62,359 nt of DNA, taken from NCBI GenBank assembly GCA_023251435.1, contig JAHEYU010000024.1, forward strand, positions 9,204 through 71,562, written 5' to 3'. Origin of the DNA: Bacteroidota bacterium. GTDB taxonomy: Bacteria; Bacteroidota; Bacteroidia; Bacteroidales; Prolixibacteraceae. Position 1 is the first letter of the stretch. Each line of letters starts with the position of its first letter. Under the pieces are notes generated by a model. The model was not told the origin of the DNA, ran no database searches, and saw only the letters and a list, made by a program, of their open reading frames with translations. Positions 1-62,359 of the stretch are shown in pieces. The translations under genes and the position numbers were made by a program.

Positions 1-900
1 CCGGCCAATCTTAGCAATCTGGCGTACTATGGAAAGTATCCGGAAGACTACAGAGGGCAATACATTGTCGATCATGGCGATGAAACCCTGGCATGGCAAC
101 ATTGGATTACGTTGCTCGATAAAATTCAAAACCTGCCAGCCCGTTATGGGTATGTCGATTCAATTTCGAAATACATCGACTACCAAACTTACTTTAAATT
201 CAATGCGGTTCTGGACTACAATCTAAACGCCGAACCTAAGAACAGAAACGGAATTTACTATTTCGACCTCACCACTAAAAAATGGGTTACCATCTGTTGG
301 GACCAGAATGTGGCCTTTGCCGATTTTATACAGCCCGACCAAAACAATTTTCCAAATATGCAGATGACTGCCTTTTTGGATAAATACGCTACTTACAGCC
401 AGTTTTTCGAAGCCTACGACCAAACGCTTTGCCAATTATCGAATACATTTTTTACTGATGCAGAAGTGGTTTCGAAAATCGAAGCATACCGCAAAATTAT
501 TGACGATGCCGTTGAAAAAGACTCCCGTAAAGGATTCACTTTCAAGGAATATGAACTAAGTCTGGCCGCTTTGCGCGAGTTTGTTTTAATACGAAACAAC
601 GAGACCAGATCATTCCTGAAGAAAAAAGGATACACCTGCACCACCTCTTCGAAGCAACCTAAAGTGATGAATTCCAAAATTCGGGTGTTCCCGAATCCAG
701 CCAAAAACTACCTAAGCATAAATATTTCTGAAACAACGCCTTGCAACTACTCCATCAGCAATCTGCAAGGGGTATTGTTGCAAAAAGGTACTGTCGAAAA
801 TTCACCAATCAACATTTCTACACTTCCCAAAGGACTTTTTATCTTTGAAATCTTCCAATCGGGAAAGCGAATTGCAGTAATGAAAGTAATGAAAAACTGA
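1..900 (+). CDS. CotH-like protein, C-terminal part, with T9SS sorting domain (5' truncated)
   Basis: The frame is open from the first base of the window, so this is the 3' part of a longer gene; the first possible start inside (TTG at 112) is probably not real. The segment around FDLTTKKW and VTICWDQNVAFADF resembles the core of CotH kinase-fold proteins, where a WD motif sits in the metal/nucleotide site. The last ~75 residues, from VFPNPAKNYLSI to KVMKN, match a type A T9SS C-terminal sorting domain, which directs secretion and cell-surface attachment. CotH proteins are atypical protein kinases; the substrate here is unknown. A second CotH protein lies at 29060-32410. The T9SS tail is clear; the CotH assignment is moderate because the N-terminal half is missing. 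Confidence 0.7.
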   Translation, partial: PANLSNLAYYGKYPEDYRGQYIVDHGDETLAWQHWITLLDKIQNLPARYGYVDSISKYIDYQTYFKFNAVLDYNLNAEPKNRNGIYYFDLTTKKWVTICWDQNVAFADFIQPDQNNFPNMQMTAFLDKYATYSQFFEAYDQTLCQLSNTFFTDAEVVSKIEAYRKIIDDAVEKDSRKGFTFKEYELSLAALREFVLIRNNETRSFLKKKGYTCTTSSKQPKVMNSKIRVFPNPAKNYLSINISETTPCNYSISNLQGVLLQKGTVENSPINISTLPKGLFIFEIFQSGKRIAVMKVMKN

Positions 901-1039
901 TTTAAACCGACTTGGCAGGCAGTAAGCAATATAATTTTTCAACCCCGTATTACCTAAAGCAACTGACAGGCTGTTCATCTTCTTTTACCACGCCAAAAAT
1001 CCTTCGAAGATTTCAGATGCACTGAACATAGAATTTGGT

Positions 1040-1047
1040 TATATTTG
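1040..1047 (+). promoter_or_regulatory. -7 promoter box of Bacteroidota type (TATATTTG)
   Basis: TATATTTG fits the TAnnTTTG consensus used by the Bacteroidota primary sigma factor and lies 21 bases before the ATG at 1069. It overlaps the alternative TTG start at 1045, which argues for the ATG. No convincing -33 TTTG is seen at the expected spacing. Confidence 0.45.
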
Positions 1048-1068
1048 GGCAAAACTTATTGTAAACAC

Positions 1069-2181
1069 ATGAAAATTATTATTATCTCATTATTCTTCCT
1101 AACTCTCTTCATAAAAACCTACAGCCAGGAAAAGGTTGTATTATATTACAATATGAATTGGGAAATCACAAAAGCAGAAAAAGCCATCTATTCCCGTGAA
1201 GTTGAAATTGACATGGGAAAGTTCACATTTAATGGTCAAGTCATTGATTATGATTTGGGAGGGAAGAAAATCATGGAGGGTTACTATACGAATGGGAAAA
1301 AGAATGGCGAATTTATTTTTTACTTTCCAAATGGAAAAACTGAAAGCAAAGGAAGCTACTTAAATAATAGAAGAACAGGAAATTGGGAGTATTTTTATTC
1401 GAATGGAAAACTTAAGCAATTAGTAATTATAAATCCAAAGACACTTGGGGACGATATTGTGGTTGTTGAATATTTCGATAGATATGGAATCCAATTGGTA
1501 AAAAATGGAACCGGGAAATGGATGAACGATTCAATTATAAGCGGAATTTTTGATCGTACCAATTTGAAACGGCTTACAGGAAAGTTCAAAGACAGTTTAA
1601 AAGTTGGAGAATGGAAACTTGTTCAAATTTCAGATAATAAACTGATTCACAGCGAAAGATTTACAAAGGGAAAATTTACATCCGGAACTATAATGGATCC
1701 TGATTTCAATTATTTTGAAAGGATTTCCTTAGAGATTATGCCAAAATTTCCCGACAGTCAATCTTATAAATTTAGAAATAGTGAAGAATTTAATATAGAC
1801 ACGACAGCCTTTCCGCCTTTGTTGTTAAATGCAGATGTGGCAACAATTCTTAAAACTTTAACTGGGAAGGAGTATGAAATAAAAAACCGGAGAGTAATGT
1901 ATCCTGAAGGAGATTACAGCCTTTTGGAATTTATCACACAAAACATAAGATATCCAATCAGTGCCCAGGAAAGAAAAATATCTGGTAAGGTATTTATTGA
2001 GGCTATTATAGATTCAAGAGGTAATTTAAAGGAAACAAAAATATTGATTGGGGCACATAAAGATCTTGATAATGAAGCTATAAGGGTTGTCCAACTAATC
2101 AAAAAGTGGCTGCCTGAACTTCAGAATGGCATTCCAGTTGAATCGAGTTTGACGATTCCGGTATCATTTAAATTGAATTAA
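1069..2181 (+). CDS. Secreted MORN-repeat protein with TonB C-terminal domain
   Basis: The start is placed at the ATG that opens a typical signal peptide (MKIIIISLFFLTLF, cleavage probably after TYSQ); a promoter box covers the upstream TTG. The middle contains toxin_15/MORN-like repeats (GYYTNGKKNGEF, GSYLNNRRTGNWEYFYSNGK, GKFKDSLKVGEWKL). The last ~90 residues (NIRYPISAQE, GKVFIEAIIDSRGNL, AIRVVQLIKKW, IPVSFKLN) form a TonB C-terminal domain. Bacteroidota encode many such periplasmic or surface TonB-C proteins that are not the energising TonB. No N-terminal transmembrane anchor or proline-rich linker is present, so it is unlikely to be TonB itself. The function is unknown. Confidence 0.8.
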   Translation: MKIIIISLFFLTLFIKTYSQEKVVLYYNMNWEITKAEKAIYSREVEIDMGKFTFNGQVIDYDLGGKKIMEGYYTNGKKNGEFIFYFPNGKTESKGSYLNNRRTGNWEYFYSNGKLKQLVIINPKTLGDDIVVVEYFDRYGIQLVKNGTGKWMNDSIISGIFDRTNLKRLTGKFKDSLKVGEWKLVQISDNKLIHSERFTKGKFTSGTIMDPDFNYFERISLEIMPKFPDSQSYKFRNSEEFNIDTTAFPPLLLNADVATILKTLTGKEYEIKNRRVMYPEGDYSLLEFITQNIRYPISAQERKISGKVFIEAIIDSRGNLKETKILIGAHKDLDNEAIRVVQLIKKWLPELQNGIPVESSLTIPVSFKLN

Positions 2182-2234
2182 TCCTTAACACCTAACTTCT
2201 CATTTATTCTCAGTCTCAAGCAAAGGGTTATAAC

Positions 2235-5200
2235 CTATTCATTCATCAACGCCCCCACCAAATTCTGTTTAAAAGCCATGCGAATAGCCACAAAGCTAAA
2301 GATGGCGCCACTTAAAATAACCAGAACAGAAATGGCTGGCAACCAAATCCACAGACTGGCGTAGAGCGAAGAAATCAATGTTGGCAAACAACTCAACACT
2401 GCAGGAATCAGACCAATGAGGACAGAAACAATCATCAGGAAAAGCTTTTCGCGCATAACCATCCGCTGAATTATTGGTTTCGAAAAACCGAGCGACAACA
2501 ACAATGCATATTCGGGAATCTGCTCAAAAGTGATCCGGAAGATCAGGATTCCCAATCCAAGTGTGCCGATTAAAAGTCCCAAAGCACCGAGCATCAGGAA
2601 AATATTCAGGTAAGTATTTTCAACTGTATAAAACGACAGCAAACGGTCGGTCGCGCGGCTGATTTCGGGACCGTAATTGCGCATTCCGGATTGTAAATCG
2701 CCGACAACCGAAGCGGTATCTGGCACATCAATCAGAAACACATTCGAACCACTCACCGACGGAAATGCCCGGTTGAAATGATCTTCAGCAATAATTACAT
2801 TCCCCTGAAAGATGGAATTGGCTAATCCGCCCACCAGTTTCAGCTTTAAATCTTTCCCATCTTCGGTTTTGTACATCAGCGTATCGCCCACTTTTTTCAT
2901 CAGCCCCCACTGAATCACCGTTTGGTCGGCAATCGCCGGAATCACCTCATCGGCTAAAGTTTTGTTCAACGTCAACCAAGGATTTTGCGTATCGAGATCG
3001 TCGGTTCGCGTGGCAAAAGTAAATGCTCCGCGCTGATCGAAAGCCGCCGGATTGCAGGCAATCAATCGTGGCCGCGAAATTTTGTTCAGGTTCAGGCAAC
3101 TGGCATCATCGCCCGGCTGCAACTGAAATTGCACCAATTCGGCAGTTTCCGGAATATTCAGGTCTTCTTTACCAATTTTGGTATTCGCGTCAAAAAGCAC
3201 CGGCATGGTCGTTTCAACAAAGTAGTCGTAGCCACCCGTTCCCGATGATGGCAATTCAGCTTTTGAAGTCAAATCTTTTCGGTTCAGTCCGGTGGAAACG
3301 ACCATAAACACCCCCACAGACAGAAAACTCACGATCATCACATTGCGGCGGCGCTCACCGGCAATCCGTTTCAGCAGCATGGTTCGCAACGAAAAGTGCA
3401 TCGCTTTTTCCTGAACAGCCAAACGACGCATCCAGAAATCGAAAATCAGGATCAGTCCCGGCAACAAACCAAAACCGCTGATAAAAAACATTTCGGGATT
3501 AATTTCGCCGCTGCGGAAACCCATTGAAAAAAGGATTGCCAAAGAAAGAAGGATCAAGCTAAGGCCCAGGCGGAGAGACCATTTGCTGGTTTTGTGCTTT
3601 TCAGAAGTAGTTTTACGCTGCAAGGCAATGGCTTCGTTCTTCAGGAATCGGTTTAGCATCAGCCAGATTGCAATTAAAGACATTGCGGCAATAATCAGGC
3701 TTCCCATGATGAGCGAAGTCGGGCGAATATGAATGTTGACAATCGAAGTGCGGACAATATCGACCCAAATGGTATTGATAGCTTTTAAAATCAGGTGGTT
3801 GTACCAGATGCTGAACGGAATACCGAGCAAAATACCGGCCAGTACAAATACCGAGGCTTCGGCCATAAACAATTTGCGAATAGCCGGAAACGAAAACCCA
3901 AGCGCAGTCAAAGTTCCGATTTCCGCTTTGCGGAACCCAAGGTACAGTTTAAACAACAGGAAAGCCAGCAACACCGCTGCAAACAGCACAAAAAAGCTGA
4001 GGCCGATAAATAAGCCACCAAAATCGGTACCGCCACTTGCCGCCGCGAGTCCATCGGTTTTCACATCGCGAACCTCGAATCCAAGCTGAGCAGGCAAAAG
4101 TTCGGACAACAATTGGTTTTCAAATTCAGCTTTTTTCAGTCCGTCAATTCGAATTGCAGTCGATTGTCCGAAGCGGTTTCCCCATAGTTTTTGCGCCGTT
4201 TCAAGCGAAACAAACGCTTTCGGAGTGCCTTTGTGCGCCTTCCAGTAATCTTCGTCCACTGGCCTGATTTTCTTCAGATCGACAGGCACACCAGTTTTCC
4301 AGTCGCGGCAATTGCCTGCATCCGATAGCCCCGGTATCACCGGCATCCGGTTTACATCAGCCTTTTCTCCTGACAATTCATAAATTTGGGTGACCACAAA
4401 CAAAGTATCTTTCAGCACCAGACGGCGCAGCGGCCCCACTTCGAAATACGAAAGACTTACGACATCGCCCGATTTAACTCCCAAATCATCGGCCAGCCAG
4501 TTGCTCACGGTCATTTGATTCCCGGAAAGTTCGTGATCTGTCGATACAAACGAATACGGCGTTTGCTTTCCGTTCAATGTAAATTCGTTGATGAAATAAC
4601 TGAAAATGGCTTGAGAACCCGGCATCTGTTTCAGGCAAAACTGCTCTACAGCCGGTTCAACAAAAACGCGATCCGAAATCAGCTCGGTGTAATTCAGTTC
4701 CGCATTTTCGCGAATCTCCAGATTCACATCATCTAATTTCCAGCTTGTCCGTAGTTTTTGAATCAGTTCTTCTCCTGAAACACCTTCGGCAACCAACAGC
4801 ACATTGGCTTTTTGCTGAAGTCCCATCTGTTCGTTCAGCCACTGCAAATTCAGGAAAACGTTGCGCGGTGCGGATTGTATATTTTGCAGATTGAAATTTC
4901 CCAGTTCGTCCGGGTTCAGGATTCTGGCCACCGAAACGCGAAACGAAACAGTCGATTCCTTCTCGGAAACAAAAGGCGTGTTGGACGGAAATGTGTTCAG
5001 TTTATTCAACCGTAACAGAAACTCGTCGCCAACTTTCAGTCCTGAAAGCGAAGCTAGGTTTTCGTTGATCGCTACCTCATTGTTTTGCAGTTGAAATACC
5101 TCCGGATAGTCGGCAAAGTTTCCAATCGTCTTATCAACTCCCCAAACTGCCAACTGATTGATCCGAAGGTCGCCGCCATCGATCACTCCAAATCCATTGG

Positions 5201-5468
5201 CACGAAGCAAAGCTGCGGTTTCTGTGCCGGTTTTTGATGCCAGATCAGAGGCCAGTTGTTGCCCAAACAAACGTTCGCCGGCCGTAATCACCTGCGAAGT
5301 TTTGCCCAGCCGCTGCACAGTAATTTGCTGCAAGCTGTATTTCACCGAATCGCCAATAATGAGTGCACCTACCAGAATAGCCGTGCTTAAAGCAATTCCG
5401 AGGATAATCGTCAGGTTCAGTTTTCGGTAAAATCCGACCGATTTCAGTATGAGTTTGTAGATGGACAT
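2235..5468 (-). CDS. FtsX-family ABC transporter permease, large duplicated form
   Basis: A 1077-residue membrane protein. An N-terminal transmembrane segment (LNLTIILGIALSTAILVGAL) is followed by a ~450-residue extracytoplasmic domain. A first FtsX block comes next (GLFIGLSFFVLFAAVLLAF, GTLTALGFS). Further membrane segments and a second periplasmic region follow, then a C-terminal FtsX block (YLNIFLMLGALGLLIGTLGL, YALLLSLGFS, SVLVILSGAIFSFVAIRM). This is the architecture of lipoprotein/efflux-type permeases with two FtsX domains, which work with a LolD/MacB-like ATPase. The matching ATPase is at 6103-6783 on the same strand. The start lies one base after the stop of the DUF1697 gene, so translation is probably coupled. 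The substrate is unknown; lipoprotein, peptide or lipid export are all possible. Confidence 0.88.
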   Translation of the reverse strand: MSIYKLILKSVGFYRKLNLTIILGIALSTAILVGALIIGDSVKYSLQQITVQRLGKTSQVITAGERLFGQQLASDLASKTGTETAALLRANGFGVIDGGDLRINQLAVWGVDKTIGNFADYPEVFQLQNNEVAINENLASLSGLKVGDEFLLRLNKLNTFPSNTPFVSEKESTVSFRVSVARILNPDELGNFNLQNIQSAPRNVFLNLQWLNEQMGLQQKANVLLVAEGVSGEELIQKLRTSWKLDDVNLEIRENAELNYTELISDRVFVEPAVEQFCLKQMPGSQAIFSYFINEFTLNGKQTPYSFVSTDHELSGNQMTVSNWLADDLGVKSGDVVSLSYFEVGPLRRLVLKDTLFVVTQIYELSGEKADVNRMPVIPGLSDAGNCRDWKTGVPVDLKKIRPVDEDYWKAHKGTPKAFVSLETAQKLWGNRFGQSTAIRIDGLKKAEFENQLLSELLPAQLGFEVRDVKTDGLAAASGGTDFGGLFIGLSFFVLFAAVLLAFLLFKLYLGFRKAEIGTLTALGFSFPAIRKLFMAEASVFVLAGILLGIPFSIWYNHLILKAINTIWVDIVRTSIVNIHIRPTSLIMGSLIIAAMSLIAIWLMLNRFLKNEAIALQRKTTSEKHKTSKWSLRLGLSLILLSLAILFSMGFRSGEINPEMFFISGFGLLPGLILIFDFWMRRLAVQEKAMHFSLRTMLLKRIAGERRRNVMIVSFLSVGVFMVVSTGLNRKDLTSKAELPSSGTGGYDYFVETTMPVLFDANTKIGKEDLNIPETAELVQFQLQPGDDASCLNLNKISRPRLIACNPAAFDQRGAFTFATRTDDLDTQNPWLTLNKTLADEVIPAIADQTVIQWGLMKKVGDTLMYKTEDGKDLKLKLVGGLANSIFQGNVIIAEDHFNRAFPSVSGSNVFLIDVPDTASVVGDLQSGMRNYGPEISRATDRLLSFYTVENTYLNIFLMLGALGLLIGTLGLGILIFRITFEQIPEYALLLSLGFSKPIIQRMVMREKLFLMIVSVLIGLIPAVLSCLPTLISSLYASLWIWLPAISVLVILSGAIFSFVAIRMAFKQNLVGALMNE

Positions 5469-5469
5469 G

Positions 5470-6018
5470 TCAGTTTAAGTTTATCATTTCGTGCAATTTT
5501 ATCACAGTTTTCCAGTTTCGGGTGGTGCACGGCACTTTCAGTTTCGACTCGAAAAACGGATTGGTCAGCTTCGAGGTTCCATAACCGGCAGCACAGAAAA
5601 TAAAAACATCTTTGCCTATAATTTCATATCGATCAGGCAAAAACTGAAACAGTTTAATTTTCTCCAGCAACTCCAGCTTCGGTAATTCCTTCAGGAAAGT
5701 GAAATGCAGCCGATCGATATCGGTATCTTTTTCCTTCCAAAACGGATTCTTCGCAATCGATTTGGCCCATTCATCGGCAGTCCGGACAATCACCGGAACA
5801 TCAAAACCAAAGGTTTCAGTAATTGCCTGCTCAATCTTCACTTCCAAATCAGCATTTGACAACTTTTGATCAGATTCAAAAACAACATTTCCGCTCTGAA
5901 TATAGGTTTCCACTTCTGCAAAGCCAAGCTTTTCAAACAAGACCTTCAGATCCTTCATCAGGATTTTGCGGTTTCCTCCTACATTGATTCCGCGAAGTAT
6001 GGAAATGTATTTATCCAT
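5470..6018 (-). CDS. DUF1697 family protein
   Basis: A 182-residue soluble protein with the family hallmarks: ISILRGINVGGNRKILM at the N-terminus, then TYIQSGNVVFES, then a C-terminal CTTRNWKT motif. DUF1697 proteins are widespread small cytoplasmic proteins of unknown function. The gene sits between the ATPase and permease genes of an ABC exporter and ends one base before the permease start, so it is almost certainly co-translated with the permease. An imperfect inverted repeat fills the gap to the ATPase gene. Full length for the family; the family call is firm and the role is unknown. Confidence 0.87.
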   Translation of the reverse strand: MDKYISILRGINVGGNRKILMKDLKVLFEKLGFAEVETYIQSGNVVFESDQKLSNADLEVKIEQAITETFGFDVPVIVRTADEWAKSIAKNPFWKEKDTDIDRLHFTFLKELPKLELLEKIKLFQFLPDRYEIIGKDVFIFCAAGYGTSKLTNPFFESKLKVPCTTRNWKTVIKLHEMINLN

Positions 6019-6038
6019 ATTTGAATATTAGTAGATTA

Positions 6039-6097
6039 GAATCTTGAGTCTTTAATGGAAAACTGCCCAAGAGCTCTTCATTCGAGATTCAAGATTC
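6039..6097. repeat. Imperfect inverted repeat between ATPase and DUF1697 genes
   Basis: The arms at 6039-6057 and 6079-6097 are complementary at 16 of 19 positions (unit GAATCTTGA). The right arm continues with another AAGATTC copy. On the minus-strand transcript this could fold into a hairpin just after the ATPase stop, where it could act as an attenuator or a stabiliser. The role is inferred. Confidence 0.6.
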
Positions 6098-6102
6098 ATC
6101 AT

Positions 6103-6783
6103 TTAAGATTCCTGAAGTTTTCCGTTTTCGATCCGGTAAATACGATCCATTTTCTTTGCTACATCCATCGAGTGCGTGACCAAAATCAGAGTGACACCTT
6201 CTTCCTGATTCAGCTCGACCAGTAAATCAGTAAGGTTGAAAGCCGATTTTTGATCGAGCGCACCGGTTGGTTCATCGGCCAAAATCAGTCCGGGACGATT
6301 GATCAATGCTCTTGCAACCGCCGTGCGCTGGCACTCGCCACCCGAAAGCTCTGAAGGTTTTTGATGCGCAACTTCGGAAAGCCCCATTCTGGAAATCAAT
6401 TTTTGAGCACGTTCGAGCGATTCTTTTCCCTGAAGCTTTTTGTCGGTCAATGTTGGTAAAAGTATATTTTCAAGCAAAGTGAGTTGTGGCAATAAATGGT
6501 GCATCTGGAATACAAAACCGATTTTTTCATTCCGGAACGCGGCCAGTTGCTGTTCTGAAAATACCGACAAATCCTGATTTTCGAAGTACATTTTACCAGA
6601 ATCGGGTCGATCCAAAGTTCCGATCAGGTTCAGCAAAGTGGTTTTGCCCGAACCCGAAGGTCCGACAATTGCAATCCGCTCTCCGGTATTGATTTCCAGA
6701 TCAAGCTGATCGAGGATAATCCGTCCGGAAGGATTATTTCCGGAGAAATAGGATTTGGTTATTTGGTTAAGTTTTAGAAGCAT
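6103..6783 (-). CDS. ABC transporter ATPase, LolD/MacB-like
   Basis: A 226-residue nucleotide-binding subunit with all motifs present: Walker A GPSGSGKT (41-48), Q-loop glutamine near 93 (FVFQMHHLLP), signature LSGGE (146-150), Walker B LILADEP (166-172) and the H-loop THSMD. The length and the FQMHHLLPQLT segment are typical of the LolD/MacB/FtsE type that partners FtsX permeases. The permease is the second gene downstream (2235-5468), separated by a DUF1697 gene. It powers export or extraction of an unknown substrate at the inner membrane. Confidence 0.9.
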   Translation of the reverse strand: MLLKLNQITKSYFSGNNPSGRIILDQLDLEINTGERIAIVGPSGSGKTTLLNLIGTLDRPDSGKMYFENQDLSVFSEQQLAAFRNEKIGFVFQMHHLLPQLTLLENILLPTLTDKKLQGKESLERAQKLISRMGLSEVAHQKPSELSGGECQRTAVARALINRPGLILADEPTGALDQKSAFNLTDLLVELNQEEGVTLILVTHSMDVAKKMDRIYRIENGKLQES

Positions 6784-6917
6784 ATATCTGATTTATATTT
6801 GATTTTATCAGTTTGGTTCCCAAAATCATCATTAGATACTGCCAGGTGTACTATGCTTTGCATTTATGTTCTTTTCTGAAATGACGATCTTAAGCAGCAA
6901 AAGATAAGTACAATATA

Positions 6918-6941
6918 TTGAAAATGTATATTCATTTTCAA
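6918..6941 (-). terminator. Possible weak terminator after prfC
   Basis: A perfect 9-bp stem (TTGAAAATG and CATTTTCAA) with a 6-base loop lies 23 bases beyond the prfC stop on the minus strand. The stem is AT-rich and the following T-tract is short, so termination is only a possibility. Confidence 0.3.
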
Positions 6942-6963
6942 AATTATTTAGATGCTCTCAGTC

Positions 6964-8538
6964 CTAAAACTCCGATGTAAAATGAAATTTGATCTCCTTA
7001 AACTCATTTTGAGCCATATCGAGAATAAATTGCGAATCGGCCATAAACACATCGCGACCACGTTTATCGGTAGCCATTTTCTGGTGCTTACGGTTCTTGA
7101 ATTCGATCAACGCCTTTGGGTTATCGCTCTGAATCCAGCAGGCTTTGTACATCGATAGTGGCTCGAACCGGCATTTTGCATTGTACTCGTGTTCCAGCCT
7201 GTACTGTATTACTTCGAACTGAAGTTGTCCTACTGTTCCAATGATTTTTCGGCCATTAAACTGACTTGTGAATAGCTGAGCCACACCCTCGTCCATTAGC
7301 TGATCGACCCCTTTGTTGAGCTGCTTGGTTTTCATCGGATCTGCGTTCTCGACGAATTTAAACAATTCAGGAGAAAAACTTGGCAAGCCTTTGAAATGTA
7401 TGTCCTCACCTTCGCTGATGGTGTCGCCGATGATGAACGAGCCATTGTCGGGGAAACCCACGATATCGCCGGGAAATGCTTCTTCGATGATTTCTTTCTG
7501 TGAAGCCATAAATGCTGTCGGGCTCGATACACGAAAGGTTTTTCCGGTTCGAACCTGCTTGTAAATGGCATTTCGTTCGAACTTTCCGGAGCAGACTTTA
7601 ACGAATGCGATCCGGCTGCGGTGATTGGGATCGATGTTGGCATGAATTTTAAACACGAATCCGCTGAATTTGTCGTCTTCGGGAGTGACCAATCGTTCTT
7701 CGGTTTGCACCGGACGCGGCCAAGGCGCAATCTTCACAAAGGCATCGAGTAACTCCTGAATACCAAAATTATAAAGTGCGCTTCCGAAGAACACCGGAGC
7801 AAGATTTCCGGCCAGATACTCGTCGTGGTGGAAAGGCGGATAAACCCCATAAACCAATTCCAGATCTTCGCGTAGTTTCCGTGCATCGTTTCCGATGTGT
7901 TTTTCGAGTTCCGAGCTGTTGAGGTCATCAAATGAAATGCCCGGTTCTATGTCCTGAACGCTGGCCTTAAACAGGTTAAGACTTTTGTTGAATATGTTGT
8001 AAACTCCTTTGAATTCGGGACCGTTGTTAATTGGCCAGCTTAAAGGATTGATGCTGATTTGCAGTTGTCTTTCAATATCGTCGAGTAATTCAAAAGTATC
8101 CTGAGTTGGGCGGTCGAGTTTGTTAATGAAAACAATAACCGGAGTTTTGCGCATCCGGCAAACGTTCATCAGTTTTTCGGTTTGTGGTTCAACACCTTTT
8201 GCAGCGTCAATCACAATAATTACGCTGTCAACGGCTGTCAGTGTGCGGAACGTATCTTCCTGAAAGTCCTGGTGACCTGGAGTATCCAGAATATTCACCT
8301 TGTAGCCGTCGTATTCGAAACCCATTACCGAAGTTGCCACCGAAATACCGCGCTGGCGCTCGATTTCCATGAAGTCGGAAGTGGCTCCCTTCTTGATTTT
8401 ATTGCTTTTAACGGCACCGGCAACGTGGATGGCACCTCCAAACAACAATAGTTTTTCGGTCAGGGTTGTTTTTCCCGCATCGGGGTGACTCACAATGGCA
8501 AAGGTTCTTCTTCTGCGAATTTCTGTCTGATTACTCAT
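6964..8538 (-). CDS. prfC: Peptide chain release factor 3
   Basis: A 524-residue translational GTPase that recycles RF1/RF2 from the ribosome after peptide release. The GTPase motifs are all visible: G1 SHPDAGKT (17-24), the RQRGISV switch I region, G3 DTPGH (85-89) and G4 NKLD (139-142). The length matches RF3 rather than EF-G, and the C-terminal half has the RF3-type [19 protein letters not shown] segment. The start is taken at MSNQTEI. The frame is open for 15 more codons upstream, but a TACTTTTG promoter box (8560-8567) lies inside that extension. It stands alone, not in an obvious operon. Confidence 0.95.
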
Positions 8539-8559
8539 TACTCCAGTTTTTTGAAGCTG

Positions 8560-8567
8560 CAAAAGTA
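8560..8567 (-). promoter_or_regulatory. -7 promoter box of prfC (TACTTTTG)
   Basis: Reading the minus strand, TACTTTTG matches TAnnTTTG and ends 21 bases before the chosen prfC ATG. It lies within the upstream extension of the frame, which supports the shorter start. No clear -33 TTTG was found. Confidence 0.45.
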
Positions 8568-8790
8568 GAATTTTATCTGACACGAATTGAAGGACTGGAT
8601 GATTGATTCAGTGAATGATTAAAATGGGGCTGTAGTGGTCATTGGAGTAAGTGTTGTAATTGTTGTCTTTGTTGTCTGTGGTTGTCATGCAATTGGCATT
8701 AATTGTTAGATAATGATGCGAAGCTAATGACTATTAATGACGTGAAACTATTGACAATAAATGAACAATATCGACAAAATACTGAATTCT

Positions 8791-8809
8791 GTGACTGATC
8801 ACTGATCAC
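8791..8809. repeat. Short near-tandem spacer repeat (ACTGATC units)
   Basis: GTGACTGATCACTGATCAC consists of near-tandem ACTGATC units and is largely self-complementary. Similar ACTGA-type units occur at 59871-59895 and 61625-61653. The rest of the 8584-8810 spacer is rich in GTCATT/AATGAC words and holds no gene. Confidence 0.5.
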
Positions 8810-8810
8810 T

Positions 8811-9929
8811 TTACTTCTGCAACCTGGCAGACGATTTGATTGCCTTTGAAATGGTTTCCCAGTATTTCAGGTGGAATTCGCGACCTTCGTCTGAAATGAT
8901 TTCGTAGAAAGATTTTGGAGTGTCGTCAGGAGCAAATTTTAGTTTTTTGCCTTCCTTGTAGAGTGACGGAACTTCGGGATGAAACTGAACGGCAAATACA
9001 TTGGGGTACACGCGGTGCTGGATTCCTTCGATAACCATTTCATCCATCGATGTGGCGGTTACAATTAAATCTTTGCCCAACATGTCAATACTCTGGTGAT
9101 GGCTGCTTAAAACCAGGGGTTTAATTTCTCTTTCAGCGTTTACTTTCTTAATAAAAAATGGGTGAGCAGTATATAGAATCGGATGAAAATTGATTCCCAT
9201 AAATAGTGTATCCTTCTTAATTTCCTGCCAGTAATTGCGGTGAAGCTGTTCTTTCTTAAGTTTCAGATTTTCTTCAGCAGTCATCTTTTTATAGGTTTGG
9301 GCCGGAATGTCCTGGGTTAGAGTACCACCGGTTGCTACGTTCATGCTTTGCATTCCGAGGCAGAAACCGGTCACAAAATAGCCTGGGTTTTGCTTCAGAA
9401 AAGGACTAAATCCGCTGTTTTGTTTGCCTCCCAACAAATGGAATAAAAAACTTAGTTCGAATGAATGACGGTTTGGATCGGTAACCTCCGAAAAAAGGTT
9501 TTCTTGTCCGTATAGTTCTGGCTGAATGTCGGGGCCGCCAAAAAAGAAAATCCCCACAGATTGATCGAACAGACTTTTAAAAGTCTTTGTCCAGCCATTT
9601 GTGGTGTAAATGTTTGCGGAACTTTCTGTTCCGTCAACTTTCTGTAAATGAAACCTGCTCATTTCAGGTTTTCCGATTAAATCAACCGAATGGTTATAAT
9701 CGTAACCTTCAGCAGTTGAATAAACCCCAATAAATTCGGCATCAGGCAACTGCAAGATATTGTTGTTCAGTAAAAAATGAATGGTTTCGAGGTTTTGAAC
9801 AGTAGGGTGGGCGAGCAGAATATAGGTTTTATCTGGTTTTATCCCTGATTCAAGGAAATTCTGGGCAAAACCTGCATTCAGGAAGAATGCCAAAACCAAT
9901 GTGTAAATTAATTTTTTCAGTAGGTTCAT
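8811..9929 (-). CDS. Exported class I glutamine amidotransferase-like (peptidase C26) protein
   Basis: A 372-residue protein with a clean signal peptide (MNLLKKLIYTLVLAFFLNAG, cut after FAQ). The body shows a class I amidotransferase triad as in gamma-glutamyl-GABA hydrolase/C26 enzymes: the GFCLGMQ elbow with Cys190 and the FHPE motif with His317 and Glu319, preceded by FFFGGPDIQPELYG. C26 enzymes hydrolyse gamma-glutamyl bonds. Export to the periplasm is unusual for the PuuD type and suggests an envelope or extracellular gamma-glutamyl substrate, which is inference. No amidotransferase synthase partner is nearby, so a stand-alone hydrolase is more likely. It is flanked by prfC upstream on the same strand and a divergent GH16-like gene. 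Confidence 0.8.
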   Translation of the reverse strand: MNLLKKLIYTLVLAFFLNAGFAQNFLESGIKPDKTYILLAHPTVQNLETIHFLLNNNILQLPDAEFIGVYSTAEGYDYNHSVDLIGKPEMSRFHLQKVDGTESSANIYTTNGWTKTFKSLFDQSVGIFFFGGPDIQPELYGQENLFSEVTDPNRHSFELSFLFHLLGGKQNSGFSPFLKQNPGYFVTGFCLGMQSMNVATGGTLTQDIPAQTYKKMTAEENLKLKKEQLHRNYWQEIKKDTLFMGINFHPILYTAHPFFIKKVNAEREIKPLVLSSHHQSIDMLGKDLIVTATSMDEMVIEGIQHRVYPNVFAVQFHPEVPSLYKEGKKLKFAPDDTPKSFYEIISDEGREFHLKYWETISKAIKSSARLQK

Positions 9930-10063
9930 GGTAGCAGAAATTAGCTTTTAATATAATTTTCATGTGAATTTAACGTTTTTCAAGCGAAGAGTGAAAAAAG
10001 TGGTGATGTTTGTTTTATTTGTTATTTTTAAAACTTCGAATTTCAGACCAAAAATAAAATACT

Positions 10064-11500
10064 ATGTCGTTTAAACTGTTCATTGCAAGCACTTTCGGAT
10101 TGATTAAATCAACCGCGAATATTGAATCTGCCCACGAAGCTTTACTGGCTGATTACCGGATGTTTTGCGAGTTTGAAAAATCTGATGAACAAAAGGAATA
10201 CCATGAACTTGAAGTTTTGGTGAATTCGGCAACTTTTAAACAGAAGAAAAAGGAAATTCAACATCTGGTTTTGAAGGGCAGCAAAGAAGATGCGCAACTG
10301 ACAGAACTAAAAAAGCTCGGAAAAAACAGCAAACTCCACAAGTTTTATTCAACCCTGAAATCGGATGAATTAAAAAGATTTGATAAGATCTCGAATTCTG
10401 AATTAAAAGCAAAATACAAAGAGCTAAAAGCTTTGGTTGACAAACATTCGCTGTCGGCACTTAAGAAAAAGGATAAAAACTCTGAAGAATACGCTCTATA
10501 TACCGAATTTCATAAAATCAATGAATCGGATGATATAAAGTTTTTTAAGCATTTCAGAAAATCATCGGGTTTTAATAATTACGAATTGATGATTGATTCG
10601 CCTGAACGAAAACGTTTTGAAGAACTTCAGAAAATAACAGCTTCGGAAGAGTTTAAGGCAAGGGTTGCTTACCTCGAAGACAAACATAAATGGGAAAAGA
10701 CCGAAGAAGCAGCCAAAGAGAAACGCTTTGCCGAATTAATGAAAACGCCTCAGTTGATCAATTATCTGAAATACAAACACTCTTCAGCTTTCGATTTTTT
10801 CAAAAAATGGAAATTGGTTTTTGAAGATCGTTTTGAGAACGGAAAACTTGATGTGCAAAAGTGGCAAACACAGTCGCACTGGGCGAGCCAGGCACTTGGA
10901 CAAAATTTCTCGCAAATAGGAGATTTACATGCCTTTACCGATGGAAAAAATATTTCGGTTGATGGGAAAATCTTGAAAATTGAAGTACGCAAAGAAAAGG
11001 CAAAAGGGATGCAATGGCGGATTCCGTTCGGATTTGTTGAACAGGAATTTGATTACACCTCGGGTATTGTTTCAACAGCCGGAGTGGAATGGTGGAAACA
11101 TGGAATTCTGGAAGCCAAGGTAAAATATGCACCATCGCAAAATCTGGTTGATGCCATTTATTTATTGGGAGAGGAAAGCTCGCCTCAAATTAATCTGGTT
11201 GAGATGGGCGTAAAAAACCGTTTCGGGTTACTCTCCAAATCTCCGGATGGAATTAAGGCAGAATGCGAAAGTATTTCAGGATTAAAAATGGGTGAATTCT
11301 ATATTTTCAGGCTCGAATGGTCGGCAAATTCGCTTGTTTGGACCATCAACGGCCGCGAAATCCTGACCATAAATCAAAACTTACCTGCTTTTAAAATGCA
11401 CTTGAATGCTGCATCAATAGTGGTTGGCGAGCCTGTCAGCAGTTTGCCGCATCGTTTCGAAATCGATTGGATTCGTTTTTATCAGCATTCCCGTGTGTAA
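10064..11500 (+). CDS. GH16-fold protein with N-terminal helical repeats, catalytic signature lost
   Basis: 478 residues with no signal peptide. Residues ~35-240 are highly charged, probably helical, and made of degenerate ~35-40-residue units built around F/Y-x-E-L/F and S-x-E-F/L-K (for example SDELKRFDKIS, NSELKAKYKELKAL, SEEYALYTEFHKI, ASEEFKARVAYLE). From about Trp249 the sequence is a GH16/laminarinase-like beta-sandwich (LVFEDRF, KWQTQ, GILEAKVKY, FRLEWSANSLVWTINGREI, EIDWIRFY). The GH16 active-site signature ExDxxE is replaced by QINLVE (375-380), so the nucleophile and helper acid are gone. A carbohydrate-binding or structural pseudoenzyme is more likely than a hydrolase. The fold call is good; the function is unknown. 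Confidence 0.75.
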   Translation: MSFKLFIASTFGLIKSTANIESAHEALLADYRMFCEFEKSDEQKEYHELEVLVNSATFKQKKKEIQHLVLKGSKEDAQLTELKKLGKNSKLHKFYSTLKSDELKRFDKISNSELKAKYKELKALVDKHSLSALKKKDKNSEEYALYTEFHKINESDDIKFFKHFRKSSGFNNYELMIDSPERKRFEELQKITASEEFKARVAYLEDKHKWEKTEEAAKEKRFAELMKTPQLINYLKYKHSSAFDFFKKWKLVFEDRFENGKLDVQKWQTQSHWASQALGQNFSQIGDLHAFTDGKNISVDGKILKIEVRKEKAKGMQWRIPFGFVEQEFDYTSGIVSTAGVEWWKHGILEAKVKYAPSQNLVDAIYLLGEESSPQINLVEMGVKNRFGLLSKSPDGIKAECESISGLKMGEFYIFRLEWSANSLVWTINGREILTINQNLPAFKMHLNAASIVVGEPVSSLPHRFEIDWIRFYQHSRV

Positions 11501-11512
11501 TATTAAATAAAT

Positions 11513-11617
11513 GAACTACATAGACACATAGAAAACATAGATATATTTTTTGCACCAAAATATTTTATAAAATTCTTTTGGGGTTCTATTGTGTCCTATG
11601 TGCCTAAGTGGTTTTTC
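11513..11617. repeat. Imperfect inverted spacer repeat (CACATAG units)
   Basis: The left arm (11513-11541, containing ACATAGACACATAG) is imperfectly complementary to the right arm (11583-11617, containing GTGTCCTATGTGCC). An AT-rich centre separates them. The element fills the spacer between the GH16-like and PAS genes. Confidence 0.5.
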
Positions 11618-11629
11618 AAAAATAAATGT

Positions 11630-11962
11630 ATGAACTGGACAGACGGGTTTTTAGGTGAAATTACTGTTTGCGACCGCGAGGGAATTGTGGTTTACATGAA
11701 CGATTTATCGATGAAGCAATTTGCCAAATACGATGAGGGTGGGCTGTTGGGTAAAAGTCTGATTGACTGCCATCCGGAACCTTCGCGAACCAAATTACTC
11801 GAAATGCTGGACAATCCCATCACCAATTCATATTCAACAGAAAAGCGAGGTATCCGTAAAATGATTCACCAAACTCCCTGGATGGAGAAGGATGAATTTA
11901 AGGGCGTAATTGAAATTTCGTTCGAAATACCAATGGAAATGCCGCACCATAAAAGGGATTAA
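11630..11962 (+). CDS. Small single-domain PAS protein
   Basis: 110 residues from the ATG at 11630. An upstream GTG in frame (11591) lies inside a spacer repeat and is less likely. The sequence is one PAS fold: EITVCDREGIVVYMND, then FAKYDEGGLLGKSLIDCHPEPS, and EFKGVIEISFEIP at the end. Free-standing PAS proteins bind a small ligand or cofactor, or act in trans on a kinase. No kinase is adjacent. The family is clear; ligand and partner are not visible. Confidence 0.75.
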   Translation: MNWTDGFLGEITVCDREGIVVYMNDLSMKQFAKYDEGGLLGKSLIDCHPEPSRTKLLEMLDNPITNSYSTEKRGIRKMIHQTPWMEKDEFKGVIEISFEIPMEMPHHKRD

Positions 11963-12043
11963 ATTAATTACTACAATTTGTCGAATTATAATTAGTTCAA
12001 TCTTTTTAACATATCTTAATGCTGAATTAAACTTAAAATCGTT

Positions 12044-12051
12044 TATTTTTG
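12044..12051 (+). promoter_or_regulatory. -7 promoter box (TATTTTTG) of the DUF5686 gene
   Basis: TATTTTTG matches TAnnTTTG and ends 27 bases before the ATG at 12079. It overlaps the alternative TTG start at 12049 and so supports the ATG. Confidence 0.45.
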
Positions 12052-12078
12052 GAATCAGACTCCAATAACCAATCGCCC

Positions 12079-14724
12079 ATGCATTTAAGATTTTTACTTC
12101 TGTCTTTCCTGATTTTTATTTCATCTGTTTCTGCATTTTCACAGGGAATTCGCGGTCGGATTACCAACGAACAAGGCGAAGCAGTTCCATTTGCCAATAT
12201 TTATATTCCTGAATTGTCAACCGGTACCGCATCGAACATCGACGGAATTTATGAACTGAAACTTCCGGAGGGAAAGTGGAAAGTTTTGTTTCAATACCTT
12301 GGTTATCATACTCAAAACATTGAAGTTGCGATCGGGAACACATTTCAGGAAATCAATGTCAGGCTAATGAATCAGGATTACCGGATTCCGGAGATTAAAG
12401 TAATGGCTTCGGGCGAAGATCCTGCGTATTACATTATGCGCCGGGCAATTGCGATGGCGCCCTATTACCAGAAACAGGTTTCGAAATACTCGTGCAAAGT
12501 TTATCTGAAAGGCTCAGGAGTGTTCGAGAAAATTCCGTTTTTGATGGAAAAGCAGATGAGAAAGGGCGGTGTTAAAGAAAATCAGCCTTTCGTAATGGAA
12601 ACTGTCAGTAAAATTGATTTCGAACTTCCGGATAAAGTGAACCAAAAAGTTTTGGCAATGCGGTCGTCGGGCCAGCAAAATAACACATCGCCAATGGGAA
12701 TGATTACCAATAATTTGTACGATGCCGACAAATACGGAGTCGTTTCACCGGTTGGGAAAAGCGCTTTGAAAGTTTATAATTTCAGGCTCGAAGGTGTTTT
12801 TGACGATCAGGGACGAACGATCAACAAGATTAAAGTGACACCCAAAATCAAGGGCAGTGATGTGTTTTCAGGATACATTTTTATTGCCGACGGATTCTGG
12901 AATATCCATTCGGCCGATTTGACAATGCACATTACAATGACCGATGTTAAAGTGCGCCAGGTTTATGCTGAAGTAAACAAAAATACATGGATGCCGGTGA
13001 GCCTCGATTTTGATATGAACTTTTCGGGACTTGGACTGAAGATGAAATACAAATATGTGGCTTCCATCAGCGAATACAAAACCACGCTGAATCCGGCTTT
13101 GGATCATACTTTCGTTGAAAAGCAGAAGCTTCAGCTGATGGAGGAACAAAAGGTTTTCGACAAGATTGCTGATGAAACCAGGCAAATTCAACAGCAGCGG
13201 GAACAAAAAACTCGCGAGCAAAAGCGGATGGCTGAATTGTTGCAAAAACAGGAACTGAATAACCGCGAAACAGTGAAACTTAGCCGCCTGATTGAAAAGG
13301 ATACAAAACGCAACAGTCCTCCAGAACCGCTCGAAATAAAGTCAAGTTTTCAGGTGAGTCAGAAACAGGTAAACAACGACACAGCCTATTGGGCAACACT
13401 GCGGCCTATTCCGCTGACTGAAAAGGAGAAAGTAAGCTTTGCAAAAAAAGACTCTTTTCTGGTGGTTTCGTCAACCCCCGAATTCAAAGACTCGATTCGC
13501 GATTCGCGCCGGAAATTTAAACTGAAACATTTGATAGTGGGGAAGAGCTATAATTATTCGATCGATTCGGTCAGGAGAACCGAAATTTTCACCATTCCAA
13601 ACCTTACCGACCCAACTTCACTTTCGTTCAATACGGTTGACGGATTGCGTATTGAGTTGCCTTTCAACTATTACAGATCAGATAGTCTGGGTCGGTCTTT
13701 ACGATTGAGTCCGCAATTTGCCTACGCTTTTGCCCGTAAAAAACCGGATTTCACATTTACATACAGTCAGCGGTTAAACGGACTGACAAACACATGGATT
13801 TCGGCCAGCATGGGCTCAACTACCGAAGATTTCAACCACGATTCGGGTTTGCCAACCATGACCAATGATTTTTATACGCTCTGGCTCAAAGAAAATTACA
13901 AACGTTTTTACCGGCGAGATTTTTTACAACTGAAGTTTAGCCGCGATCTGGCAAACGGGCTGAACCTGAATACAACCATTGAATACAGCGACAATATACA
14001 ACTGACGAATAATTCAAATTATTCGTTCATTAAATATGCCGACAAGGAATTTAAGCCAAATATTCCTGAAAATAATACATTTGACGAGTGGCAGCTTGGA
14101 AGACATCAGTCGATTATCGGGCGGTTTGTACTGGAATATACTCCGCACCACCGGTATCGAATTCGGAACAATACAAAAATGTATGCCGAAAGCAAATTTC
14201 CGACCTATTCGCTTGAGTATAAAGGAGCGTTTTCGGGTTTTTTTGGAAGCGATTCGCGTTTCGATTTGCTGAAAGTTGGTATCAGGCAAAAAATCAGTTT
14301 TGGTATTTCCGATGTCTTTTCCTACCAGATTCATGCAGGTAAATTTTTGAATAGTAGTCGTTTGTATTTTGAGGATTTCCGGCATTTCAATACAAAGTCC
14401 ACCGGTTTTTTATTTTCACCGTACGATAACAGTTTTAGGTTGCTTCCTTTTTATGATTATTCAACCGGCAAACAATTTGCCGAAGGCCATGCCGAATGGC
14501 AATCGCGCCGTTTGATTGTGAAGCAGTTGCCAATATTCAAAAACTCTTCGATCTCGGAAATACTGTTTGTGAATTATCTGGCTACTCCCGGAATTGAAAA
14601 TTATGTGGAAACAGGATACGGTATCAGAAACTTATTTTTATTGCTGAATGTAGAGGCAGTTGCTGGTTTCGGGAACGGTAAATTCAGATCTTCAGGAATT
14701 AGAGTGAGCTTGAATATGCCGTAA
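12079..14724 (+). CDS. DUF5686 outer-membrane protein with carboxypeptidase-regulatory-like N-domain
   Basis: 881 residues from the signal-peptide ATG (MHLRFLLLSFLIFISSVSAFSQ). Immediately after cleavage comes a CarboxypepD_reg-like beta domain (GIRGRITNEQGEAVPFANIY, GTASNIDGIYELKLPEG, FQYLGYHTQ), as seen at the front of SusC-type and DUF5686 proteins. The remaining ~750 residues match the DUF5686 layout: a soluble region with a Q/E/R-rich coiled stretch (QQQREQKTREQKRM), then a beta-rich C-terminal half with alternating aromatic strands typical of an outer-membrane barrel. No plug or TonB box is recognised, so it is not a classical TonB-dependent receptor. The function of the family is unknown. 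hemH follows on the same strand. Confidence 0.85.
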   Translation: MHLRFLLLSFLIFISSVSAFSQGIRGRITNEQGEAVPFANIYIPELSTGTASNIDGIYELKLPEGKWKVLFQYLGYHTQNIEVAIGNTFQEINVRLMNQDYRIPEIKVMASGEDPAYYIMRRAIAMAPYYQKQVSKYSCKVYLKGSGVFEKIPFLMEKQMRKGGVKENQPFVMETVSKIDFELPDKVNQKVLAMRSSGQQNNTSPMGMITNNLYDADKYGVVSPVGKSALKVYNFRLEGVFDDQGRTINKIKVTPKIKGSDVFSGYIFIADGFWNIHSADLTMHITMTDVKVRQVYAEVNKNTWMPVSLDFDMNFSGLGLKMKYKYVASISEYKTTLNPALDHTFVEKQKLQLMEEQKVFDKIADETRQIQQQREQKTREQKRMAELLQKQELNNRETVKLSRLIEKDTKRNSPPEPLEIKSSFQVSQKQVNNDTAYWATLRPIPLTEKEKVSFAKKDSFLVVSSTPEFKDSIRDSRRKFKLKHLIVGKSYNYSIDSVRRTEIFTIPNLTDPTSLSFNTVDGLRIELPFNYYRSDSLGRSLRLSPQFAYAFARKKPDFTFTYSQRLNGLTNTWISASMGSTTEDFNHDSGLPTMTNDFYTLWLKENYKRFYRRDFLQLKFSRDLANGLNLNTTIEYSDNIQLTNNSNYSFIKYADKEFKPNIPENNTFDEWQLGRHQSIIGRFVLEYTPHHRYRIRNNTKMYAESKFPTYSLEYKGAFSGFFGSDSRFDLLKVGIRQKISFGISDVFSYQIHAGKFLNSSRLYFEDFRHFNTKSTGFLFSPYDNSFRLLPFYDYSTGKQFAEGHAEWQSRRLIVKQLPIFKNSSISEILFVNYLATPGIENYVETGYGIRNLFLLLNVEAVAGFGNGKFRSSGIRVSLNMP

Positions 14725-14793
14725 GAATGATCAATTTGTTGAATGATTTGTTATATCGAATCAACAAACTTAAATTTATCCCAAACAAAAAGC

Positions 14794-15813
14794 ATGACTA
14801 CGAAAAAAACAGCGGTATTGATGATCAATGTTGGTACACCCGATGAGCCAAAAGTAAAAGCGGTACGACGCTATTTATCTGAATTCCTGAACGACCGGCG
14901 GGTAATTGATATTCCGCTCGTTTTGCAGAAAATACTGGTGAATCTCATCATTGTGCCTTTCAGGGCGCCGAAATCTACCAAATTGTATCAGCGATTGTGG
15001 ACCGAAAAAGGCTCGCCACTGTTGTATTTTTCAGAAAGTGCTCAGTCCGGACTTCAACAAAAATTAGGAGCTAAAGCAGATGTTTTTATGGCCATGCGAT
15101 ATGGAAATCCATCGATTGGAAAGGCTTTGGCGTCTATTCAGAAAGGAAATTACGACCGGTTGGTTGTACTGCCGATGTTCCCGCAATATGCCTCATCAAC
15201 CAGCGGAACAGCCGTTCATGCGGTGATCGATGAAATTAGAAAATGGAATTCGATTCCTGAAATTCATGCTGTCAGTCAGTTTTACGACCATCCTGCTTTT
15301 CTGGATGCCTTTGCGCAACGCATTCGTTCGTATCAACCGGAAACCTACGATCACGTTGTTTTTACCTATCACGGGTTGCCCAACCGGCATTTGGATAAAA
15401 ATCATCCCGGCGAATCGTTTAAAACCTGTAATTGCGAAACCCGACTGCCAGAGTTTGGCAGCTTTTGCTATAAGGCAACCTGTTATCAGACCACCCGCGA
15501 ACTGGTTAAGCGATTGGGCCTGAATGAAAAGCAATATTCTGTTTCGTTTCAGTCGCGGCTGTCGAACAACTGGATGACTCCTTTTACCGATAAAAACCTG
15601 GTAGCTCTGGCCAAACGAGGCGATAAAAAGATACTGGTTGCAGCGCCATCGTTTGTGACCGATTGTTTGGAAACAACTGTTGAAATTGGCTGGGAATACA
15701 AGGAAATGTTTGCCGAAAACGGGGGAGAAAGCCTTCAAATGGTTGAAAGCCTTAATGATTCGCCTGCCTGGATTGATGCAATGGCTGAAATACTGAGTCC
15801 ATATCTGGCATAA
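14794..15813 (+). CDS. hemH: Ferrochelatase
   Basis: 339 residues from the ATG that begins MTTKKTAVLMINVGTP. It inserts ferrous iron into protoporphyrin IX, the last step of heme synthesis. Family motifs are present: INVGTPDEP, MRYGNP, LPMFPQYASSTSGT, the catalytic-histidine segment FTYHGLP (His193) and APSFVTDCLETTVEIG with the second metal-site glutamate. The ~17 extra codons upstream look like leader sequence. A strong terminator hairpin begins at the stop codon. It may be read together with the DUF5686 gene, 69 bases upstream; no other heme gene is in the window. Confidence 0.95.
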   Translation: MTTKKTAVLMINVGTPDEPKVKAVRRYLSEFLNDRRVIDIPLVLQKILVNLIIVPFRAPKSTKLYQRLWTEKGSPLLYFSESAQSGLQQKLGAKADVFMAMRYGNPSIGKALASIQKGNYDRLVVLPMFPQYASSTSGTAVHAVIDEIRKWNSIPEIHAVSQFYDHPAFLDAFAQRIRSYQPETYDHVVFTYHGLPNRHLDKNHPGESFKTCNCETRLPEFGSFCYKATCYQTTRELVKRLGLNEKQYSVSFQSRLSNNWMTPFTDKNLVALAKRGDKKILVAAPSFVTDCLETTVEIGWEYKEMFAENGGESLQMVESLNDSPAWIDAMAEILSPYLA

Positions 15814-15845
15814 AAAAAGCAGCTGTTGATTAGCAGCTGCTTTTT
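15814..15845 (+). terminator. Rho-independent terminator of hemH
   Basis: The stem AAAAAGCAGCTG (15814-15825) pairs perfectly with CAGCTGCTTTTT (15834-15845) around an 8-base loop. It starts at the hemH stop and ends in a T-run. The A-run on the other side means it could also work for transcripts from the right. Confidence 0.85.
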
Positions 15846-15948
15846 AACGAATACCGAATTGATGAACTATTCTTTCCGAATTGATTGATTTGTACCTTAT
15901 ACAATTGAACCTGAGTTTACCCTACCAGCTTCAGAAAAAAAGTCATTT

Positions 15949-15987
15949 AATTGTCATTTGGTAGTCATTAAGTTGTCAGGAAATGAC
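15949..15987 (+). repeat. Dispersed GTCATT spacer repeat, copy 1
   Basis: This 39-base stretch matches the reverse complement of 57120-57158 at 36 of 39 positions by eye. It lies in a non-coding spacer between hemH and ppnP, amid further GTCATT/AATGAC words (15941-16014). Confidence 0.75.
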
Positions 15988-16061
15988 GACAGAATGACAA
16001 TCAATGACCATAACTGACTGATGCAAAATGCCAAATAAGTAGGCAAACAGACAGTCACATT

Positions 16062-16343
16062 TTATAGATACAAACAGTAATAAGCAACTTGTCCGTCGGC
16101 TTTTACCTTGAATTTTACATCCTTTTCAACTACGAAAGTTTCACCTTTCAGGTAAGTTGTCCAAACAGTTTCTCCGGGAAGCATTACATCTAAAATGCCA
16201 CTTGTAATGGTCATGTGTTCGTTTGTTCCGGTTCCGAATTCATATTCTCCGGCTTCCATAACACCTACTGTTGCAATACCTTCCAGGTTTTCGAGTGCGA
16301 TTGATTTAACCGTTCCGCCAAAATATTCGTTTACTTTTAACAT
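16062..16343 (-). CDS. ppnP: Pyrimidine/purine nucleoside phosphorylase (DUF1255)
   Basis: A 93-residue single-domain cupin, the usual length for PpnP/YaiE. Motifs include NEYFGGTVKSIAL, GVMEAGEYEFGT, HMTITSGILDVMLPG and FVVEKDVKFKVKA. Family members phosphorolyse a broad range of nucleosides to base and ribose-1-phosphate in the cytoplasm. It is monocistronic with its own promoter box upstream. Confidence 0.92.
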   Translation of the reverse strand: MLKVNEYFGGTVKSIALENLEGIATVGVMEAGEYEFGTGTNEHMTITSGILDVMLPGETVWTTYLKGETFVVEKDVKFKVKADGQVAYYCLYL

Positions 16344-16380
16344 GTTATTTCTTTTTTTGTATGATTAAAAATAGGGTAGG

Positions 16381-16388
16381 CAAAGATA
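16381..16388 (-). promoter_or_regulatory. -7 promoter box of ppnP (TATCTTTG)
   Basis: The minus-strand TATCTTTG fits TAnnTTTG, with a TTG at 16408-16410 giving a 19-base spacer. It ends 37 bases before the ppnP ATG. Confidence 0.5.
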
Positions 16389-16452
16389 ATTTATAACTGA
16401 CAACCGGCAACCCGATTGCATAACCAGAAGCGATTAAACAACATCAATTATT

Positions 16453-17421
16453 TTAATACCCTTTACGATTAAACAGAATGTACCCAATATTGAACATGGC
16501 AAATAATTTGGTCTGGCTCTTTTCGTAATAATTAACCGAGAAACTAATTGGCCCGAGGCCCGACTGAAACACAAATGCAGCCGATCCCATAAAATTAACC
16601 GACGAGTACAAATCTTTGTTATAAATGGCGATATAATTATTGGCCTCAACAATTTCCCTGATTGGTACAAAACCATAACCTTCGGCCCTGAAATGTAATT
16701 GATCTGAAAGTTTATAGATGGTTTTTACTCCCGAAGCCAGGTATTTATTGGCATGAAAGTTATTTAAGTAGATAGTTTTACTGTGGGGGATAGGGTTAAA
16801 CGATGGCGCAGCTAATGTAGTAGAAACATAATTACTGAAAGGTTTTTTATTGCTGTACACCCATTCGGCCATCAAGCCAAGCCTGAATTTATTGTTGATT
16901 TTCAGGTATCGGTCGTAGTGGCCTTTGATCAGGAAAAAATTGTGGGGAAATTGTTTCCTTGATGGACTGTTTGATGTTGTGCCGGGGAAGTTCTTTTCAT
17001 GTCCTGAAATGTAATTCAGCGAAAGGCTGGATGAAATCCCTTCGGTAGGATATTGTTTGTCGTTAAAAGAATTAGTCTGAATATTGGTTGTGGCCGATAA
17101 AGCATCGAACGTAGTGCGGTCGGGAGTATCGGTAGCCTTTATCGATTCGGTCAGATAATACTCATCCCGGGCGCTCGACCAGGCGCCTCCGAAGGTGAGT
17201 TTTCCCTTTGTCTTTATCGGAATCCCAATTTCCGACCGAAAATTCGTTTCATTCTGAATAATATAGGGCGGACGCACATCTTCGAACACAAATTCGGTGG
17301 TTGATGAATAATAATCCCAGCGGTTCAGTGTAAAATAGGCGGCCATGTATAATGGTATCGTGCTCGGAAAATCGACACGTGCGCCAGCTTTAAACGAACT
17401 GTAAAACCTTCCGAAGTACAT
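16453..17421 (-). pseudogene. C-terminal beta-barrel part of patatin-like protein, cut off by in-frame TGA
   Basis: This frame continues the upstream patatin gene without any frameshift. Only a TGA at 17440-17442 separates them, and the seven codons between that stop and the first ATG here read SHTLSAN, fully compatible with the barrel. The ~320 residues are beta-rich with aromatic-alternating strands and end in a short RKGY, as in the Omp85-like barrel of two-part patatin/outer-membrane proteins. Without readthrough the segment has no signal peptide and could not be exported. Either the barrel is lost, the stop is suppressed, or the base is a sequencing error. Confidence 0.7.
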
Positions 17422-17442
17422 ATTGGCGCTAAGTGTGTGCGA

Positions 17443-18744
17443 TCATTCCTTAAAGAAACGGTAATCGCCGCTCAAAAAGCCCTGGTTAATCGGTCGGGTT
17501 GAAATATTTCCACCAAATTTCACCTGCATCGGATCATTTGTTTTTGCTAGCAGGTGAAGGTCGAAATACCCTGTTTCGGGGTTGTAGTGCGATACCGGCC
17601 GCAGCGATTTTATTTGCTGATCGGCAACGAGCTTAAAATATTCCCGTTTTAATTCGGCCAGATCAATCACTTGCGACTGGTGTTTCAGGCTCTGGATAAT
17701 ATATTTTCGTTGGTTTGCTTCTTCAACGCCTTCAACCTGAATATTCTGGAAAATGAGCGGTGGTTTTTTCATGTTGAACTGAGCCCTTTTTTGTTTCAAT
17801 TCGTTGGCTCCAACCCTTCGCGAAATACGCTGCCTGATGGTTTCCATGCTTTGATAGGCAGTTTCGTACCCCGCTTTTTGTATGAGATCAATTTTCTTGA
17901 AGTCGAGTAGGCTGACATTGGTGAACAGGGTTTGCATAAAAATACCGTCTTCAGGCTCGATTACATAGTCGGTTTTTTGCAAAATCATATTTTCAATCTG
18001 TGCCATCACATCATCAGGATCGGGTTTTTTTGCATTGTTGGCCACATTGTGTCCGATGATGATATCAGGATTGAAAAGTTCTTTCATGTTTTTAACCGGA
18101 AAGTTATTTACAATGCCACCATCGAATACCAGCGCGCCATCGATTTCGATGGGTTTGAAATACAGCGGAAAAGTCATCGATGCGCGAATTGCCTCGCCCA
18201 GATCTCCCTGTCGTAAAACAACTTCGCGGTTATTGTGGACATCGGTTGCAATGCAGAAAAACGGAACAAGCAACTGGTTGAAATCGCTTTTGCAAACAGC
18301 TGTTACGGCCGAAAACATTTCCATAAAGGCAAAATCCATCTGTTCTTCAGGAATGATATTGGTGGGAGGCATAATCTTTAATTTATCCTCTTTTTTCAAT
18401 AAATTAAGCTCAAGCCACGAAGGGTCTTCCTCAAGCCTTCGGAAATAGTAGCGATATTCTTCCTGAATTTTTCCGGTTGACCAGAATTTAAACTGCTCTG
18501 ACTTGAAAAGAGTTTCCATTTCTTCTGCCGAAAAACCCGCAGCATAAAGTCCGGCAACAATGGCTCCCATCGATGTTCCGGCAATGTAGTCGATCGGTAT
18601 TCCATTCTCCTCGAGGGCTTTAATCACGGCAATGTGTGCAAATCCTTTTGCGCCACCTCCGCTCAAAACCAGGCCAACCTTTTGCGCGATCGAGTTAAAT
18701 GAGGTGATATAAACTATGAAAAGCAACAGGAAAAATCGTTTCAT
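17443..18744 (-). CDS. Patatin-like phospholipase, N-terminal catalytic part (gene interrupted by TGA)
   Basis: 433 residues from the signal-peptide ATG (MKRFFLLLFIVYITSFNSIA). A complete patatin domain is visible: oxyanion loop GGGAKG (29-34), nucleophile elbow GTSMG with Ser58, and DGG with Asp208. It is followed by a POTRA-like segment (FQNIQVEGVEEANQRKYIIQ) and the first barrel strand (MQVKFGGNISTRPINQGF). The protein then stops at an in-frame TGA, while the rest of the barrel (16453-17421) continues in the same frame. Family members are ~750-residue outer-membrane phospholipases. The catalytic domain is intact, so the shortened protein might still fold in the periplasm. Confidence 0.85.
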   Translation of the reverse strand: MKRFFLLLFIVYITSFNSIAQKVGLVLSGGGAKGFAHIAVIKALEENGIPIDYIAGTSMGAIVAGLYAAGFSAEEMETLFKSEQFKFWSTGKIQEEYRYYFRRLEEDPSWLELNLLKKEDKLKIMPPTNIIPEEQMDFAFMEMFSAVTAVCKSDFNQLLVPFFCIATDVHNNREVVLRQGDLGEAIRASMTFPLYFKPIEIDGALVFDGGIVNNFPVKNMKELFNPDIIIGHNVANNAKKPDPDDVMAQIENMILQKTDYVIEPEDGIFMQTLFTNVSLLDFKKIDLIQKAGYETAYQSMETIRQRISRRVGANELKQKRAQFNMKKPPLIFQNIQVEGVEEANQRKYIIQSLKHQSQVIDLAELKREYFKLVADQQIKSLRPVSHYNPETGYFDLHLLAKTNDPMQVKFGGNISTRPINQGFLSGDYRFFKE

Positions 18745-18776
18745 AACCGGATAAATTTGAAGGACAGGCACGAACC

Positions 18777-18784
18777 CAAATTTA
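18777..18784 (-). promoter_or_regulatory. -7 promoter box of patatin gene (TAAATTTG)
   Basis: The minus-strand TAAATTTG matches TAnnTTTG and ends 32 bases before the ATG at 18744. No convincing -33 element was found. Confidence 0.4.
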
Positions 18785-18852
18785 CAAAATACTAACCTAT
18801 AAAAATGAATGAATGAGTTGAATTCAATGGAGATTTTGAAATTTGTTAATGG

Positions 18853-19776
18853 TTAGTCGGCCACCTTGTGCTTGAGCGATTGAAATCCTTCACCCAGAAT
18901 TTCGTGGGTGTCCATCACGGTGATGAACGCATCGGGGTCGATGGTGCTGATATATTCTTCCAGAATGGCTACTTCGCGACGGCTGACAACCGTGTAAATT
19001 ATCTGTTTTTCGTCGCCGGTGTACATGCCGGTTCCTTTCAGGTAAGTGCCTCCACGTTCCAAATCGACCAGTAATTTATGCTTGATATCTTCGTGTTTCT
19101 CTGAAATAATCATTAAAGCTTTGTTGTAGTCGCCCCCTTCGAGCACGAGGTCGATGGCACGGCCGGTTATATAAATCACCACCCACGAATAAAGCGGAAT
19201 TTGCCAGTCTTTAAATGCAACCAAACTTAGCAAAACGATGGTCGAATCAACATAAATCATAAGTTGTCCGAGTTGCATACGGGTATATTTGGCAATGATC
19301 ATGGCAATAATATCAGATCCGCCTGAAGTTGCCCGCGCCTTAAAAATCAGTCCAAGTCCGAATCCGACAAGCACTCCGCCAAATACGCACGAAAGCAAAA
19401 TATCGGGAACCAGCGCGGCATCGCCGTCAACACGCAAATAAGTAATGGTGTCCATAAAAACAGAAGAAAGAACAAACCCAATCACTGTTTTTACCCCAAA
19501 ACGAGGACCGAGAATCTTTATTCCGGCAATGGTGAGCGGTATATTCAGTATCAAACCGAATAACCCAATCGGGATTCCTTCGGGCCAGAACGAAAACATT
19601 CCAACAGTCATATAATGCACCACAATGGCAATACCATAAACCCCGCCGGGCACAATACGGTGAGGCGAAATAAAGTAAACAAAACCTACCGCGAGAATAA
19701 ATGCACCAATTACAATCATACTGTAATCGCGAAACCATTTCAGGCTGAAAATTTTATCGTTTGGGACAAAGGTCAT
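18853..19776 (-). CDS. YitT family membrane protein (DUF2179 C-terminus)
   Basis: 307 residues. Five to six membrane segments (YSMIVIGAFILAVGFVYFIS, FGLILNIPLTIAGI, FGGVLVGFGLGLIFKARATSGGSD and others) are followed by a ~90-residue cytoplasmic DUF2179 domain (ALMIISEKHEDI, GGTYLKGTGMYTG, YTVVSRREVAILE, ITVMDTHEILGEGF). This is the standard YitT architecture. The family is of unknown function; a transporter role is only suspected. It is a separate transcript between two interrupted envelope genes. Confidence 0.9.
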   Translation of the reverse strand: MTFVPNDKIFSLKWFRDYSMIVIGAFILAVGFVYFISPHRIVPGGVYGIAIVVHYMTVGMFSFWPEGIPIGLFGLILNIPLTIAGIKILGPRFGVKTVIGFVLSSVFMDTITYLRVDGDAALVPDILLSCVFGGVLVGFGLGLIFKARATSGGSDIIAMIIAKYTRMQLGQLMIYVDSTIVLLSLVAFKDWQIPLYSWVVIYITGRAIDLVLEGGDYNKALMIISEKHEDIKHKLLVDLERGGTYLKGTGMYTGDEKQIIYTVVSRREVAILEEYISTIDPDAFITVMDTHEILGEGFQSLKHKVAD

Positions 19777-19871
19777 AAGAGAGGAATTTTAATTGAAGGC
19801 ACAAAGAAACATTTGTTCTTTGGATTATCATTTGATTTTTATCACTGAAACAACTTTGATGCTTAAGAATA

Positions 19872-21862
19872 CTATAATTCTTTTCTCAGAACTATTTTGC
19901 TGATAGATTGCTGATTGCCAATGATCACTTTGAACATATAGATTCCATTCACCTGATTTGTAAGGTCAATCTGAAATTTGGGTCCATCAGTTATGTCTTT
20001 TCGGAATACTTCAACGCCCAGCAGATTGGTCACTGAAATCTCTATGTCCTTTTCAGTTCCATTAGAAAGCTCGATGTTGATGATTCCTTTAGTTGGATTG
20101 GGAAAAAGCTTTACTAAAATATCAGATAAGTATTTGATGTTAGCAATGGATGGAAAGTTAGGTGCTGGTTTTATTTCTATCTGAAGCGGATCTGATACAC
20201 AGCCAGTGCTGATGTTTTTTATTCTTAACTGGTAAATTTTTGGAGATAAATCGGAAAAGGTTGATAACGATTGATACATTAATCCGTTGTCTATACTGTA
20301 AACATAGCCTGTACCAGTTTCAGGTTCTTTAATAACAATTGCACCCGACAAATTTTGGTAGGTTGGTTGTGCCATAATTACCTTTTCAGCATTGATAATT
20401 AATGCGAGAGTTGGGTTTACCGTAGTAGTTACTCCACTGGCTGTGCTGCACCCTTTGATCATCAGTTTCAGGTTGGTGTAAGTCCCCGGCATTGCCGGCA
20501 CGGAAGCTTGGTTGTCGGTAACCCTGACAGCGATGAACTGGCCACCATCGTACAGAATATGGTATAATCCATCGGGTACATTGGTAAATGTGAACAGAAT
20601 GGTTCCGTTTTCATCATGACATTTTGGATCGGTAGCGATGGCCTGCAATGTTTTTACCAACGGATCGGAAACCACCACGTCAATTGGTACCCAGTAACAT
20701 TCCGGTTGGTCGCTGACTTCTACACGGTAAGTTCCGGCTGAAAGACCCGTAATTTTGGGTTCTGCAGATATTTTGTCGTTAAGCCATTTTAATTTGTACT
20801 TGTAGGGTGGCTGTCCGAAGGTGGCCTGAACAGTGGCAGTTCCGTCGTTCATTCCTGCGCACGAAGTTTCGGTGGCTGAAGCGGTGAGTTCAATTTTTGG
20901 AGGTTCGGTAACATCCAGAATATTCGATCTGGCGAATTTATTATCAGCATCAACTACCTCGAAATGGTAAGGTAATGTTGATCCGGGAACATAGAATGTA
21001 TTCTGATTCGCCGTTCCGGTAAGGAAAAGCTGATTACCTCTGAATACCCTGTAACTATATGGAGCAGTACCTCCTGAAGCGATTGCCTGAATTTGTGCAT
21101 TGCCACCAAAACATGGGGATTCTATCAAAATTGTAGCTGCCACATCAAATTGTTGCGGTTCGCTGATGTAAATTGTTTTAGTGCTCTTACAACCGGCATT
21201 GTCTGTTACTGTAATATCATGATTTCCGGAGCCTAATACAATTTGTCCTGTTCCGCCGGTAAAAGTTCCCGATCCTCCTGAAGCCGAAATCGTCACTGTG
21301 GTTGTTCCACCAAGAACCGTAATCGGATTGAATGTCGCAGTAACGGTAATCGGGTTATAAATTTCGATGGTCATTGTTGTTGGCAGGGCACAATCATTAT
21401 CATCAGGAGTAAAAATATAAGTAAATGGACCTGAATTGTTGGTTGCTACGGTTGCAGGCGACCAGGTTCCTTTAATATCGTTGGTGGATGTTAGCGGTAA
21501 TGCTGGTGGTAAACTGCCATTACAAAGTGGGCCGATCTGATTGAATACCGGTGTTGTTTTATCGATAATCCGTATTTGCTCAACCCGGTACTGAACGCAC
21601 TGTCCTGCGGAAGGAGTGAATGTGTAATTCTTCGGCCCCAGCTGATTGGTAGAAACTACCGGAGTATCCCAGGTTCCGGTTACTCCTCCAACCGAGGTGG
21701 TAGGTAAAACGAATGGAGTACTGCCAAGGCAAAATTCCTTCCGGAAATTAAACGTTGGCGGACTTGCAGGCGCAGTTACCGTTATTTTAACAGGAACCGG
21801 AACGCCACAAGTGTTCCCATCAGGAGTAAACGTGTAAGTTACTTCCCCAATAGAACCGGTTG
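19872..21862 (-). pseudogene. C-terminal part of large SprB-like T9SS surface protein, out of frame
   Basis: The frame is open from 21863 to the stop at 19872 (the first ATG is at 21374, but the reading frame and repeats continue above it). It contains repeated units of the form GTW-(x)-TYTFTPD/S and SprB-type repeats (CAGMNDGTATV, GLSAGTYRVEVSD). It ends in a type A T9SS sorting domain (VKLFPNPTKGIINIELSNG to SKIVLRKEL). It is the natural continuation of the gene at 21820-23565, displaced by one base at a run of four A's on the plus strand (21863-21866). As written it has no start or signal peptide. Confidence 0.75.
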
Positions 21863-23565
21863 AAAAGCGGTTTATCCCAGGTTCCGGTCAGGCCATTGCC
21901 TGAAACGGTTGGCAGTGGAGCGGTTATTTCATTCAGACAGAATGTGGTATTGAAGGCAAAAGTCGGTTGAATTGTATTGGTTACCTTAATCTTCACGGTA
22001 TAATCGCTGGCACATTGTCCGGGATCGACTTTAAATGTATAGGTGAATTCCCCTTCAGTATCGGTTTTTACGTCAGAAGTTGGTTCCCAATGCCCTGATA
22101 TTCCGTTGAAATTGGAGGTTGGCAACTGTTTTATACTATTGAGACAAACGTCGCTGATACTCGCAAAGTTCGGTACAATCAAATCATTGAACTTCACATT
22201 TACCGCCTGAATAACAGAACAGCCGGTCGAGTTGGTTCCGCGGATGTAATAAGTTCCGGCTTTATCAACCTTTTTGTAGTTGACCAGCGGAATGGTTGCC
22301 ATAAGGTCGGTAAAGTATTCGAAACTGCCCACATCGGGGTCGCTGCCCTGGGTTACCGAAGACAGCGACAGATCGATGGTGGCAGGTGCGCAAACCGGAA
22401 CAGGATCGGTAATAGCGAGTTTTGGTATGATCAGGAAAGTGGATGTTAATGTTGACGAGGCAGGAGTGCAGGACGTTGTTCCCCCTTTTCCGTAGGCAGT
22501 TAGCGTAAGATCAACTTTACCTTTAATGAGATCGTTGGGGCCGCTGTTATAGACTGTTTGCAATGATGTAGGATTGTCGAAACGACCGTCGCCAGTGCTT
22601 GTCCAGAGCAAACTGCTGTAATGATTGGCCGATGCGCTGGTAAGGTATAATTTTGCGTCGGCACAAATGCTTAACGGATTGCCTGCGATTACGGTAGGCT
22701 GCTCAAACACTTCAACAAAACCCTGATCGATGGTGTCGCATCCACTTCCCAAAGCCTCCTGAATTACCTTTAACTTATACACTCCCGCAATGTTCCACTG
22801 AATAATGATTTCGTTCATATAATGAATATCCCCATCAGCTTCGGTATCTATGAAGCTGCGTCCGCCTTTGCTGACGTTATTGGGTAGTGGAATTTCAACA
22901 TCCGATGAATTATAGAGCAGCCACGTATAAACCGATGCCTGTTCGCCCTCAACGCGGTAGTGCCTGCTGGCTCCCACACATACCTGTTCAATGACAATAT
23001 CTTGCCCGGCTGATTTTAAATCGGTAGCATGAATGGTTCTTATAAATACCGGTCGCGGGAGTACAATTACCCAAACAAACGGAGAAATAGCAGTATTCGT
23101 TGCATTCTGGTCTGTCACTCCTGTTATTGAATATGCGGTTGACGAACCGGGTTTAACTTTTAATTCGTAATTGTTGCCGGTGATGCCGTTAATGGTGGTC
23201 ACCTTCGTTCCGTCGAAATAACTCAGATCCCAGGGACCTCTCCCGGTGAGGGCAATTTCGATCATGGCCATTTCGCCGTTGCATATATTCTGGTTGGTCG
23301 AAGTAATGGTAGCTGTTGGTTCTGGTTCATCCATTTTCAGCTTATTAATCTTAATGTTAGAATTTCCATTTTCGTTATCACTAATTATTCTCTTGCAGAA
23401 ATTAATAAAAGGATTAATGCACATAAAATCAACGATAGGTTTGTCTGAAAATTCCATTTCACACCCGATTTTTATATCTTCATTCATAAAAGAATCCTGC
23501 AAATCGTTAGAAAAACTTTTTAAAATTAGGAATGTGATAATCAGAAGTAAGGCAGGTTTTTTCAT
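21820..23565 (-). CDS. Large SprB-like adhesin-type protein, N-terminal part (frameshifted)
   Basis: 581 residues beginning with a signal peptide (MKKPALLLIITFLILKSFS). The body has Ig/PKD-like and repeated bacteroidetes surface-protein units (YNSGPNDLIKGKVDLTLTAYG, GTYYIRGTNSTGCS, then GISGHWEPTSDV and GNGLTGTWDKP). Each unit ends with a TFT/Y-TFKVDPGQC-type strand. The last ~14 residues, after GTWDKPLF, are out-of-frame translation: one base earlier or later restores STGSIGEVTYTFTPDGN and joins the frame 19872-21862. The intact gene would encode about 1240 residues with a T9SS tail, probably a surface adhesin or gliding-type protein. Its function is not determinable. Confidence 0.75.
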   Translation of the reverse strand: MKKPALLLIITFLILKSFSNDLQDSFMNEDIKIGCEMEFSDKPIVDFMCINPFINFCKRIISDNENGNSNIKINKLKMDEPEPTATITSTNQNICNGEMAMIEIALTGRGPWDLSYFDGTKVTTINGITGNNYELKVKPGSSTAYSITGVTDQNATNTAISPFVWVIVLPRPVFIRTIHATDLKSAGQDIVIEQVCVGASRHYRVEGEQASVYTWLLYNSSDVEIPLPNNVSKGGRSFIDTEADGDIHYMNEIIIQWNIAGVYKLKVIQEALGSGCDTIDQGFVEVFEQPTVIAGNPLSICADAKLYLTSASANHYSSLLWTSTGDGRFDNPTSLQTVYNSGPNDLIKGKVDLTLTAYGKGGTTSCTPASSTLTSTFLIIPKLAITDPVPVCAPATIDLSLSSVTQGSDPDVGSFEYFTDLMATIPLVNYKKVDKAGTYYIRGTNSTGCSVIQAVNVKFNDLIVPNFASISDVCLNSIKQLPTSNFNGISGHWEPTSDVKTDTEGEFTYTFKVDPGQCASDYTVKIKVTNTIQPTFAFNTTFCLNEITAPLPTVSGNGLTGTWDKPLFNRFYWGSNLHVYS

Positions 23566-23715
23566 TTTCGGTTTAGTTTGAGCATAGATTTTTTCAACAC
23601 AAATCTTATTAAAATAGTCAGTTTTTAGCTGACTCTAAATCTAAGAATAATAATTTGTGGTTTTGATAAACGGGAATATTAATATTTTCAGGAAAGTGAA
23701 CATCAGTTTTTTGAA

Positions 23716-23723
23716 TATATTTG
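23716..23723 (+). promoter_or_regulatory. -7 promoter box directly in front of the MNT gene
   Basis: TATATTTG matches TAnnTTTG and ends only four bases before the ATG at 23728. If used, transcription would begin at or very near the start codon. No -33 TTTG at proper spacing was seen. Confidence 0.35.
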
Positions 23724-23727
23724 TTTC

Positions 23728-24042
23728 ATGGAACGAACAGAAATACTAAAAAGAATTAGAAATGGGATAACCAAGCATGATCCGAAAGCTGAAATTTATC
23801 TTTTCGGATCGCGGGCTCGTGGTGACAACCGTAAAGATTCGGATTGGGATATTCTGGTAATTACACCACAGGAAAAGATAACATTTGATTATGAGTCGGA
23901 TTTGAGAGATCCAATTTTGGATATTGAACTTGATTCAGGTGAGATTATTTCCTTATTGGTTTATTCAAAGAATGACTGGATTGGTAAAAAGTCGAATTCG
24001 CCACTATTTACCAATGTTTCAAAAGAAGGTATAAGAATATAA
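23728..24042 (+). CDS. MNT-type nucleotidyltransferase (antitoxin-like)
   Basis: A 104-residue minimal nucleotidyltransferase. The active-site pattern is complete: GSRARGDNRKDSDWD, that is GS, then D-x-D, with a third carboxylate in the LDIELDSGE segment. In MNT/HEPN modules the MNT protein neutralises the HEPN protein, in characterised cases by transferring AMP to it. The HEPN gene follows after four bases. The pair is translated together, and both genes are AT-rich relative to flanking genes. Confidence 0.88.
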   Translation: MERTEILKRIRNGITKHDPKAEIYLFGSRARGDNRKDSDWDILVITPQEKITFDYESDLRDPILDIELDSGEIISLLVYSKNDWIGKKSNSPLFTNVSKEGIRI

Positions 24043-24046
24043 AAAA

Positions 24047-24424
24047 GTGAAATCACAAAATATCAAATATCGCATTCAACGTGCAAAAGAGACTTATCAG
24101 GATGCAATCTACCTGTTCGAAAAGGGAAGTTTAAATTCGAGTATCAATCGTCTGTATTATTCTGCTTTCTACGCGGTTATTGCACTTTTGCTCGAAAATG
24201 ATATTGAGGTGAAATCCCATAATGGAGTTAAACAAAAACTTGGTGAAGAATTCGTTTCCAAAGGCAAGTTATCAAAGACTCATGCAAAAACATTCAATAT
24301 ACTGTCAGATTTTAGGCACAAAGGTGACTATGATGACCTTTTTGACTTTGAGAAAGAACTGGTAGAAAGATTATTATTGCCTGTAAAAGAACTTATTGAA
24401 TCAATTGAAAAATTGTTGGAATAA
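24047..24424 (+). CDS. HEPN domain protein, partner of MNT gene
   Basis: 125 residues with a GTG start four bases after the MNT stop. An all-helical HEPN fold is indicated by AKETYQDAIYLFEKGSLNSS, INRLYYSAFYAVIALLLEN, KSHNGVKQKLGEEF and LSDFRHKGDYDDLFDF. This matches the PF05168-type HEPN group. The canonical RX4-6H ribonuclease motif is not obvious; the equivalent place reads RHKGDYDD. RNase toxicity therefore cannot be assumed. A toxin-antitoxin or regulatory module is the best guess. Confidence 0.82.
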   Translation: MKSQNIKYRIQRAKETYQDAIYLFEKGSLNSSINRLYYSAFYAVIALLLENDIEVKSHNGVKQKLGEEFVSKGKLSKTHAKTFNILSDFRHKGDYDDLFDFEKELVERLLLPVKELIESIEKLLE

Positions 24425-24441
24425 TTCAATTTCTATTTGCA

Positions 24442-25500
24442 CTATTCTACCACCTCTTCTTCTCTCACCACCGTCCGTTTAAAATCTTCGTTCAGGTTGA
24501 GGGCGATTGAAATCAGGCTGCTTGATCCGGCCAGATGGTAGCGAGCCGATCCGTAATTGATATGGAACCGCGAGATGCGGAATCCGAATCCCCAGGTGAA
24601 CCCAACGGTTGACATTCTTTCATCGAGTCGCAACTCTTGTCTGACCTGATGATTATAGCCTGCCCGGATGGTAAAATTGGGTGATGGCAGCAACTCAACT
24701 CCAAGCACCAGATGGCGCATCAATTTGTTGCCAAAACTGTCTTCAGTAATTACAACCGATGTTCCGGTTTTTTCTTCTTTTGGTTGAGATAAATCCCATT
24801 TCTGAAGGTGTTGCATGGTGGCTGCAAACCTGATTGGCGCATGTTGTAGTTTTTGCGAAATCCCGATTTGCAAATCAAAAGGAATGGATTCCCTTTCAGC
24901 ACCGTCGTAATAAGTGGTAATTTGTGTGCCAATGTTGCGGGCAACCAGCGAAGTTACAGTGAGTTTGTTTTTACTGAAAAGGCTAACTCCCAAATCTGCT
25001 GCAATGCCCACAGATTGGTATGTTTCGTATGAACTAAGTATAGGTTTCAGGTTAATACCATACGAGAGCCGTTTATATTGGTGCGACCAGATGAGGTTCA
25101 AAGCATATTCGGCAGCAGTAAAAGTTGCGCCGGTTTTTTCGCCGTTTTCGAGCGCTTCAATGAAATTTCCGTAGTTGATATAATGCATCCCAACCGCAAA
25201 ATTTCCGGGAAGGGGAGTGCCAAATGAATAAGCCGCATAACCGTAATTGACTCCTGCGAAATAATCGACATAATTAACATTCAACATATTTTTCATGTCG
25301 GGTCTAAGCAGCGATGGATTGTTGTACGAAACATTTAAATCGGTCGAGTCGTTGATGGCGATTTGGTTGCCACCCAAAGCAGCCATCCGCGCCGAGTTGG
25401 CGAGATTGAGGAATTCGTAAGTGTTTTCTCCCCCAATCTGGCCAAATGCCTTTGGGAAAATAAATGCAAGAAGGGCAATCAGGATAATTAGTTTACGCAT
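24442..25500 (-). CDS. porQ: Type IX secretion system protein PorQ
   Basis: 352 residues with a signal peptide (MRKLIILIALLAFIFPKAFG). The mature N-terminus GGENTYEFLNLANSARMAALGG is the PorQ hallmark. The rest is a beta-rich PorV/FadL-like barrel (MLNVNYVDYFAGVNYGYAAY, FAVGMHYINYG, RAGYNHQVRQELR, FHINYGSARYHLAG). PorQ is an outer-membrane component of the T9SS attachment/shuttle system that handles CTD-bearing cargo. Several such cargo proteins are encoded in this window. Confidence 0.88.
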   Translation of the reverse strand: MRKLIILIALLAFIFPKAFGQIGGENTYEFLNLANSARMAALGGNQIAINDSTDLNVSYNNPSLLRPDMKNMLNVNYVDYFAGVNYGYAAYSFGTPLPGNFAVGMHYINYGNFIEALENGEKTGATFTAAEYALNLIWSHQYKRLSYGINLKPILSSYETYQSVGIAADLGVSLFSKNKLTVTSLVARNIGTQITTYYDGAERESIPFDLQIGISQKLQHAPIRFAATMQHLQKWDLSQPKEEKTGTSVVITEDSFGNKLMRHLVLGVELLPSPNFTIRAGYNHQVRQELRLDERMSTVGFTWGFGFRISRFHINYGSARYHLAGSSSLISIALNLNEDFKRTVVREEEVVE

Positions 25501-25554
25501 ATTTCTTTAGATTCGGCTTTGTAACCGAACGGTAAAATCGAGTTTTTAGTATTG

Positions 25555-26676
25555 CTATTGTTGAATTTGCTCTTCCAGCTCTTCAGGTTTTGGAATATCG
25601 TTGAAATGATACTTTCCTGTGATGGTTCCATTTTTCAGGAGAAGCATTCCCGGATTCGACCGAATCATTGTTTTCAGGGTAATTTCGTCGGTATTAAAAA
25701 AATCGAATTGTATGCCGGTTTCGCTTTTAAACGCTTCAAAATTGTCGGGCGAAGTGGCTGTTAATCCAATTAAAGTGTATCCTTTTTTCGTCGCTTCAGT
25801 CGCAAATGTTGCAATGTTTTTCATTGCCTCCTTGTTTGTTTTCTGAAGATTGTAGGCTACAACTACGAAAACGCCTTTTGTGTCGTATAGGAAAAAGTCT
25901 TTGATATCATCGCCTTCAGGAGATTCAATCCTGAAATCGTGGATTGGAGGTGTGTAGCCTTTTTTTACAAGTACCGATTCCATTTTTACAAATTTCCAGT
26001 TGAGCGTATCCTGCCAGGGATAATTGGCTTCGGTGAATTTTTTCTCCTCTCCAGTTTTAATGTTTTTGTAAACAAGGTCGTTTGCATATACATCGCTGGC
26101 TGCACCTTCGGGCATTTTCATGGCTTCAGGAATGTTGACCCCTACTTTGTAAGGGCTGAAATCAATAATTGGAAGATGTTTGTATGAATAATCGACCAGG
26201 TAAAAATAGAAAACCATCGTCATAGCGGTGAGCGCGATTGAAAGTACCGGTCCGTTTTTGCTCCTGAAATTTTTACGCTGAATAAAAATATAAATGGCCA
26301 GTGACAACAAAACGATGTTTTTATAGAAAGTTTGCCAGTTGGTAATAACCAGTGCATCGCCAAAACAACCGCAGTCGGAAACCGGATTGGTAAGGGCAAT
26401 CACAAGAGTAAGGCCGGTAAAAAACACCATAAATGCCATCATTAACCAACTTGTAAGCCGGATATAGAAATTGAAGATAAATGCAATGCCCAGAAAAAAT
26501 TCGGCAGCAGCAAGCAAAATGCCCAGCGCAAACGCCAGGTCGGTAAGCCAAGGCATCTGAAACGCGGTAAAATAATCGGTGAATTTATAGGCCGAACCCC
26601 ATGGGTCGATCCCTTTAACAAATCCCGAAAAAACAAAAGTTAAACCAAGCAGGACGCGTGCAATATGCTTCAACAT
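25555..26676 (-). CDS. BT_3928-type membrane protein: DoxX/MauE-like domain plus thioredoxin-like domain
   Basis: 373 residues. The N-terminal ~150 residues form four membrane segments of the DoxX/MauE type (ARVLLGLTFVFSGFVKGIDP, AFALGILLAAAEFFLGIAF, WLMMAFMVFFTGLTLVIAL) and carry the conserved DCGCFGD cysteine motif. A further membrane segment and a periplasmic redoxin-like domain follow (FFLYDTKGVFVVVAYNLQKTN, YTLIGLTATSPDNFEAFK). Such proteins are thought to link membrane redox to thiol chemistry; the substrate is unknown. The redoxin part lacks a clear CXXC. The DUF1599 gene lies 10 bases upstream, so the two form an operon. Confidence 0.85.
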   Translation of the reverse strand: MLKHIARVLLGLTFVFSGFVKGIDPWGSAYKFTDYFTAFQMPWLTDLAFALGILLAAAEFFLGIAFIFNFYIRLTSWLMMAFMVFFTGLTLVIALTNPVSDCGCFGDALVITNWQTFYKNIVLLSLAIYIFIQRKNFRSKNGPVLSIALTAMTMVFYFYLVDYSYKHLPIIDFSPYKVGVNIPEAMKMPEGAASDVYANDLVYKNIKTGEEKKFTEANYPWQDTLNWKFVKMESVLVKKGYTPPIHDFRIESPEGDDIKDFFLYDTKGVFVVVAYNLQKTNKEAMKNIATFATEATKKGYTLIGLTATSPDNFEAFKSETGIQFDFFNTDEITLKTMIRSNPGMLLLKNGTITGKYHFNDIPKPEELEEQIQQ

Positions 26677-26686
26677 GACAGTAGTT

Positions 26687-27223
26687 TTAAAATTCTATCT
26701 TAATTAACGCAAAAACGGCGTAATTGATCATATCGAGATAATTGGCTTCGATTCCTTCCGAAATAATGGTTTGGCCAAGATTGTCTTCAATTTGTTTGGT
26801 GCGCTTTAGTTTCATCAGAATCAGATCGGTGTACGAGCTCATCCGCATGTTGCGCCAGGCCTCGTCGTAATCATGATTTTTGTCCATCATCAGTTCTTTT
26901 GCCTGATTGAAATACTGGTTGTATAGTTCCAGCGTCTCATCCGGAGTCAGATCGTCGTTTTCCGAAGTTCCCTTTTCAAGCTGAATCAAAGCCATGATGC
27001 AATAGTTAACAATGCCGATGTACTCCGAACGAACACCTTCGTCAATTTTGCTGATCCCTTTTTGCTCGATGCTCCTGATTCGCTGCGCTTTGATGTAAAT
27101 CTGGTCGGTCATCGAGCTTGGTCGCAGAATGCGCCAAGCGATACCGTAATCTTTCATCTTTTTAGTGAAAATATCGAGGCAAACACCTATTACATGATCA
27201 TATTGCTGGGCAGTTTTATTCAT
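26687..27223 (-). CDS. DUF1599 family protein
   Basis: 178 residues formed by two tandem copies of a ~80-residue domain. Copy one contains FTKKMKDYGIAWRILRPSSMTDQIYIK, written here only to show the correspondence with the second copy's MMDKNHDYDEAWRNMRMSSYTDLILMK. Each copy ends with an NYC/NYAVFALI-type helix. This internal duplication is characteristic of DUF1599. All-alpha, acidic-pocket proteins of this kind resemble the MazG/dUTPase superfamily, but no activity is established. It is cotranscribed with the DoxX/redoxin gene and divergent from folP. Confidence 0.85.
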   Translation of the reverse strand: MNKTAQQYDHVIGVCLDIFTKKMKDYGIAWRILRPSSMTDQIYIKAQRIRSIEQKGISKIDEGVRSEYIGIVNYCIMALIQLEKGTSENDDLTPDETLELYNQYFNQAKELMMDKNHDYDEAWRNMRMSSYTDLILMKLKRTKQIEDNLGQTIISEGIEANYLDMINYAVFALIKIEF

Positions 27224-27287
27224 AATTATCTTAATTTTTCGAGGTATAAAAGTATAAATTTAAGTGTGTTTTGAGTGCATTTTATTT

Positions 27288-27295
27288 TACTTTTG
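27288..27295 (+). promoter_or_regulatory. -7 promoter box of folP (TACTTTTG)
   Basis: TACTTTTG fits TAnnTTTG and ends 37 bases before the folP ATG at 27333. A TTTG at 27270-27273 is too close to be a normal -33 element. Confidence 0.45.
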
Positions 27296-27332
27296 TGTGT
27301 CAGCTTTGTTAAGAGTTCTTAATTTATATTCT

Positions 27333-28211
27333 ATGTTAATCACAACAACTGCTACAAAATTTCTAAAACGTAAGAATACGATCAACCTGAACGGACGTTT
27401 AATTGATTTGTCGAAACCTGTTGTAATGGGTATTCTGAATGTAACTCCCGATTCGTTTTTCGATGGTGGAAAGTACAAAACAGAAAAGAAAGTAATTAAA
27501 CGGGCGGAAGAAATTTTAGAACAAGGCGGAACTATTATTGACATCGGGGCGGTTTCTACACAACCCGGTTCCGAAGGTGTTTCGACCAAAGACGAAATCG
27601 ATCGGCTGGTACCGGCGGTAAAAGCTGTAAGAAAAGCTTTTCCTGAAGCCTTTATTTCTATTGATACTTATCGCTCGTGGGTGGCAATGAAAGTGATTGA
27701 AGATTGTGGCCCCTGCATTGTGAACGACGTATCGGGAGGTAATTTCGATGTTCACATGTTCGATACGATTGGCAAACTGGGCGTACCTTATATTTTGATG
27801 CACATGCTGGGAACCCCGATTAAAATGCAGGATAATCCTGAGTATGAAGATATTATTCGAGATATCTCGATGTTTTTTACCGACAGGGTTAAAAAGCTCA
27901 TCAAAGCAGGCGTGAAAGATGTGATTATTGATCCTGGTTTTGGTTTTGGCAAAACGCTCAGCCACAATTATGAGTTATTAAACCGGCTCGATTCGTTCAA
28001 AGTGTTCCAGTTACCTGTAATGGTGGGTGTTTCGCGTAAATCAATGATTCATAAATTACTTGGGTTAAAACCTGAAGATGCGCTCAATGGAACTTCTGTT
28101 GTTAATACAATGGCATTAATGGGGGGCGCCGATTTATTACGGGTTCACGATGTCCGCGAAGCTGTTGAGGCTGTTCGCATTATGGATATGCTCCGGTCAA
28201 CATCGGTATAA
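27333..28211 (+). CDS. folP: Dihydropteroate synthase
   Basis: 292 residues from the ATG after the promoter box. It condenses 6-hydroxymethyl-dihydropterin pyrophosphate with p-aminobenzoate in folate synthesis. The TIM-barrel motifs are all present: GILNVTPDSFFDGGKY, IDIGAVSTQPGSEGVS, SIDTYRSWVA, NDVSGGNFD, DPGFGFGKT, GVSRKSMI and the terminal RVHDVREAVEAVRI. cdaA follows 63 bases downstream, a pairing common in Bacteroidota. Confidence 0.95.
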   Translation: MLITTTATKFLKRKNTINLNGRLIDLSKPVVMGILNVTPDSFFDGGKYKTEKKVIKRAEEILEQGGTIIDIGAVSTQPGSEGVSTKDEIDRLVPAVKAVRKAFPEAFISIDTYRSWVAMKVIEDCGPCIVNDVSGGNFDVHMFDTIGKLGVPYILMHMLGTPIKMQDNPEYEDIIRDISMFFTDRVKKLIKAGVKDVIIDPGFGFGKTLSHNYELLNRLDSFKVFQLPVMVGVSRKSMIHKLLGLKPEDALNGTSVVNTMALMGGADLLRVHDVREAVEAVRIMDMLRSTSV

Positions 28212-28274
28212 CGATTTTTTTCTCTAACAATTCAACAAAGCAGTTAGTCAGTAAAAAAGACTTTTATTCTGAAT

Positions 28275-29063
28275 ATGACATTATTTATTACGATACGTGT
28301 TTTGGATGTGGTTGACATTCTGCTGGTTGCTGTTCTTTTGTACCAAATGTACAGGATTATAAAGGGAACAGTTGCTTTCAGTATTTTTATCGGTTTATTT
28401 TTGGTTTATGTATGCTGGTTTCTGGTAAAAGCCATGAACATGGAATTGCTGGGTACACTAATGGGGCAGTTTATTGGCGTCGGCGTTTTGGCCTTGATAG
28501 TGGTTTTTCAGCCGGAAATAAGGCGTTTCTTACTTCTGATAGGTACAAATTATCAGCTTAGCCGAAGTTTCGGGCTCGAAAAGATATTCAGTATTGAGAA
28601 GCCAAAATTAGCAACCGATCAACAAATCAAGGAAATAATCAGGGCATGTGATGATATGGCTCGTTCAAAAATCGGGGCATTGATTGTTGTTGCGAATAAA
28701 AACGAACTGAGAGATATTCTTCGGTCGGGCGAAAAAATTAATTCACGCATTTCGGCCGCACTGCTCGAAACGATTTTCTTCAAAAATTCTCCATTACACG
28801 ATGGGGCTGTGGTAATTGTAGGTACCAAAATTGCTGCGGCCCGCTGTATTCTTCCGCTAACCGAAAACAACGAATTGGATCCCAATCTTGGACTTCGCCA
28901 CCGCGCTGCACTGGGTGTTTCCGAGGTGACCGACGCACTGGCCATTGTGGTTTCCGAAGAAAGGGGAACCATATCGCTTGCAATAAATGGTGAACTACTG
29001 CATAAAATTTCGCTGGTACAGCTCGCCACTTTACTTGAAAGAGTGATGGTTGTAGAAGCTTAA
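28275..29063 (+). CDS. cdaA: Diadenylate cyclase (c-di-AMP synthase), CdaA type
   Basis: 262 residues. Three N-terminal membrane segments (VVDILLVAVLLYQMYRIIKG, FSIFIGLFLVYVCWFLV, GVGVLALIVVFQPEIRRFLL) precede a DisA_N cyclase domain. The catalytic motifs DGA (176-178) and RHR (208-210, RHRAALG) are intact. It makes c-di-AMP from two ATP; the messenger controls K+ uptake and osmotic balance in many bacteria. It is downstream of folP. Its stop codon overlaps that of the convergent CotH gene by four bases. Confidence 0.93.
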   Translation: MTLFITIRVLDVVDILLVAVLLYQMYRIIKGTVAFSIFIGLFLVYVCWFLVKAMNMELLGTLMGQFIGVGVLALIVVFQPEIRRFLLLIGTNYQLSRSFGLEKIFSIEKPKLATDQQIKEIIRACDDMARSKIGALIVVANKNELRDILRSGEKINSRISAALLETIFFKNSPLHDGAVVIVGTKIAAARCILPLTENNELDPNLGLRHRAALGVSEVTDALAIVVSEERGTISLAINGELLHKISLVQLATLLERVMVVEA

Positions 29064-32000
29064 TAATAAACTACTTTGTGAACAGTTTTTGTCGTGTTAC
29101 ATTTCGTATTTACGAGGTAAACTCCCGGATGAATATTTAACCTGCCAAGTTCGATAACACTATTTCCGACTATTACAGATTGGTAAACAAGCGAACCTGA
29201 TAGCGAATAAATTTCAACCCTAACCGTAGAATTTGCATTGTCAAGCTTCAGAAATAGCAAACCTTTCGTTGGGTTTGGATAAATGCTTACTGCATCACTT
29301 GTCGCCATCAAATCATCAGCAGAATCAATAATTCCGGGATCGTCGGCAAACGGAGTTCCATCAAATACTGATGAAGTGGTCCAGTAAGCCGGATCTGCCG
29401 GATTACCATCCGGATTTCGGATTAGGGTTGAAAGCGAAAAGCCATCTCCGTCAGCCGCTACAGGCCAGGGATTTGCATCTGAATAGGTAAAGTCGATAAT
29501 TGGACTTCCGGCTGTTGTTGAAACAGTGACCTTTTCGCCCGAATTGGCAAAATTTTTGCCAAAATTGCCGGTGGGCACCATAAAGTGACGCTCGTAAAAC
29601 CATTTTGGTTTTGATACAATTACGTAGAACTGTTTCGGCGCTAAAACATCTGTTTCCTTAAATTCATAGTCAATTCCGGAAGTAAATTTTAGTCCAGAAA
29701 GCTTGATTGCTTTGTCGCCTGTATTTTTCAGTTCAATAAATTCAAACGACTGGCCTGAAATGATTTCGGTACCAACCAGCGAGTCGGTAGGATGATAGTG
29801 CAATTCGGTCACTTTTAGGTTCGAGTAATCTTCGTTAAGTTCCATAAATTTTACCGAAGCCAGAGCACTCCAGCGTTCTCCGTTTTTTACCCTTGCCTTT
29901 AAAATTGTTGTACCCTTCAAACCAATAATTCCTCCACTTGCGATTTCTTTGGCTGTACTGTTGATCTGATCTCCAATCAAACGTGGATCTGTTCCATCGA
30001 TCGTATAATAAATTTGTCCGATTGAACTGCTAACAGTTATCTCATAATTGCCCGAAACAGGATAAAGATCGCGATCGAGCCTGGTGTTGTTCTTCGTAAA
30101 TACCGGTGGGTTAAAAGTCATGATTAGGCCGGCAGATCTCATTTGTTCCAGCACAATATTGGTGCGATAAGGGAAAAACCGGTTGTAAATATCGTTGATT
30201 TCCGCTACCCAGTTTTCGTAAGTGTATGGTGTCGCGGCAAATGTATCTCCCCACCTGGCCGATTCGGCAACAATTGCTTTTGTTATTACAGCCGCCCTTT
30301 TCTGAAACCTTTCGCGTAAAGCATCATGAGTAAAAACACCTTTGTTGAAGAAATTTTTATATGCCCTGTCGGCAAAACGCTGCCTGTATTCTTTGTTTGA
30401 AGATAGCTTGAAATGAAGCCACTGTGGGTGAAACTTACTGAAATTACCTACCCACATATTTGGTATCGTTACGCGGTTTTCCTGAATTCCAATTCCGGGG
30501 CCTTCCGGGCCGATCATCATGCTGTGTTCTGCATCGTGGGCAAAAAAGATGAAGCCGCTCGATTTATCGTCGCGCCTGTCGATGGTATAAAAATTATTTG
30601 GACCTGCATTTTGCATGAAAGCTGAAACCGGAGAATCAAAATTTCCGGTATAAAAAATTATCTGCATGTAATCTATCAGGTTGTCGATGTCAATCATTAT
30701 TTCACCACCTTTTTTCGGGTATCCGTATTGGTCTTTTCCTTCAAGGGCAAAGTAATCCGCATTACTTGCAAATCCTTTATTACACATATTATAGATTTTT
30801 AGCCACGAGTCCATATTTCCGTCGGTCGCCTCAATGCCACCAATTTCGGTACTAACTTTAACTACATCATAATCTTCCTTGCTACCGCCCAAATAGTCAG
30901 CTGCATATCGGGCTTCAGATCGTTCCTGTGTTTGGTACAATCCCCAGTACATACCGTTCAGATACAAATGGTAGTAACGGCTTCGGGTGTATGGTTGCCC
31001 CATGTCGCGTTGCGTATCGCGAGAGAAAACTTCGCGCACTCCGGTATTCCGGTTTTTGTTATCGCCCGGATGTGCCCACGAGTAGTTTTGTTCGCAGCGC
31101 AAATCAATTTTGTCGAATTCACTAACTCCTTCCGTTTCAAACAATGGAAAGTTAAGTTTTGGCGCGCCATATTCATTCCTGAAAAAAAGACGAAAAGCGT
31201 GTTTCGGAAATTGGCTGTTTCGGCTGTAGCCACCTCTGATGCGAAGTCCTCCGTTGATGTTGAATCCTTGACTACCCGATGGATTGATTAATTCGACAGA
31301 GCAAAACCTTTCCCAGCTATCTCCGTGAGACTTGGCATTTACGTAAATCCCGGTTCCGGCGTCAAACAAATCTTTCATTTCGGTAACCACTGAAATCGTG
31401 GGAATGTCGGTTAGCGCACCTACCATTAATCCACTGTATTTTGAATTTCCGGTAACATCAGGATCCATTTCCAGATCAATCGCCTGATTTTTAATGGGGC
31501 CGGTTGGCCAGCTGGCTCCGGGGTGACGCTGATTAATTACATGATCAAGAAAAATATAGGTTTGGGTAAGCGGGAAGGAGATGGCTAACCCATCTTTTTT
31601 CAGCGAAGCCCGAACAATAAAGCAGGGAGTTTTTGCTCTTCCGACAGTAATTGCAGGATCGACAGTGATTGTTTTTGATTTTCCACCATTTATTACGGTT
31701 GCCGATGTCTGTGGATTACTGCCGTCGATGGTATAAAATATCGTGTAAGTTTGATCGGGTACATCGAGTCGCAAATTAAACGGATTGGTGTAAAACCCAT
31801 TAGGATGGCTAAAAGCAACTTTCAGCGAATCGGAAGTCTGCGGAAGGGCAACTTCGGCATTGATACGGAAATCGATATAAAAATCAGAGCTTTCGTTGTT
31901 ATTATTAAAAGCCTGAATGGCAATTGTATTTTCACCTTCGCGCAGTTCTATGTCGTGCGCCGGAAGTGAGTAACTTTCGAATGTTCCCGATTCGTGCTGA

Positions 32001-32410
32001 TCGATGGCAAAACTGTTGAAAGTTCTTTCTTCCGGGTCGTTGAGGCTGAAAACTTCTTCACCGTTGATCCAAACCACGAACCCGTCATCGAAATTGACAG
32101 AAAAAAAAACATCTTTCAGTAATGTAATATTATGCACGGTGAAGGTCGATTTCAGGTAAACCGTTGAATAGTTATTTTGCATGTCGCCAAGCAAAGTTCC
32201 GCCGCTGCCATCGCCGTACCTGAATGGCGAATTGCCTGTTAGCCAACCTGTTGTAGTGTAATCGTTTGTCATCCAGTTTGCAGGTATTCCGGCAGCATCC
32301 TTTCCCTTCAGGTATTTAAACGAAGAACCAGGGCCAAAATTGATTTGGGCATTGGCACCAGAGGCAACAATAAATAGTATGAATATGAAAATCAGAAATC
32401 TTCGAATCAT
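29060..32410 (-). CDS. CotH kinase-fold protein with chitobiase-like, lamin-tail and T9SS domains
   Basis: 1116 residues from the ATG opening the signal peptide (MIRRFLIFIFILFIVASGANA). In order: a beta-sandwich with VNFDDGFVVWINGEEVF (galactose-binding-like), a CHB_HEX_C-type domain (YTIFYTIDGSNPQTSA), then the CotH core (IDLRCEQNYSWAHPGD, YYHLYLNGMYWGLYQTQER, FFAHDAEHSM). A second CHB_HEX_C copy follows (IGQIYYTIDGTDPRL), then a lamin-tail domain (NLKVTELHYHP, FEFIELKNTG) and a T9SS sorting domain (VSIYPNPTKGLLFLKL). It is secreted and surface-attached. CotH domains phosphorylate proteins in spore formers; the role in Bacteroidota is unknown. Confidence 0.88.
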   Translation of the reverse strand: MIRRFLIFIFILFIVASGANAQINFGPGSSFKYLKGKDAAGIPANWMTNDYTTTGWLTGNSPFRYGDGSGGTLLGDMQNNYSTVYLKSTFTVHNITLLKDVFFSVNFDDGFVVWINGEEVFSLNDPEERTFNSFAIDQHESGTFESYSLPAHDIELREGENTIAIQAFNNNNESSDFYIDFRINAEVALPQTSDSLKVAFSHPNGFYTNPFNLRLDVPDQTYTIFYTIDGSNPQTSATVINGGKSKTITVDPAITVGRAKTPCFIVRASLKKDGLAISFPLTQTYIFLDHVINQRHPGASWPTGPIKNQAIDLEMDPDVTGNSKYSGLMVGALTDIPTISVVTEMKDLFDAGTGIYVNAKSHGDSWERFCSVELINPSGSQGFNINGGLRIRGGYSRNSQFPKHAFRLFFRNEYGAPKLNFPLFETEGVSEFDKIDLRCEQNYSWAHPGDNKNRNTGVREVFSRDTQRDMGQPYTRSRYYHLYLNGMYWGLYQTQERSEARYAADYLGGSKEDYDVVKVSTEIGGIEATDGNMDSWLKIYNMCNKGFASNADYFALEGKDQYGYPKKGGEIMIDIDNLIDYMQIIFYTGNFDSPVSAFMQNAGPNNFYTIDRRDDKSSGFIFFAHDAEHSMMIGPEGPGIGIQENRVTIPNMWVGNFSKFHPQWLHFKLSSNKEYRQRFADRAYKNFFNKGVFTHDALRERFQKRAAVITKAIVAESARWGDTFAATPYTYENWVAEINDIYNRFFPYRTNIVLEQMRSAGLIMTFNPPVFTKNNTRLDRDLYPVSGNYEITVSSSIGQIYYTIDGTDPRLIGDQINSTAKEIASGGIIGLKGTTILKARVKNGERWSALASVKFMELNEDYSNLKVTELHYHPTDSLVGTEIISGQSFEFIELKNTGDKAIKLSGLKFTSGIDYEFKETDVLAPKQFYVIVSKPKWFYERHFMVPTGNFGKNFANSGEKVTVSTTAGSPIIDFTYSDANPWPVAADGDGFSLSTLIRNPDGNPADPAYWTTSSVFDGTPFADDPGIIDSADDLMATSDAVSIYPNPTKGLLFLKLDNANSTVRVEIYSLSGSLVYQSVIVGNSVIELGRLNIHPGVYLVNTKCNTTKTVHKVVYY

Positions 32411-32535
32411 CGGTTTGAGTATCGTTTTGTTTAATTTTGACAAAATACGGAAATAACTCATTTATTCAAATTGTATTACTTACAGCATTTTTGAGTTCTC
32501 AAATTATTACCGCTAGTTATTTTCTTTCTTCTACC

Positions 32536-32564
32536 TTTGCACCGGATTTCAGAATTTATATTTG
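32536..32564 (+). promoter_or_regulatory. Complete -33/-7 promoter abutting the start codon
   Basis: TTTG (32536-32539) and TATATTTG (32557-32564) are separated by 17 bases, matching Bacteroidota promoter architecture. The ATG follows two bases after the -7 box, so the transcript should be leaderless or nearly so. Confidence 0.55.
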
Positions 32565-32566
32565 AC

Positions 32567-33520
32567 ATGGGAAACCGTATTTGTAATCTCTTCGGAATAA
32601 AATATCCGATCATTTCGGGTGGAATGGTGTGGTGCAGTGGCTGGCGACTGGCCTCCGCGGTAAGCAATAATGGCGGTTTGGGATTGATTGGCGCTGGTTC
32701 AATGCACCCCGAAACCCTTCGCGAACACATTCAGAAAACCAAACTGGCCACTGATAAGCCCTTCGGAGTGAATATTCCGTTGTTTTATCCTGAACTGGAA
32801 ACCATTCTGAATATCATTGCTGAAGAAAAGGTACCGATCGTTTTTACTTCGGCCGGAAGTCCAAAGAAATTTACTGCATGGCTGAAAGAGCGTGGCATTA
32901 TTGTAGCCCACGTAATTGCCAGCTCGGCTTTTGCACTGAAATGCGAAGAGGCGGGAGTGGATGCCATTGTTGCCGAAGGTTTTGAAGCCGGTGGCCACAA
33001 CGGACGCGAAGAAACTACCACAATGACTTTGATTCCGGCGGTGCGTAAAGTAAGTTCGCTGCCCCTGATAGCTGCCGGAGGTATTGGATCCGGTGATGCG
33101 ATACTTGCAGCAATGGCTTTGGGCGCCGATGGTGTTCAAATCGGATCGCGGTTTGCCATTTCCGAAGAATCGTCGGCTCATCCCGATTTTAAAAAGCTGG
33201 TAACCGGCTTAACCGAAGGCGATACCAAACTTGCGCTGAAAAAAGTTGGACCGGTTCGGCTGATAAAAAACGAATTCTTTCAGGCCGTGAATAAGCTGGA
33301 ACTGGAAGGCGCTGATGGCTCTGTACTTCGCGAATTGCTGGGAAAAGGACGCGCCAAAAAAGGCATGTTCGAAGGCGATCTGGTGGAAGGCGAATTGGAA
33401 ATTGGTCAGGTTTCGTCGATCATTAGCGAAGTACTTCCGGTTGAAGTAATTATGAAAAATATGATCGCAGAATATCAACAGTCGAGAGCCAGAATTAATA
33501 CACAACAGTTTGATTTTTAA
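32567..33520 (+). CDS. Nitronate monooxygenase / FabK-like FMN oxidoreductase
   Basis: 317 residues, an FMN-binding TIM barrel. Recognisable segments are NLFGIKYPIISGGMVWCSG, AVSNNGGLGLIGAGSM, VDAIVAEGFEAGGHNGRE, PLIAAGGIGSGDAILAAMAL and GADGVQIGSRFA. These match the 2-nitropropane dioxygenase superfamily, which includes nitronate monooxygenases and the enoyl-ACP reductase FabK. The GGHNG segment fits both. No fatty-acid genes are adjacent, so the substrate stays open. The start is placed at the ATG after the promoter; the upstream frame is covered by promoter sequence. Confidence 0.85.
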   Translation: MGNRICNLFGIKYPIISGGMVWCSGWRLASAVSNNGGLGLIGAGSMHPETLREHIQKTKLATDKPFGVNIPLFYPELETILNIIAEEKVPIVFTSAGSPKKFTAWLKERGIIVAHVIASSAFALKCEEAGVDAIVAEGFEAGGHNGREETTTMTLIPAVRKVSSLPLIAAGGIGSGDAILAAMALGADGVQIGSRFAISEESSAHPDFKKLVTGLTEGDTKLALKKVGPVRLIKNEFFQAVNKLELEGADGSVLRELLGKGRAKKGMFEGDLVEGELEIGQVSSIISEVLPVEVIMKNMIAEYQQSRARINTQQFDF

Positions 33521-33563
33521 TTAAAAGAAAAATGTTGCATGTTACGGGTTTCGAATTTCGGAA

Positions 33564-33584
33564 CAACCCGCAACCCGCAACCCG
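33564..33584 (+). repeat. Tandem 7-bp repeat (CAACCCG x3)
   Basis: Three perfect CAACCCG copies plus a partial fourth lie just in front of the M16 peptidase start. Upstream GTTGCATGTTACGGGTT is partly complementary, so a hairpin is possible. Confidence 0.7.
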
Positions 33585-33595
33585 CAACTCAACTT

Positions 33596-34834
33596 ATGAT
33601 ACAATTTGAACGCACGAAATTAGCAAACGGTCTGACCGTGATTGTCCATCAGGATAAAACTACCCCGATGGTGGCACTCGATATTTGCTACAATGTGGGC
33701 TCGCGCGACGAACACCCCGACCGCACCGGATTTGCCCATCTTTTTGAACATTTGATGTTTGGCGGCTCGAAGCATATTCCGTCGTACGACGAACCGTTGC
33801 AAAAAGCTGGTGGCGACAATAACGCGTTCACCTCTAACGATCTCACAAATTATTACCTGACATTGCCCAAAAACAACATAGAAACCGGTTTTTGGTTAGA
33901 ATCAGACCGGATGCTCGAACTTGCTTTCTCGAAGTCGAGTCTCGAAGTTCAGCGAAATGTGGTGATCGAGGAATTCAAACAGCGCTACCTCAATCAACCT
34001 TATGGTGATGTGTGGCCTTTGCTTCGGCAGTTGGCCTACAAAGTTCATCCGTATCAATGGCCAACCATTGGCCGCGAAATTAGCCATATCGAGCAGGCCA
34101 CCATGCAGCAGGTGAAGGATTTTTTCTTTGCGCATTACGCTCCCGATAATGCGGTGCTGGTGGTTACCGGCGATGTGCAATCCGATCAGATACTGAAACT
34201 GGCAGAGCGTTGGTTTGGCCCTATTCCCAACCGGAACGTAAAGACCCGCAACATTGCGCAGGAGCCGGAGCAAACCGAAATAAGGGAGCAAACAGTTGTG
34301 CGTGATGTGCCAAACGATACCATTTACATGGCTTACCACATGGCCGAACGACTTGCGCCTGAATATTACGCGACCGACCTGATATCGGATGTTCTTTCGA
34401 ATGGAAATTCGTCGCGAATGTACCAGACATTGGTTCAGAAAGAGAAAATATTTACCGAGCTGGACGCCTATCTTTCAGGAGATTATGAGCCGGGCTTATT
34501 TATCGTTTCAGGAAAACCGAGCAATGGTATTTCGCTCGAAACTGCACGCAAAGCAATTGAAGCGGAACTTGACCGGATGAAACAGGAACGGGTTTCGGAA
34601 TACGAACTTGAAAAAGTGAAAAACAAAATGGAAGCCAACATCGAATACGGTGAGATGAACTACCTGACCAAAGCAATGAATCTGGCGACCAACGAAATTT
34701 TACAGGACGCCCACCTGATCAATTCTCAGGCCGACTTCTACCGGTCGGTGACTTCAGCACAAATTCAGGAAGTATCGCAACAATTGTTCAGGCCCGAAAA
34801 CTGCTCAGTTTTAAATTACATTGCTAAAAAGTAA
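33596..34834 (+). CDS. M16 zinc peptidase, catalytic subunit
   Basis: 412 residues from the ATG opening MIQFERTKLANGLTVIVHQD. The inverted zinc motif HLFEH (48-52) is intact, followed by the downstream glutamate in VVIEEFKQRY. It is the pitrilysin/processing-peptidase fold (FAHLFEHLMFGGSKHIPSYDE, NAFTSNDLTNYY). There is no signal peptide, so it is cytoplasmic or leaderless. The next gene, five bases downstream, encodes the inactive partner; together they should form a heterodimeric peptidase with a closed chamber. A role in peptide degradation is inferred. Confidence 0.9.
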   Translation: MIQFERTKLANGLTVIVHQDKTTPMVALDICYNVGSRDEHPDRTGFAHLFEHLMFGGSKHIPSYDEPLQKAGGDNNAFTSNDLTNYYLTLPKNNIETGFWLESDRMLELAFSKSSLEVQRNVVIEEFKQRYLNQPYGDVWPLLRQLAYKVHPYQWPTIGREISHIEQATMQQVKDFFFAHYAPDNAVLVVTGDVQSDQILKLAERWFGPIPNRNVKTRNIAQEPEQTEIREQTVVRDVPNDTIYMAYHMAERLAPEYYATDLISDVLSNGNSSRMYQTLVQKEKIFTELDAYLSGDYEPGLFIVSGKPSNGISLETARKAIEAELDRMKQERVSEYELEKVKNKMEANIEYGEMNYLTKAMNLATNEILQDAHLINSQADFYRSVTSAQIQEVSQQLFRPENCSVLNYIAKK

Positions 34835-34838
34835 AAAC

Positions 34839-36119
34839 ATGTTGAATCGTACTATACAACCCCCTGTTAATCCAATTGAACACATCGACATGGTGGAGGC
34901 CGAAAAGCGGGTGTTATCCAATGGCATACCGGTTTATTTTGTCAATGCAGGCTCGCAGGATGTGGTAAAAATTGATTTTATTTTCGAAGCCGGAACCTGG
35001 TATCAGACGGACAATCTTGTGGCCAGTTTGTGCAATTCGATGCTCGAAGAAGGCAGCCAAAACTTTTCGGCGGCTGACATTGCCGAGCGTTTCGATTTTT
35101 ACGGTGCCTATATTCAGCTGATGGCCGATCAAAATTATGGCTATTTCAATATTGTAAGTCTTGGAAAACATTTACCTGCCATTTTGGAAACTACGGAAGA
35201 TATGCTTAAAAAATCTGTTTTTCCGGAGCACGAACTGGGTGTTTTGATTGATAAAAACAAGCAAAAATGGCTGCTCGAAAACGAAAAGGTGCGCACTCTT
35301 TGCCAGAAAAAATTCACACAGGTAATGTTTGGCGACGAACATCCTTATTGCATCAACAACAAGCTGGAAGATTTTGACCTGATCAACCGCGACGTGCTGA
35401 TGCAGTTTTATCGTTCGTATTATCACTCCGGAAACTGCCGCATTATTGCTGCCGGAAGGATCGACGAATCGGTTCTGAATCTGCTGGAAGTACATTTTGG
35501 AGGTACCGGCTGGCAGCGAAATACATTGGACACACCCCAATTCGATATTTATTCCGATCCGCAGAAATTTCACCACGTTGAGAAGGCCAATGGATTGCAA
35601 TCGGCCATCAGGGTAGGGAAGATGTGGGTTCCAAAATCACATCCGGATTATATTCCATTGTCTATTTTAATCACCATTCTGGGTGGTTATTTCGGGTCGC
35701 GGCTCATGGCCAATATCCGCGAAGAAAAGGGATACACTTATGGGATTGGCAGTTTTGTACTTTCATTAAAAAATGCCAGTTACCTTGTTATTTCTACCGA
35801 AGTTGGCAACGAATATGTTGAGCCGACTCTAAAGGAAATTGGAATTGAAATGAAACGACTTCAAACAGAGCTAATTTCTGATAACGAACTGGAAACTGTG
35901 AAAAGCTATCTGCTGGGTGAATTCCTGCGCGATTTCGACGGCCCGTTTGCCCTTGCCGGAAGTTTCAAAGCCATCAACGATTTCGGTTTGGATTATACGT
36001 TTTACGACCGCTATCTCCATTCGCTGCGAAACATTACTTCCGGAGAACTAATGCAACTGGCACAGCAATATTTGAATCCCGACGATTTTTACACTGTGGT
36101 GGCCGGAAGCAAAAACTAA
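34839..36119 (+). CDS. M16 peptidase homologue, non-catalytic partner
   Basis: 426 residues of the same M16 fold (EKRVLSNGIPVYFVNAGSQD, FIFEAGTWYQTDN, GGYFGSRLMANIREEKGYTYGIGS). The region equivalent to the zinc motif reads LCNSMLEEG, without the histidines, so no metal site is expected. The retained R...Y (NIREEKGYTYG) is the conserved C-lobe motif of substrate-binding subunits. This gene-pair arrangement (active, then inactive) is common for bacterial M16B heterodimers. It ends directly against the convergent kinase gene. Confidence 0.88.
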   Translation: MLNRTIQPPVNPIEHIDMVEAEKRVLSNGIPVYFVNAGSQDVVKIDFIFEAGTWYQTDNLVASLCNSMLEEGSQNFSAADIAERFDFYGAYIQLMADQNYGYFNIVSLGKHLPAILETTEDMLKKSVFPEHELGVLIDKNKQKWLLENEKVRTLCQKKFTQVMFGDEHPYCINNKLEDFDLINRDVLMQFYRSYYHSGNCRIIAAGRIDESVLNLLEVHFGGTGWQRNTLDTPQFDIYSDPQKFHHVEKANGLQSAIRVGKMWVPKSHPDYIPLSILITILGGYFGSRLMANIREEKGYTYGIGSFVLSLKNASYLVISTEVGNEYVEPTLKEIGIEMKRLQTELISDNELETVKSYLLGEFLRDFDGPFALAGSFKAINDFGLDYTFYDRYLHSLRNITSGELMQLAQQYLNPDDFYTVVAGSKN

Positions 36120-37637
36120 CTAGTTTGAAACAGGAATGGAAATGTAAAATGTTGAGCCTTTTCCTTTCTCTGAATCCAGCCAGATTTTCCCGCCAAGCAT
36201 ATCAACCGATTTTTTGACAATTGAAAGTCCAATTCCGGTACCTTCAAATTTGCGGGTGCTCGCAAAATCTTCTTGTTCAAAGTTGCCAAATATTCTGCTT
36301 TTGTATTCTTCGGAAATACCAATACCAGTATCTTTTACAAAGAAATGAAACTCGCTTTTGTTTTGCTCACAACCAATGGTTATCTTTCCTTGAGTGGTGA
36401 ATTTCACTGCATTGTCAATTAACTGGTGAAATATTCTGTTTAAAATTCCTTCGTCAGTATGTAGGCATATTTTACTATTCTCCAGCATGTAAATGGTTAT
36501 GTTTTTTTGCTGACAGGACATGCTGAATTTTTGGATGATATCACTAATCATATCACACACAAAAACACCTTTTTTTATTAATGTCTGATTACCTGAAGTC
36601 AGCAGCGAAATATCCATGATGTTGGTAACTGTATTTAAAAGCCGATCACAACTTTCGTTTAGCATCCTGTAATAGCCTTCTTTTTCCACATCAGAAAAGA
36701 ACGGATCAGTAATAATTTGGCTAAAACCTAAAATGCCATTTAAAGGAGTCCTGATTTCATGCGATATATTATTCATAAAAGCTGTTTTAAGCCTGTCGCT
36801 GGCCTCTGCGCGGTCTTTTGCTGTTATTAATTCCTGTTCGGCATGTTTCCGCTCGGTAATGTTTTTATCGATTCCCCGGTAACCTTTAAGCTGCCCATCA
36901 TTATCAATAATAGGTACACCGTTGGTTAACAAACAAATCAGTTGACCATCTTTCCCAATGTTCCAGTTCTCCAGATCTTTGATTTGATCTTTATTGCCAA
37001 TAATCTTAGAAAAGATTACTTCAACTCTTTTTGCTTCATCAGCCGGCATAAAGTCGAAGGGCGTTTTTCCGATGATTTCGTCAGGAGCTACATTAAAAAG
37101 ATCGATGTCACGTTGCGAACTGTAGGTATATTTGCCCTGGCTGTCAACTTCCCAAACCCAATCGGCAGTGCTGAAAAGGATATCACGGAGTCTTTCTTCG
37201 CTTGTGCGAAGTGCTTCCTGTGCTTTTTTGTGCTCTAGTTTTATTTTGGCTTCATCAAGTGCTCTTGTTATCGCGAATGGCAGCCTTTCCATCCGGTCTT
37301 TAATCACATAGTCAACTGCTCCATTCTTCAGGAGTTCAATTGCTTTAATTTCTCCAATCGAACCCGAAACACAAATGAACGGGATATCAGGACAATATTC
37401 CTGACATAAATTCAGCGCTTTGAACGCATCAAACTGGGGCAGCATGTAATCTGCCAGGATAATATCGAAGTTTTTCCCCCTGATTAAAGATGTATATACG
37501 ATCTCTGTTTCAGCACGTGAAATTTCGACCTGAAATCCGGCTTTAATCAGTTGTTCACTGATTAACTCAAAGTCGATGTCTGAATCTTCGAGCGAACGTA
37601 CATTCAGTATTTTAGGTAACTGTATTTCGTTTTCCAT
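36120..37637 (-). CDS. Receiver-PAS-histidine kinase
   Basis: 505 residues. An N-terminal receiver domain carries the phospho-acceptor in IILADYMLPQFDA and the KDRME lysine. A PAS domain follows (DILFSTADWVWEVDSQGKYTYSS, GKTPFDFMPADE). Next come HisKA with the H-box NNISHEIRTPLNGILGF and a HATPase domain (IDNAVKFT, DTGIGIS, GTGIGLSIVKK). There are no membrane segments, so it is cytoplasmic. It lies three bases after a single-domain receiver gene and is the last gene of a three-gene signalling operon, suggesting a phosphorelay kinase 1, receiver, receiver-kinase 2. The input signal is unknown. Confidence 0.9.
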   Translation of the reverse strand: MENEIQLPKILNVRSLEDSDIDFELISEQLIKAGFQVEISRAETEIVYTSLIRGKNFDIILADYMLPQFDAFKALNLCQEYCPDIPFICVSGSIGEIKAIELLKNGAVDYVIKDRMERLPFAITRALDEAKIKLEHKKAQEALRTSEERLRDILFSTADWVWEVDSQGKYTYSSQRDIDLFNVAPDEIIGKTPFDFMPADEAKRVEVIFSKIIGNKDQIKDLENWNIGKDGQLICLLTNGVPIIDNDGQLKGYRGIDKNITERKHAEQELITAKDRAEASDRLKTAFMNNISHEIRTPLNGILGFSQIITDPFFSDVEKEGYYRMLNESCDRLLNTVTNIMDISLLTSGNQTLIKKGVFVCDMISDIIQKFSMSCQQKNITIYMLENSKICLHTDEGILNRIFHQLIDNAVKFTTQGKITIGCEQNKSEFHFFVKDTGIGISEEYKSRIFGNFEQEDFASTRKFEGTGIGLSIVKKSVDMLGGKIWLDSEKGKGSTFYISIPVSN

Positions 37638-37640
37638 AAA

Positions 37641-38087
37641 TTAAAGTAACTCTTCATTTGGAAGTTCGTTAATTACTGCCCAGAATACTCCTAATTGCTG
37701 GGCGGCTGCAAAAAAATCTTTAAAATTTACGGGTTTTACCACATAGGCATTCACACCAAGATCATAACACCTTTTCAAATCAGGCTCTTCACGCGAGGAG
37801 GTAAGCATAACTACCGGTATGGTTTTTAGTTTTGGATCTGTTTTAACGGCCTGCAGAACTTCAATACCATCCATTCGGGGCATTTTTATGTCCAGAAGTA
37901 TGACTGCCGGATTTTCAGGCTTTCGAGTTGCGAACGCTCCTTCGCAAAGTAGATATTCCATGGCTTCCACCCCGTCGTGAACAACGACCACCCGATTGGC
38001 GAGATTACTTTCGGCCAGTGCTTCCAGGGTCAATTCAATATCTGGCAGATTGTCTTCGACTAAAAGTATTTTTCTCAGTTCAATCAT
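37641..38087 (-). CDS. Single-domain response regulator, Rcp1-like
   Basis: 148 residues consisting of one receiver domain (ILLVEDNLPDIELTLEAL, phospho-acceptor in ILLDIKMPRMDG, VMLTSS, VVKPVNF). The type is that of Rcp1, usually encoded next to phytochrome-like or multi-PAS kinases. No output domain is present, so it relays phosphate. Its ATG overlaps the TGA of the upstream kinase (ATGA), so translation is coupled. Confidence 0.92.
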   Translation of the reverse strand: MIELRKILLVEDNLPDIELTLEALAESNLANRVVVVHDGVEAMEYLLCEGAFATRKPENPAVILLDIKMPRMDGIEVLQAVKTDPKLKTIPVVMLTSSREEPDLKRCYDLGVNAYVVKPVNFKDFFAAAQQLGVFWAVINELPNEELL

Positions 38088-40906
38088 GATAAATTCTCCT
38101 TTGCTTTAGGTATTGTGAAATAGAATGTTGCTCCCATATTCAGTTCCGATTCAGCCCAGATTCGGCCACCGTGCCTCTTAATAATGCGTTGTACATTTGC
38201 CAAACCAATACCGGTTCCTTCGAACTGCTGTTTGGTATGAAGGCGTTGGAATACTCCAAACAACTTCTGAACATAGCGCATGTCGAAACCTGCGCCATTA
38301 TCGCGAATAAAGAAAACAAACTCTTTCTTTTCTTCAGTGTATCCAATGGTAATTTTGGCTGTTTCGCAGTTACCGGTATATTTAACCGCGTTGCTGATCA
38401 GGTTGATCAATGCCATTCTCAGGAGCGAAATATCACCTTTGATGACCGGTAAAACAGCAATTTTCCACTCTATTTTCCGGTCTTTGGTTTCCTCTTTAAA
38501 GAATTTTACAACCTCATGGAGAACCATATTCATATCCAGATTCGTTTGCTGCATCTCCTGTCTCCCTGTTCTGGAAAATTGCAGTAAATCGTCAATAAGC
38601 TTTCCCATTTGTGTTGAGGCATCGTGGATAACAGTCAGGTAATGTATCCCTTTTTCGGGAAGCAAATCCTGATATTTTTCGCTTAGCAAATCAACAAATC
38701 CATTAATATGACGCAACGGGGCGCGCAAATCGTGCGATACGGAATAACTGAAGGCTTCGAGCTCCTTGTTGGCTGCTTCGAGTTGTGCGGTACGTTCAAT
38801 AACCCGTTGTTCAAGTTCATTATTTAGTTTAAGGATATTTTCTTCTGCCTGCTTACGCTCTGTAATATCCAAAGAAGTACCATAACCCAGGACCGACTGG
38901 CGGTTTTCTCCTTCGCCCTCAAAAATGACCCGTACGCCAATGTAGAGCCAATGCACGCTTCCATCCGGATGAATCACCCGATATTCGGTAGCATATTTAC
39001 CGGTACCCGAAGGAGCCGTTGCTTTTTCTATTTCCGAAACCAATCTGCCCATATCCTCCGGATGGATTCGGGCAATAACATCCGGAAGCGTCACAACAGA
39101 TTTATCAAAGCCATAATGAATGCGTGCCCGTTCGTCGAATTCAACCGACATGGTCTTGAGATCGTTTTTCCAGATTCCCAGACTGGCAGCTTCGTAGCCT
39201 AATTTGAGATATTCTTCGCTTTCCTTTAGGGCATTTTCAATGATTTTTCGTTCAGTGATATCCTGGAAAAATCCATAAACTCTCCTGTTTTCCAGATCTG
39301 CCTTTCCGATGGTATGCACTGTCCGCAAATTTCTTTTGGCCGTAATGATTTCCAGTTCCAAATCGAAAGGTTCGCCGAATTCGATCACGCGTTGCACTGC
39401 ATTCTCTATGATTGGTCGGGATGCCGGTGCATAAAAATTTATCCCGTTTTCGACATTGGGATTGAAATTAAAATCAACTTCATGAATCCGGTATACTTCA
39501 TCTGTCCAGTTATTTACCAAGGTATCCATATCGAATTCCCAGCCCCCAACGTTTCCAATTGATTCAGTTTCGGAGAGTAATTCTTTGCTTTTTTTTAGGT
39601 CTGCTTCGGCTAGCTTTCGCCAGGTAATGTCTTCGATGATTCCGAGGTTATACAGAAATTGACCTTCTTTGTCGTAGGTGGCATTTACAGTCAGCGATCC
39701 CCAGATAATCTGCCTGTCTTTTCGGATGTAGCGTTTTTCGGTTTTGTAAACCGATATTTCCTTATTCATCAACTTCCTGATGTTGGGCAAGTCTTTGAGC
39801 AGATCATCGGGATGAGATACGTCTTTAAAAGTTAATTGCTGGAGTTCAGCTTCGCTGTATCCCATGATGCCACAGAAGGTAGCATTTGCTTTTTTAAACC
39901 GAAATTCCCGGTCAGCCATAACCATACCAAAAGGACCATTTTCGTAGAGTGCACTGAATCTGAATTCACTTTCGTAGAGTTCTTGTTCCTTGCGTTTGCG
40001 TTCGGTAATGTCGATAGACAATATAAAAACCCCTTCCGGCACCGGTTGGATACTCAGGTCGAACCAACTTGGGCTACCATCCGGAAATACAAATTCATTT
40101 TCCAAATGATTGGGAACTCTTTTTTCGAGCACCTGTTCAATCGTTTTAAACACTTGGGTGTTTTCAATTCCTGGCCACATATCCATGTAACGGTGTCCGA
40201 TCAGCTCAGTGTTTTGACGGCGGTTGTGAATTTGGGCGGCCTGATTCAGGTAGATGTATTTCCAGTCGAAGCCAATAATCTGGCAGCCTTCGAGTAAATG
40301 ATCGAGGGCGTTACGCGCACGTTCTTCGCTTTTATTAAGTGCTTCTTCGGTGAGTTTGCGCTCGGTAATATCTTTAATCATCACATGTCGGGCTTTTCGA
40401 CCTTCGTAAGTAATGATATGAGAAATAATTTCGACATGTATGATTTCGCCATTTTTCTTCCGATGCCTCCATTCGCCAGCTGTATTGTATTTCTTATGCG
40501 TTATTTCCACATCTTTTATTAACCGGTCAATATCTTCTTTCGGACGAATGTCCTTTAAAGTCATGGCCATAAATTCTTCTTTCGAATACCCATAATGATG
40601 GATGGCGGCATCATTTACTTCAAGAAAAGCGAGGGTTTCCAAATCATAAATCCACATGGGTTGTGGATTGCTGGCAAACATGTAGCGATATTTCTGGTCG
40701 TTATCGTATGCTGCCTTCTGCTCTTTAGCTTGCAGAAGTTCTTTATTCTGTAATTCAAGTTCAATTTGCTTGAGCTGTAGCTCATGAATGAGTTTGAGGG
40801 TTTCAGCCTCAGAAAGAGGCATGCCGGTAATGGGAAGTCTTGACTTCAGAATATCTTCTGCTTGCTGTCGCAAAGAATTCAGGGAGCTTGGGTTATTTTT
40901 TTTCAT
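38084..40906 (-). CDS. Multi-PAS cytoplasmic histidine kinase
   Basis: 940 residues with at least five PAS modules. Their starts are near YRYMFASNPQPMWIYDLET, ALDHLLEGCQIIGFDWKYIY, FSALYENGPFGMVMADREFR, ETESIGNVGGWEFDMDT and LGYEAASLGIWKNDLKT; most end with a PAC-type DITERK. The kinase core has the H-box SYSVSHDLRAPLRHINGF, typical of the phytochrome/bathy-type group that pairs with Rcp1-like receivers, plus NLISNAVKYT and GTGIGLANVQRI. There are no membrane segments. It is the first gene of the operon. Cofactors of the PAS domains cannot be read from sequence. Confidence 0.92.
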   Translation of the reverse strand: MKKNNPSSLNSLRQQAEDILKSRLPITGMPLSEAETLKLIHELQLKQIELELQNKELLQAKEQKAAYDNDQKYRYMFASNPQPMWIYDLETLAFLEVNDAAIHHYGYSKEEFMAMTLKDIRPKEDIDRLIKDVEITHKKYNTAGEWRHRKKNGEIIHVEIISHIITYEGRKARHVMIKDITERKLTEEALNKSEERARNALDHLLEGCQIIGFDWKYIYLNQAAQIHNRRQNTELIGHRYMDMWPGIENTQVFKTIEQVLEKRVPNHLENEFVFPDGSPSWFDLSIQPVPEGVFILSIDITERKRKEQELYESEFRFSALYENGPFGMVMADREFRFKKANATFCGIMGYSEAELQQLTFKDVSHPDDLLKDLPNIRKLMNKEISVYKTEKRYIRKDRQIIWGSLTVNATYDKEGQFLYNLGIIEDITWRKLAEADLKKSKELLSETESIGNVGGWEFDMDTLVNNWTDEVYRIHEVDFNFNPNVENGINFYAPASRPIIENAVQRVIEFGEPFDLELEIITAKRNLRTVHTIGKADLENRRVYGFFQDITERKIIENALKESEEYLKLGYEAASLGIWKNDLKTMSVEFDERARIHYGFDKSVVTLPDVIARIHPEDMGRLVSEIEKATAPSGTGKYATEYRVIHPDGSVHWLYIGVRVIFEGEGENRQSVLGYGTSLDITERKQAEENILKLNNELEQRVIERTAQLEAANKELEAFSYSVSHDLRAPLRHINGFVDLLSEKYQDLLPEKGIHYLTVIHDASTQMGKLIDDLLQFSRTGRQEMQQTNLDMNMVLHEVVKFFKEETKDRKIEWKIAVLPVIKGDISLLRMALINLISNAVKYTGNCETAKITIGYTEEKKEFVFFIRDNGAGFDMRYVQKLFGVFQRLHTKQQFEGTGIGLANVQRIIKRHGGRIWAESELNMGATFYFTIPKAKENLS

Positions 40907-40920
40907 AATACTTCCTTATC

Positions 40921-41008
40921 ATTAGATGCATTGCATAATAAGTTTGTCTCTTCGGAATACTGAATAACCTTCAAATGCTGAATTTAATTTTCTGACAATG
41001 CATCTAAT
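40921..41008. promoter_or_regulatory. 13-bp inverted repeat upstream of kinase operon (possible operator)
   Basis: ATTAGATGCATTG (40921-40933) and CAATGCATCTAAT (40996-41008) are perfect inverted copies separated by 62 bases. Each contains an ATGCAT palindrome, immediately upstream of the kinase start (40906). The rest of the 40907-41253 spacer between the divergent kinase and restriction genes is AT-rich, with no other feature seen. Confidence 0.45.
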
Positions 41009-41253
41009 CCTAAATATGTTTCAATTTACAATTTTTTTCGCTTAGACCGGATATGTTTATTCAATTTTAGTCTTTTAAACATGTACCATAATTTTACTTA
41101 ATCTGCGAAGCCTTTCAAATCTAAAAAAAATCAAATGATGAATACTTTGTATTGGAAACCTCTTTATCTTTAGAAACATAAAATGGGAGCACAATTAACA
41201 GGTATTTTCGCCCAACATCATCAGGAATTTATAACCAACAATACACTTAATTA

Positions 41254-44200
41254 ATGAGATTTTTCCAGAATTCAGTACTCCAAAAACACCTGAAAAATCA
41301 GGATGCGGAAGCCATGAAAGCCGCATATAATAAGTTCACAGCATATTTTCATAACCCTGAAATACAACAAAATATTCGCGATGCCAAAGAGGAACAGTTT
41401 CAGGAAGGATTTCTAAGGGAATTGTTTGTCAATGTGTTGGGCTATATACTCAATCCGTCGCCTGGCTATAACCTCACCTCGGAACTGAAGAACGAAAAAG
41501 GAGCTAAAAAAGCCGATGGGGCTATACTAGCCCCATCGAGGGAGCATGCTCCCTCGTCGATAGAGAGGAAAGCGATAGCGGTGATTGAGCTGAAAGGAAC
41601 GGATACGAAAGATCTGGATAAAATCAACGTTCAGGCGTTCAACTACAAAAACAACCAAACGGGTTGTGTTTATGTGATCACTTCCAATTTCGAGAAACTG
41701 CGGTTTTTTATTCATCACTCGGTCGATCACCTCGAATTTAATCTGTTTACCTTAACCGAAAGCGAATTTCAACTGCTATGGCTTTGCCTGAGCGCCGGAA
41801 ATCTTTTGAACGGAGTTCCGCTGAAAGTGAAGGAAGACAGCTTGCTCGAAGAAGAAAAAGTTACCAAACAACTCTATAAAGATTATTCGGCTTTCAGGAC
41901 CGATTTGTGGCAGAATATGGTAAAGAACAGTCCCGAGGCCGACCGCTTGCTGTTGTTTAAGAAAACCCAGAAATTGCTGGATCGCTACCTGTTTATTTTG
42001 TTTGCCGAAGACAGCGGTTTGTTGCCGCCCAATTCGGTTTCGCGGATTCTGAAACGCTGGGAACTGTTAAAAGAGGAAGATGCCTACAAACCCCTGTATA
42101 AAATATTCAACCAGTATTTTGACTACATCAACACTGGTAGGAAAGGGAAAAATCCGGAGGGTGACATTTTTGCCTATAACGGCGGATTGTTTTTGCCCGA
42201 TGAGGTGCTGGATTATGTGGTGATTGATGATGAAATTCTACATCAGCATGTGACGAAGCTGACCAATTACGATTTCCAGAGCGAAATTGATGTAAACATA
42301 CTGGGACATATTTTCGAAAACAGCCTCAACGAAATTGAAAACATTACCGCTGAGCTCGAAGGTCAGGAAATTGACAAGAGCAAAAGCAAGCGCAAAAAAG
42401 ACGGGGTATTTTATACGCCCAAATACATTACCAAATACATTGTTGAAAACACCATTGGCAAGCTTTGCGACGAAAAGAAAACCGAACTCGAAATTGTTGA
42501 CGAAGAATATGCCAAAGGACGACGCAACCGCAAAAAGGAAACGATTAAAAAGCTGGCTGATAATTTACAGTCCTACCGCAATTGGCTGCTGCAAATTACC
42601 ATTTGCGATCCGGCATGCGGCAGTGGCGCTTTCCTGAACCAGGCGCTCGAATTTTTAATGACCGAACATGCCTACATCGACGAATTGCAGGCGCAACTGT
42701 TTGGAGCGAGCATTGTGTTTCAGGACATCAGCAACCACATTTTAGAGCAAAACATTTATGGAGTAGATATTAACGAAGAAAGTGTGGATATTGCCAAACT
42801 TTCGTTGTGGTTGCGCACCGCCCAACGCGGTCGGAAACTAACTACCCTGAACAACAACATTAAATGTGGTAACTCGCTGATTGACGACCCTGCCGTTGCA
42901 GGCGATAAAGCTTTTAACTGGCAACAGGAATTCCCAACAGTTTTTGCAAAGGGTGGTTTCGATGTGGTGATTGGGAATCCTCCATATGTGAGAGTACAAC
43001 AGATGGAATATATAACAACAGATTATTTGAAATGCAAATATATTGTAGCACAAAAAAGAGTAGATATTTCACTATGCTTTATAGAATTATCAAGTAGATT
43101 AATCATAGAATCAAAAGGTCTTACTTGTTTCATAACATCCAATCAATTTTTGACTACGGAATATGGCCAAGCTATGAGAAGATTTCTGCTAAATGACTAT
43201 AGTATAGTAGAATGCGTTGATTTTGGTGATTTGCCAATTTTTGCAGATGCTTTGACATACGTTAGCATCTTTACATTTAGAAAATATAAAACTACGGAGT
43301 TTAATTATTTTCATATTGAGAGTTTGCAAGATGCAATGGCTGCCAATTTTAAACATCCTATTTATATTAAAAATGATGAACTTTCAGACTCTAATTGGAA
43401 TCTTAAAAATTTTAAGGTCGCGAATATTTGGAAAAGAATTTTTATTGGCAGTAAGGAGATTTCTGAATTAGGTAATGCTTGTTATGGAATTATCACTGGA
43501 GCAGATCCTATCTTTATTTTTTCTAAAGATCAATATCAAAACTCAGAAATTGAAAAAGACTTATTTATCCCATTATTGAGAGCTCAGAATTGTTCTAAAT
43601 ATTTTTGTTTTGAACCAGAGAAATATGTCCTTTATCCGTATAGGTATGAAAATGGCAAGACTATTTTAATTACAGAATATGAATTGAATGAAAAATATCC
43701 AAAAGCTTATCACTATTTACTATCATATAAGTCTGAACTTGAAAATAGAAAAGATAGTCGTGATACTTTTGTAGGTCGTTCTGATTGGTATTGTCTTACT
43801 AGATATGGTCAAATTAATGTTTTTAATAGATTAAAGATTGTAACACCAGGCGAAGTTAAAGAACATAAATTTTGTATCGATTCTACTAAGTCTGGATATA
43901 GTGGAGCAAGAGTGTTTGCAATAACAATTGAGGACAGTTTTTTTGATGAGAGATATATATTGTGTCTATTAAATTCAACATTGATGAAATCCTTTTTACA
44001 AAGTTTTTCTTCATTAAAAAATGGTGGTTTTTATTCTTATTCATCCAATATATTGAATAAAGCTCCTATAAAGCAAATAGGTCCTTTTGAACAGAAAGAA
44101 TATATTGAGAAAGCTGATCTAATGCTTTCCTTGAACAATAATCTACAGCAGTTATCCCAAAAATTCCAACGAACCATCCAACGAAAATTTGCTTTAGACG

Positions 44201-44448
44201 ATCTCCCAGGCAAACTGCAAAACTGGTATTTGCTGTCGTATGCTGAATTTATCGCCGAGTTGGGCAAAAAGAAGGTAAAACTATCGCTTAGCGAAGAAGC
44301 CGAATGGGAAGATTATTTCATTCAGGAAAGTAAAAAAGCACTTGAACTTAAAACAGCTATCGAAGCCACCGACCGCGAAATCGACCGCATGGTTTATGCC
44401 CTTTATGGCCTAAGCGACGAGGAAATCAAAATTGTAGAACAAGCATAA
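41254..44448 (+). CDS. Single-chain type IIG restriction-modification enzyme (Eco57I-like)
   Basis: 1064 residues. The N-terminal PD-(D/E)XK-type nuclease has Asp88 (KKADGAIL) and the ELK motif (Glu112, Lys114 in IAVIELKG). A helical connector follows (ILFAEDSGLLP, GVFYTPKYITKYIVENTIGK). The gamma-class adenine methyltransferase has motif I DPACGSG (452-458) and motif IV NPPY (575-578). The C-terminal ~450 residues form the target-recognition part. One chain should therefore both methylate and cut. A 13-residue palindrome-encoded insertion separates the nuclease Asp and ELK, and the recognition region is unusually AT-rich. No separate S or R subunit is present. Confidence 0.88.
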   Translation: MRFFQNSVLQKHLKNQDAEAMKAAYNKFTAYFHNPEIQQNIRDAKEEQFQEGFLRELFVNVLGYILNPSPGYNLTSELKNEKGAKKADGAILAPSREHAPSSIERKAIAVIELKGTDTKDLDKINVQAFNYKNNQTGCVYVITSNFEKLRFFIHHSVDHLEFNLFTLTESEFQLLWLCLSAGNLLNGVPLKVKEDSLLEEEKVTKQLYKDYSAFRTDLWQNMVKNSPEADRLLLFKKTQKLLDRYLFILFAEDSGLLPPNSVSRILKRWELLKEEDAYKPLYKIFNQYFDYINTGRKGKNPEGDIFAYNGGLFLPDEVLDYVVIDDEILHQHVTKLTNYDFQSEIDVNILGHIFENSLNEIENITAELEGQEIDKSKSKRKKDGVFYTPKYITKYIVENTIGKLCDEKKTELEIVDEEYAKGRRNRKKETIKKLADNLQSYRNWLLQITICDPACGSGAFLNQALEFLMTEHAYIDELQAQLFGASIVFQDISNHILEQNIYGVDINEESVDIAKLSLWLRTAQRGRKLTTLNNNIKCGNSLIDDPAVAGDKAFNWQQEFPTVFAKGGFDVVIGNPPYVRVQQMEYITTDYLKCKYIVAQKRVDISLCFIELSSRLIIESKGLTCFITSNQFLTTEYGQAMRRFLLNDYSIVECVDFGDLPIFADALTYVSIFTFRKYKTTEFNYFHIESLQDAMAANFKHPIYIKNDELSDSNWNLKNFKVANIWKRIFIGSKEISELGNACYGIITGADPIFIFSKDQYQNSEIEKDLFIPLLRAQNCSKYFCFEPEKYVLYPYRYENGKTILITEYELNEKYPKAYHYLLSYKSELENRKDSRDTFVGRSDWYCLTRYGQINVFNRLKIVTPGEVKEHKFCIDSTKSGYSGARVFAITIEDSFFDERYILCLLNSTLMKSFLQSFSSLKNGGFYSYSSNILNKAPIKQIGPFEQKEYIEKADLMLSLNNNLQQLSQKFQRTIQRKFALDDLPGKLQNWYLLSYAEFIAELGKKKVKLSLSEEAEWEDYFIQESKKALELKTAIEATDREIDRMVYALYGLSDEEIKIVEQA
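41514..41556 (+). repeat. Double palindrome inside the restriction-enzyme coding sequence
   Basis: Two abutting palindromes. CGATGGGGCTA (41514-41524) pairs with TAGCCCCATCG (41528-41538) around TAC. CGAGGGAGCATGCTCCCTCG (41537-41556) is a perfect 20-base palindrome. Together they encode roughly APSREHAPSS in frame with the nuclease. Confidence 0.8.
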
Positions 44449-44500
44449 AGCAGCTGAATCATCATAGCATTTTACATTCAGGAAGTAAAGCGCAGTCCGA

Positions 44501-45184
44501 TTAATCGCCAAACCGGTATCCAATGCCCGATTCGGTGATCAGCAACGTGGGTTTCGAAGGATTGTCTTCGATCTTTTTTCGGAGTTGGGCCACAAAAACC
44601 CGCAGGTACTGGGTTTGTTCGAGGTAGCCATAACCCCACACTTCTTTCAGGATATACTGATGGGTAAGCACCCGTCCCTGGTTTTTTGCCAACAGGCAAA
44701 GCAGCGAGAATTCGGTGGTGGTAAGCTTTAATATTTCCTTGTTTTTGCGGGCGATGTGGTTGATCATGTCGATGCTTAACGAGCCAAATTCCATGATTGG
44801 CGCATCATTCTTTTTCTCACCGGCCCTTATTGCCGCGCGTATCCGGGCGAGTAATTCGCCGCTGCGGAAAGGCTTTGTAAGGTAATCGTTGGCGCCATTG
44901 TCCAAAGCCCTGATGATGTCTTCTTCCGAACTTCGAACCGATAGCACAATGATTGGTTTGAAAAACCATTCGCGCAGTTTTTTCAGGATTTCCTGCCCGT
45001 CGATGTCGGGTAAACCCAAATCTAGAATGATTAACGAAGGATGATAAGTAGCCGCGTCAACCAACCCGTCTTTTCCGTTTGGAGCCTGAAGAATTTTATA
45101 CCCGTTGGCCGAAAGTGTAATTTCGAGCAGCCGGCGGATCTGTAATTCATCGTCAATAATCAGTATGGTTTCGTTCTCGTTCAT
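44501..45184 (-). CDS. KdpE-like OmpR-family response regulator
   Basis: 227 residues. The receiver domain (ILIIDDELQIRRLLEITL, phospho-acceptor in LIILDLGLPDIDG, YLTKPFRSGELLARIR) is joined to a winged-helix DNA-binding domain (LTTTEFSLLCLLAKNQGRVLT, VFVAQLRKKIEDNPSKP, ESGIGYRFGD). This is closest to KdpE. It overlaps the kinase stop by four bases. With the TrkH gene upstream it probably regulates potassium or osmotic response rather than a Kdp ATPase, as no kdpABC is in the window. Confidence 0.9.
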   Translation of the reverse strand: MNENETILIIDDELQIRRLLEITLSANGYKILQAPNGKDGLVDAATYHPSLIILDLGLPDIDGQEILKKLREWFFKPIIVLSVRSSEEDIIRALDNGANDYLTKPFRSGELLARIRAAIRAGEKKNDAPIMEFGSLSIDMINHIARKNKEILKLTTTEFSLLCLLAKNQGRVLTHQYILKEVWGYGYLEQTQYLRVFVAQLRKKIEDNPSKPTLLITESGIGYRFGD

Positions 45185-46722
45185 TCGTTTTCGAGTTGCA
45201 AATTATTAATATCCGGATTTTCGGTTGGTATCCTGATGGTGAATTCGGAACCGCCACCTTCGCGGTTTTCAACAGCGACTGTGCCTTTGTGTGCCTCTAC
45301 AAATCCTTTTACAATCGAAAGGCCCAGCCCCAAACCACCCGTTTTGCTGCCATCGACCCTGAAGAATTTCTTAAAGACATTTCCCAGCGCCGATTCCGGA
45401 AATCCGGGGCCATGGTCTTTTACCTGAACAATCATTGTTTCGTTATCGTAGCGGGTGCACAATTCAATTTCGGAGGCTACGGGTGCGTACTGTGTGGCGT
45501 TGTATATCAGGTTGTAAAGCGCCTGTTCCAGCAAGCCGTAATCAATTTTAACAAGGGGCATGTCGTCGGGAATCGAAACCACCAGTGAATAAGGTTTTAA
45601 TTCATCTTTCAAATCTTCGGCTACTTTGTTTACCAGATCGTTCATATCGTACCAGTCGAGGCGTACCGATATTTGCCCGCTTTCGAGCCGCGACATGTTG
45701 AGCAGGTTTTCAATGAGCCGGTTCAGGCGCAGCGATGCGGTAAATATCTCGTTGAATAAAGCTGACTGTACGTTTCCCGGATGCGGCGAATTTAGCAGCG
45801 AATCTGATGCGCCCATAATAGTGGCCACCGGAATCCGAAGTTCGTGCGAAATGGAATTAAACAAGGTTTTGTACAGGCGGTCGGACTCGACCAGGAAACG
45901 GGCTTTTTGTGCCAGTTCGCCCAGAAATTCGCGTTCGAGCGCGTTCGAAATCTGAGTAAGAAAAGTATCCCAGAATGCTTTCTGGTCGCCCGAAAATAGC
46001 TGATCGAGCTTTACCGCTAAAACTCCGGGGCTTATTCTTGTTCCGGGTAAAGGGAAAAATGTATAATCTACCGAAGACAGGTTGCCGGTATATTTACCCG
46101 CTTTTTGTGAGTTGGTAAATGCCCATTCGGCGGCAGCGTATTCATTTTCCAACAGTTTTTTCTGCTTCTGCAATCTTCCCGATGAATGAAGGATGTTGTT
46201 CCCGTCCTGCAAAATAAAAAATGGATCTGTTTTGAAATGATTCCTGATTCCTTCGATGGCCACAGCCAGTACTTCGTCAATTCCGCTGGCCTTGGAGAGT
46301 TCCCTGGTAAGCTGAAACAAGGCGTTGGTGCGCTCTTCCCTTTCGCGGGCCAATCGTTCCTGACGCCGCACTTTAGTCGTCAACACTCCGTTTAGAATTG
46401 CAATAATGAAAAACATTCCGAACATCAGGATATCTTCGGTTTTATCGATATGGAAAGTGAGGTTTGGAGGTATAAAAAAGAAATTCCAGACCAGCGCACT
46501 TAGTGTGGCTGCAACAAAAACCGGCCCTATGCCCATAAATGCTGCCATTATGGAAACCACAAAAAGCAGGATAAAAGAAACAATGTGGTAACCTTGCAGA
46601 TTGTAGAGCGGTGTGCAAAGCAAAGCTGTTATTCCAATACCCAATACAGAAAGTAAATAATGATTGATCCCGGAATTAATGGAAGGTGGGAAAATTCTTT
46701 GTATTGATTTCTTCTTGTCCAT
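45181..46722 (-). CDS. KdpD-like sensor kinase lacking the N-terminal Usp/KdpD domain
   Basis: 513 residues from the ATG of MDKKKSIQRIF. It begins directly with the four-helix DUF4118 membrane block of KdpD (SVLGIGITALLCTPLYNLQG, ILLFVVSIMAAFMGIGPVF, LVWNFFFIPPNLTFHIDKTED). A GAF-like region, HisKA with H-box NSISHELRIPVATIMGASDSL, and HATPase (LGLGLSIVKGFVEAHKG) follow. Full KdpD has ~900 residues with a cytoplasmic Usp-like K+-response domain at the front, absent here. It sits 42 bases after trkH and overlaps its regulator gene. Confidence 0.9.
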   Translation of the reverse strand: MDKKKSIQRIFPPSINSGINHYLLSVLGIGITALLCTPLYNLQGYHIVSFILLFVVSIMAAFMGIGPVFVAATLSALVWNFFFIPPNLTFHIDKTEDILMFGMFFIIAILNGVLTTKVRRQERLAREREERTNALFQLTRELSKASGIDEVLAVAIEGIRNHFKTDPFFILQDGNNILHSSGRLQKQKKLLENEYAAAEWAFTNSQKAGKYTGNLSSVDYTFFPLPGTRISPGVLAVKLDQLFSGDQKAFWDTFLTQISNALEREFLGELAQKARFLVESDRLYKTLFNSISHELRIPVATIMGASDSLLNSPHPGNVQSALFNEIFTASLRLNRLIENLLNMSRLESGQISVRLDWYDMNDLVNKVAEDLKDELKPYSLVVSIPDDMPLVKIDYGLLEQALYNLIYNATQYAPVASEIELCTRYDNETMIVQVKDHGPGFPESALGNVFKKFFRVDGSKTGGLGLGLSIVKGFVEAHKGTVAVENREGGGSEFTIRIPTENPDINNLQLENE

Positions 46723-46764
46723 ATCGTAGTGTTGGGATACAAATTTAATCATATATCATTGCAA

Positions 46765-48216
46765 TTACTTGTTCCAGAAATTTCTGGAGAACAATACAAT
46801 CACCGTATATATTTCCAACCGGCCCAGAAGCATCATGAACGAAAGTATAATTTTCGCAAGGTCGGGCAGGTGGGCAAAGTTACTTACCGGTCCAACGGTT
46901 CCGATTCCGGGGCCAATGCCTGCCATACAGGTTGCCACCGAACTGCTGGCTGTTTTTCCATCAATACCGATTAGGATGAGCGATACGCTACCAAATAAAA
47001 ATATCATGAAATAGACGGCGATAAAAGTTAATATCGATCGGTTTGTTTCGTTAGTGATTGGATTTTTGTTTAACCTGACAGGCAGTATCGCACTTGGGGA
47101 AATCAGTTGCCGAAAGGTTCGTTTGATATTTTTCAGCATAATTAAATGCCGTACCATTTTTATCCCTCCGGCCGTGGAGCCCGTGCTGCCGCCCAAAAAC
47201 ATGGCAAAGAAAATGATGGTCCATGCAAAAGAAGGCCAAAGTAAATAATCGGCTGAAGCAAATCCGGTACAGGTAACAATTGATACAACCTGAAAAAATG
47301 ATTCACGGAAGGATTCTTCCAGCGGCTTTTGCATCGTAAAATACAGCGAACCTGTAAGTACAGCAACAATCGAAAAAACCACCACGATATAGAATTTCAG
47401 TTCTTCATTCTCCTTAATTTTCCTGAATTCGCGCTTGAAAAGGTAATAATGAATAACGAAGTTTGTTCCGGCCAAAAACATGAAGATGGTAATTACATAC
47501 TGAATGTAAGGCGAGTAGTTTATAATACTCGTGTTTTTAGGCGAAAATCCACCGGTGGCGACCGTGCCAAAAGCATGGCAAAGACTTTCGAACAGGTTCA
47601 TGTTTCCGGCCAGTAGTAAAATAATTTCGGCAATGGTCAGTGTAACATAGATCAGCAAAAGTCGGTTTCCAACAGCTTTTATTTTGGGCCGGATTTTTTC
47701 CTGTAACGACGATTCAAGGGTGAAAAGATGATATCCGCCAATCTGAAGCGTAGGCATGATGATGATTACCAGTACAATAATGCCAATTCCACCAATCCAG
47801 TGGGTAAGGCTTCTCCATAATAAAATCGATTTTGGCAAAATTTCTATGTCTGTCAGTATTGAAGCCCCGGTTGTGGAAAAGCCGGAAACTGATTCGAATA
47901 AAGCATCTACAAATGAAGGGATTGCACCCGAAAAAAGGTATGGAAAACATCCGATTATACTTAATACCACCCATGATAATGTTACCGTTAGGCAGGCATC
48001 TTTACGGTGAATGCTTACATCCTCGGACTGGTTTCGTGTTGCCAAAAAGAAAAATGCACCAACGATCAGGCTTATAAGCGCTGATAGGATAAAAGGCAAG
48101 GTATCTTCAGAGAAAATTAAAGCAACTCCTACACAAACAAAAAGAGATGCAGCAAGTATAAATAAGTTTCGGCTTATTACTTTAAAAACAATTTTATAAT
48201 TTATAAAGTTACCCAT
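46765..48216 (-). CDS. trkH: TrkH family potassium uptake protein
   Basis: 483 residues with about 10 membrane segments. Selectivity-filter-like P-loops are visible (SGFSTTGASIL, ATGGFSPKNTS, TCTGFASADYL, ATCMAGIGPGIGTVGP), as is the conserved GGSTGSTAGGIK turn. TrkH/KtrB proteins carry K+ across the inner membrane, gated by a TrkA/KtrA RCK subunit. No trkA is in the window. It is followed by a KdpD-like kinase and KdpE-like regulator. cdaA, a c-di-AMP synthase that often controls K+ uptake, lies 18 kb away. Confidence 0.93.
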   Translation of the reverse strand: MGNFINYKIVFKVISRNLFILAASLFVCVGVALIFSEDTLPFILSALISLIVGAFFFLATRNQSEDVSIHRKDACLTVTLSWVVLSIIGCFPYLFSGAIPSFVDALFESVSGFSTTGASILTDIEILPKSILLWRSLTHWIGGIGIIVLVIIIMPTLQIGGYHLFTLESSLQEKIRPKIKAVGNRLLLIYVTLTIAEIILLLAGNMNLFESLCHAFGTVATGGFSPKNTSIINYSPYIQYVITIFMFLAGTNFVIHYYLFKREFRKIKENEELKFYIVVVFSIVAVLTGSLYFTMQKPLEESFRESFFQVVSIVTCTGFASADYLLWPSFAWTIIFFAMFLGGSTGSTAGGIKMVRHLIMLKNIKRTFRQLISPSAILPVRLNKNPITNETNRSILTFIAVYFMIFLFGSVSLILIGIDGKTASSSVATCMAGIGPGIGTVGPVSNFAHLPDLAKIILSFMMLLGRLEIYTVIVLFSRNFWNK

Positions 48217-48438
48217 TTACAGCTTAAATTTTTATTTCTTCAAAATTGGCCGGTTGAGTCGCTTCGTATAAGTTCCGGGTAAAATTTGCATATCGCCAGT
48301 TTTGGCTTAATTGATTAAGCCTGCAAAGTTGCCTGCGATTTCATAAAGGAATTGTAAAGTTTTAAGGCAAGGATATAAAGATTTTATAAAGAAAAGGTCA
48401 TTTTCGGATAGTAAGAACCACTCATCTTTTGGATTTGA

Positions 48439-48446
48439 TACTTTTG
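48439..48446 (+). promoter_or_regulatory. -7 promoter box of MFS gene (TACTTTTG)
   Basis: TACTTTTG fits TAnnTTTG and ends 31 bases before the ATG at 48478. Confidence 0.45.
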
Positions 48447-48477
48447 TGCCCTTTATAGTATTGTTCAGAAATTACAA

Positions 48478-49680
48478 ATGACAGATTCATCTCAAATAGT
48501 TGGTAAACAGGCCGAACCGGGTTTTAGTAATAAACGCATCCGCATGGCTGTTGCGCTCGTTTATTTCAGTATGGGGCTGTGTTTTGCTTCGTGGGCCAGC
48601 CGCATTCCCGAAATAAAAACAGTTTTGCACCTTAACGACGCGATGTTTGGCAGCATTCTGTTTGCTTTACCGGTTGGGCAATTTCTGATGTTGCCCGTTT
48701 CAGGAAAATTAGTTACCCGTTTTGGCAGCAGGACAGTAATGCTCATTTCAATCCCGTTATATACCCTATGTTTGGTGAGTATTGGTTTGGTACGCGAAGG
48801 ATGGCAACTTGCCGTTGCTTTATTTGCTTTTGGCGTTGCCGGTAATGCCTGCAATATCTCTATTAACACCCAGGGAATTCTTACCGAACGGTTGTACGAA
48901 CGCCCAATTATGGCATCGTTTCACGGAGGCTGGAGTCTGGCAGGGTTTACAGGTGCATTGATTGGCTTGGCGATGATCAACCTTAAAGCGCCTCCATTGT
49001 GGCATTTTACGTTTGTGATACTTTTGGTATGGGCTATTTTGTGGTTTAACAAACCATTCCTGAACAGAGGTAAAGTTGGTTCAAACGCCAGTGAACCCAA
49101 ACGCAGATTTTTCTCGAAACCCGATACTGTGTTGGTTCAGCTTGGTATCATTGGTTTTTGTAGTATGGCCAGCGAAGGAGCCATGTTCGACTGGAGCGGC
49201 ATCTATTTCAAAGATGTGGTTAAAGCGCCCGATTCGTTGGTTATTCTGGGTTATACCTCTTTTATGATCATGATGGCTTCAGGACGTTTTGTAGCCGACT
49301 ATTTTATTTCAAAAATTGGCCGGAAGAGCTTGCTGCAAATCTGCGGGGTGATGATCTCCACCGGGCTGTTTACTGCGGTATTTTTCCCTTACCTCATTCC
49401 ATCTACGTTGGCGTTTATGCTTGTTGGTTTGGGGGTTTCGAGCATCGTGCCAACAGTTTACAGCGCAGCCGGGCGCTACAGCAAAGTTCCGCCGGGAATT
49501 GCGTTGGCAACCGTTTCGAGTGTTAGTTTTCTCGGGTTTCTGATGGGGCCGCCCCTAATCGGGTATATTGCCGAAGCTGCCGGATTGCGTTACTCGTTTG
49601 CAGTAATCGGTTTTTTTGGCATTGGTATTACTTTAATGGTTTCGAGGGTCAAAGCTTTGAACAGCGAAACTATTGCATAA
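48478..49680 (+). CDS. MFS transporter (YbjJ-like group)
   Basis: 400 residues with 12 predicted membrane helices. The first is preceded by a short cytoplasmic tail (KRIRMAVALVYFSMGLCFASWASRIPEIK). The typical MFS cytoplasmic loop 2-3 motif is seen as GKLVTRFGSRTVM, with a second-half counterpart GRFVADYFISKIGRKSL. The WASRIPEIK segment is characteristic of YbjJ-like proteins. The substrate is unknown. It is a single gene between its own promoter box and a strong terminator. Confidence 0.88.
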   Translation: MTDSSQIVGKQAEPGFSNKRIRMAVALVYFSMGLCFASWASRIPEIKTVLHLNDAMFGSILFALPVGQFLMLPVSGKLVTRFGSRTVMLISIPLYTLCLVSIGLVREGWQLAVALFAFGVAGNACNISINTQGILTERLYERPIMASFHGGWSLAGFTGALIGLAMINLKAPPLWHFTFVILLVWAILWFNKPFLNRGKVGSNASEPKRRFFSKPDTVLVQLGIIGFCSMASEGAMFDWSGIYFKDVVKAPDSLVILGYTSFMIMMASGRFVADYFISKIGRKSLLQICGVMISTGLFTAVFFPYLIPSTLAFMLVGLGVSSIVPTVYSAAGRYSKVPPGIALATVSSVSFLGFLMGPPLIGYIAEAAGLRYSFAVIGFFGIGITLMVSRVKALNSETIA

Positions 49681-49714
49681 AAAGCGCCTTGGACATTTGT
49701 CCAAAGCGCTTTTT
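49679..49714 (+). terminator. Bidirectional terminator after MFS gene
   Basis: AAAAAGCGC and TTGGACA pair with TGTCCAA and GCGCTTTTT, with one mismatch position in each arm and a two-base loop. The A-run and T-run on the two sides allow it to serve the MFS gene and the convergent esterase operon. Confidence 0.85.
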
Positions 49715-49748
49715 ATCAGATTGTATTATGAGTGTGCAATCGTTATTA

Positions 49749-51170
49749 TTATTCAGCTTCCCATGTATCAGTTCTGAACGATGATACCGGCAACCCGTCG
49801 GTACTAAATAAATCGCCTGTAACAAAATCTTTGAAGGCATAGCGCACAGCAACAGGCTCCGAAACCAATGGAGAGAAAACTGTTACACCAGCATTTGTAA
49901 TGAATGCTTTGGCTGGAAAGAAACGCTTGCCTGCCCCGGCAACTTCGAAATTCGATAATTCTTTTCCGTAGGAAGTGAGTCCCAACGGTGCGTGGCCGAA
50001 CGTAAGTTTAACCACTCCTTCAGCAAACTTCATTTCTTTCATTACCGGACTTTGGCAAGCAATGCCTTTCATCCCATAAGTTTGAGCCAGGGCCAGCAGT
50101 GCAAGTCGTTTACTGCCGATTTCTTTGCCGGCCGGATGAATACAGTCTTTTTCGCCAATATCCATAATACACGCCATACCAATGTTCGGGATGGCAGTCG
50201 AGGCTTTCAATTGTGCTTCGCGCAGGTAAGCAGAGTTTAGACCGGATGTGCCATAGTCGAAGGGTGCAATTTGAACGAAATAGAACGGGAATTCGCCAAT
50301 GCCCCAAACCGAGCGCCAGTTCTCAATCAATCCGGGCATTAATTTGGCATATTTATCGGGTTCGTTTCGGTTCGATTCGCCCTGATACCAGATTCCTCCC
50401 CGAATTCCGTAGCCCACAATTGGATTGATCATTGCGTTGAAAAGAACGGTTGGTGTCTGTTGCGATAAATTTTCAACAGGCTTTTTCTCCGGAAGTTTTA
50501 CCCAATCGAAATTTTTACAGCCCATTTCGCTGATCCACGGCTCAATACGTGTACCTCCCCAACTGGAATTGATCAGTCCGATTGGAACATTAAGTGCCTT
50601 GTTCAGCATCAATCCAAAATAATAAGCAGTAGCGCTGAACTCGTAAACATTTTCAGGAATGCATGTTTTCCAGTCTCCCGAAAAATCGTCAAGCGGTTCG
50701 AGACTGGTGGCTTTTTTTACTGTGAAAAGGCGAATATTTGGATTAGCCGATAACGCAACTGCATCCGATGAACCCAGTATTGGCTGGTTCTTAAAACCTT
50801 TCATTGGCATTTCCATGTTCGATTGGCCCGAACAAACCCATACTTCGCCAACCAGTACATTTTTCAATTTCAGCGGTTTCCCGTCGCTGATGGTAATTTC
50901 GAATGGACCGCCTGCTTTTGGAGTGGCAACCTTCAATTTCCAGCTCCCGTCAGCTGAAGTTTTTGTGCTGTAGCTTTTGCCATTCCAGGAGGTGGAAACT
51001 TTGACAGAGGAGTTATTGTCGGCTTTGCCCCAAATCGCGGCATCAGTTTTCTGCTGCAATACCATATTGTCGCAAAAAATGGCAGGCAATTTAATTTCTG
51101 CAAAAGCTGCATTTACTGATAAGGCCATCAGTGCTATCAGGATTAAAACGAAGTTCAACGAGTTTTTCAT
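49749..51170 (-). CDS. Sialate O-acetylesterase-type SGNH esterase
   Basis: 473 residues with a signal peptide (MKNSLNFVLILIALMALSVNAAFA). Catalytic motifs of the SASA family are visible: WVCSGQSNMEMPM with Ser117, GGIWYQGESN, and a late D/H pair in the DIGEKDCIHPAG segment. An N-terminal beta domain precedes the hydrolase (IFCDNMVLQQKTDAAIWG). These exported enzymes remove O-acetyl groups from sialic acids or from plant glycans such as xylan and mannan. It is 26 bases after the propeller kinase, in the same operon. Given the nearby GH26 genes, an acetyl-mannan or xylan substrate is as likely as sialate. Confidence 0.9.
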   Translation of the reverse strand: MKNSLNFVLILIALMALSVNAAFAEIKLPAIFCDNMVLQQKTDAAIWGKADNNSSVKVSTSWNGKSYSTKTSADGSWKLKVATPKAGGPFEITISDGKPLKLKNVLVGEVWVCSGQSNMEMPMKGFKNQPILGSSDAVALSANPNIRLFTVKKATSLEPLDDFSGDWKTCIPENVYEFSATAYYFGLMLNKALNVPIGLINSSWGGTRIEPWISEMGCKNFDWVKLPEKKPVENLSQQTPTVLFNAMINPIVGYGIRGGIWYQGESNRNEPDKYAKLMPGLIENWRSVWGIGEFPFYFVQIAPFDYGTSGLNSAYLREAQLKASTAIPNIGMACIMDIGEKDCIHPAGKEIGSKRLALLALAQTYGMKGIACQSPVMKEMKFAEGVVKLTFGHAPLGLTSYGKELSNFEVAGAGKRFFPAKAFITNAGVTVFSPLVSEPVAVRYAFKDFVTGDLFSTDGLPVSSFRTDTWEAE

Positions 51171-51196
51171 TATTTGTTAATTTAAGTTTAGATTTT

Positions 51197-54100
51197 TTAC
51201 GAAAGCTTCAGTGTGAAATTAAACGTACTTCCTTTTCCTTCTTTGCTTTCGGCCCATATACGGCCTCCCTGTTTTTCCACGAAATCCTTGCAAAGCAACA
51301 ATCCGAGTCCTGTACTTGGTTCTCCGTCGGTACCGGGTCTGCTTGTATTTACATCTAAACTAAAGAGGTCGTTGACCATCTGTTTTTTCATTCCGATACC
51401 GGTATCGGTTACCGAAATCTTCACAAAGTTATTGCCCGAAGCTTTTGCCACGATACTTACTTTTCCACCCTTATTTGTGAATTTAACCGCATTCGAAGTT
51501 AGGTTGCGAACAACCGATGCGAGCATGTTTTTATCTGCAATCACCTTCATATTGGCAGGAATATCTACAACAATGTCAACCGACTTATTTCGGGCAGCCT
51601 GATAAATTGCTTCCGTTGATTCGGTTAGTACTTTTCTAAGATTCAGAAGTTCAAGGTTGTATGTAGTTAGTCCACGCTGCATTCGTGCCCATTCGAGCAG
51701 GTTGCCTAGCAATTCGAAAAGATTGGCTGCCGAATTTCGCATTGTTCCGGTCATGTGCTGTATTTCATCCAGTGTAAACGATTGCAGGTCCTCTGCCAGA
51801 ATTTCTGTTAAGCCCAAAAAAGAACTCAATGGTCCGCGAACATCGTGTGCGATGATGGAGAAGAATTTATCTTTTTCTGAATTTGTAGTAATCAGTTCTT
51901 CGTTCTTGTCTTGCAGCTCTTCGTTTTTGTGTTTCAGTTCAGAGGTTTGTTCCTTAACTTTTATTTCCAGAAGTTCTTTTTGAAGTTCCAGTTCGCGTTC
52001 TCTCCATTTGATATAGCTTAAAATTAATGATATAAACGTAATCCCTGCCAAAATATAGAACCACCAGGTATTCCACCACGGCGGACGTATTGTAAAATTA
52101 TAGTGGTACTCGTTGCTCCAGAGTCCTTCACTATTCATTGCTTTAACTTTAAAAAGGTATTTGCCGGGCTTCAGGTTCCCATAAGAAACTTCAGTGCGAT
52201 CGGTGAGGTTGCTCCAGCTATCGTCGAGCCCTTTAAGCAGGTATTGATACTTAATCTTCTGATTCTGTTTTTGAGAAATACCAATGTAGCTGAAAGTCAG
52301 AAAATTATTGTTGTGGGCAAGGCTTAAATTCTCGGGAAGATAATACCACTTCGAGATATTGCTGAATTTTAAATTGCCCACTTTAACACCGTTTTCGAGT
52401 ACAAAACTGGTATCCATTTTACTTTCCAGCGTTATCCACGGAATATTTTTATTGAAAAGCTGAATATTTGTTAGCTGGATATTGGGAGTGACTGTATCAG
52501 CAACTTCGCCTTTGGGGTCGATGGCTGTTAAGCGGCTGGTCGATCCAATCCAAATCATCCCATTTTTGTCTTCTAATACTGCATCCATGTTGCATCCAAT
52601 ACCCAGAAAACCATCTTCGTAAGTGTAGTTTTTGAAAAGGGGAATTTCAGTCCTGTCAATTTTTGTTTCTATCATTCCGGGAGCCAGAATATTTGGACCT
52701 AATCTGGTTCCCATCCAAATATTTCCACGTTTATCCTGAAAAAGGCTAGTTATATAATTATTGGTCAAGCCCTCTTTCTCCGTAAATTTTGTAAACAATT
52801 TACCATCGTAGCGGGTAGCTCCACCACCAGAAGTTCCAATCCAGATATTGCCATCCTTATCCTGCAAAAGACTGGCTACATTATTGTGGCTAAGTCCTTC
52901 TTTTTCGCTGAAACGTGTGAAGTGCTTTCCATCAAATCTGGTAACGCCATTGTCGTCGGTACCAAACCACAGGTTACCGCTTTTATCTTCCAGCATACAC
53001 AAAATCTCGTTGCTGCCGATCCCTGATTCTGCCGAATAATTCACGAAATTTTTCCCGTCGAACTTTGAAACACCACCACCGTAACTGCAAAACCATAGAT
53101 TGTTATTCCTGTCCTTCAAAATTTTTCGTATTCCATTGTGACATAATCCTTCATTCTGGGTATAATGATAGAAATACTCACCATCGAATTTTGCCACGCC
53201 CATTCCATCAGAACCAAACCAGATATTTCCATCGTTATCTTCCAGGATGCTATAAATGCGGTCGTTGAGCAGTCCTTGCCTGAGAGAATAATTACTGAAT
53301 TTTTTGCCGTCATAGTTTGTGATTCCGCCTGCGAAGCCGCCAAACCACAAATTGCCCGATCCGTCCTGGAAAATTTCCAGAATTTTGTTGTTCGCAAGGC
53401 CTTCGTTTTCAGTAAAATGAGTAAACAGGTTACCATTAAACCTAACCAAACCACCATCGCGTGTACCGAACCACAGGTTGCCTTGTTTGTCGATCAGCGA
53501 GCAACGCACATAATTATTGGTTAATCCTTCTTTTTCAGTGTAATGGGTGAAATTTGTACCGCTAAGTTTTGAAATTCCACCACCAGAAGTACCAAACCAC
53601 ATCGATCCTTGTCCGTCCTCAAGCATGCACAAAACATTGTCGTCACTTATTCCCTGCCTGGTAGTGTACTGATAAAAATATTTTCCGTCGTATTTTATAG
53701 CCCCGGTTTTGTAAGTACCAAACCACATATTTCCTTGCTTGTCCTGAAACATGGAAACTACCTGGTTGCCCGGGAAATTTTCCCGGGCATTGTAATTCAT
53801 GAAGCTTTTTCCATCGAATCGGCTTACTCCATTTCCAAAAGTACCGAACCAGATCATTCCGTCTTTATCCTGGTAGATGGTTCTGATCTGGTTGCTTGCC
53901 AAACCTTCTTTGGCAGTGTAATGGGTAAATATTTTCCCGTCGAACTTAGAGACGCCTCCACCAGAAGTTGCAATCCAGTAATTTCCGTCTTTATCCTGAA
54001 GGATCGAATTCACAATATTGTTGCTTAATCCTTCTTTTTCGGTAAAATGTGTGAAATGCTTACCGTCGTATTTGGTCACGCCGCCCCCGAAAGTACCGAA

Positions 54101-54703
54101 CCACAGTGATCCTTCGCGGTCTTCCATAATACTTAACACGATGTTGTGGCTTAATCCGTTCCTTACCGAAAAGTGGGTGAGGAATTTTCCGTCGTATCGG
54201 GAAACACCATCATCGTTGCTAAACCAAAGGTTTCCGCTGCGGTCCTGAATAAGGCATCTGATCTGGTTGTGCTTTAATCCCTGAATTGTACCAAAGGCAG
54301 TAAAACTATAGGGGTTAATATCTTTGCTGTAGGCATCTTTGGCAATCACTATTTCGGGAATGCCTGATAGAAATGTATGCCCGGCCGAAGCGACTTCTTT
54401 GGGAACTAAATACCCGTTTTCGCCGGGAGTGATCATTTCAGGAATTCCGGCCATCGTTATATCTGGCAATGCGGCTGGTTTCACATTGTCGCCTGACTGT
54501 ACTTCAGTAGGTTTTCCGGCCTTAATAATAATTGGGTTTCCGGCAGTGAGAGTTATGGGTTGTGCAATGCTGTCAGAATTAATAAAATGGCCATGAACTT
54601 CGATGGTTTCAGGCGAAAAAACAGATGATTTATTTTTATCCTCCTGCCTTGAACATGAGAAAAAAATCAGGACAATCAGAAGTAAGGTTAGCTGTTTTTT
54701 CAT
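51197..54703 (-). CDS. Lipoprotein-type beta-propeller sensor histidine kinase (Reg_prop/Y_Y_Y)
   Basis: 1168 residues from the ATG of MKKQLTLLLIVLIFFSC; the FFSC is a lipobox, so the N-terminus is probably lipid-anchored. Then come ~14 Reg_prop repeats of 42 residues (pattern xxIxxIxQDxxGNxWFGTxxGGVxxxDGKxF), a Y_Y_Y domain (YQYLLKGLDDSWSNLTDRTE), one membrane helix (WFYILAGITFISLILSYIKW), a coiled coil, HisKA (IIAHDVRGPLSSFLGLTEIL) and HATPase (STGLGLLLCKDFVEK). Unlike most hybrid two-component systems it lacks a receiver and AraC domain, so a separate regulator is needed. It shares an operon with the downstream esterase and probably senses a polysaccharide. Confidence 0.92.
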   Translation of the reverse strand: MKKQLTLLLIVLIFFSCSRQEDKNKSSVFSPETIEVHGHFINSDSIAQPITLTAGNPIIIKAGKPTEVQSGDNVKPAALPDITMAGIPEMITPGENGYLVPKEVASAGHTFLSGIPEIVIAKDAYSKDINPYSFTAFGTIQGLKHNQIRCLIQDRSGNLWFSNDDGVSRYDGKFLTHFSVRNGLSHNIVLSIMEDREGSLWFGTFGGGVTKYDGKHFTHFTEKEGLSNNIVNSILQDKDGNYWIATSGGGVSKFDGKIFTHYTAKEGLASNQIRTIYQDKDGMIWFGTFGNGVSRFDGKSFMNYNARENFPGNQVVSMFQDKQGNMWFGTYKTGAIKYDGKYFYQYTTRQGISDDNVLCMLEDGQGSMWFGTSGGGISKLSGTNFTHYTEKEGLTNNYVRCSLIDKQGNLWFGTRDGGLVRFNGNLFTHFTENEGLANNKILEIFQDGSGNLWFGGFAGGITNYDGKKFSNYSLRQGLLNDRIYSILEDNDGNIWFGSDGMGVAKFDGEYFYHYTQNEGLCHNGIRKILKDRNNNLWFCSYGGGVSKFDGKNFVNYSAESGIGSNEILCMLEDKSGNLWFGTDDNGVTRFDGKHFTRFSEKEGLSHNNVASLLQDKDGNIWIGTSGGGATRYDGKLFTKFTEKEGLTNNYITSLFQDKRGNIWMGTRLGPNILAPGMIETKIDRTEIPLFKNYTYEDGFLGIGCNMDAVLEDKNGMIWIGSTSRLTAIDPKGEVADTVTPNIQLTNIQLFNKNIPWITLESKMDTSFVLENGVKVGNLKFSNISKWYYLPENLSLAHNNNFLTFSYIGISQKQNQKIKYQYLLKGLDDSWSNLTDRTEVSYGNLKPGKYLFKVKAMNSEGLWSNEYHYNFTIRPPWWNTWWFYILAGITFISLILSYIKWRERELELQKELLEIKVKEQTSELKHKNEELQDKNEELITTNSEKDKFFSIIAHDVRGPLSSFLGLTEILAEDLQSFTLDEIQHMTGTMRNSAANLFELLGNLLEWARMQRGLTTYNLELLNLRKVLTESTEAIYQAARNKSVDIVVDIPANMKVIADKNMLASVVRNLTSNAVKFTNKGGKVSIVAKASGNNFVKISVTDTGIGMKKQMVNDLFSLDVNTSRPGTDGEPSTGLGLLLCKDFVEKQGGRIWAESKEGKGSTFNFTLKLS
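52630..54271 (-). repeat. Coding 126-bp repeats of the beta-propeller
   Basis: About 13 consecutive 42-codon units (QDKDGNIWFGT, GGVSKFDGK, THYTEKEGL and variants) encode two seven-bladed propellers. The nucleotide copies are diverged, so this is protein repetition rather than recent DNA duplication. Confidence 0.8.
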
Positions 54704-54714
54704 ATTATCCGCTG

Positions 54715-54722
54715 CAAATCTA
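54715..54722 (-). promoter_or_regulatory. -7 promoter box of propeller kinase (TAGATTTG)
   Basis: The minus-strand TAGATTTG fits TAnnTTTG, ends 11 bases before the ATG at 54703 and overlaps the longer possible start at 54730. Confidence 0.45.
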
Positions 54723-54858
54723 TCATTCATCTATTATGAGAAAAGGAATCTGAAGGTCTCCCATTCTGCGAAATACAATACCTGACTTTTTTTTGATTCG
54801 TAAATATATTAAAAGTTCCGTTAGCTGACAATTTGTTGACAAAAAGGAAGTATGAACA

Positions 54859-55227
54859 TCATTTTATTTCTGTCGATCGTTTGATCAGCAAATGAAAATG
54901 AATTGTCGAATCGGGTTTCATAACCGGCATATTTGATTTAAAGTGGGGCTTCGTAACCGGCATATTATAATTTTGATCCCGAAAGAACTTTTGCTTTGGT
55001 AAAAGTGCCAGATTTGGACTTTTTTGAAGCTGCTTGCTATTGGGAAATAGTTGTTTTGGTCGTTTCGTGTCAAACGGATCGGGTTTTAAATCATTTTTAA
55101 ACTGAGAAAATTTCAAGGAGTCTGCTCCTTTGGTCACCGAATCAGCCTGGAAAATTAGTTTTATTTGTGCTGATAAGCTGCATGAAATCAGTAATATAAC
55201 TAAAATTGTAAATCCAAAAGTTTTCAT
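54859..55227 (-). CDS. Small secreted protein of unknown function
   Basis: 122 residues with a signal peptide (MKTFGFTILVILLISCSLSAQ); the ISCSLS segment could also be a lipobox. The mature part is basic and Pro/Lys-rich, with no recognised domain. Near the C-terminus a short repeat occurs twice: YNMPVTKP and SNMPVMKP, the second followed by DSTIHFHLLIKR. No homologous family is recognised with confidence. It is monocistronic between the propeller kinase and the mobile-element-like spacer. Confidence 0.65.
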   Translation of the reverse strand: MKTFGFTILVILLISCSLSAQIKLIFQADSVTKGADSLKFSQFKNDLKPDPFDTKRPKQLFPNSKQLQKSPNLALLPKQKFFRDQNYNMPVTKPHFKSNMPVMKPDSTIHFHLLIKRSTEIK

Positions 55228-55305
55228 ATTTCAGCTTGTTTTTAACACCTAAAGCTAGATAAAAAAATCTTTCAGGATATGATCTTTCAGCTTTTTAACA
55301 TTTAT

Positions 55306-55596
55306 GGTTCTATAACCTCTGGTATGGGTATTATAAAGCAAGCATTTTTAGGTGCAGAGCACCGTTGATATTTATAGCATATAGTTTGCAAGACACGTAA
55401 AAGGTGCAGCGCACCGAAATAATACAAATAATAGATGCATGTATTTCGGTGCGCTGCACCTCTCAGACTTTTATCAAATTTTTACTACCCCGATTAATCG
55501 GGGCGGCTCTGCCGCTTTCTGACAGCTAACGGACTTTATTTTAGAATGTAACTTAAAATTGATAAATGATTTGACCACACTATACGTTATAGAACC
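55306..55596. mobile_element. MITE-like element with 11-bp terminal inverted repeats and nested palindromes
   Basis: The terminal repeats GGTTCTATAAC (55306-55316) and GTTATAGAACC (55586-55596) are perfect. Inside lie a GGTGCAGAGCACC hairpin (55351-55363), a perfect 20-bp inverted repeat with 20-base loop (55402-55421 and 55442-55461, core GGTGCAGCGCACC), the 16-base palindrome CCCCGATTAATCGGGG (55488-55503) and GCGGC-TCT-GCCGC (55503-55515). No open reading frame is present. This fills the 55228-55634 spacer. Confidence 0.65.
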
Positions 55597-55634
55597 ACAT
55601 TTATTCAATAACAGTGATTTCGGATTTGAGAAAA

Positions 55635-56012
55635 TTACTTTGCCCTAAGAATGTACTTGTATTTGTCGCGGTAATAGTATGCCAGAAACAGGTTTGCAAG
55701 CATTAATAGTATCGAAACTACCAATCCTTCAGGAGCCAGAAAAATGTGAAACAACAGAATATTCACGTTAATCGGAAATATTACCACATTTGCCAGAGGT
55801 ACAAACATTCCGGAGATAAATGCTACGGCACATACCAGTTCGATAATTTTGACTGTGGTCATCATATAACCCGAAACTGCTAAGCCATCCATAAATGTTT
55901 TTATGTCGCCAGTTAATTCGGGTTGCGGTATAAGGTTGAAGAGTACGACTATTGATGAGAATGCGAACATGAGACCCATCAAAACACGGACAATAATAGC
56001 TGCTATTTTCAT
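55635..56012 (-). CDS. DoxX-like family membrane protein
   Basis: 125 residues from the ATG of MKIAAIIVRVLMGLMFAFSS; a longer frame would overlap the upstream gene. Four membrane helices of the DoxX type (LMGLMFAFSSIVVLFNLIPQP, VKIIELVCAVAFISGMFVPLA, VVIFPINVNILLFHIFLAPEG, LLMLANLFLAYYYRDKYKYI). The function of the subfamily is unclear. It follows the SRPBCC gene by 16 bases, so they form an operon. Confidence 0.85.
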   Translation of the reverse strand: MKIAAIIVRVLMGLMFAFSSIVVLFNLIPQPELTGDIKTFMDGLAVSGYMMTTVKIIELVCAVAFISGMFVPLANVVIFPINVNILLFHIFLAPEGLVVSILLMLANLFLAYYYRDKYKYILRAK

Positions 56013-56028
56013 TTTTGTCAGATTGTGG

Positions 56029-56469
56029 TTATGTAATTGGTTGTTTTTCAAGATACTCTTTTAATGAAGTGCCAATAATCCAATTCCAACCTTCAACAAA
56101 GTTCTCTCTTGCAAAATCGGGATTACTCGCCGGAAAAGGCTTAAAAACTTCGTGCGTCAGTTTCAGTCTGGTTTGATTTTCTTCGGCAAATAGTTCAAAA
56201 GTTACCAGCGTATTGCCATCGTAGCCATCGTAAAGCCAGCTGTACGATAGTTTTTTCTCCGGAATAACTTTGGTGATTTTGCATAAATGCAGGTATTGAC
56301 GGTCTTCAGCAGGGCCACCCCAAAATTGAAATTCGAAGCCCACTTCAGGAACAAATTCCTGAAATTCGAAATACCATTGCTTCATGGCTTCCTTATCGGT
56401 AATCGCTTTCCAAACAGTATCTGCCGGAGACTGATAAACCTGTTCAATAAGAATTGCTTCGTTTTCCAT
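56029..56469 (-). CDS. SRPBCC/AHSA1 domain protein
   Basis: 146 residues with the START-like fold of the AHSA1 family: VYQSPADTVWKAITDKEAMKQWY at the front, then a beta-sheet core (FEFQFWGGPAEDRQYLH, KLSYSWLYDGYDGNTLVTFEL) and a long C-terminal helix (FVEGWNWIIGTSLKEYLEK). It binds a hydrophobic ligand or acts as a chaperone-like factor; the specific role is unknown. First gene of a two-gene unit with DoxX. Confidence 0.88.
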   Translation of the reverse strand: MENEAILIEQVYQSPADTVWKAITDKEAMKQWYFEFQEFVPEVGFEFQFWGGPAEDRQYLHLCKITKVIPEKKLSYSWLYDGYDGNTLVTFELFAEENQTRLKLTHEVFKPFPASNPDFARENFVEGWNWIIGTSLKEYLEKQPIT

Positions 56470-56549
56470 TTTTTTTGCTGAAATTTAAGATATTTCTTTA
56501 AACCAAATTGTGCCTTAAAAGTTCTGAAACCGGTATTTAATTTTTTGTT

Positions 56550-57110
56550 ATGAAACGTCTCTTTATTGGCATTCCTGTCCAATCGGCCAGTACTGTAATT
56601 GCTACTGAAAACTGGCAGAACGACCGGAAATTGTGCAACAATCTGATTAGCTGGACAAATCCCGGTAACTGGCACATTACTTTGTTTTTTCTGGGCGACA
56701 CGGCTATTTCGCAAATTACATTGCTGCAACACTTGATTGATGTGTCGTTTGATGAGACTAAGTCTTTCGGTACAGAATTGAATGGGGTGGGGGTGTTTCC
56801 TGACACCGGTAAGCCCAGAATTTTTTGGATTGGCCTGAAAGATTTGCATTCATTGCTGCCTGCCCGTGAAATGTTAGGCGATTTGCTCCGTCAAAATGGA
56901 TTTACTTTTGATAATAAACCACTGAAACCACACCTCACGCTGGGCAGAATAAAATTTCTTAAAGATCGTCAGGCTTTTGAAAAATTACTGAAAGATTACG
57001 GGAAATTCCGGTTTGATAATGTTTCGATAGATCGTATTGTACTTTACGAAAGTATTCTGACACAGCAGGGGCCGGTTTACAAACCGCTTTTCGTAAAGAG
57101 GCTGTCTTAA
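56550..57110 (+). CDS. thpR: RNA 2',3'-cyclic phosphodiesterase
   Basis: 186 residues of the 2H phosphoesterase family. Both HxT/S motifs are present: NWHITLFFLGD and KPHLTLGRIK. It begins MKRLFIGIPVQSAS. ThpR (LigT) hydrolyses RNA 2',3'-cyclic phosphates; the family is known for RNA end processing. It is monocistronic and ends at a hairpin repeat. Confidence 0.9.
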   Translation: MKRLFIGIPVQSASTVIATENWQNDRKLCNNLISWTNPGNWHITLFFLGDTAISQITLLQHLIDVSFDETKSFGTELNGVGVFPDTGKPRIFWIGLKDLHSLLPAREMLGDLLRQNGFTFDNKPLKPHLTLGRIKFLKDRQAFEKLLKDYGKFRFDNVSIDRIVLYESILTQQGPVYKPLFVKRLS

Positions 57111-57112
57111 AA

Positions 57113-57161
57113 GTCAATTGTCATTTCATGGCAACTTAATGACCACCAAATGACAATTGAC
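57113..57161. repeat. Dispersed GTCATT spacer repeat, copy 2, forming a 14-bp hairpin
   Basis: GTCAATTGTCATTT (57113-57126) pairs perfectly with AAATGACAATTGAC (57148-57161), and outer TGACTTTT/AAAAGTCA bases extend it with a bulge. Bases 57120-57158 reversed match 15949-15987 at 36 of 39 positions. Its position between convergent genes allows a terminator role. Confidence 0.75.
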
Positions 57162-57200
57162 TGACTTTTATGACGATCGGTAATATTCCGGAAATCTATT

Positions 57201-58283
57201 CTATTTTATATCCTTCAGGAACAATGTTTTAGGGTCATTATAGAATTTGATAAAATCCTGCTCGCTCGGGCATCCTTTGTAGGGGCCAAAAGCTACGTGG
57301 GGCGGTTGATTAAATGGATTTCTCCACACCAAAACATACGATACTTTGTAAGGGCGCAAGGTTTCGAGGATTATTTTTGTCCACCACTCTGTGTTTTTTG
57401 AAATCGGTCCGCCAGCTTCGGTTACCGCAATTATTTTACCTTTTTCGTTGCCAATTTTCGAAACCAATTTTACGCAGTTGCCGAGTGTTGCAGCATATTC
57501 AGGTCCACGATCGTATAAATCGAAACCAACCATGTCAATCAGGTCGTCACCGGGATAGCGTTCCAGGTATTCTTCTTCGGAATTAAATCGGTCGGTAGAA
57601 TAGGCATAAAGCAAATGATGGAGGTTCTTTTCGTTTCGCAGGTAGTTTACAGTGAAGCGCCACAGCGTTTTGTACTCGTCAACCGTGCAAAGATTTTTGC
57701 CCCACCAGAACCAGCTTCCGGTGTGTTCGTGGAACGGACGGAAGAAAACCGGGATTAAAGTGCCTTTATCGGTTTTCAGGCTAAGCATAAAAGTGGCAAG
57801 AATATCGAGGTATTTTTTGTATTCTTCGTGTTTTTCGCCGCCGGGAATCATTGCTGCGACTGTCTTTTTCGAACTTACATCCCATGATGTTCCGCCGGTA
57901 AGTACATTCCTGAAGTGCCAGCTGATGGTATTGAATCCGCCCATTTTATGAGCATCCTGAATTCCTTTGCGGATATTGTCGAAAAATACCGAATCGAGGC
58001 TGTATTTATCACCAAGTTCCAAATGACCCAATTCCCATCCAAAAATCGCCGGATGATCGCCGCAAATATCTTTAACGTCCGAACGTCCTTCTTCGGCATA
58101 CCAGCTGGTTCCATAAGCCAACGCGTCCTGATGCCCGAACATTAGTCCTTTTTGCTGAAGTTTCAGCATTTTCTGATACATTTTTACTGCTTCCCTGGTT
58201 GCATTCGGATCGGAAGGTTGTGGTTTGGCTGCAAACGTGCCCAGACCTGTGACGATAAGCAGAATGGTTAATAGTTTTTTCAT
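57201..58283 (-). CDS. GH26 beta-mannanase
   Basis: 360 residues with a signal peptide (MKKLLTILLIVTGLGTFA). The GH26 (beta/alpha)8 catalytic motifs are present: acid/base Glu186 in FRPFHEHTGSWFWWG and nucleophile Glu289 in AVTEAGGP. Also typical are MFGHQDALAYG and ISWHFRNVLTGG. It cleaves beta-1,4-mannan, probably in the periplasm as it has no T9SS tail or lipobox. It is the last gene of a four-gene secreted cluster. Confidence 0.92.
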   Translation of the reverse strand: MKKLLTILLIVTGLGTFAAKPQPSDPNATREAVKMYQKMLKLQQKGLMFGHQDALAYGTSWYAEEGRSDVKDICGDHPAIFGWELGHLELGDKYSLDSVFFDNIRKGIQDAHKMGGFNTISWHFRNVLTGGTSWDVSSKKTVAAMIPGGEKHEEYKKYLDILATFMLSLKTDKGTLIPVFFRPFHEHTGSWFWWGKNLCTVDEYKTLWRFTVNYLRNEKNLHHLLYAYSTDRFNSEEEYLERYPGDDLIDMVGFDLYDRGPEYAATLGNCVKLVSKIGNEKGKIIAVTEAGGPISKNTEWWTKIILETLRPYKVSYVLVWRNPFNQPPHVAFGPYKGCPSEQDFIKFYNDPKTLFLKDIK

Positions 58284-58360
58284 GTGTTAGTTATTTTATT
58301 GTCAGTGGTTTAATTTCATTCAGTAACAGATATTTTTTTTTGAATTGGTTGTGCGGCTAA

Positions 58361-59671
58361 TCAGTTAAACACAAAAGTATTCACCGATTCTGATTTTAAC
58401 AGCAACTCAACCTTCCCGTTTTTTGTTTTTGCGATGTTTTTCTGTATTTCCCAGTTGCTGCTTTCGGTAGTCGAAGTTGCATCAATGTTTTGAGATTCAA
58501 ATCCTGAAACTTCGGCAGTTACCGCTGTTTTCTTCATGTTGATGAGTTGCAGGATGCGGCTTCCATCTGCGCGAATGCCGCTGATGGCCATAATTTCAGG
58601 ATCGGAACTGATGGAATGAACGATTTGTGTACCGGTATTCATAAAATCGACCTGGTGGCGGGTGACGAAATACGACGGGTATTTTTCCTGAAGGTCGGCC
58701 GACATGATAGCGTAATTGTTTTGCCAGGTCCAGTAAAGCGAAACTTCCACTTCGGCATATTTAATCATGCGATGCGAAATTTTGGCGAAGCGCAGCGCGT
58801 AATCATAGCTTTTGTTCATGTCTTTTATTTGCCAGGCCATTGCGTCGAAACCCAGTTCGGCACACCATACTTCTTTGTTCCAGGCTTTTCCGAAACCGGC
58901 AATTCGCTCGAATTCGTTGTCCGGAATATTTTCCGACCACCAGCAATGAAAACTTAATGGGCCAAGGAATTTCCAGATCGAAGGATCGGCCATAATGCGG
59001 GTAGCAAATTCAACAGTTCCTTTGGTTTGAGCGGTATCGGCCAGTAAAAACTTGGTTTTCAGTCCGGCTTCTTCGAATTTCAGTCCGGCTTTTTTCACAA
59101 AAGCGATGGTTGCTTCGGGCGAGAAGATGATTTGGTAGCCACCGTCAGACTCGTTAAACGAAAACTGATCGATTTCGACGCCATATTCATTTTTAGCTTT
59201 CAGGAAAAAGTCGGTAAGCATTTGAATTACTTCGTCGTACGCTTCAGACTTGATGACCCGTTGAGCCTTTTTCGTTGGATCGGCAATCAATTCATCGGGC
59301 ACATCCCACACCGAAATGGTGAAGTTTACCACGCCAAATTCATTTTTCATGCGTTTCAGTTCGTCCAGAACCTCAACAACCAAAGGCTGTTTGGTATAAT
59401 TGACGCCACGGTAATCTTCAAAATTTGCATTCCGGAGCCGCATTGGCAAGGCCACCCGAACATGCGTTGGCCGAAACTGTTTGAGCGTTTCGTCGCCAAT
59501 GGCGTCGGCGGCATGTTGCGAATAGTTGGCCTGACAATAATTTCCGCCGATCGATTTTATAACTTGTCTTTTAATTTCAGGAAATATCTGAACGCTTGCC
59601 TTTTGGGCAAAAGCAGTCGATACTATTAAAATCAAGTATAGGATGAAAATTGTTAATGAAGAGGTTTTCAT
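58361..59671 (-). CDS. GH30-like clan-A glycoside hydrolase
   Basis: 436 residues with a signal peptide (MKTSSLTIFILYLILIVSTA); an ATG two codons earlier is equally possible. A (beta/alpha)8 domain carries Asn-Glu in FSFNESDGG (Glu ~174) and a second glutamate in WCAELGFD (Glu ~272), the two catalytic carboxylates of clan A. A small C-terminal beta-domain follows (ISGIRADGSRILQLINMKKTAV, SVNTFVFN), as in GH30. Substrates of the family include glucuronoxylan and beta-glucans; here a hemicellulose accessory role beside two mannanases is inferred. The family assignment is moderate. Confidence 0.78.
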   Translation of the reverse strand: MKTSSLTIFILYLILIVSTAFAQKASVQIFPEIKRQVIKSIGGNYCQANYSQHAADAIGDETLKQFRPTHVRVALPMRLRNANFEDYRGVNYTKQPLVVEVLDELKRMKNEFGVVNFTISVWDVPDELIADPTKKAQRVIKSEAYDEVIQMLTDFFLKAKNEYGVEIDQFSFNESDGGYQIIFSPEATIAFVKKAGLKFEEAGLKTKFLLADTAQTKGTVEFATRIMADPSIWKFLGPLSFHCWWSENIPDNEFERIAGFGKAWNKEVWCAELGFDAMAWQIKDMNKSYDYALRFAKISHRMIKYAEVEVSLYWTWQNNYAIMSADLQEKYPSYFVTRHQVDFMNTGTQIVHSISSDPEIMAISGIRADGSRILQLINMKKTAVTAEVSGFESQNIDATSTTESSNWEIQKNIAKTKNGKVELLLKSESVNTFVFN

Positions 59672-59800
59672 GTTCATTCGGTTTATTTAAATTTCAAGTT
59701 CTATCGTGCCATTTATTAAAATTATGACCATTTCGTCCGAAGGATAATTATCTCCTCTATCTCCGTTTTTCCGCGGACGATTTATTACTGGTTCTTTTAT

Positions 59801-59861
59801 CCCGGGGTTTCACTCGTACCTCGTTACACCCCGGGCTACCAATATGTCGCTCCTACGGAGC
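59801..59861. repeat. Palindromic spacer repeat in the CAZyme cluster
   Basis: CCCGGGGT (59801-59808) pairs with ACCCCGGG (59828-59835), followed by GCTCC-TAC-GGAGC (59849-59861). The 59678-59986 spacer holds no gene; at its right side is the ACTGA-type repeat at 59871-59895. Confidence 0.7.
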
Positions 59862-59986
59862 TATTCCGGCGTCTGACTACTGAGACTGAACACTGTTTTC
59901 ATGTGTTTATAATTTGTTTTTTAATTGCCACATGGAACTCCCAAATAATCATCCTCCTGTGTGAGAAAGATTTTCACATGGTCGTT

Positions 59987-61594
59987 TCATCTCTTAAAAA
60001 CTTTCACAGCTTCATTCTCATCAACTTTTACCATGTACATTCCTGAAGGAAATCCGGAAAACGAAACAACAGTTTTTCCACCTTCAGGCTTCATTGTTTT
60101 TACTGGAACTCCGAGTTGATTGTAAACAGAAACGGTTTGAATCAACTTATCAGAATGAACATTGATCGTTTCATAAAAATAGGTTGGAAAGACCTTAAAA
60201 TTTTTGGGTTTTTCTCCCATCATACTTGTTGAGGTGTATGTTCTTAAATTGGGCATTTCGTCGAGCGTCAGCACGTAATCGCTTGCAAACATTTTCTTCC
60301 AAAGGTCGAGTGAATTGTAAGTGCTTTCGCGGGTAAAACCTCCATACCAAGGCATGTACCACGACCAGGCAGCTCCGTCTTTGATCAGATTATCGACATC
60401 AGGAAAAGAGCCACTTTCGCTGATTGTGACCATTTTTTTACCGCCATAACGGTTGTTCATGTCATTAAATTCGAGAATCTGCGAGCCATGATCGCCTGTT
60501 TTGTAGATATCACGGCCAACCATATCAACATACTCATCGCCGGGATACCAGGCGTCGTCGTTTGGTTCGCGCGTCCAGACCCAAATAAGGTTGTTCAGTT
60601 TGTGGTAATTTACCATGCGATCGAACATCACCTGCCACAGTTTTTTACAGGGAGCAGCACCTTTGGCGCCCCACCAAAACCATCCACCTGCGGCTTCGTG
60701 CAAAGGCCGCCAGATAACCGGAACTTTATTGTCCTGCAATTTTTTAAGCAGTCCGGCGATATAGTCGATGTCTTTAATCATGGCTTTGTATTCTTCCGAA
60801 GTCTCATCAAAAACCTTCGAAATATCAAAAGAAGTATCTTTCGTGTAAAACGCTTCTGTTTTTTTCAGGGGATCGCGCCAGTGCCAGCAAATTGCCGAAA
60901 TACCATTTTTGTTGTAGTACTTTTGCGCATCGTTTCCGGGTTCCAAATCGTTGTACCATGTGTATCCGCGGCCACAATGCATGAAATCGAGGCCAACAAG
61001 CGCCGGTTCTTTGCCGGTATTGGTTTTTAGCCAGGTAACCTCGTCCATACTGCCCAGTGTCATAACTCCTGAAATGATTTTTTTGCCGTAATTGTCGTAC
61101 AGAAATTTATAGAGTTTTACCACTTCGTCTGATGGATTGGGTGTTACCAGTGTTTTGTTGATGTTAAAACGGGCCGCCGGATCTGCTTTTTCGAATTCTA
61201 TATAATCGATATTGATATAACCCCATGATCTGGTGATTTGTATTTTGTGATCACCGGCTGCCAGCTTCAGGAAATTTACCGCTTTAAGTTTGATGTAGTT
61301 CGAATTCTGTTCGGTGGCAAAAGTGATTGAAGAACCATCAACAATCAGATTGTTTGATTTATACCCGGCGGGCGATGCCACCTGAATATAAATATTGTAG
61401 AAAGCTTCGGTTTCTAATTTTATATTGAAAGTAAGGCTTCCTCCATTTTGAGCTACGTAATAACCGCCTGAAGCAGTGCTGCTGGCCTGTTTTGTAGCTC
61501 CACCTGCAAGAGTGGCGGTTTCTGCCTCAAACTTCTGGCTAAAGCCGCTTACTACAATTAAAAAGACGAATAAAAAACAGATTGCTTTTTGCAT
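59987..61594 (-). CDS. CBM35-GH26 beta-mannanase with T9SS sorting domain
   Basis: 535 residues from the ATG of MQKAICFLFVFLIVVSGFSQ. Residues ~22-136 are a CBM35-type module (KFEAETATLAGGA, GGYYVAQNGGSLTFNIKL, WGYINIDYIEFEK). Residues ~150-455 are GH26 with acid/base Glu300 (IWRPLHEAAGGWFWWG) and nucleophile Glu393 (TISESGSFPDV). The last ~75 residues (FKVFPTYFYETINVHSDK, GFPSGMYMVKVDENEAVKVFKR) form a T9SS sorting domain. It is a surface-exposed mannanase that presumably attacks polymer before the periplasmic GH26 finishes the job. Confidence 0.92.
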   Translation of the reverse strand: MQKAICFLFVFLIVVSGFSQKFEAETATLAGGATKQASSTASGGYYVAQNGGSLTFNIKLETEAFYNIYIQVASPAGYKSNNLIVDGSSITFATEQNSNYIKLKAVNFLKLAAGDHKIQITRSWGYINIDYIEFEKADPAARFNINKTLVTPNPSDEVVKLYKFLYDNYGKKIISGVMTLGSMDEVTWLKTNTGKEPALVGLDFMHCGRGYTWYNDLEPGNDAQKYYNKNGISAICWHWRDPLKKTEAFYTKDTSFDISKVFDETSEEYKAMIKDIDYIAGLLKKLQDNKVPVIWRPLHEAAGGWFWWGAKGAAPCKKLWQVMFDRMVNYHKLNNLIWVWTREPNDDAWYPGDEYVDMVGRDIYKTGDHGSQILEFNDMNNRYGGKKMVTISESGSFPDVDNLIKDGAAWSWYMPWYGGFTRESTYNSLDLWKKMFASDYVLTLDEMPNLRTYTSTSMMGEKPKNFKVFPTYFYETINVHSDKLIQTVSVYNQLGVPVKTMKPEGGKTVVSFSGFPSGMYMVKVDENEAVKVFKR

Positions 61595-61624
61595 AAAATG
61601 ACAAATTGATTGAATTAACGATTG

Positions 61625-61653
61625 AACTGCCAACTGCGACTGACCACTGAATA
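61625..61653. repeat. Short near-tandem spacer repeat (AACTG/ACTGA units)
   Basis: The spacer between two CAZyme genes is built from AACTGCC, AACTGCG, ACTGACC and ACTGAAT words, similar to those at 8791-8809 and 59871-59895. Confidence 0.45.
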
Positions 61654-61656
61654 CTT

Positions 61657-62337
61657 TTACTTAAATGATGAAATGTCACGGAAAACGGCCGTTGCAGTTT
61701 CTGCGGTATTGTGCGAAGTGACGGCCATTCCCAGGTACAATTTCTTTGAAAGTTCCAGCTTGTAAGAAGCAAAAGTTTTCCAGCTTTTTCCATCCGAGCT
61801 GTAAAATCCGGTAAATTCATTGCCTGCGCGTTTCAGCCTTATCCATGTATTTGGATAATTCACAGGAAACTCGGGAGTACCATCAAACCGGTTAGGGTAG
61901 ATGGCTTTCATCTCGCCAGCCTGATCAGCACGGTACTGAAATTCGTATCCTCCGTTGTTTTTATTGCGTGGGTTGTTATTCGGAAATACCTGGAAAAAGA
62001 TGTGACGGCTGTTATCCGAAAGCTGCTCGCGGGCCATCAATCCTGCCTTTGTGTATAGATGGGGTGCGGTCAGGCTTTCAATTCGGGCAACCAGATCGAA
62101 ATCGCCGGTTTGTTCGAGATACGAAAACCTGAATTCATCTTTTACTCCCCAAACGTCTGCACCTCCGGCTGTCAGACCAATACCATCATTCATTATTGCA
62201 GTCGATCCGGCAAGTGCGGGTTTCCCGATATCAATACTCTTAAACTTTTTAAGCTGTACTGGTTTTTCTTTGGCTGCTGCCGAAAATCCTACTGTAATCA
62301 GCAGGATTAGTAAAAGGGAGATATTTTTCGTTGTCAT
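61657..62337 (-). CDS. Secreted DUF1349-like concanavalin-fold protein
   Basis: 226 residues with a signal peptide (MTTKNISLLLILLITVGFSAA). The beta-sandwich pattern matches DUF1349/LamG-like domains: GADVWGVKDEFRFSYLEQTGDFDLVARIESL, written here in two parts as GADVWGVKDEF and TGDFDLVARIE, then AGLMAREQLSDNSRHIF, WIRLKRAGNEFTGFYSSDG and LYLGMAVTSHN. Such domains bind carbohydrate and are usually fused to enzymes; here it is free-standing. It is the first gene in the mannanase cluster, so a glycan-binding helper is likely. Confidence 0.8.
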   Translation of the reverse strand: MTTKNISLLLILLITVGFSAAAKEKPVQLKKFKSIDIGKPALAGSTAIMNDGIGLTAGGADVWGVKDEFRFSYLEQTGDFDLVARIESLTAPHLYTKAGLMAREQLSDNSRHIFFQVFPNNNPRNKNNGGYEFQYRADQAGEMKAIYPNRFDGTPEFPVNYPNTWIRLKRAGNEFTGFYSSDGKSWKTFASYKLELSKKLYLGMAVTSHNTAETATAVFRDISSFK

Positions 62338-62359
62338 GGTTTTTTGTTTAAAGTTATGG

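Follow-up and report, generated by a model that had tools for sequence, protein, structure and literature searches.

The DNA analyzed here (the window) is a stretch of 62,359 nucleotides from a Prolixibacteraceae member of the Bacteroidota (assembly GCA_023251435.1, contig JAHEYU010000024.1), and it contains a type IIG restriction-modification gene with the following features, numbered from the first base of the window:

41254..44448, plus strand: type IIG (Eco57I-like) restriction-modification gene, 1064 aa, without an embedded transposase domain (open reading frame [ORF] and Pfam)
41514..41538, plus strand: hairpin 1, CGATGGGGCTA-TAC-TAGCCCCATCG, 11-bp arms, 3-nt loop, 100% complementary
41515..41517, plus strand: codon of D88, the predicted nuclease Asp, within the left arm of hairpin 1; invariant in 35 aligned rows
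41530..41571, plus strand: loop residues 93 to 106, between predicted strands 89 to 92 and 107 to 113 (AlphaFold2 model)
41537..41556, plus strand: palindrome 2, the perfect 20-mer CGAGGGAGCATGCTCCCTCG, 10-bp arms, no loop, a REP-like insert read as SREHAPS
41587..41595, plus strand: codons of E112-L113-K114, the predicted nuclease E-x-K; all three invariant in 35 aligned rows
42950..42951, plus strand: site C, the position of an in-frame RAYT domain in the closest relative (G008) and other homologues, with no such domain in the window (sequence comparison)

Pfam, alignment, and a structural model place nuclease, adenine methylase, and specificity domain in a single chain. The Pfam matches of the product are Eco57I (E = 2e-47), TaqI_C (E = 2.3e-8), and MmeI_hel (E = 6e-7), and PF01797 is absent among them; the nuclease part is a prediction from its motif and the model. 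By matches in Pfam, NCBIfam (below cut-off), and PDB, the product shares its domains with Eco57I/MmeI-type IIG enzymes and BREX PglX methylases. A response regulator gene neighboring the window gene is found in 18 of 23 genomes of the genus. Comparison of the 17 alignable genus loci besides the window's own gave a weak empty-site test: a relative of the upstream kinase adjoins the response regulator only in G005, where the IIG gene is absent, and the neighborhoods of the remaining loci are unlike or short.

As the original prediction stated, the gene holds a double palindrome in frame, one member of which is a perfect 20-mer; hairpin 1 and palindrome 2 share 2 nt. Palindromes with arms of at least 10 bases and loops of at most 3 number four in the window, compared with a mean of 0.375 and a maximum of 2 in 40 first-order Markov simulations, and two of the four abut at 41514-41556. 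The pair is beyond chance for the window. The two further palindromes, at 14005-14026 and 53767-53789, have 10- to 11-bp arms and another sequence. Both members of the pair had been taken for an insertion, a reading that stands for the 20-mer and not for hairpin 1. Measured against homologues and G008, the left arm of hairpin 1 is native sequence coding for D-G-A-I-L and its right arm is extra, and the few bases that the window has in excess in hairpin 1 repeat, inverted, the native codons immediately before them. Hairpin 1 thus has the look of a templated change made locally, not of an insertion, and the 20-mer looks like the clearer insert and the inserted element proper. Part of the case had also been staked on finding the palindrome elsewhere in the same genome (G000). 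There, the 18-base core of palindrome 2 has no second place at up to two mismatches, and a repeat family of the host genome in this core sequence was rejected on that ground; relatives do carry the design.

The palindromes lie, as anticipated, between D88 and E112-x-K114, which we take to form a PD-(D/E)XK nuclease site. D88, E112, and K114 are invariant in 35 aligned sequences, that of the window among them. In an AlphaFold2 model of residues 1 to 560 (mean pLDDT, 80), the insert appears as a low-confidence loop between strands 89 to 92 and 107 to 113, with pLDDT below 50 at residues 98 to 103. The invariance of these residues and the modeled loop together suggest that the turn has been lengthened with the predicted catalytic residues left in place, and the idea that the insertion inactivates the enzyme against self-cutting finds no support in the alignment or the model. 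The span from KKADG to IELK measures 30 residues in the window and 20 in most homologues (KKADGAIL, six residues, AVIELK), giving 10 extra residues rather than the roughly 13 first estimated. A plain loop of the same length in all close homologues had been named as a sign against a palindromic element. In L202 and L251, which are among the three nearest relatives on the tree, the turn indeed has a glycine-rich, nonpalindromic loop, 8 residues longer than usual, indicating that the nuclease turn tolerates other extra residues too; the turn is palindromic in G008 and, with the window included, in 8 of 40 full-length homologues. Longer turns are scattered over the tree, with 18 changes, at least 12 of which are forced by supported branches.

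An HUH/Y1 transposase domain of RAYT-like type is present in frame in the methylase, just before NPPY, in 18 of the 40 full-length homologues; its insertion point in IIG proteins is just before GGFDVVIGNPPY. In all five IIG proteins of the family that were scanned, the Eco57I profile is split into two stretches around an over-cut-off Y1_Tnp match, and it is this interruption that distinguishes the domain-bearing homologues from Eco57I/MmeI-type IIG enzymes and BREX PglX. The HUH histidines and the Tyr are invariant in 20 of 20 and in 40 of 40 aligned embedded domains, mostly within the motifs GDHxH and YIx[NT]NR. A profile of the embedded domain matches the ISDra2 (7e-5) and ISHp608 (3e-3) transposases in PDB, and the PDB entry most like its model (pLDDT, 87) is 4er8, a RAYT in complex with a REP hairpin (E = 1.9e-5, probability 1.0, TM-score of about 0.5). 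By motif, profile, and modeled fold, the embedded domain is a predicted RAYT/TnpA_Y1 domain.

Two short peptide patterns, run against contigs from 84,980 species, identified 78 loci. At 62 of the 78 a single ORF continues from the domain into NPPY, at 5 the domain is by itself, and at 11 the ORF is broken or leaves the contig. At least one palindrome lies in the ORF at 70 of the 78 loci, and none by our criterion at 8. Record names place most in Bacteroidota or groups within it, a few in Cloacimonadota, Chlorobiota, Ignavibacteria, or Melioribacteraceae, and one in Gammaproteobacteria; three belong to the named strains Tangfeifania diversioriginum DSM 27063, Flavobacterium psychrotolerans RB1R5, and Pedobacter changchengzhani E01020, which argues against assembly artifacts. 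On a tree of the N-terminal half, the domain switches between present and absent 13 times, 12 or more of these on supported branches, suggesting that the domain, like the longer turn, comes and goes. Three of the five domain-alone loci (L201, L238, and L267) encode stand-alone RAYT ORFs of 235 to 255 aa that start with the first residues of the IIG protein. These look like deletion derivatives in which the enzyme was lost around the transposase, and they suggest that the transposase domain can be kept without the enzyme. At site C, IIG genes lacking the RAYT domain (L065, L066, L068, L070, L073, L077, L081, L082, L083, and L092) have before NPPY another kind of segment, some 70 residues long and apparently helical.

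In the genomes scanned for PF01797, large proteins with such a domain were restriction proteins throughout. Across 18 genomes, most of which were picked for having palindromes of this kind, PF01797 has 113 matches, and the 14 that lie inside ORFs of at least 500 aa all fall in restriction proteins: 12 IIG enzymes of the window family (two in broken genes), one other Eco57I-type protein, and one HsdR. Twenty other family genomes without a looser-pattern palindrome place (see below) have 113 PF01797 matches as well, none in ORFs of at least 500 aa. Since a second IIG-type protein and a type I HsdR have a domain of this class as well, restriction genes may be a home that it favors. Free-standing RAYT loci (30 loci from the 113 matches) were rejected as the partner of the palindromes; their flanking palindromes, where present, differ, e.g., CCCCAGCATAAATGCTGGGG.

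The HsdR with an embedded Y1_Tnp domain is a type I restriction subunit of 1285 aa in G002 (L187, 935-4789, minus strand). The domain replaces a short stretch of sequence, and the flanks are 91 to 95% identical to the domain-free HsdR (1071 to 1074 aa) of G005, G013, and G085, so that insertions in HsdR look recent. In the HsdR comparison set (L290 to L298), the match to an HsdR of 1313 aa from G111 also covers most of the G002 insert. The second Eco57I-type protein, 1454 aa (L186, 516-4877, plus strand, in G017), likewise has an embedded Y1_Tnp domain; on either side of the domain lie repeats coding for SEASSFGI and QSKDAL, an arrangement that resembles a complete REPtron in frame.

The view that a palindromic element sits inside a protein gene is borne out by the homologues, many of which carry in-frame palindromes that share a design (consensus AACAAGGGGNCATGNCCCCTTG) and recur at a few sites, the nuclease turn among them; the design is also found in a few unrelated genes. 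The pattern AGGGNGCATGCNCCCT occurs at 20 places in 13 of 140 family genomes, 15 of them in IIG ORFs of the window gene's family, and its reversed control at one place. A looser pattern found 50 places in 21 of the 140 genomes and no control places. Inside IIG genes lie 31 of these, and one is at a contig end just before an IIG ORF; the other 18 comprise 8 in frame in other genes and 10 without a spanning ORF of 120 aa. Four of the 18 are in G084, none of whose five PF01797 matches is within a large ORF. Among 395 genomes of the phylum, the looser pattern has one place in each of three genomes beside G000 (control, one genome), and a general Bacteroidota repeat was rejected at this stringency. 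No genome of the 140 has more than 8 places of one pattern, a count that variants outside the patterns escape. Viral contigs yielded four stretches matching a pattern, none of them a relative, and plasmids and phages yielded no pattern match.

A consensus of 124 palindromes reads AACAAGGGG(N)CATG(N)CCCCTTG, 11 of 135 having been left out for odd length or for lack of GG at the expected place. Most (79) belong to the loop of the domain; another 14 precede the domain by about 210 residues, 10 are at the nuclease turn, 9 near the C terminus, 6 elsewhere, and 6 in genes or pieces without the domain. They are 20 to 28 nt long as a rule, and their arms vary while complementarity persists, palindromes having been chosen for being perfect. 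Two A's before the palindrome carry 0.98 and 1.25 bits, compared with 0.39 and 0.61 at the mirror positions after it. Since this AA recurs in two reading frames, it marks the DNA and not the protein, and it could be a REP-like foot; the window copy is without it.

Outside the IIG family, similar palindromes lie in frame in the ATPase part of proteins that, by motif, we take to be histidine kinases (L142, L143, L144, L145, and L104, in G129 and G084), one of them a perfect palindrome of 44 nt. Two genomes of one genus (G052 and G049) have in-frame palindromes at about the same place (L147, 3921-3940, and L148, 115-134) of what is, by motif, presumably a valyl-tRNA synthetase. A further palindrome (L146, 4263-4282) is at the extreme 3' end of an ORF that we assume from its motif to encode a RimO/MiaB-type protein. 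The incomplete genome G120 has 8 palindrome places, with pairs 45 to 48 bases apart (L136 to L139) and no ORF of at least 120 aa across them, like BIMEs.

To relate palindromes to the domain, we compared 40 genes, which remained from 57 gene pieces (the best homologue matches; 84 genomes had a match) once 17 not of full length or without a readable motif were dropped. Of the 18 domain-bearing genes, 11 have palindromes elsewhere than in the domain, as do 2 of the 22 genes that lack it (Fisher P = 0.0007, with genes treated as independent); the two domain-free genes are the window gene, which was the starting point of the study, and L070. Any longer turn shows the same tendency (8/18 versus 2/22; P = 0.025), and the palindrome at the nuclease turn taken by itself is not significantly associated (6/18 versus 2/22; P = 0.11). 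Twenty domain-bearing genes (73,773 bases) contain 48 palindromes with arms of at least 9 and loops of at most 2, whereas 20 rounds of synonymous shuffling gave 0.95 on average and never more than 2; the protein sequence alone therefore does not demand palindromes. In 240,132 bases of other coding sequence from these loci there are 10, one of them in a broken IIG piece. Further, in the 23 of 70 genes with palindromes both in the HUH-Tyr loop and outside the domain, those outside differ from those of the loop by a mean of 1.13 half-site differences versus 2.44 when permuted (0 of 5,000 permutations), and the distances between domains and those between loop palindromes are correlated (r = 0.35, n = 57, 0 of 2,000). 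Descent and shared base composition may explain part of both the within-gene likeness and this correlation.

G008, of the same genus, informs the history of the window gene. Protein identity is 95 to 96% over residues 1 to 566 (about 89% in DNA), and the G008 gene has the embedded RAYT domain that the window gene lacks. Its turn begins with the same native codons, followed by an imperfect counterpart of the window 20-mer and then by a second palindrome absent from the window; the right arm of hairpin 1 is absent from G008. Two contigs, identical over an overlap of 55 bases, each hold part of the G008 gene. The window sequence runs uninterrupted across site C, soon after which likeness to G008 falls, to about 37% protein identity behind NPPY, and its N-terminal half groups with three domain-bearing genes (SH-aLRT of 100 in a quick tree). 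Given this strong divergence after NPPY, recombination that swapped the specificity part and omitted the domain is the simplest account, and the window gene probably lost the domain through recombination near the NPPY codons. Alternatively, a lineage that never had the domain may have taken its nuclease half by recombination. The window palindrome itself is best read as a tolerated relic.

Among known systems, the palindromes resemble REPs in being hairpin-capable and within 20 to 40 bp and, in the gene family, in being associated with a cognate RAYT, though the window gene itself is without the domain. A REP tag (GTAG/GTGG or CGTC at the foot) was not found, the conserved foot here being AA before C; lacking the tag and apparently few per genome, the palindromes are called REP-like. 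Passages of Quentin et al. 2018 (PMC6006769) describe TnpA_REP subclass 2.4, in which, as here, REP hairpins lie in frame within the transposase gene, generally between HuH and Y, in Bacteroidetes and Cyanobacteria, and the two-sided palindromes recall the double-foot REPs of the same account. In contrast to subclass 2.4, the transposase domain here is inside a IIG enzyme, and palindromes are also found in the restriction and methylase parts. The subclass motifs NH[IFV]H and YIxNNP are likewise not found, GDHxH and YIxNNR mostly standing in their place, and judged by motif the embedded domain is not of subclass 2.4. Canonical REPs, in those passages, have a conserved tetranucleotide foot beside the hairpin, and the GT[AG]G foot is absent here. 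The passages also mention that a few unexpectedly long proteins were discarded as gene fusions or annotation errors and that RAYT function is not yet elucidated; the words methyltransferase and restriction have no occurrence in the main text of that paper.

Intragenic GTAG/CGTC REPs, as passages of Di Nocera et al. 2013 (PMC3733652) present them, are also short in-frame palindromes in many genes, often DNA repair genes and sometimes tRNA synthetases, but they bear GTAG or CGTC tags and form larger families, whereas those here are tagless, apparently few, and concentrated in one restriction family. The likeness to the palindromic elements of Rickettsia (RPEs) drawn in the original prediction holds as an analogy, since RPEs are in-frame palindromic DNA in protein genes and apparently tolerated (passages of PMC10969869 and PMC3733652); the closest kind, however, is REP/RAYT and not the longer RPEs. 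RPEs measure about 150 bp, have a conserved RPE sequence, and occur in unrelated metabolic genes (passages of PMC10969869), whereas the palindromes here are too short for RPEs and have a candidate transposase in their gene family; the same passages and those of PMC3733652 name no transposase for RPEs. In open-licence literature we found no report of a RAYT inside a restriction enzyme, Y1_Tnp with Eco57I included, and we take the fusion to be new. In-frame REPs inside tnpA_REP genes were already known; the RAYT-type domain within restriction enzymes would be the new element.

Our best reading is that a system seen chiefly in Bacteroidota combines, in one gene, a RAYT/TnpA_REP-like HUH domain inside a IIG methylase with the presumed hairpin substrates of that domain, located in the HUH-to-Tyr loop, the nuclease turn, and other loops, with domain and substrates all in frame. 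The window 20-mer, with the hairpin completed beside it, is likely a REP-like palindrome from such a REP-RAYT system within restriction enzymes, left in the window as a relic. The HUH domain would nick and copy hairpins from single-stranded DNA, as RAYTs are believed to do, and the copies would land in many places, with selection keeping only in-frame insertions in flexible loops; tandem duplication also spreads palindromes within a loop, as in L233. The window gene would have inherited its palindrome from a domain-bearing ancestor and since lost the domain. From sequence comparison we infer that the palindromes have been mobilized. A more specific proposal, that an active HUH transposase in the IIG enzyme copies its own hairpins into permissive loops of the same gene and less often into other genes, is tentative, with a chance we put slightly below even.

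It is also conceivable, though unlikely, that the HUH domain was domesticated in a defense enzyme and that the palindromes are autoregulatory binding sites or decoys rather than substrates for spread, an account compatible with a REP-like origin of the palindromes. Domestication is raised for TnpA class 2 proteins generally in passages of Quentin et al. 2018 (PMC6006769), and it accords with the 62 of 78 loci joining domain and NPPY in one ORF with catalytic residues kept. The 13 changes of domain presence on the tree (at least 12 on supported branches), the Y1_Tnp domain in other restriction proteins, and the five domain-alone loci, three of them behind the first IIG residues, seem to fit a mobile or separable unit better.

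Local mutation without a transposase, in which single-stranded hairpins and template switching complete inverted repeats that tandem duplication then spreads, is less probable still as the whole explanation. It would account for hairpin 1, with its native left arm and a right arm absent from G008, and for L233, where a 54-nt unit with a palindrome is in tandem (two of three copies identical, the third at 67%); perfect dyads with varied arms also fit inverted-repeat correction. Alone, it does not predict a common consensus with a conserved 5' AA, recurrence at separate sites, association with the RAYT domain, or a design found both in unrelated genes and as pairs lying outside ORFs.

Folded as RNA, the window stretch is unusually stable (-33.2 kcal/mol; z = -3.97), and this, along with complementarity kept under varying arm sequence (in palindromes chosen for being perfect), would suit mRNA or DNA hairpins retained to slow translation or transcription of a dangerous enzyme rather than mobile relics. 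We regard such a regulatory role as very improbable as the explanation: positions vary between genes, many homologues have no palindromes, and similar copies are found in unrelated genes. That the palindrome is a chance or unrelated loop of the window gene only can be set aside almost entirely; the single-copy 18-base core and the plain glycine-rich loops of two near relatives speak for it, but chance expectation, by window Markov simulation and synonymous shuffles, is far below observation, and the turn of G008 holds both an imperfect counterpart of the 20-mer and another palindrome.

The common picture of a RAYT is a stand-alone gene of unclear benefit to its host. A RAYT-like domain conserved across restriction-modification enzymes from many bacteria, together with its likely hairpin sites in one gene, offers a concrete setting in which to test why RAYTs are retained, candidate reasons being a tie to an addictive restriction-modification gene or a role in defense. 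If the system of REP-like palindromes and embedded transposase works as proposed, loss of the transposase would be tied to loss of the restriction-modification system. The same setting also bears on how palindromes spread in frame and how enzymes tolerate insertions beside their active sites.
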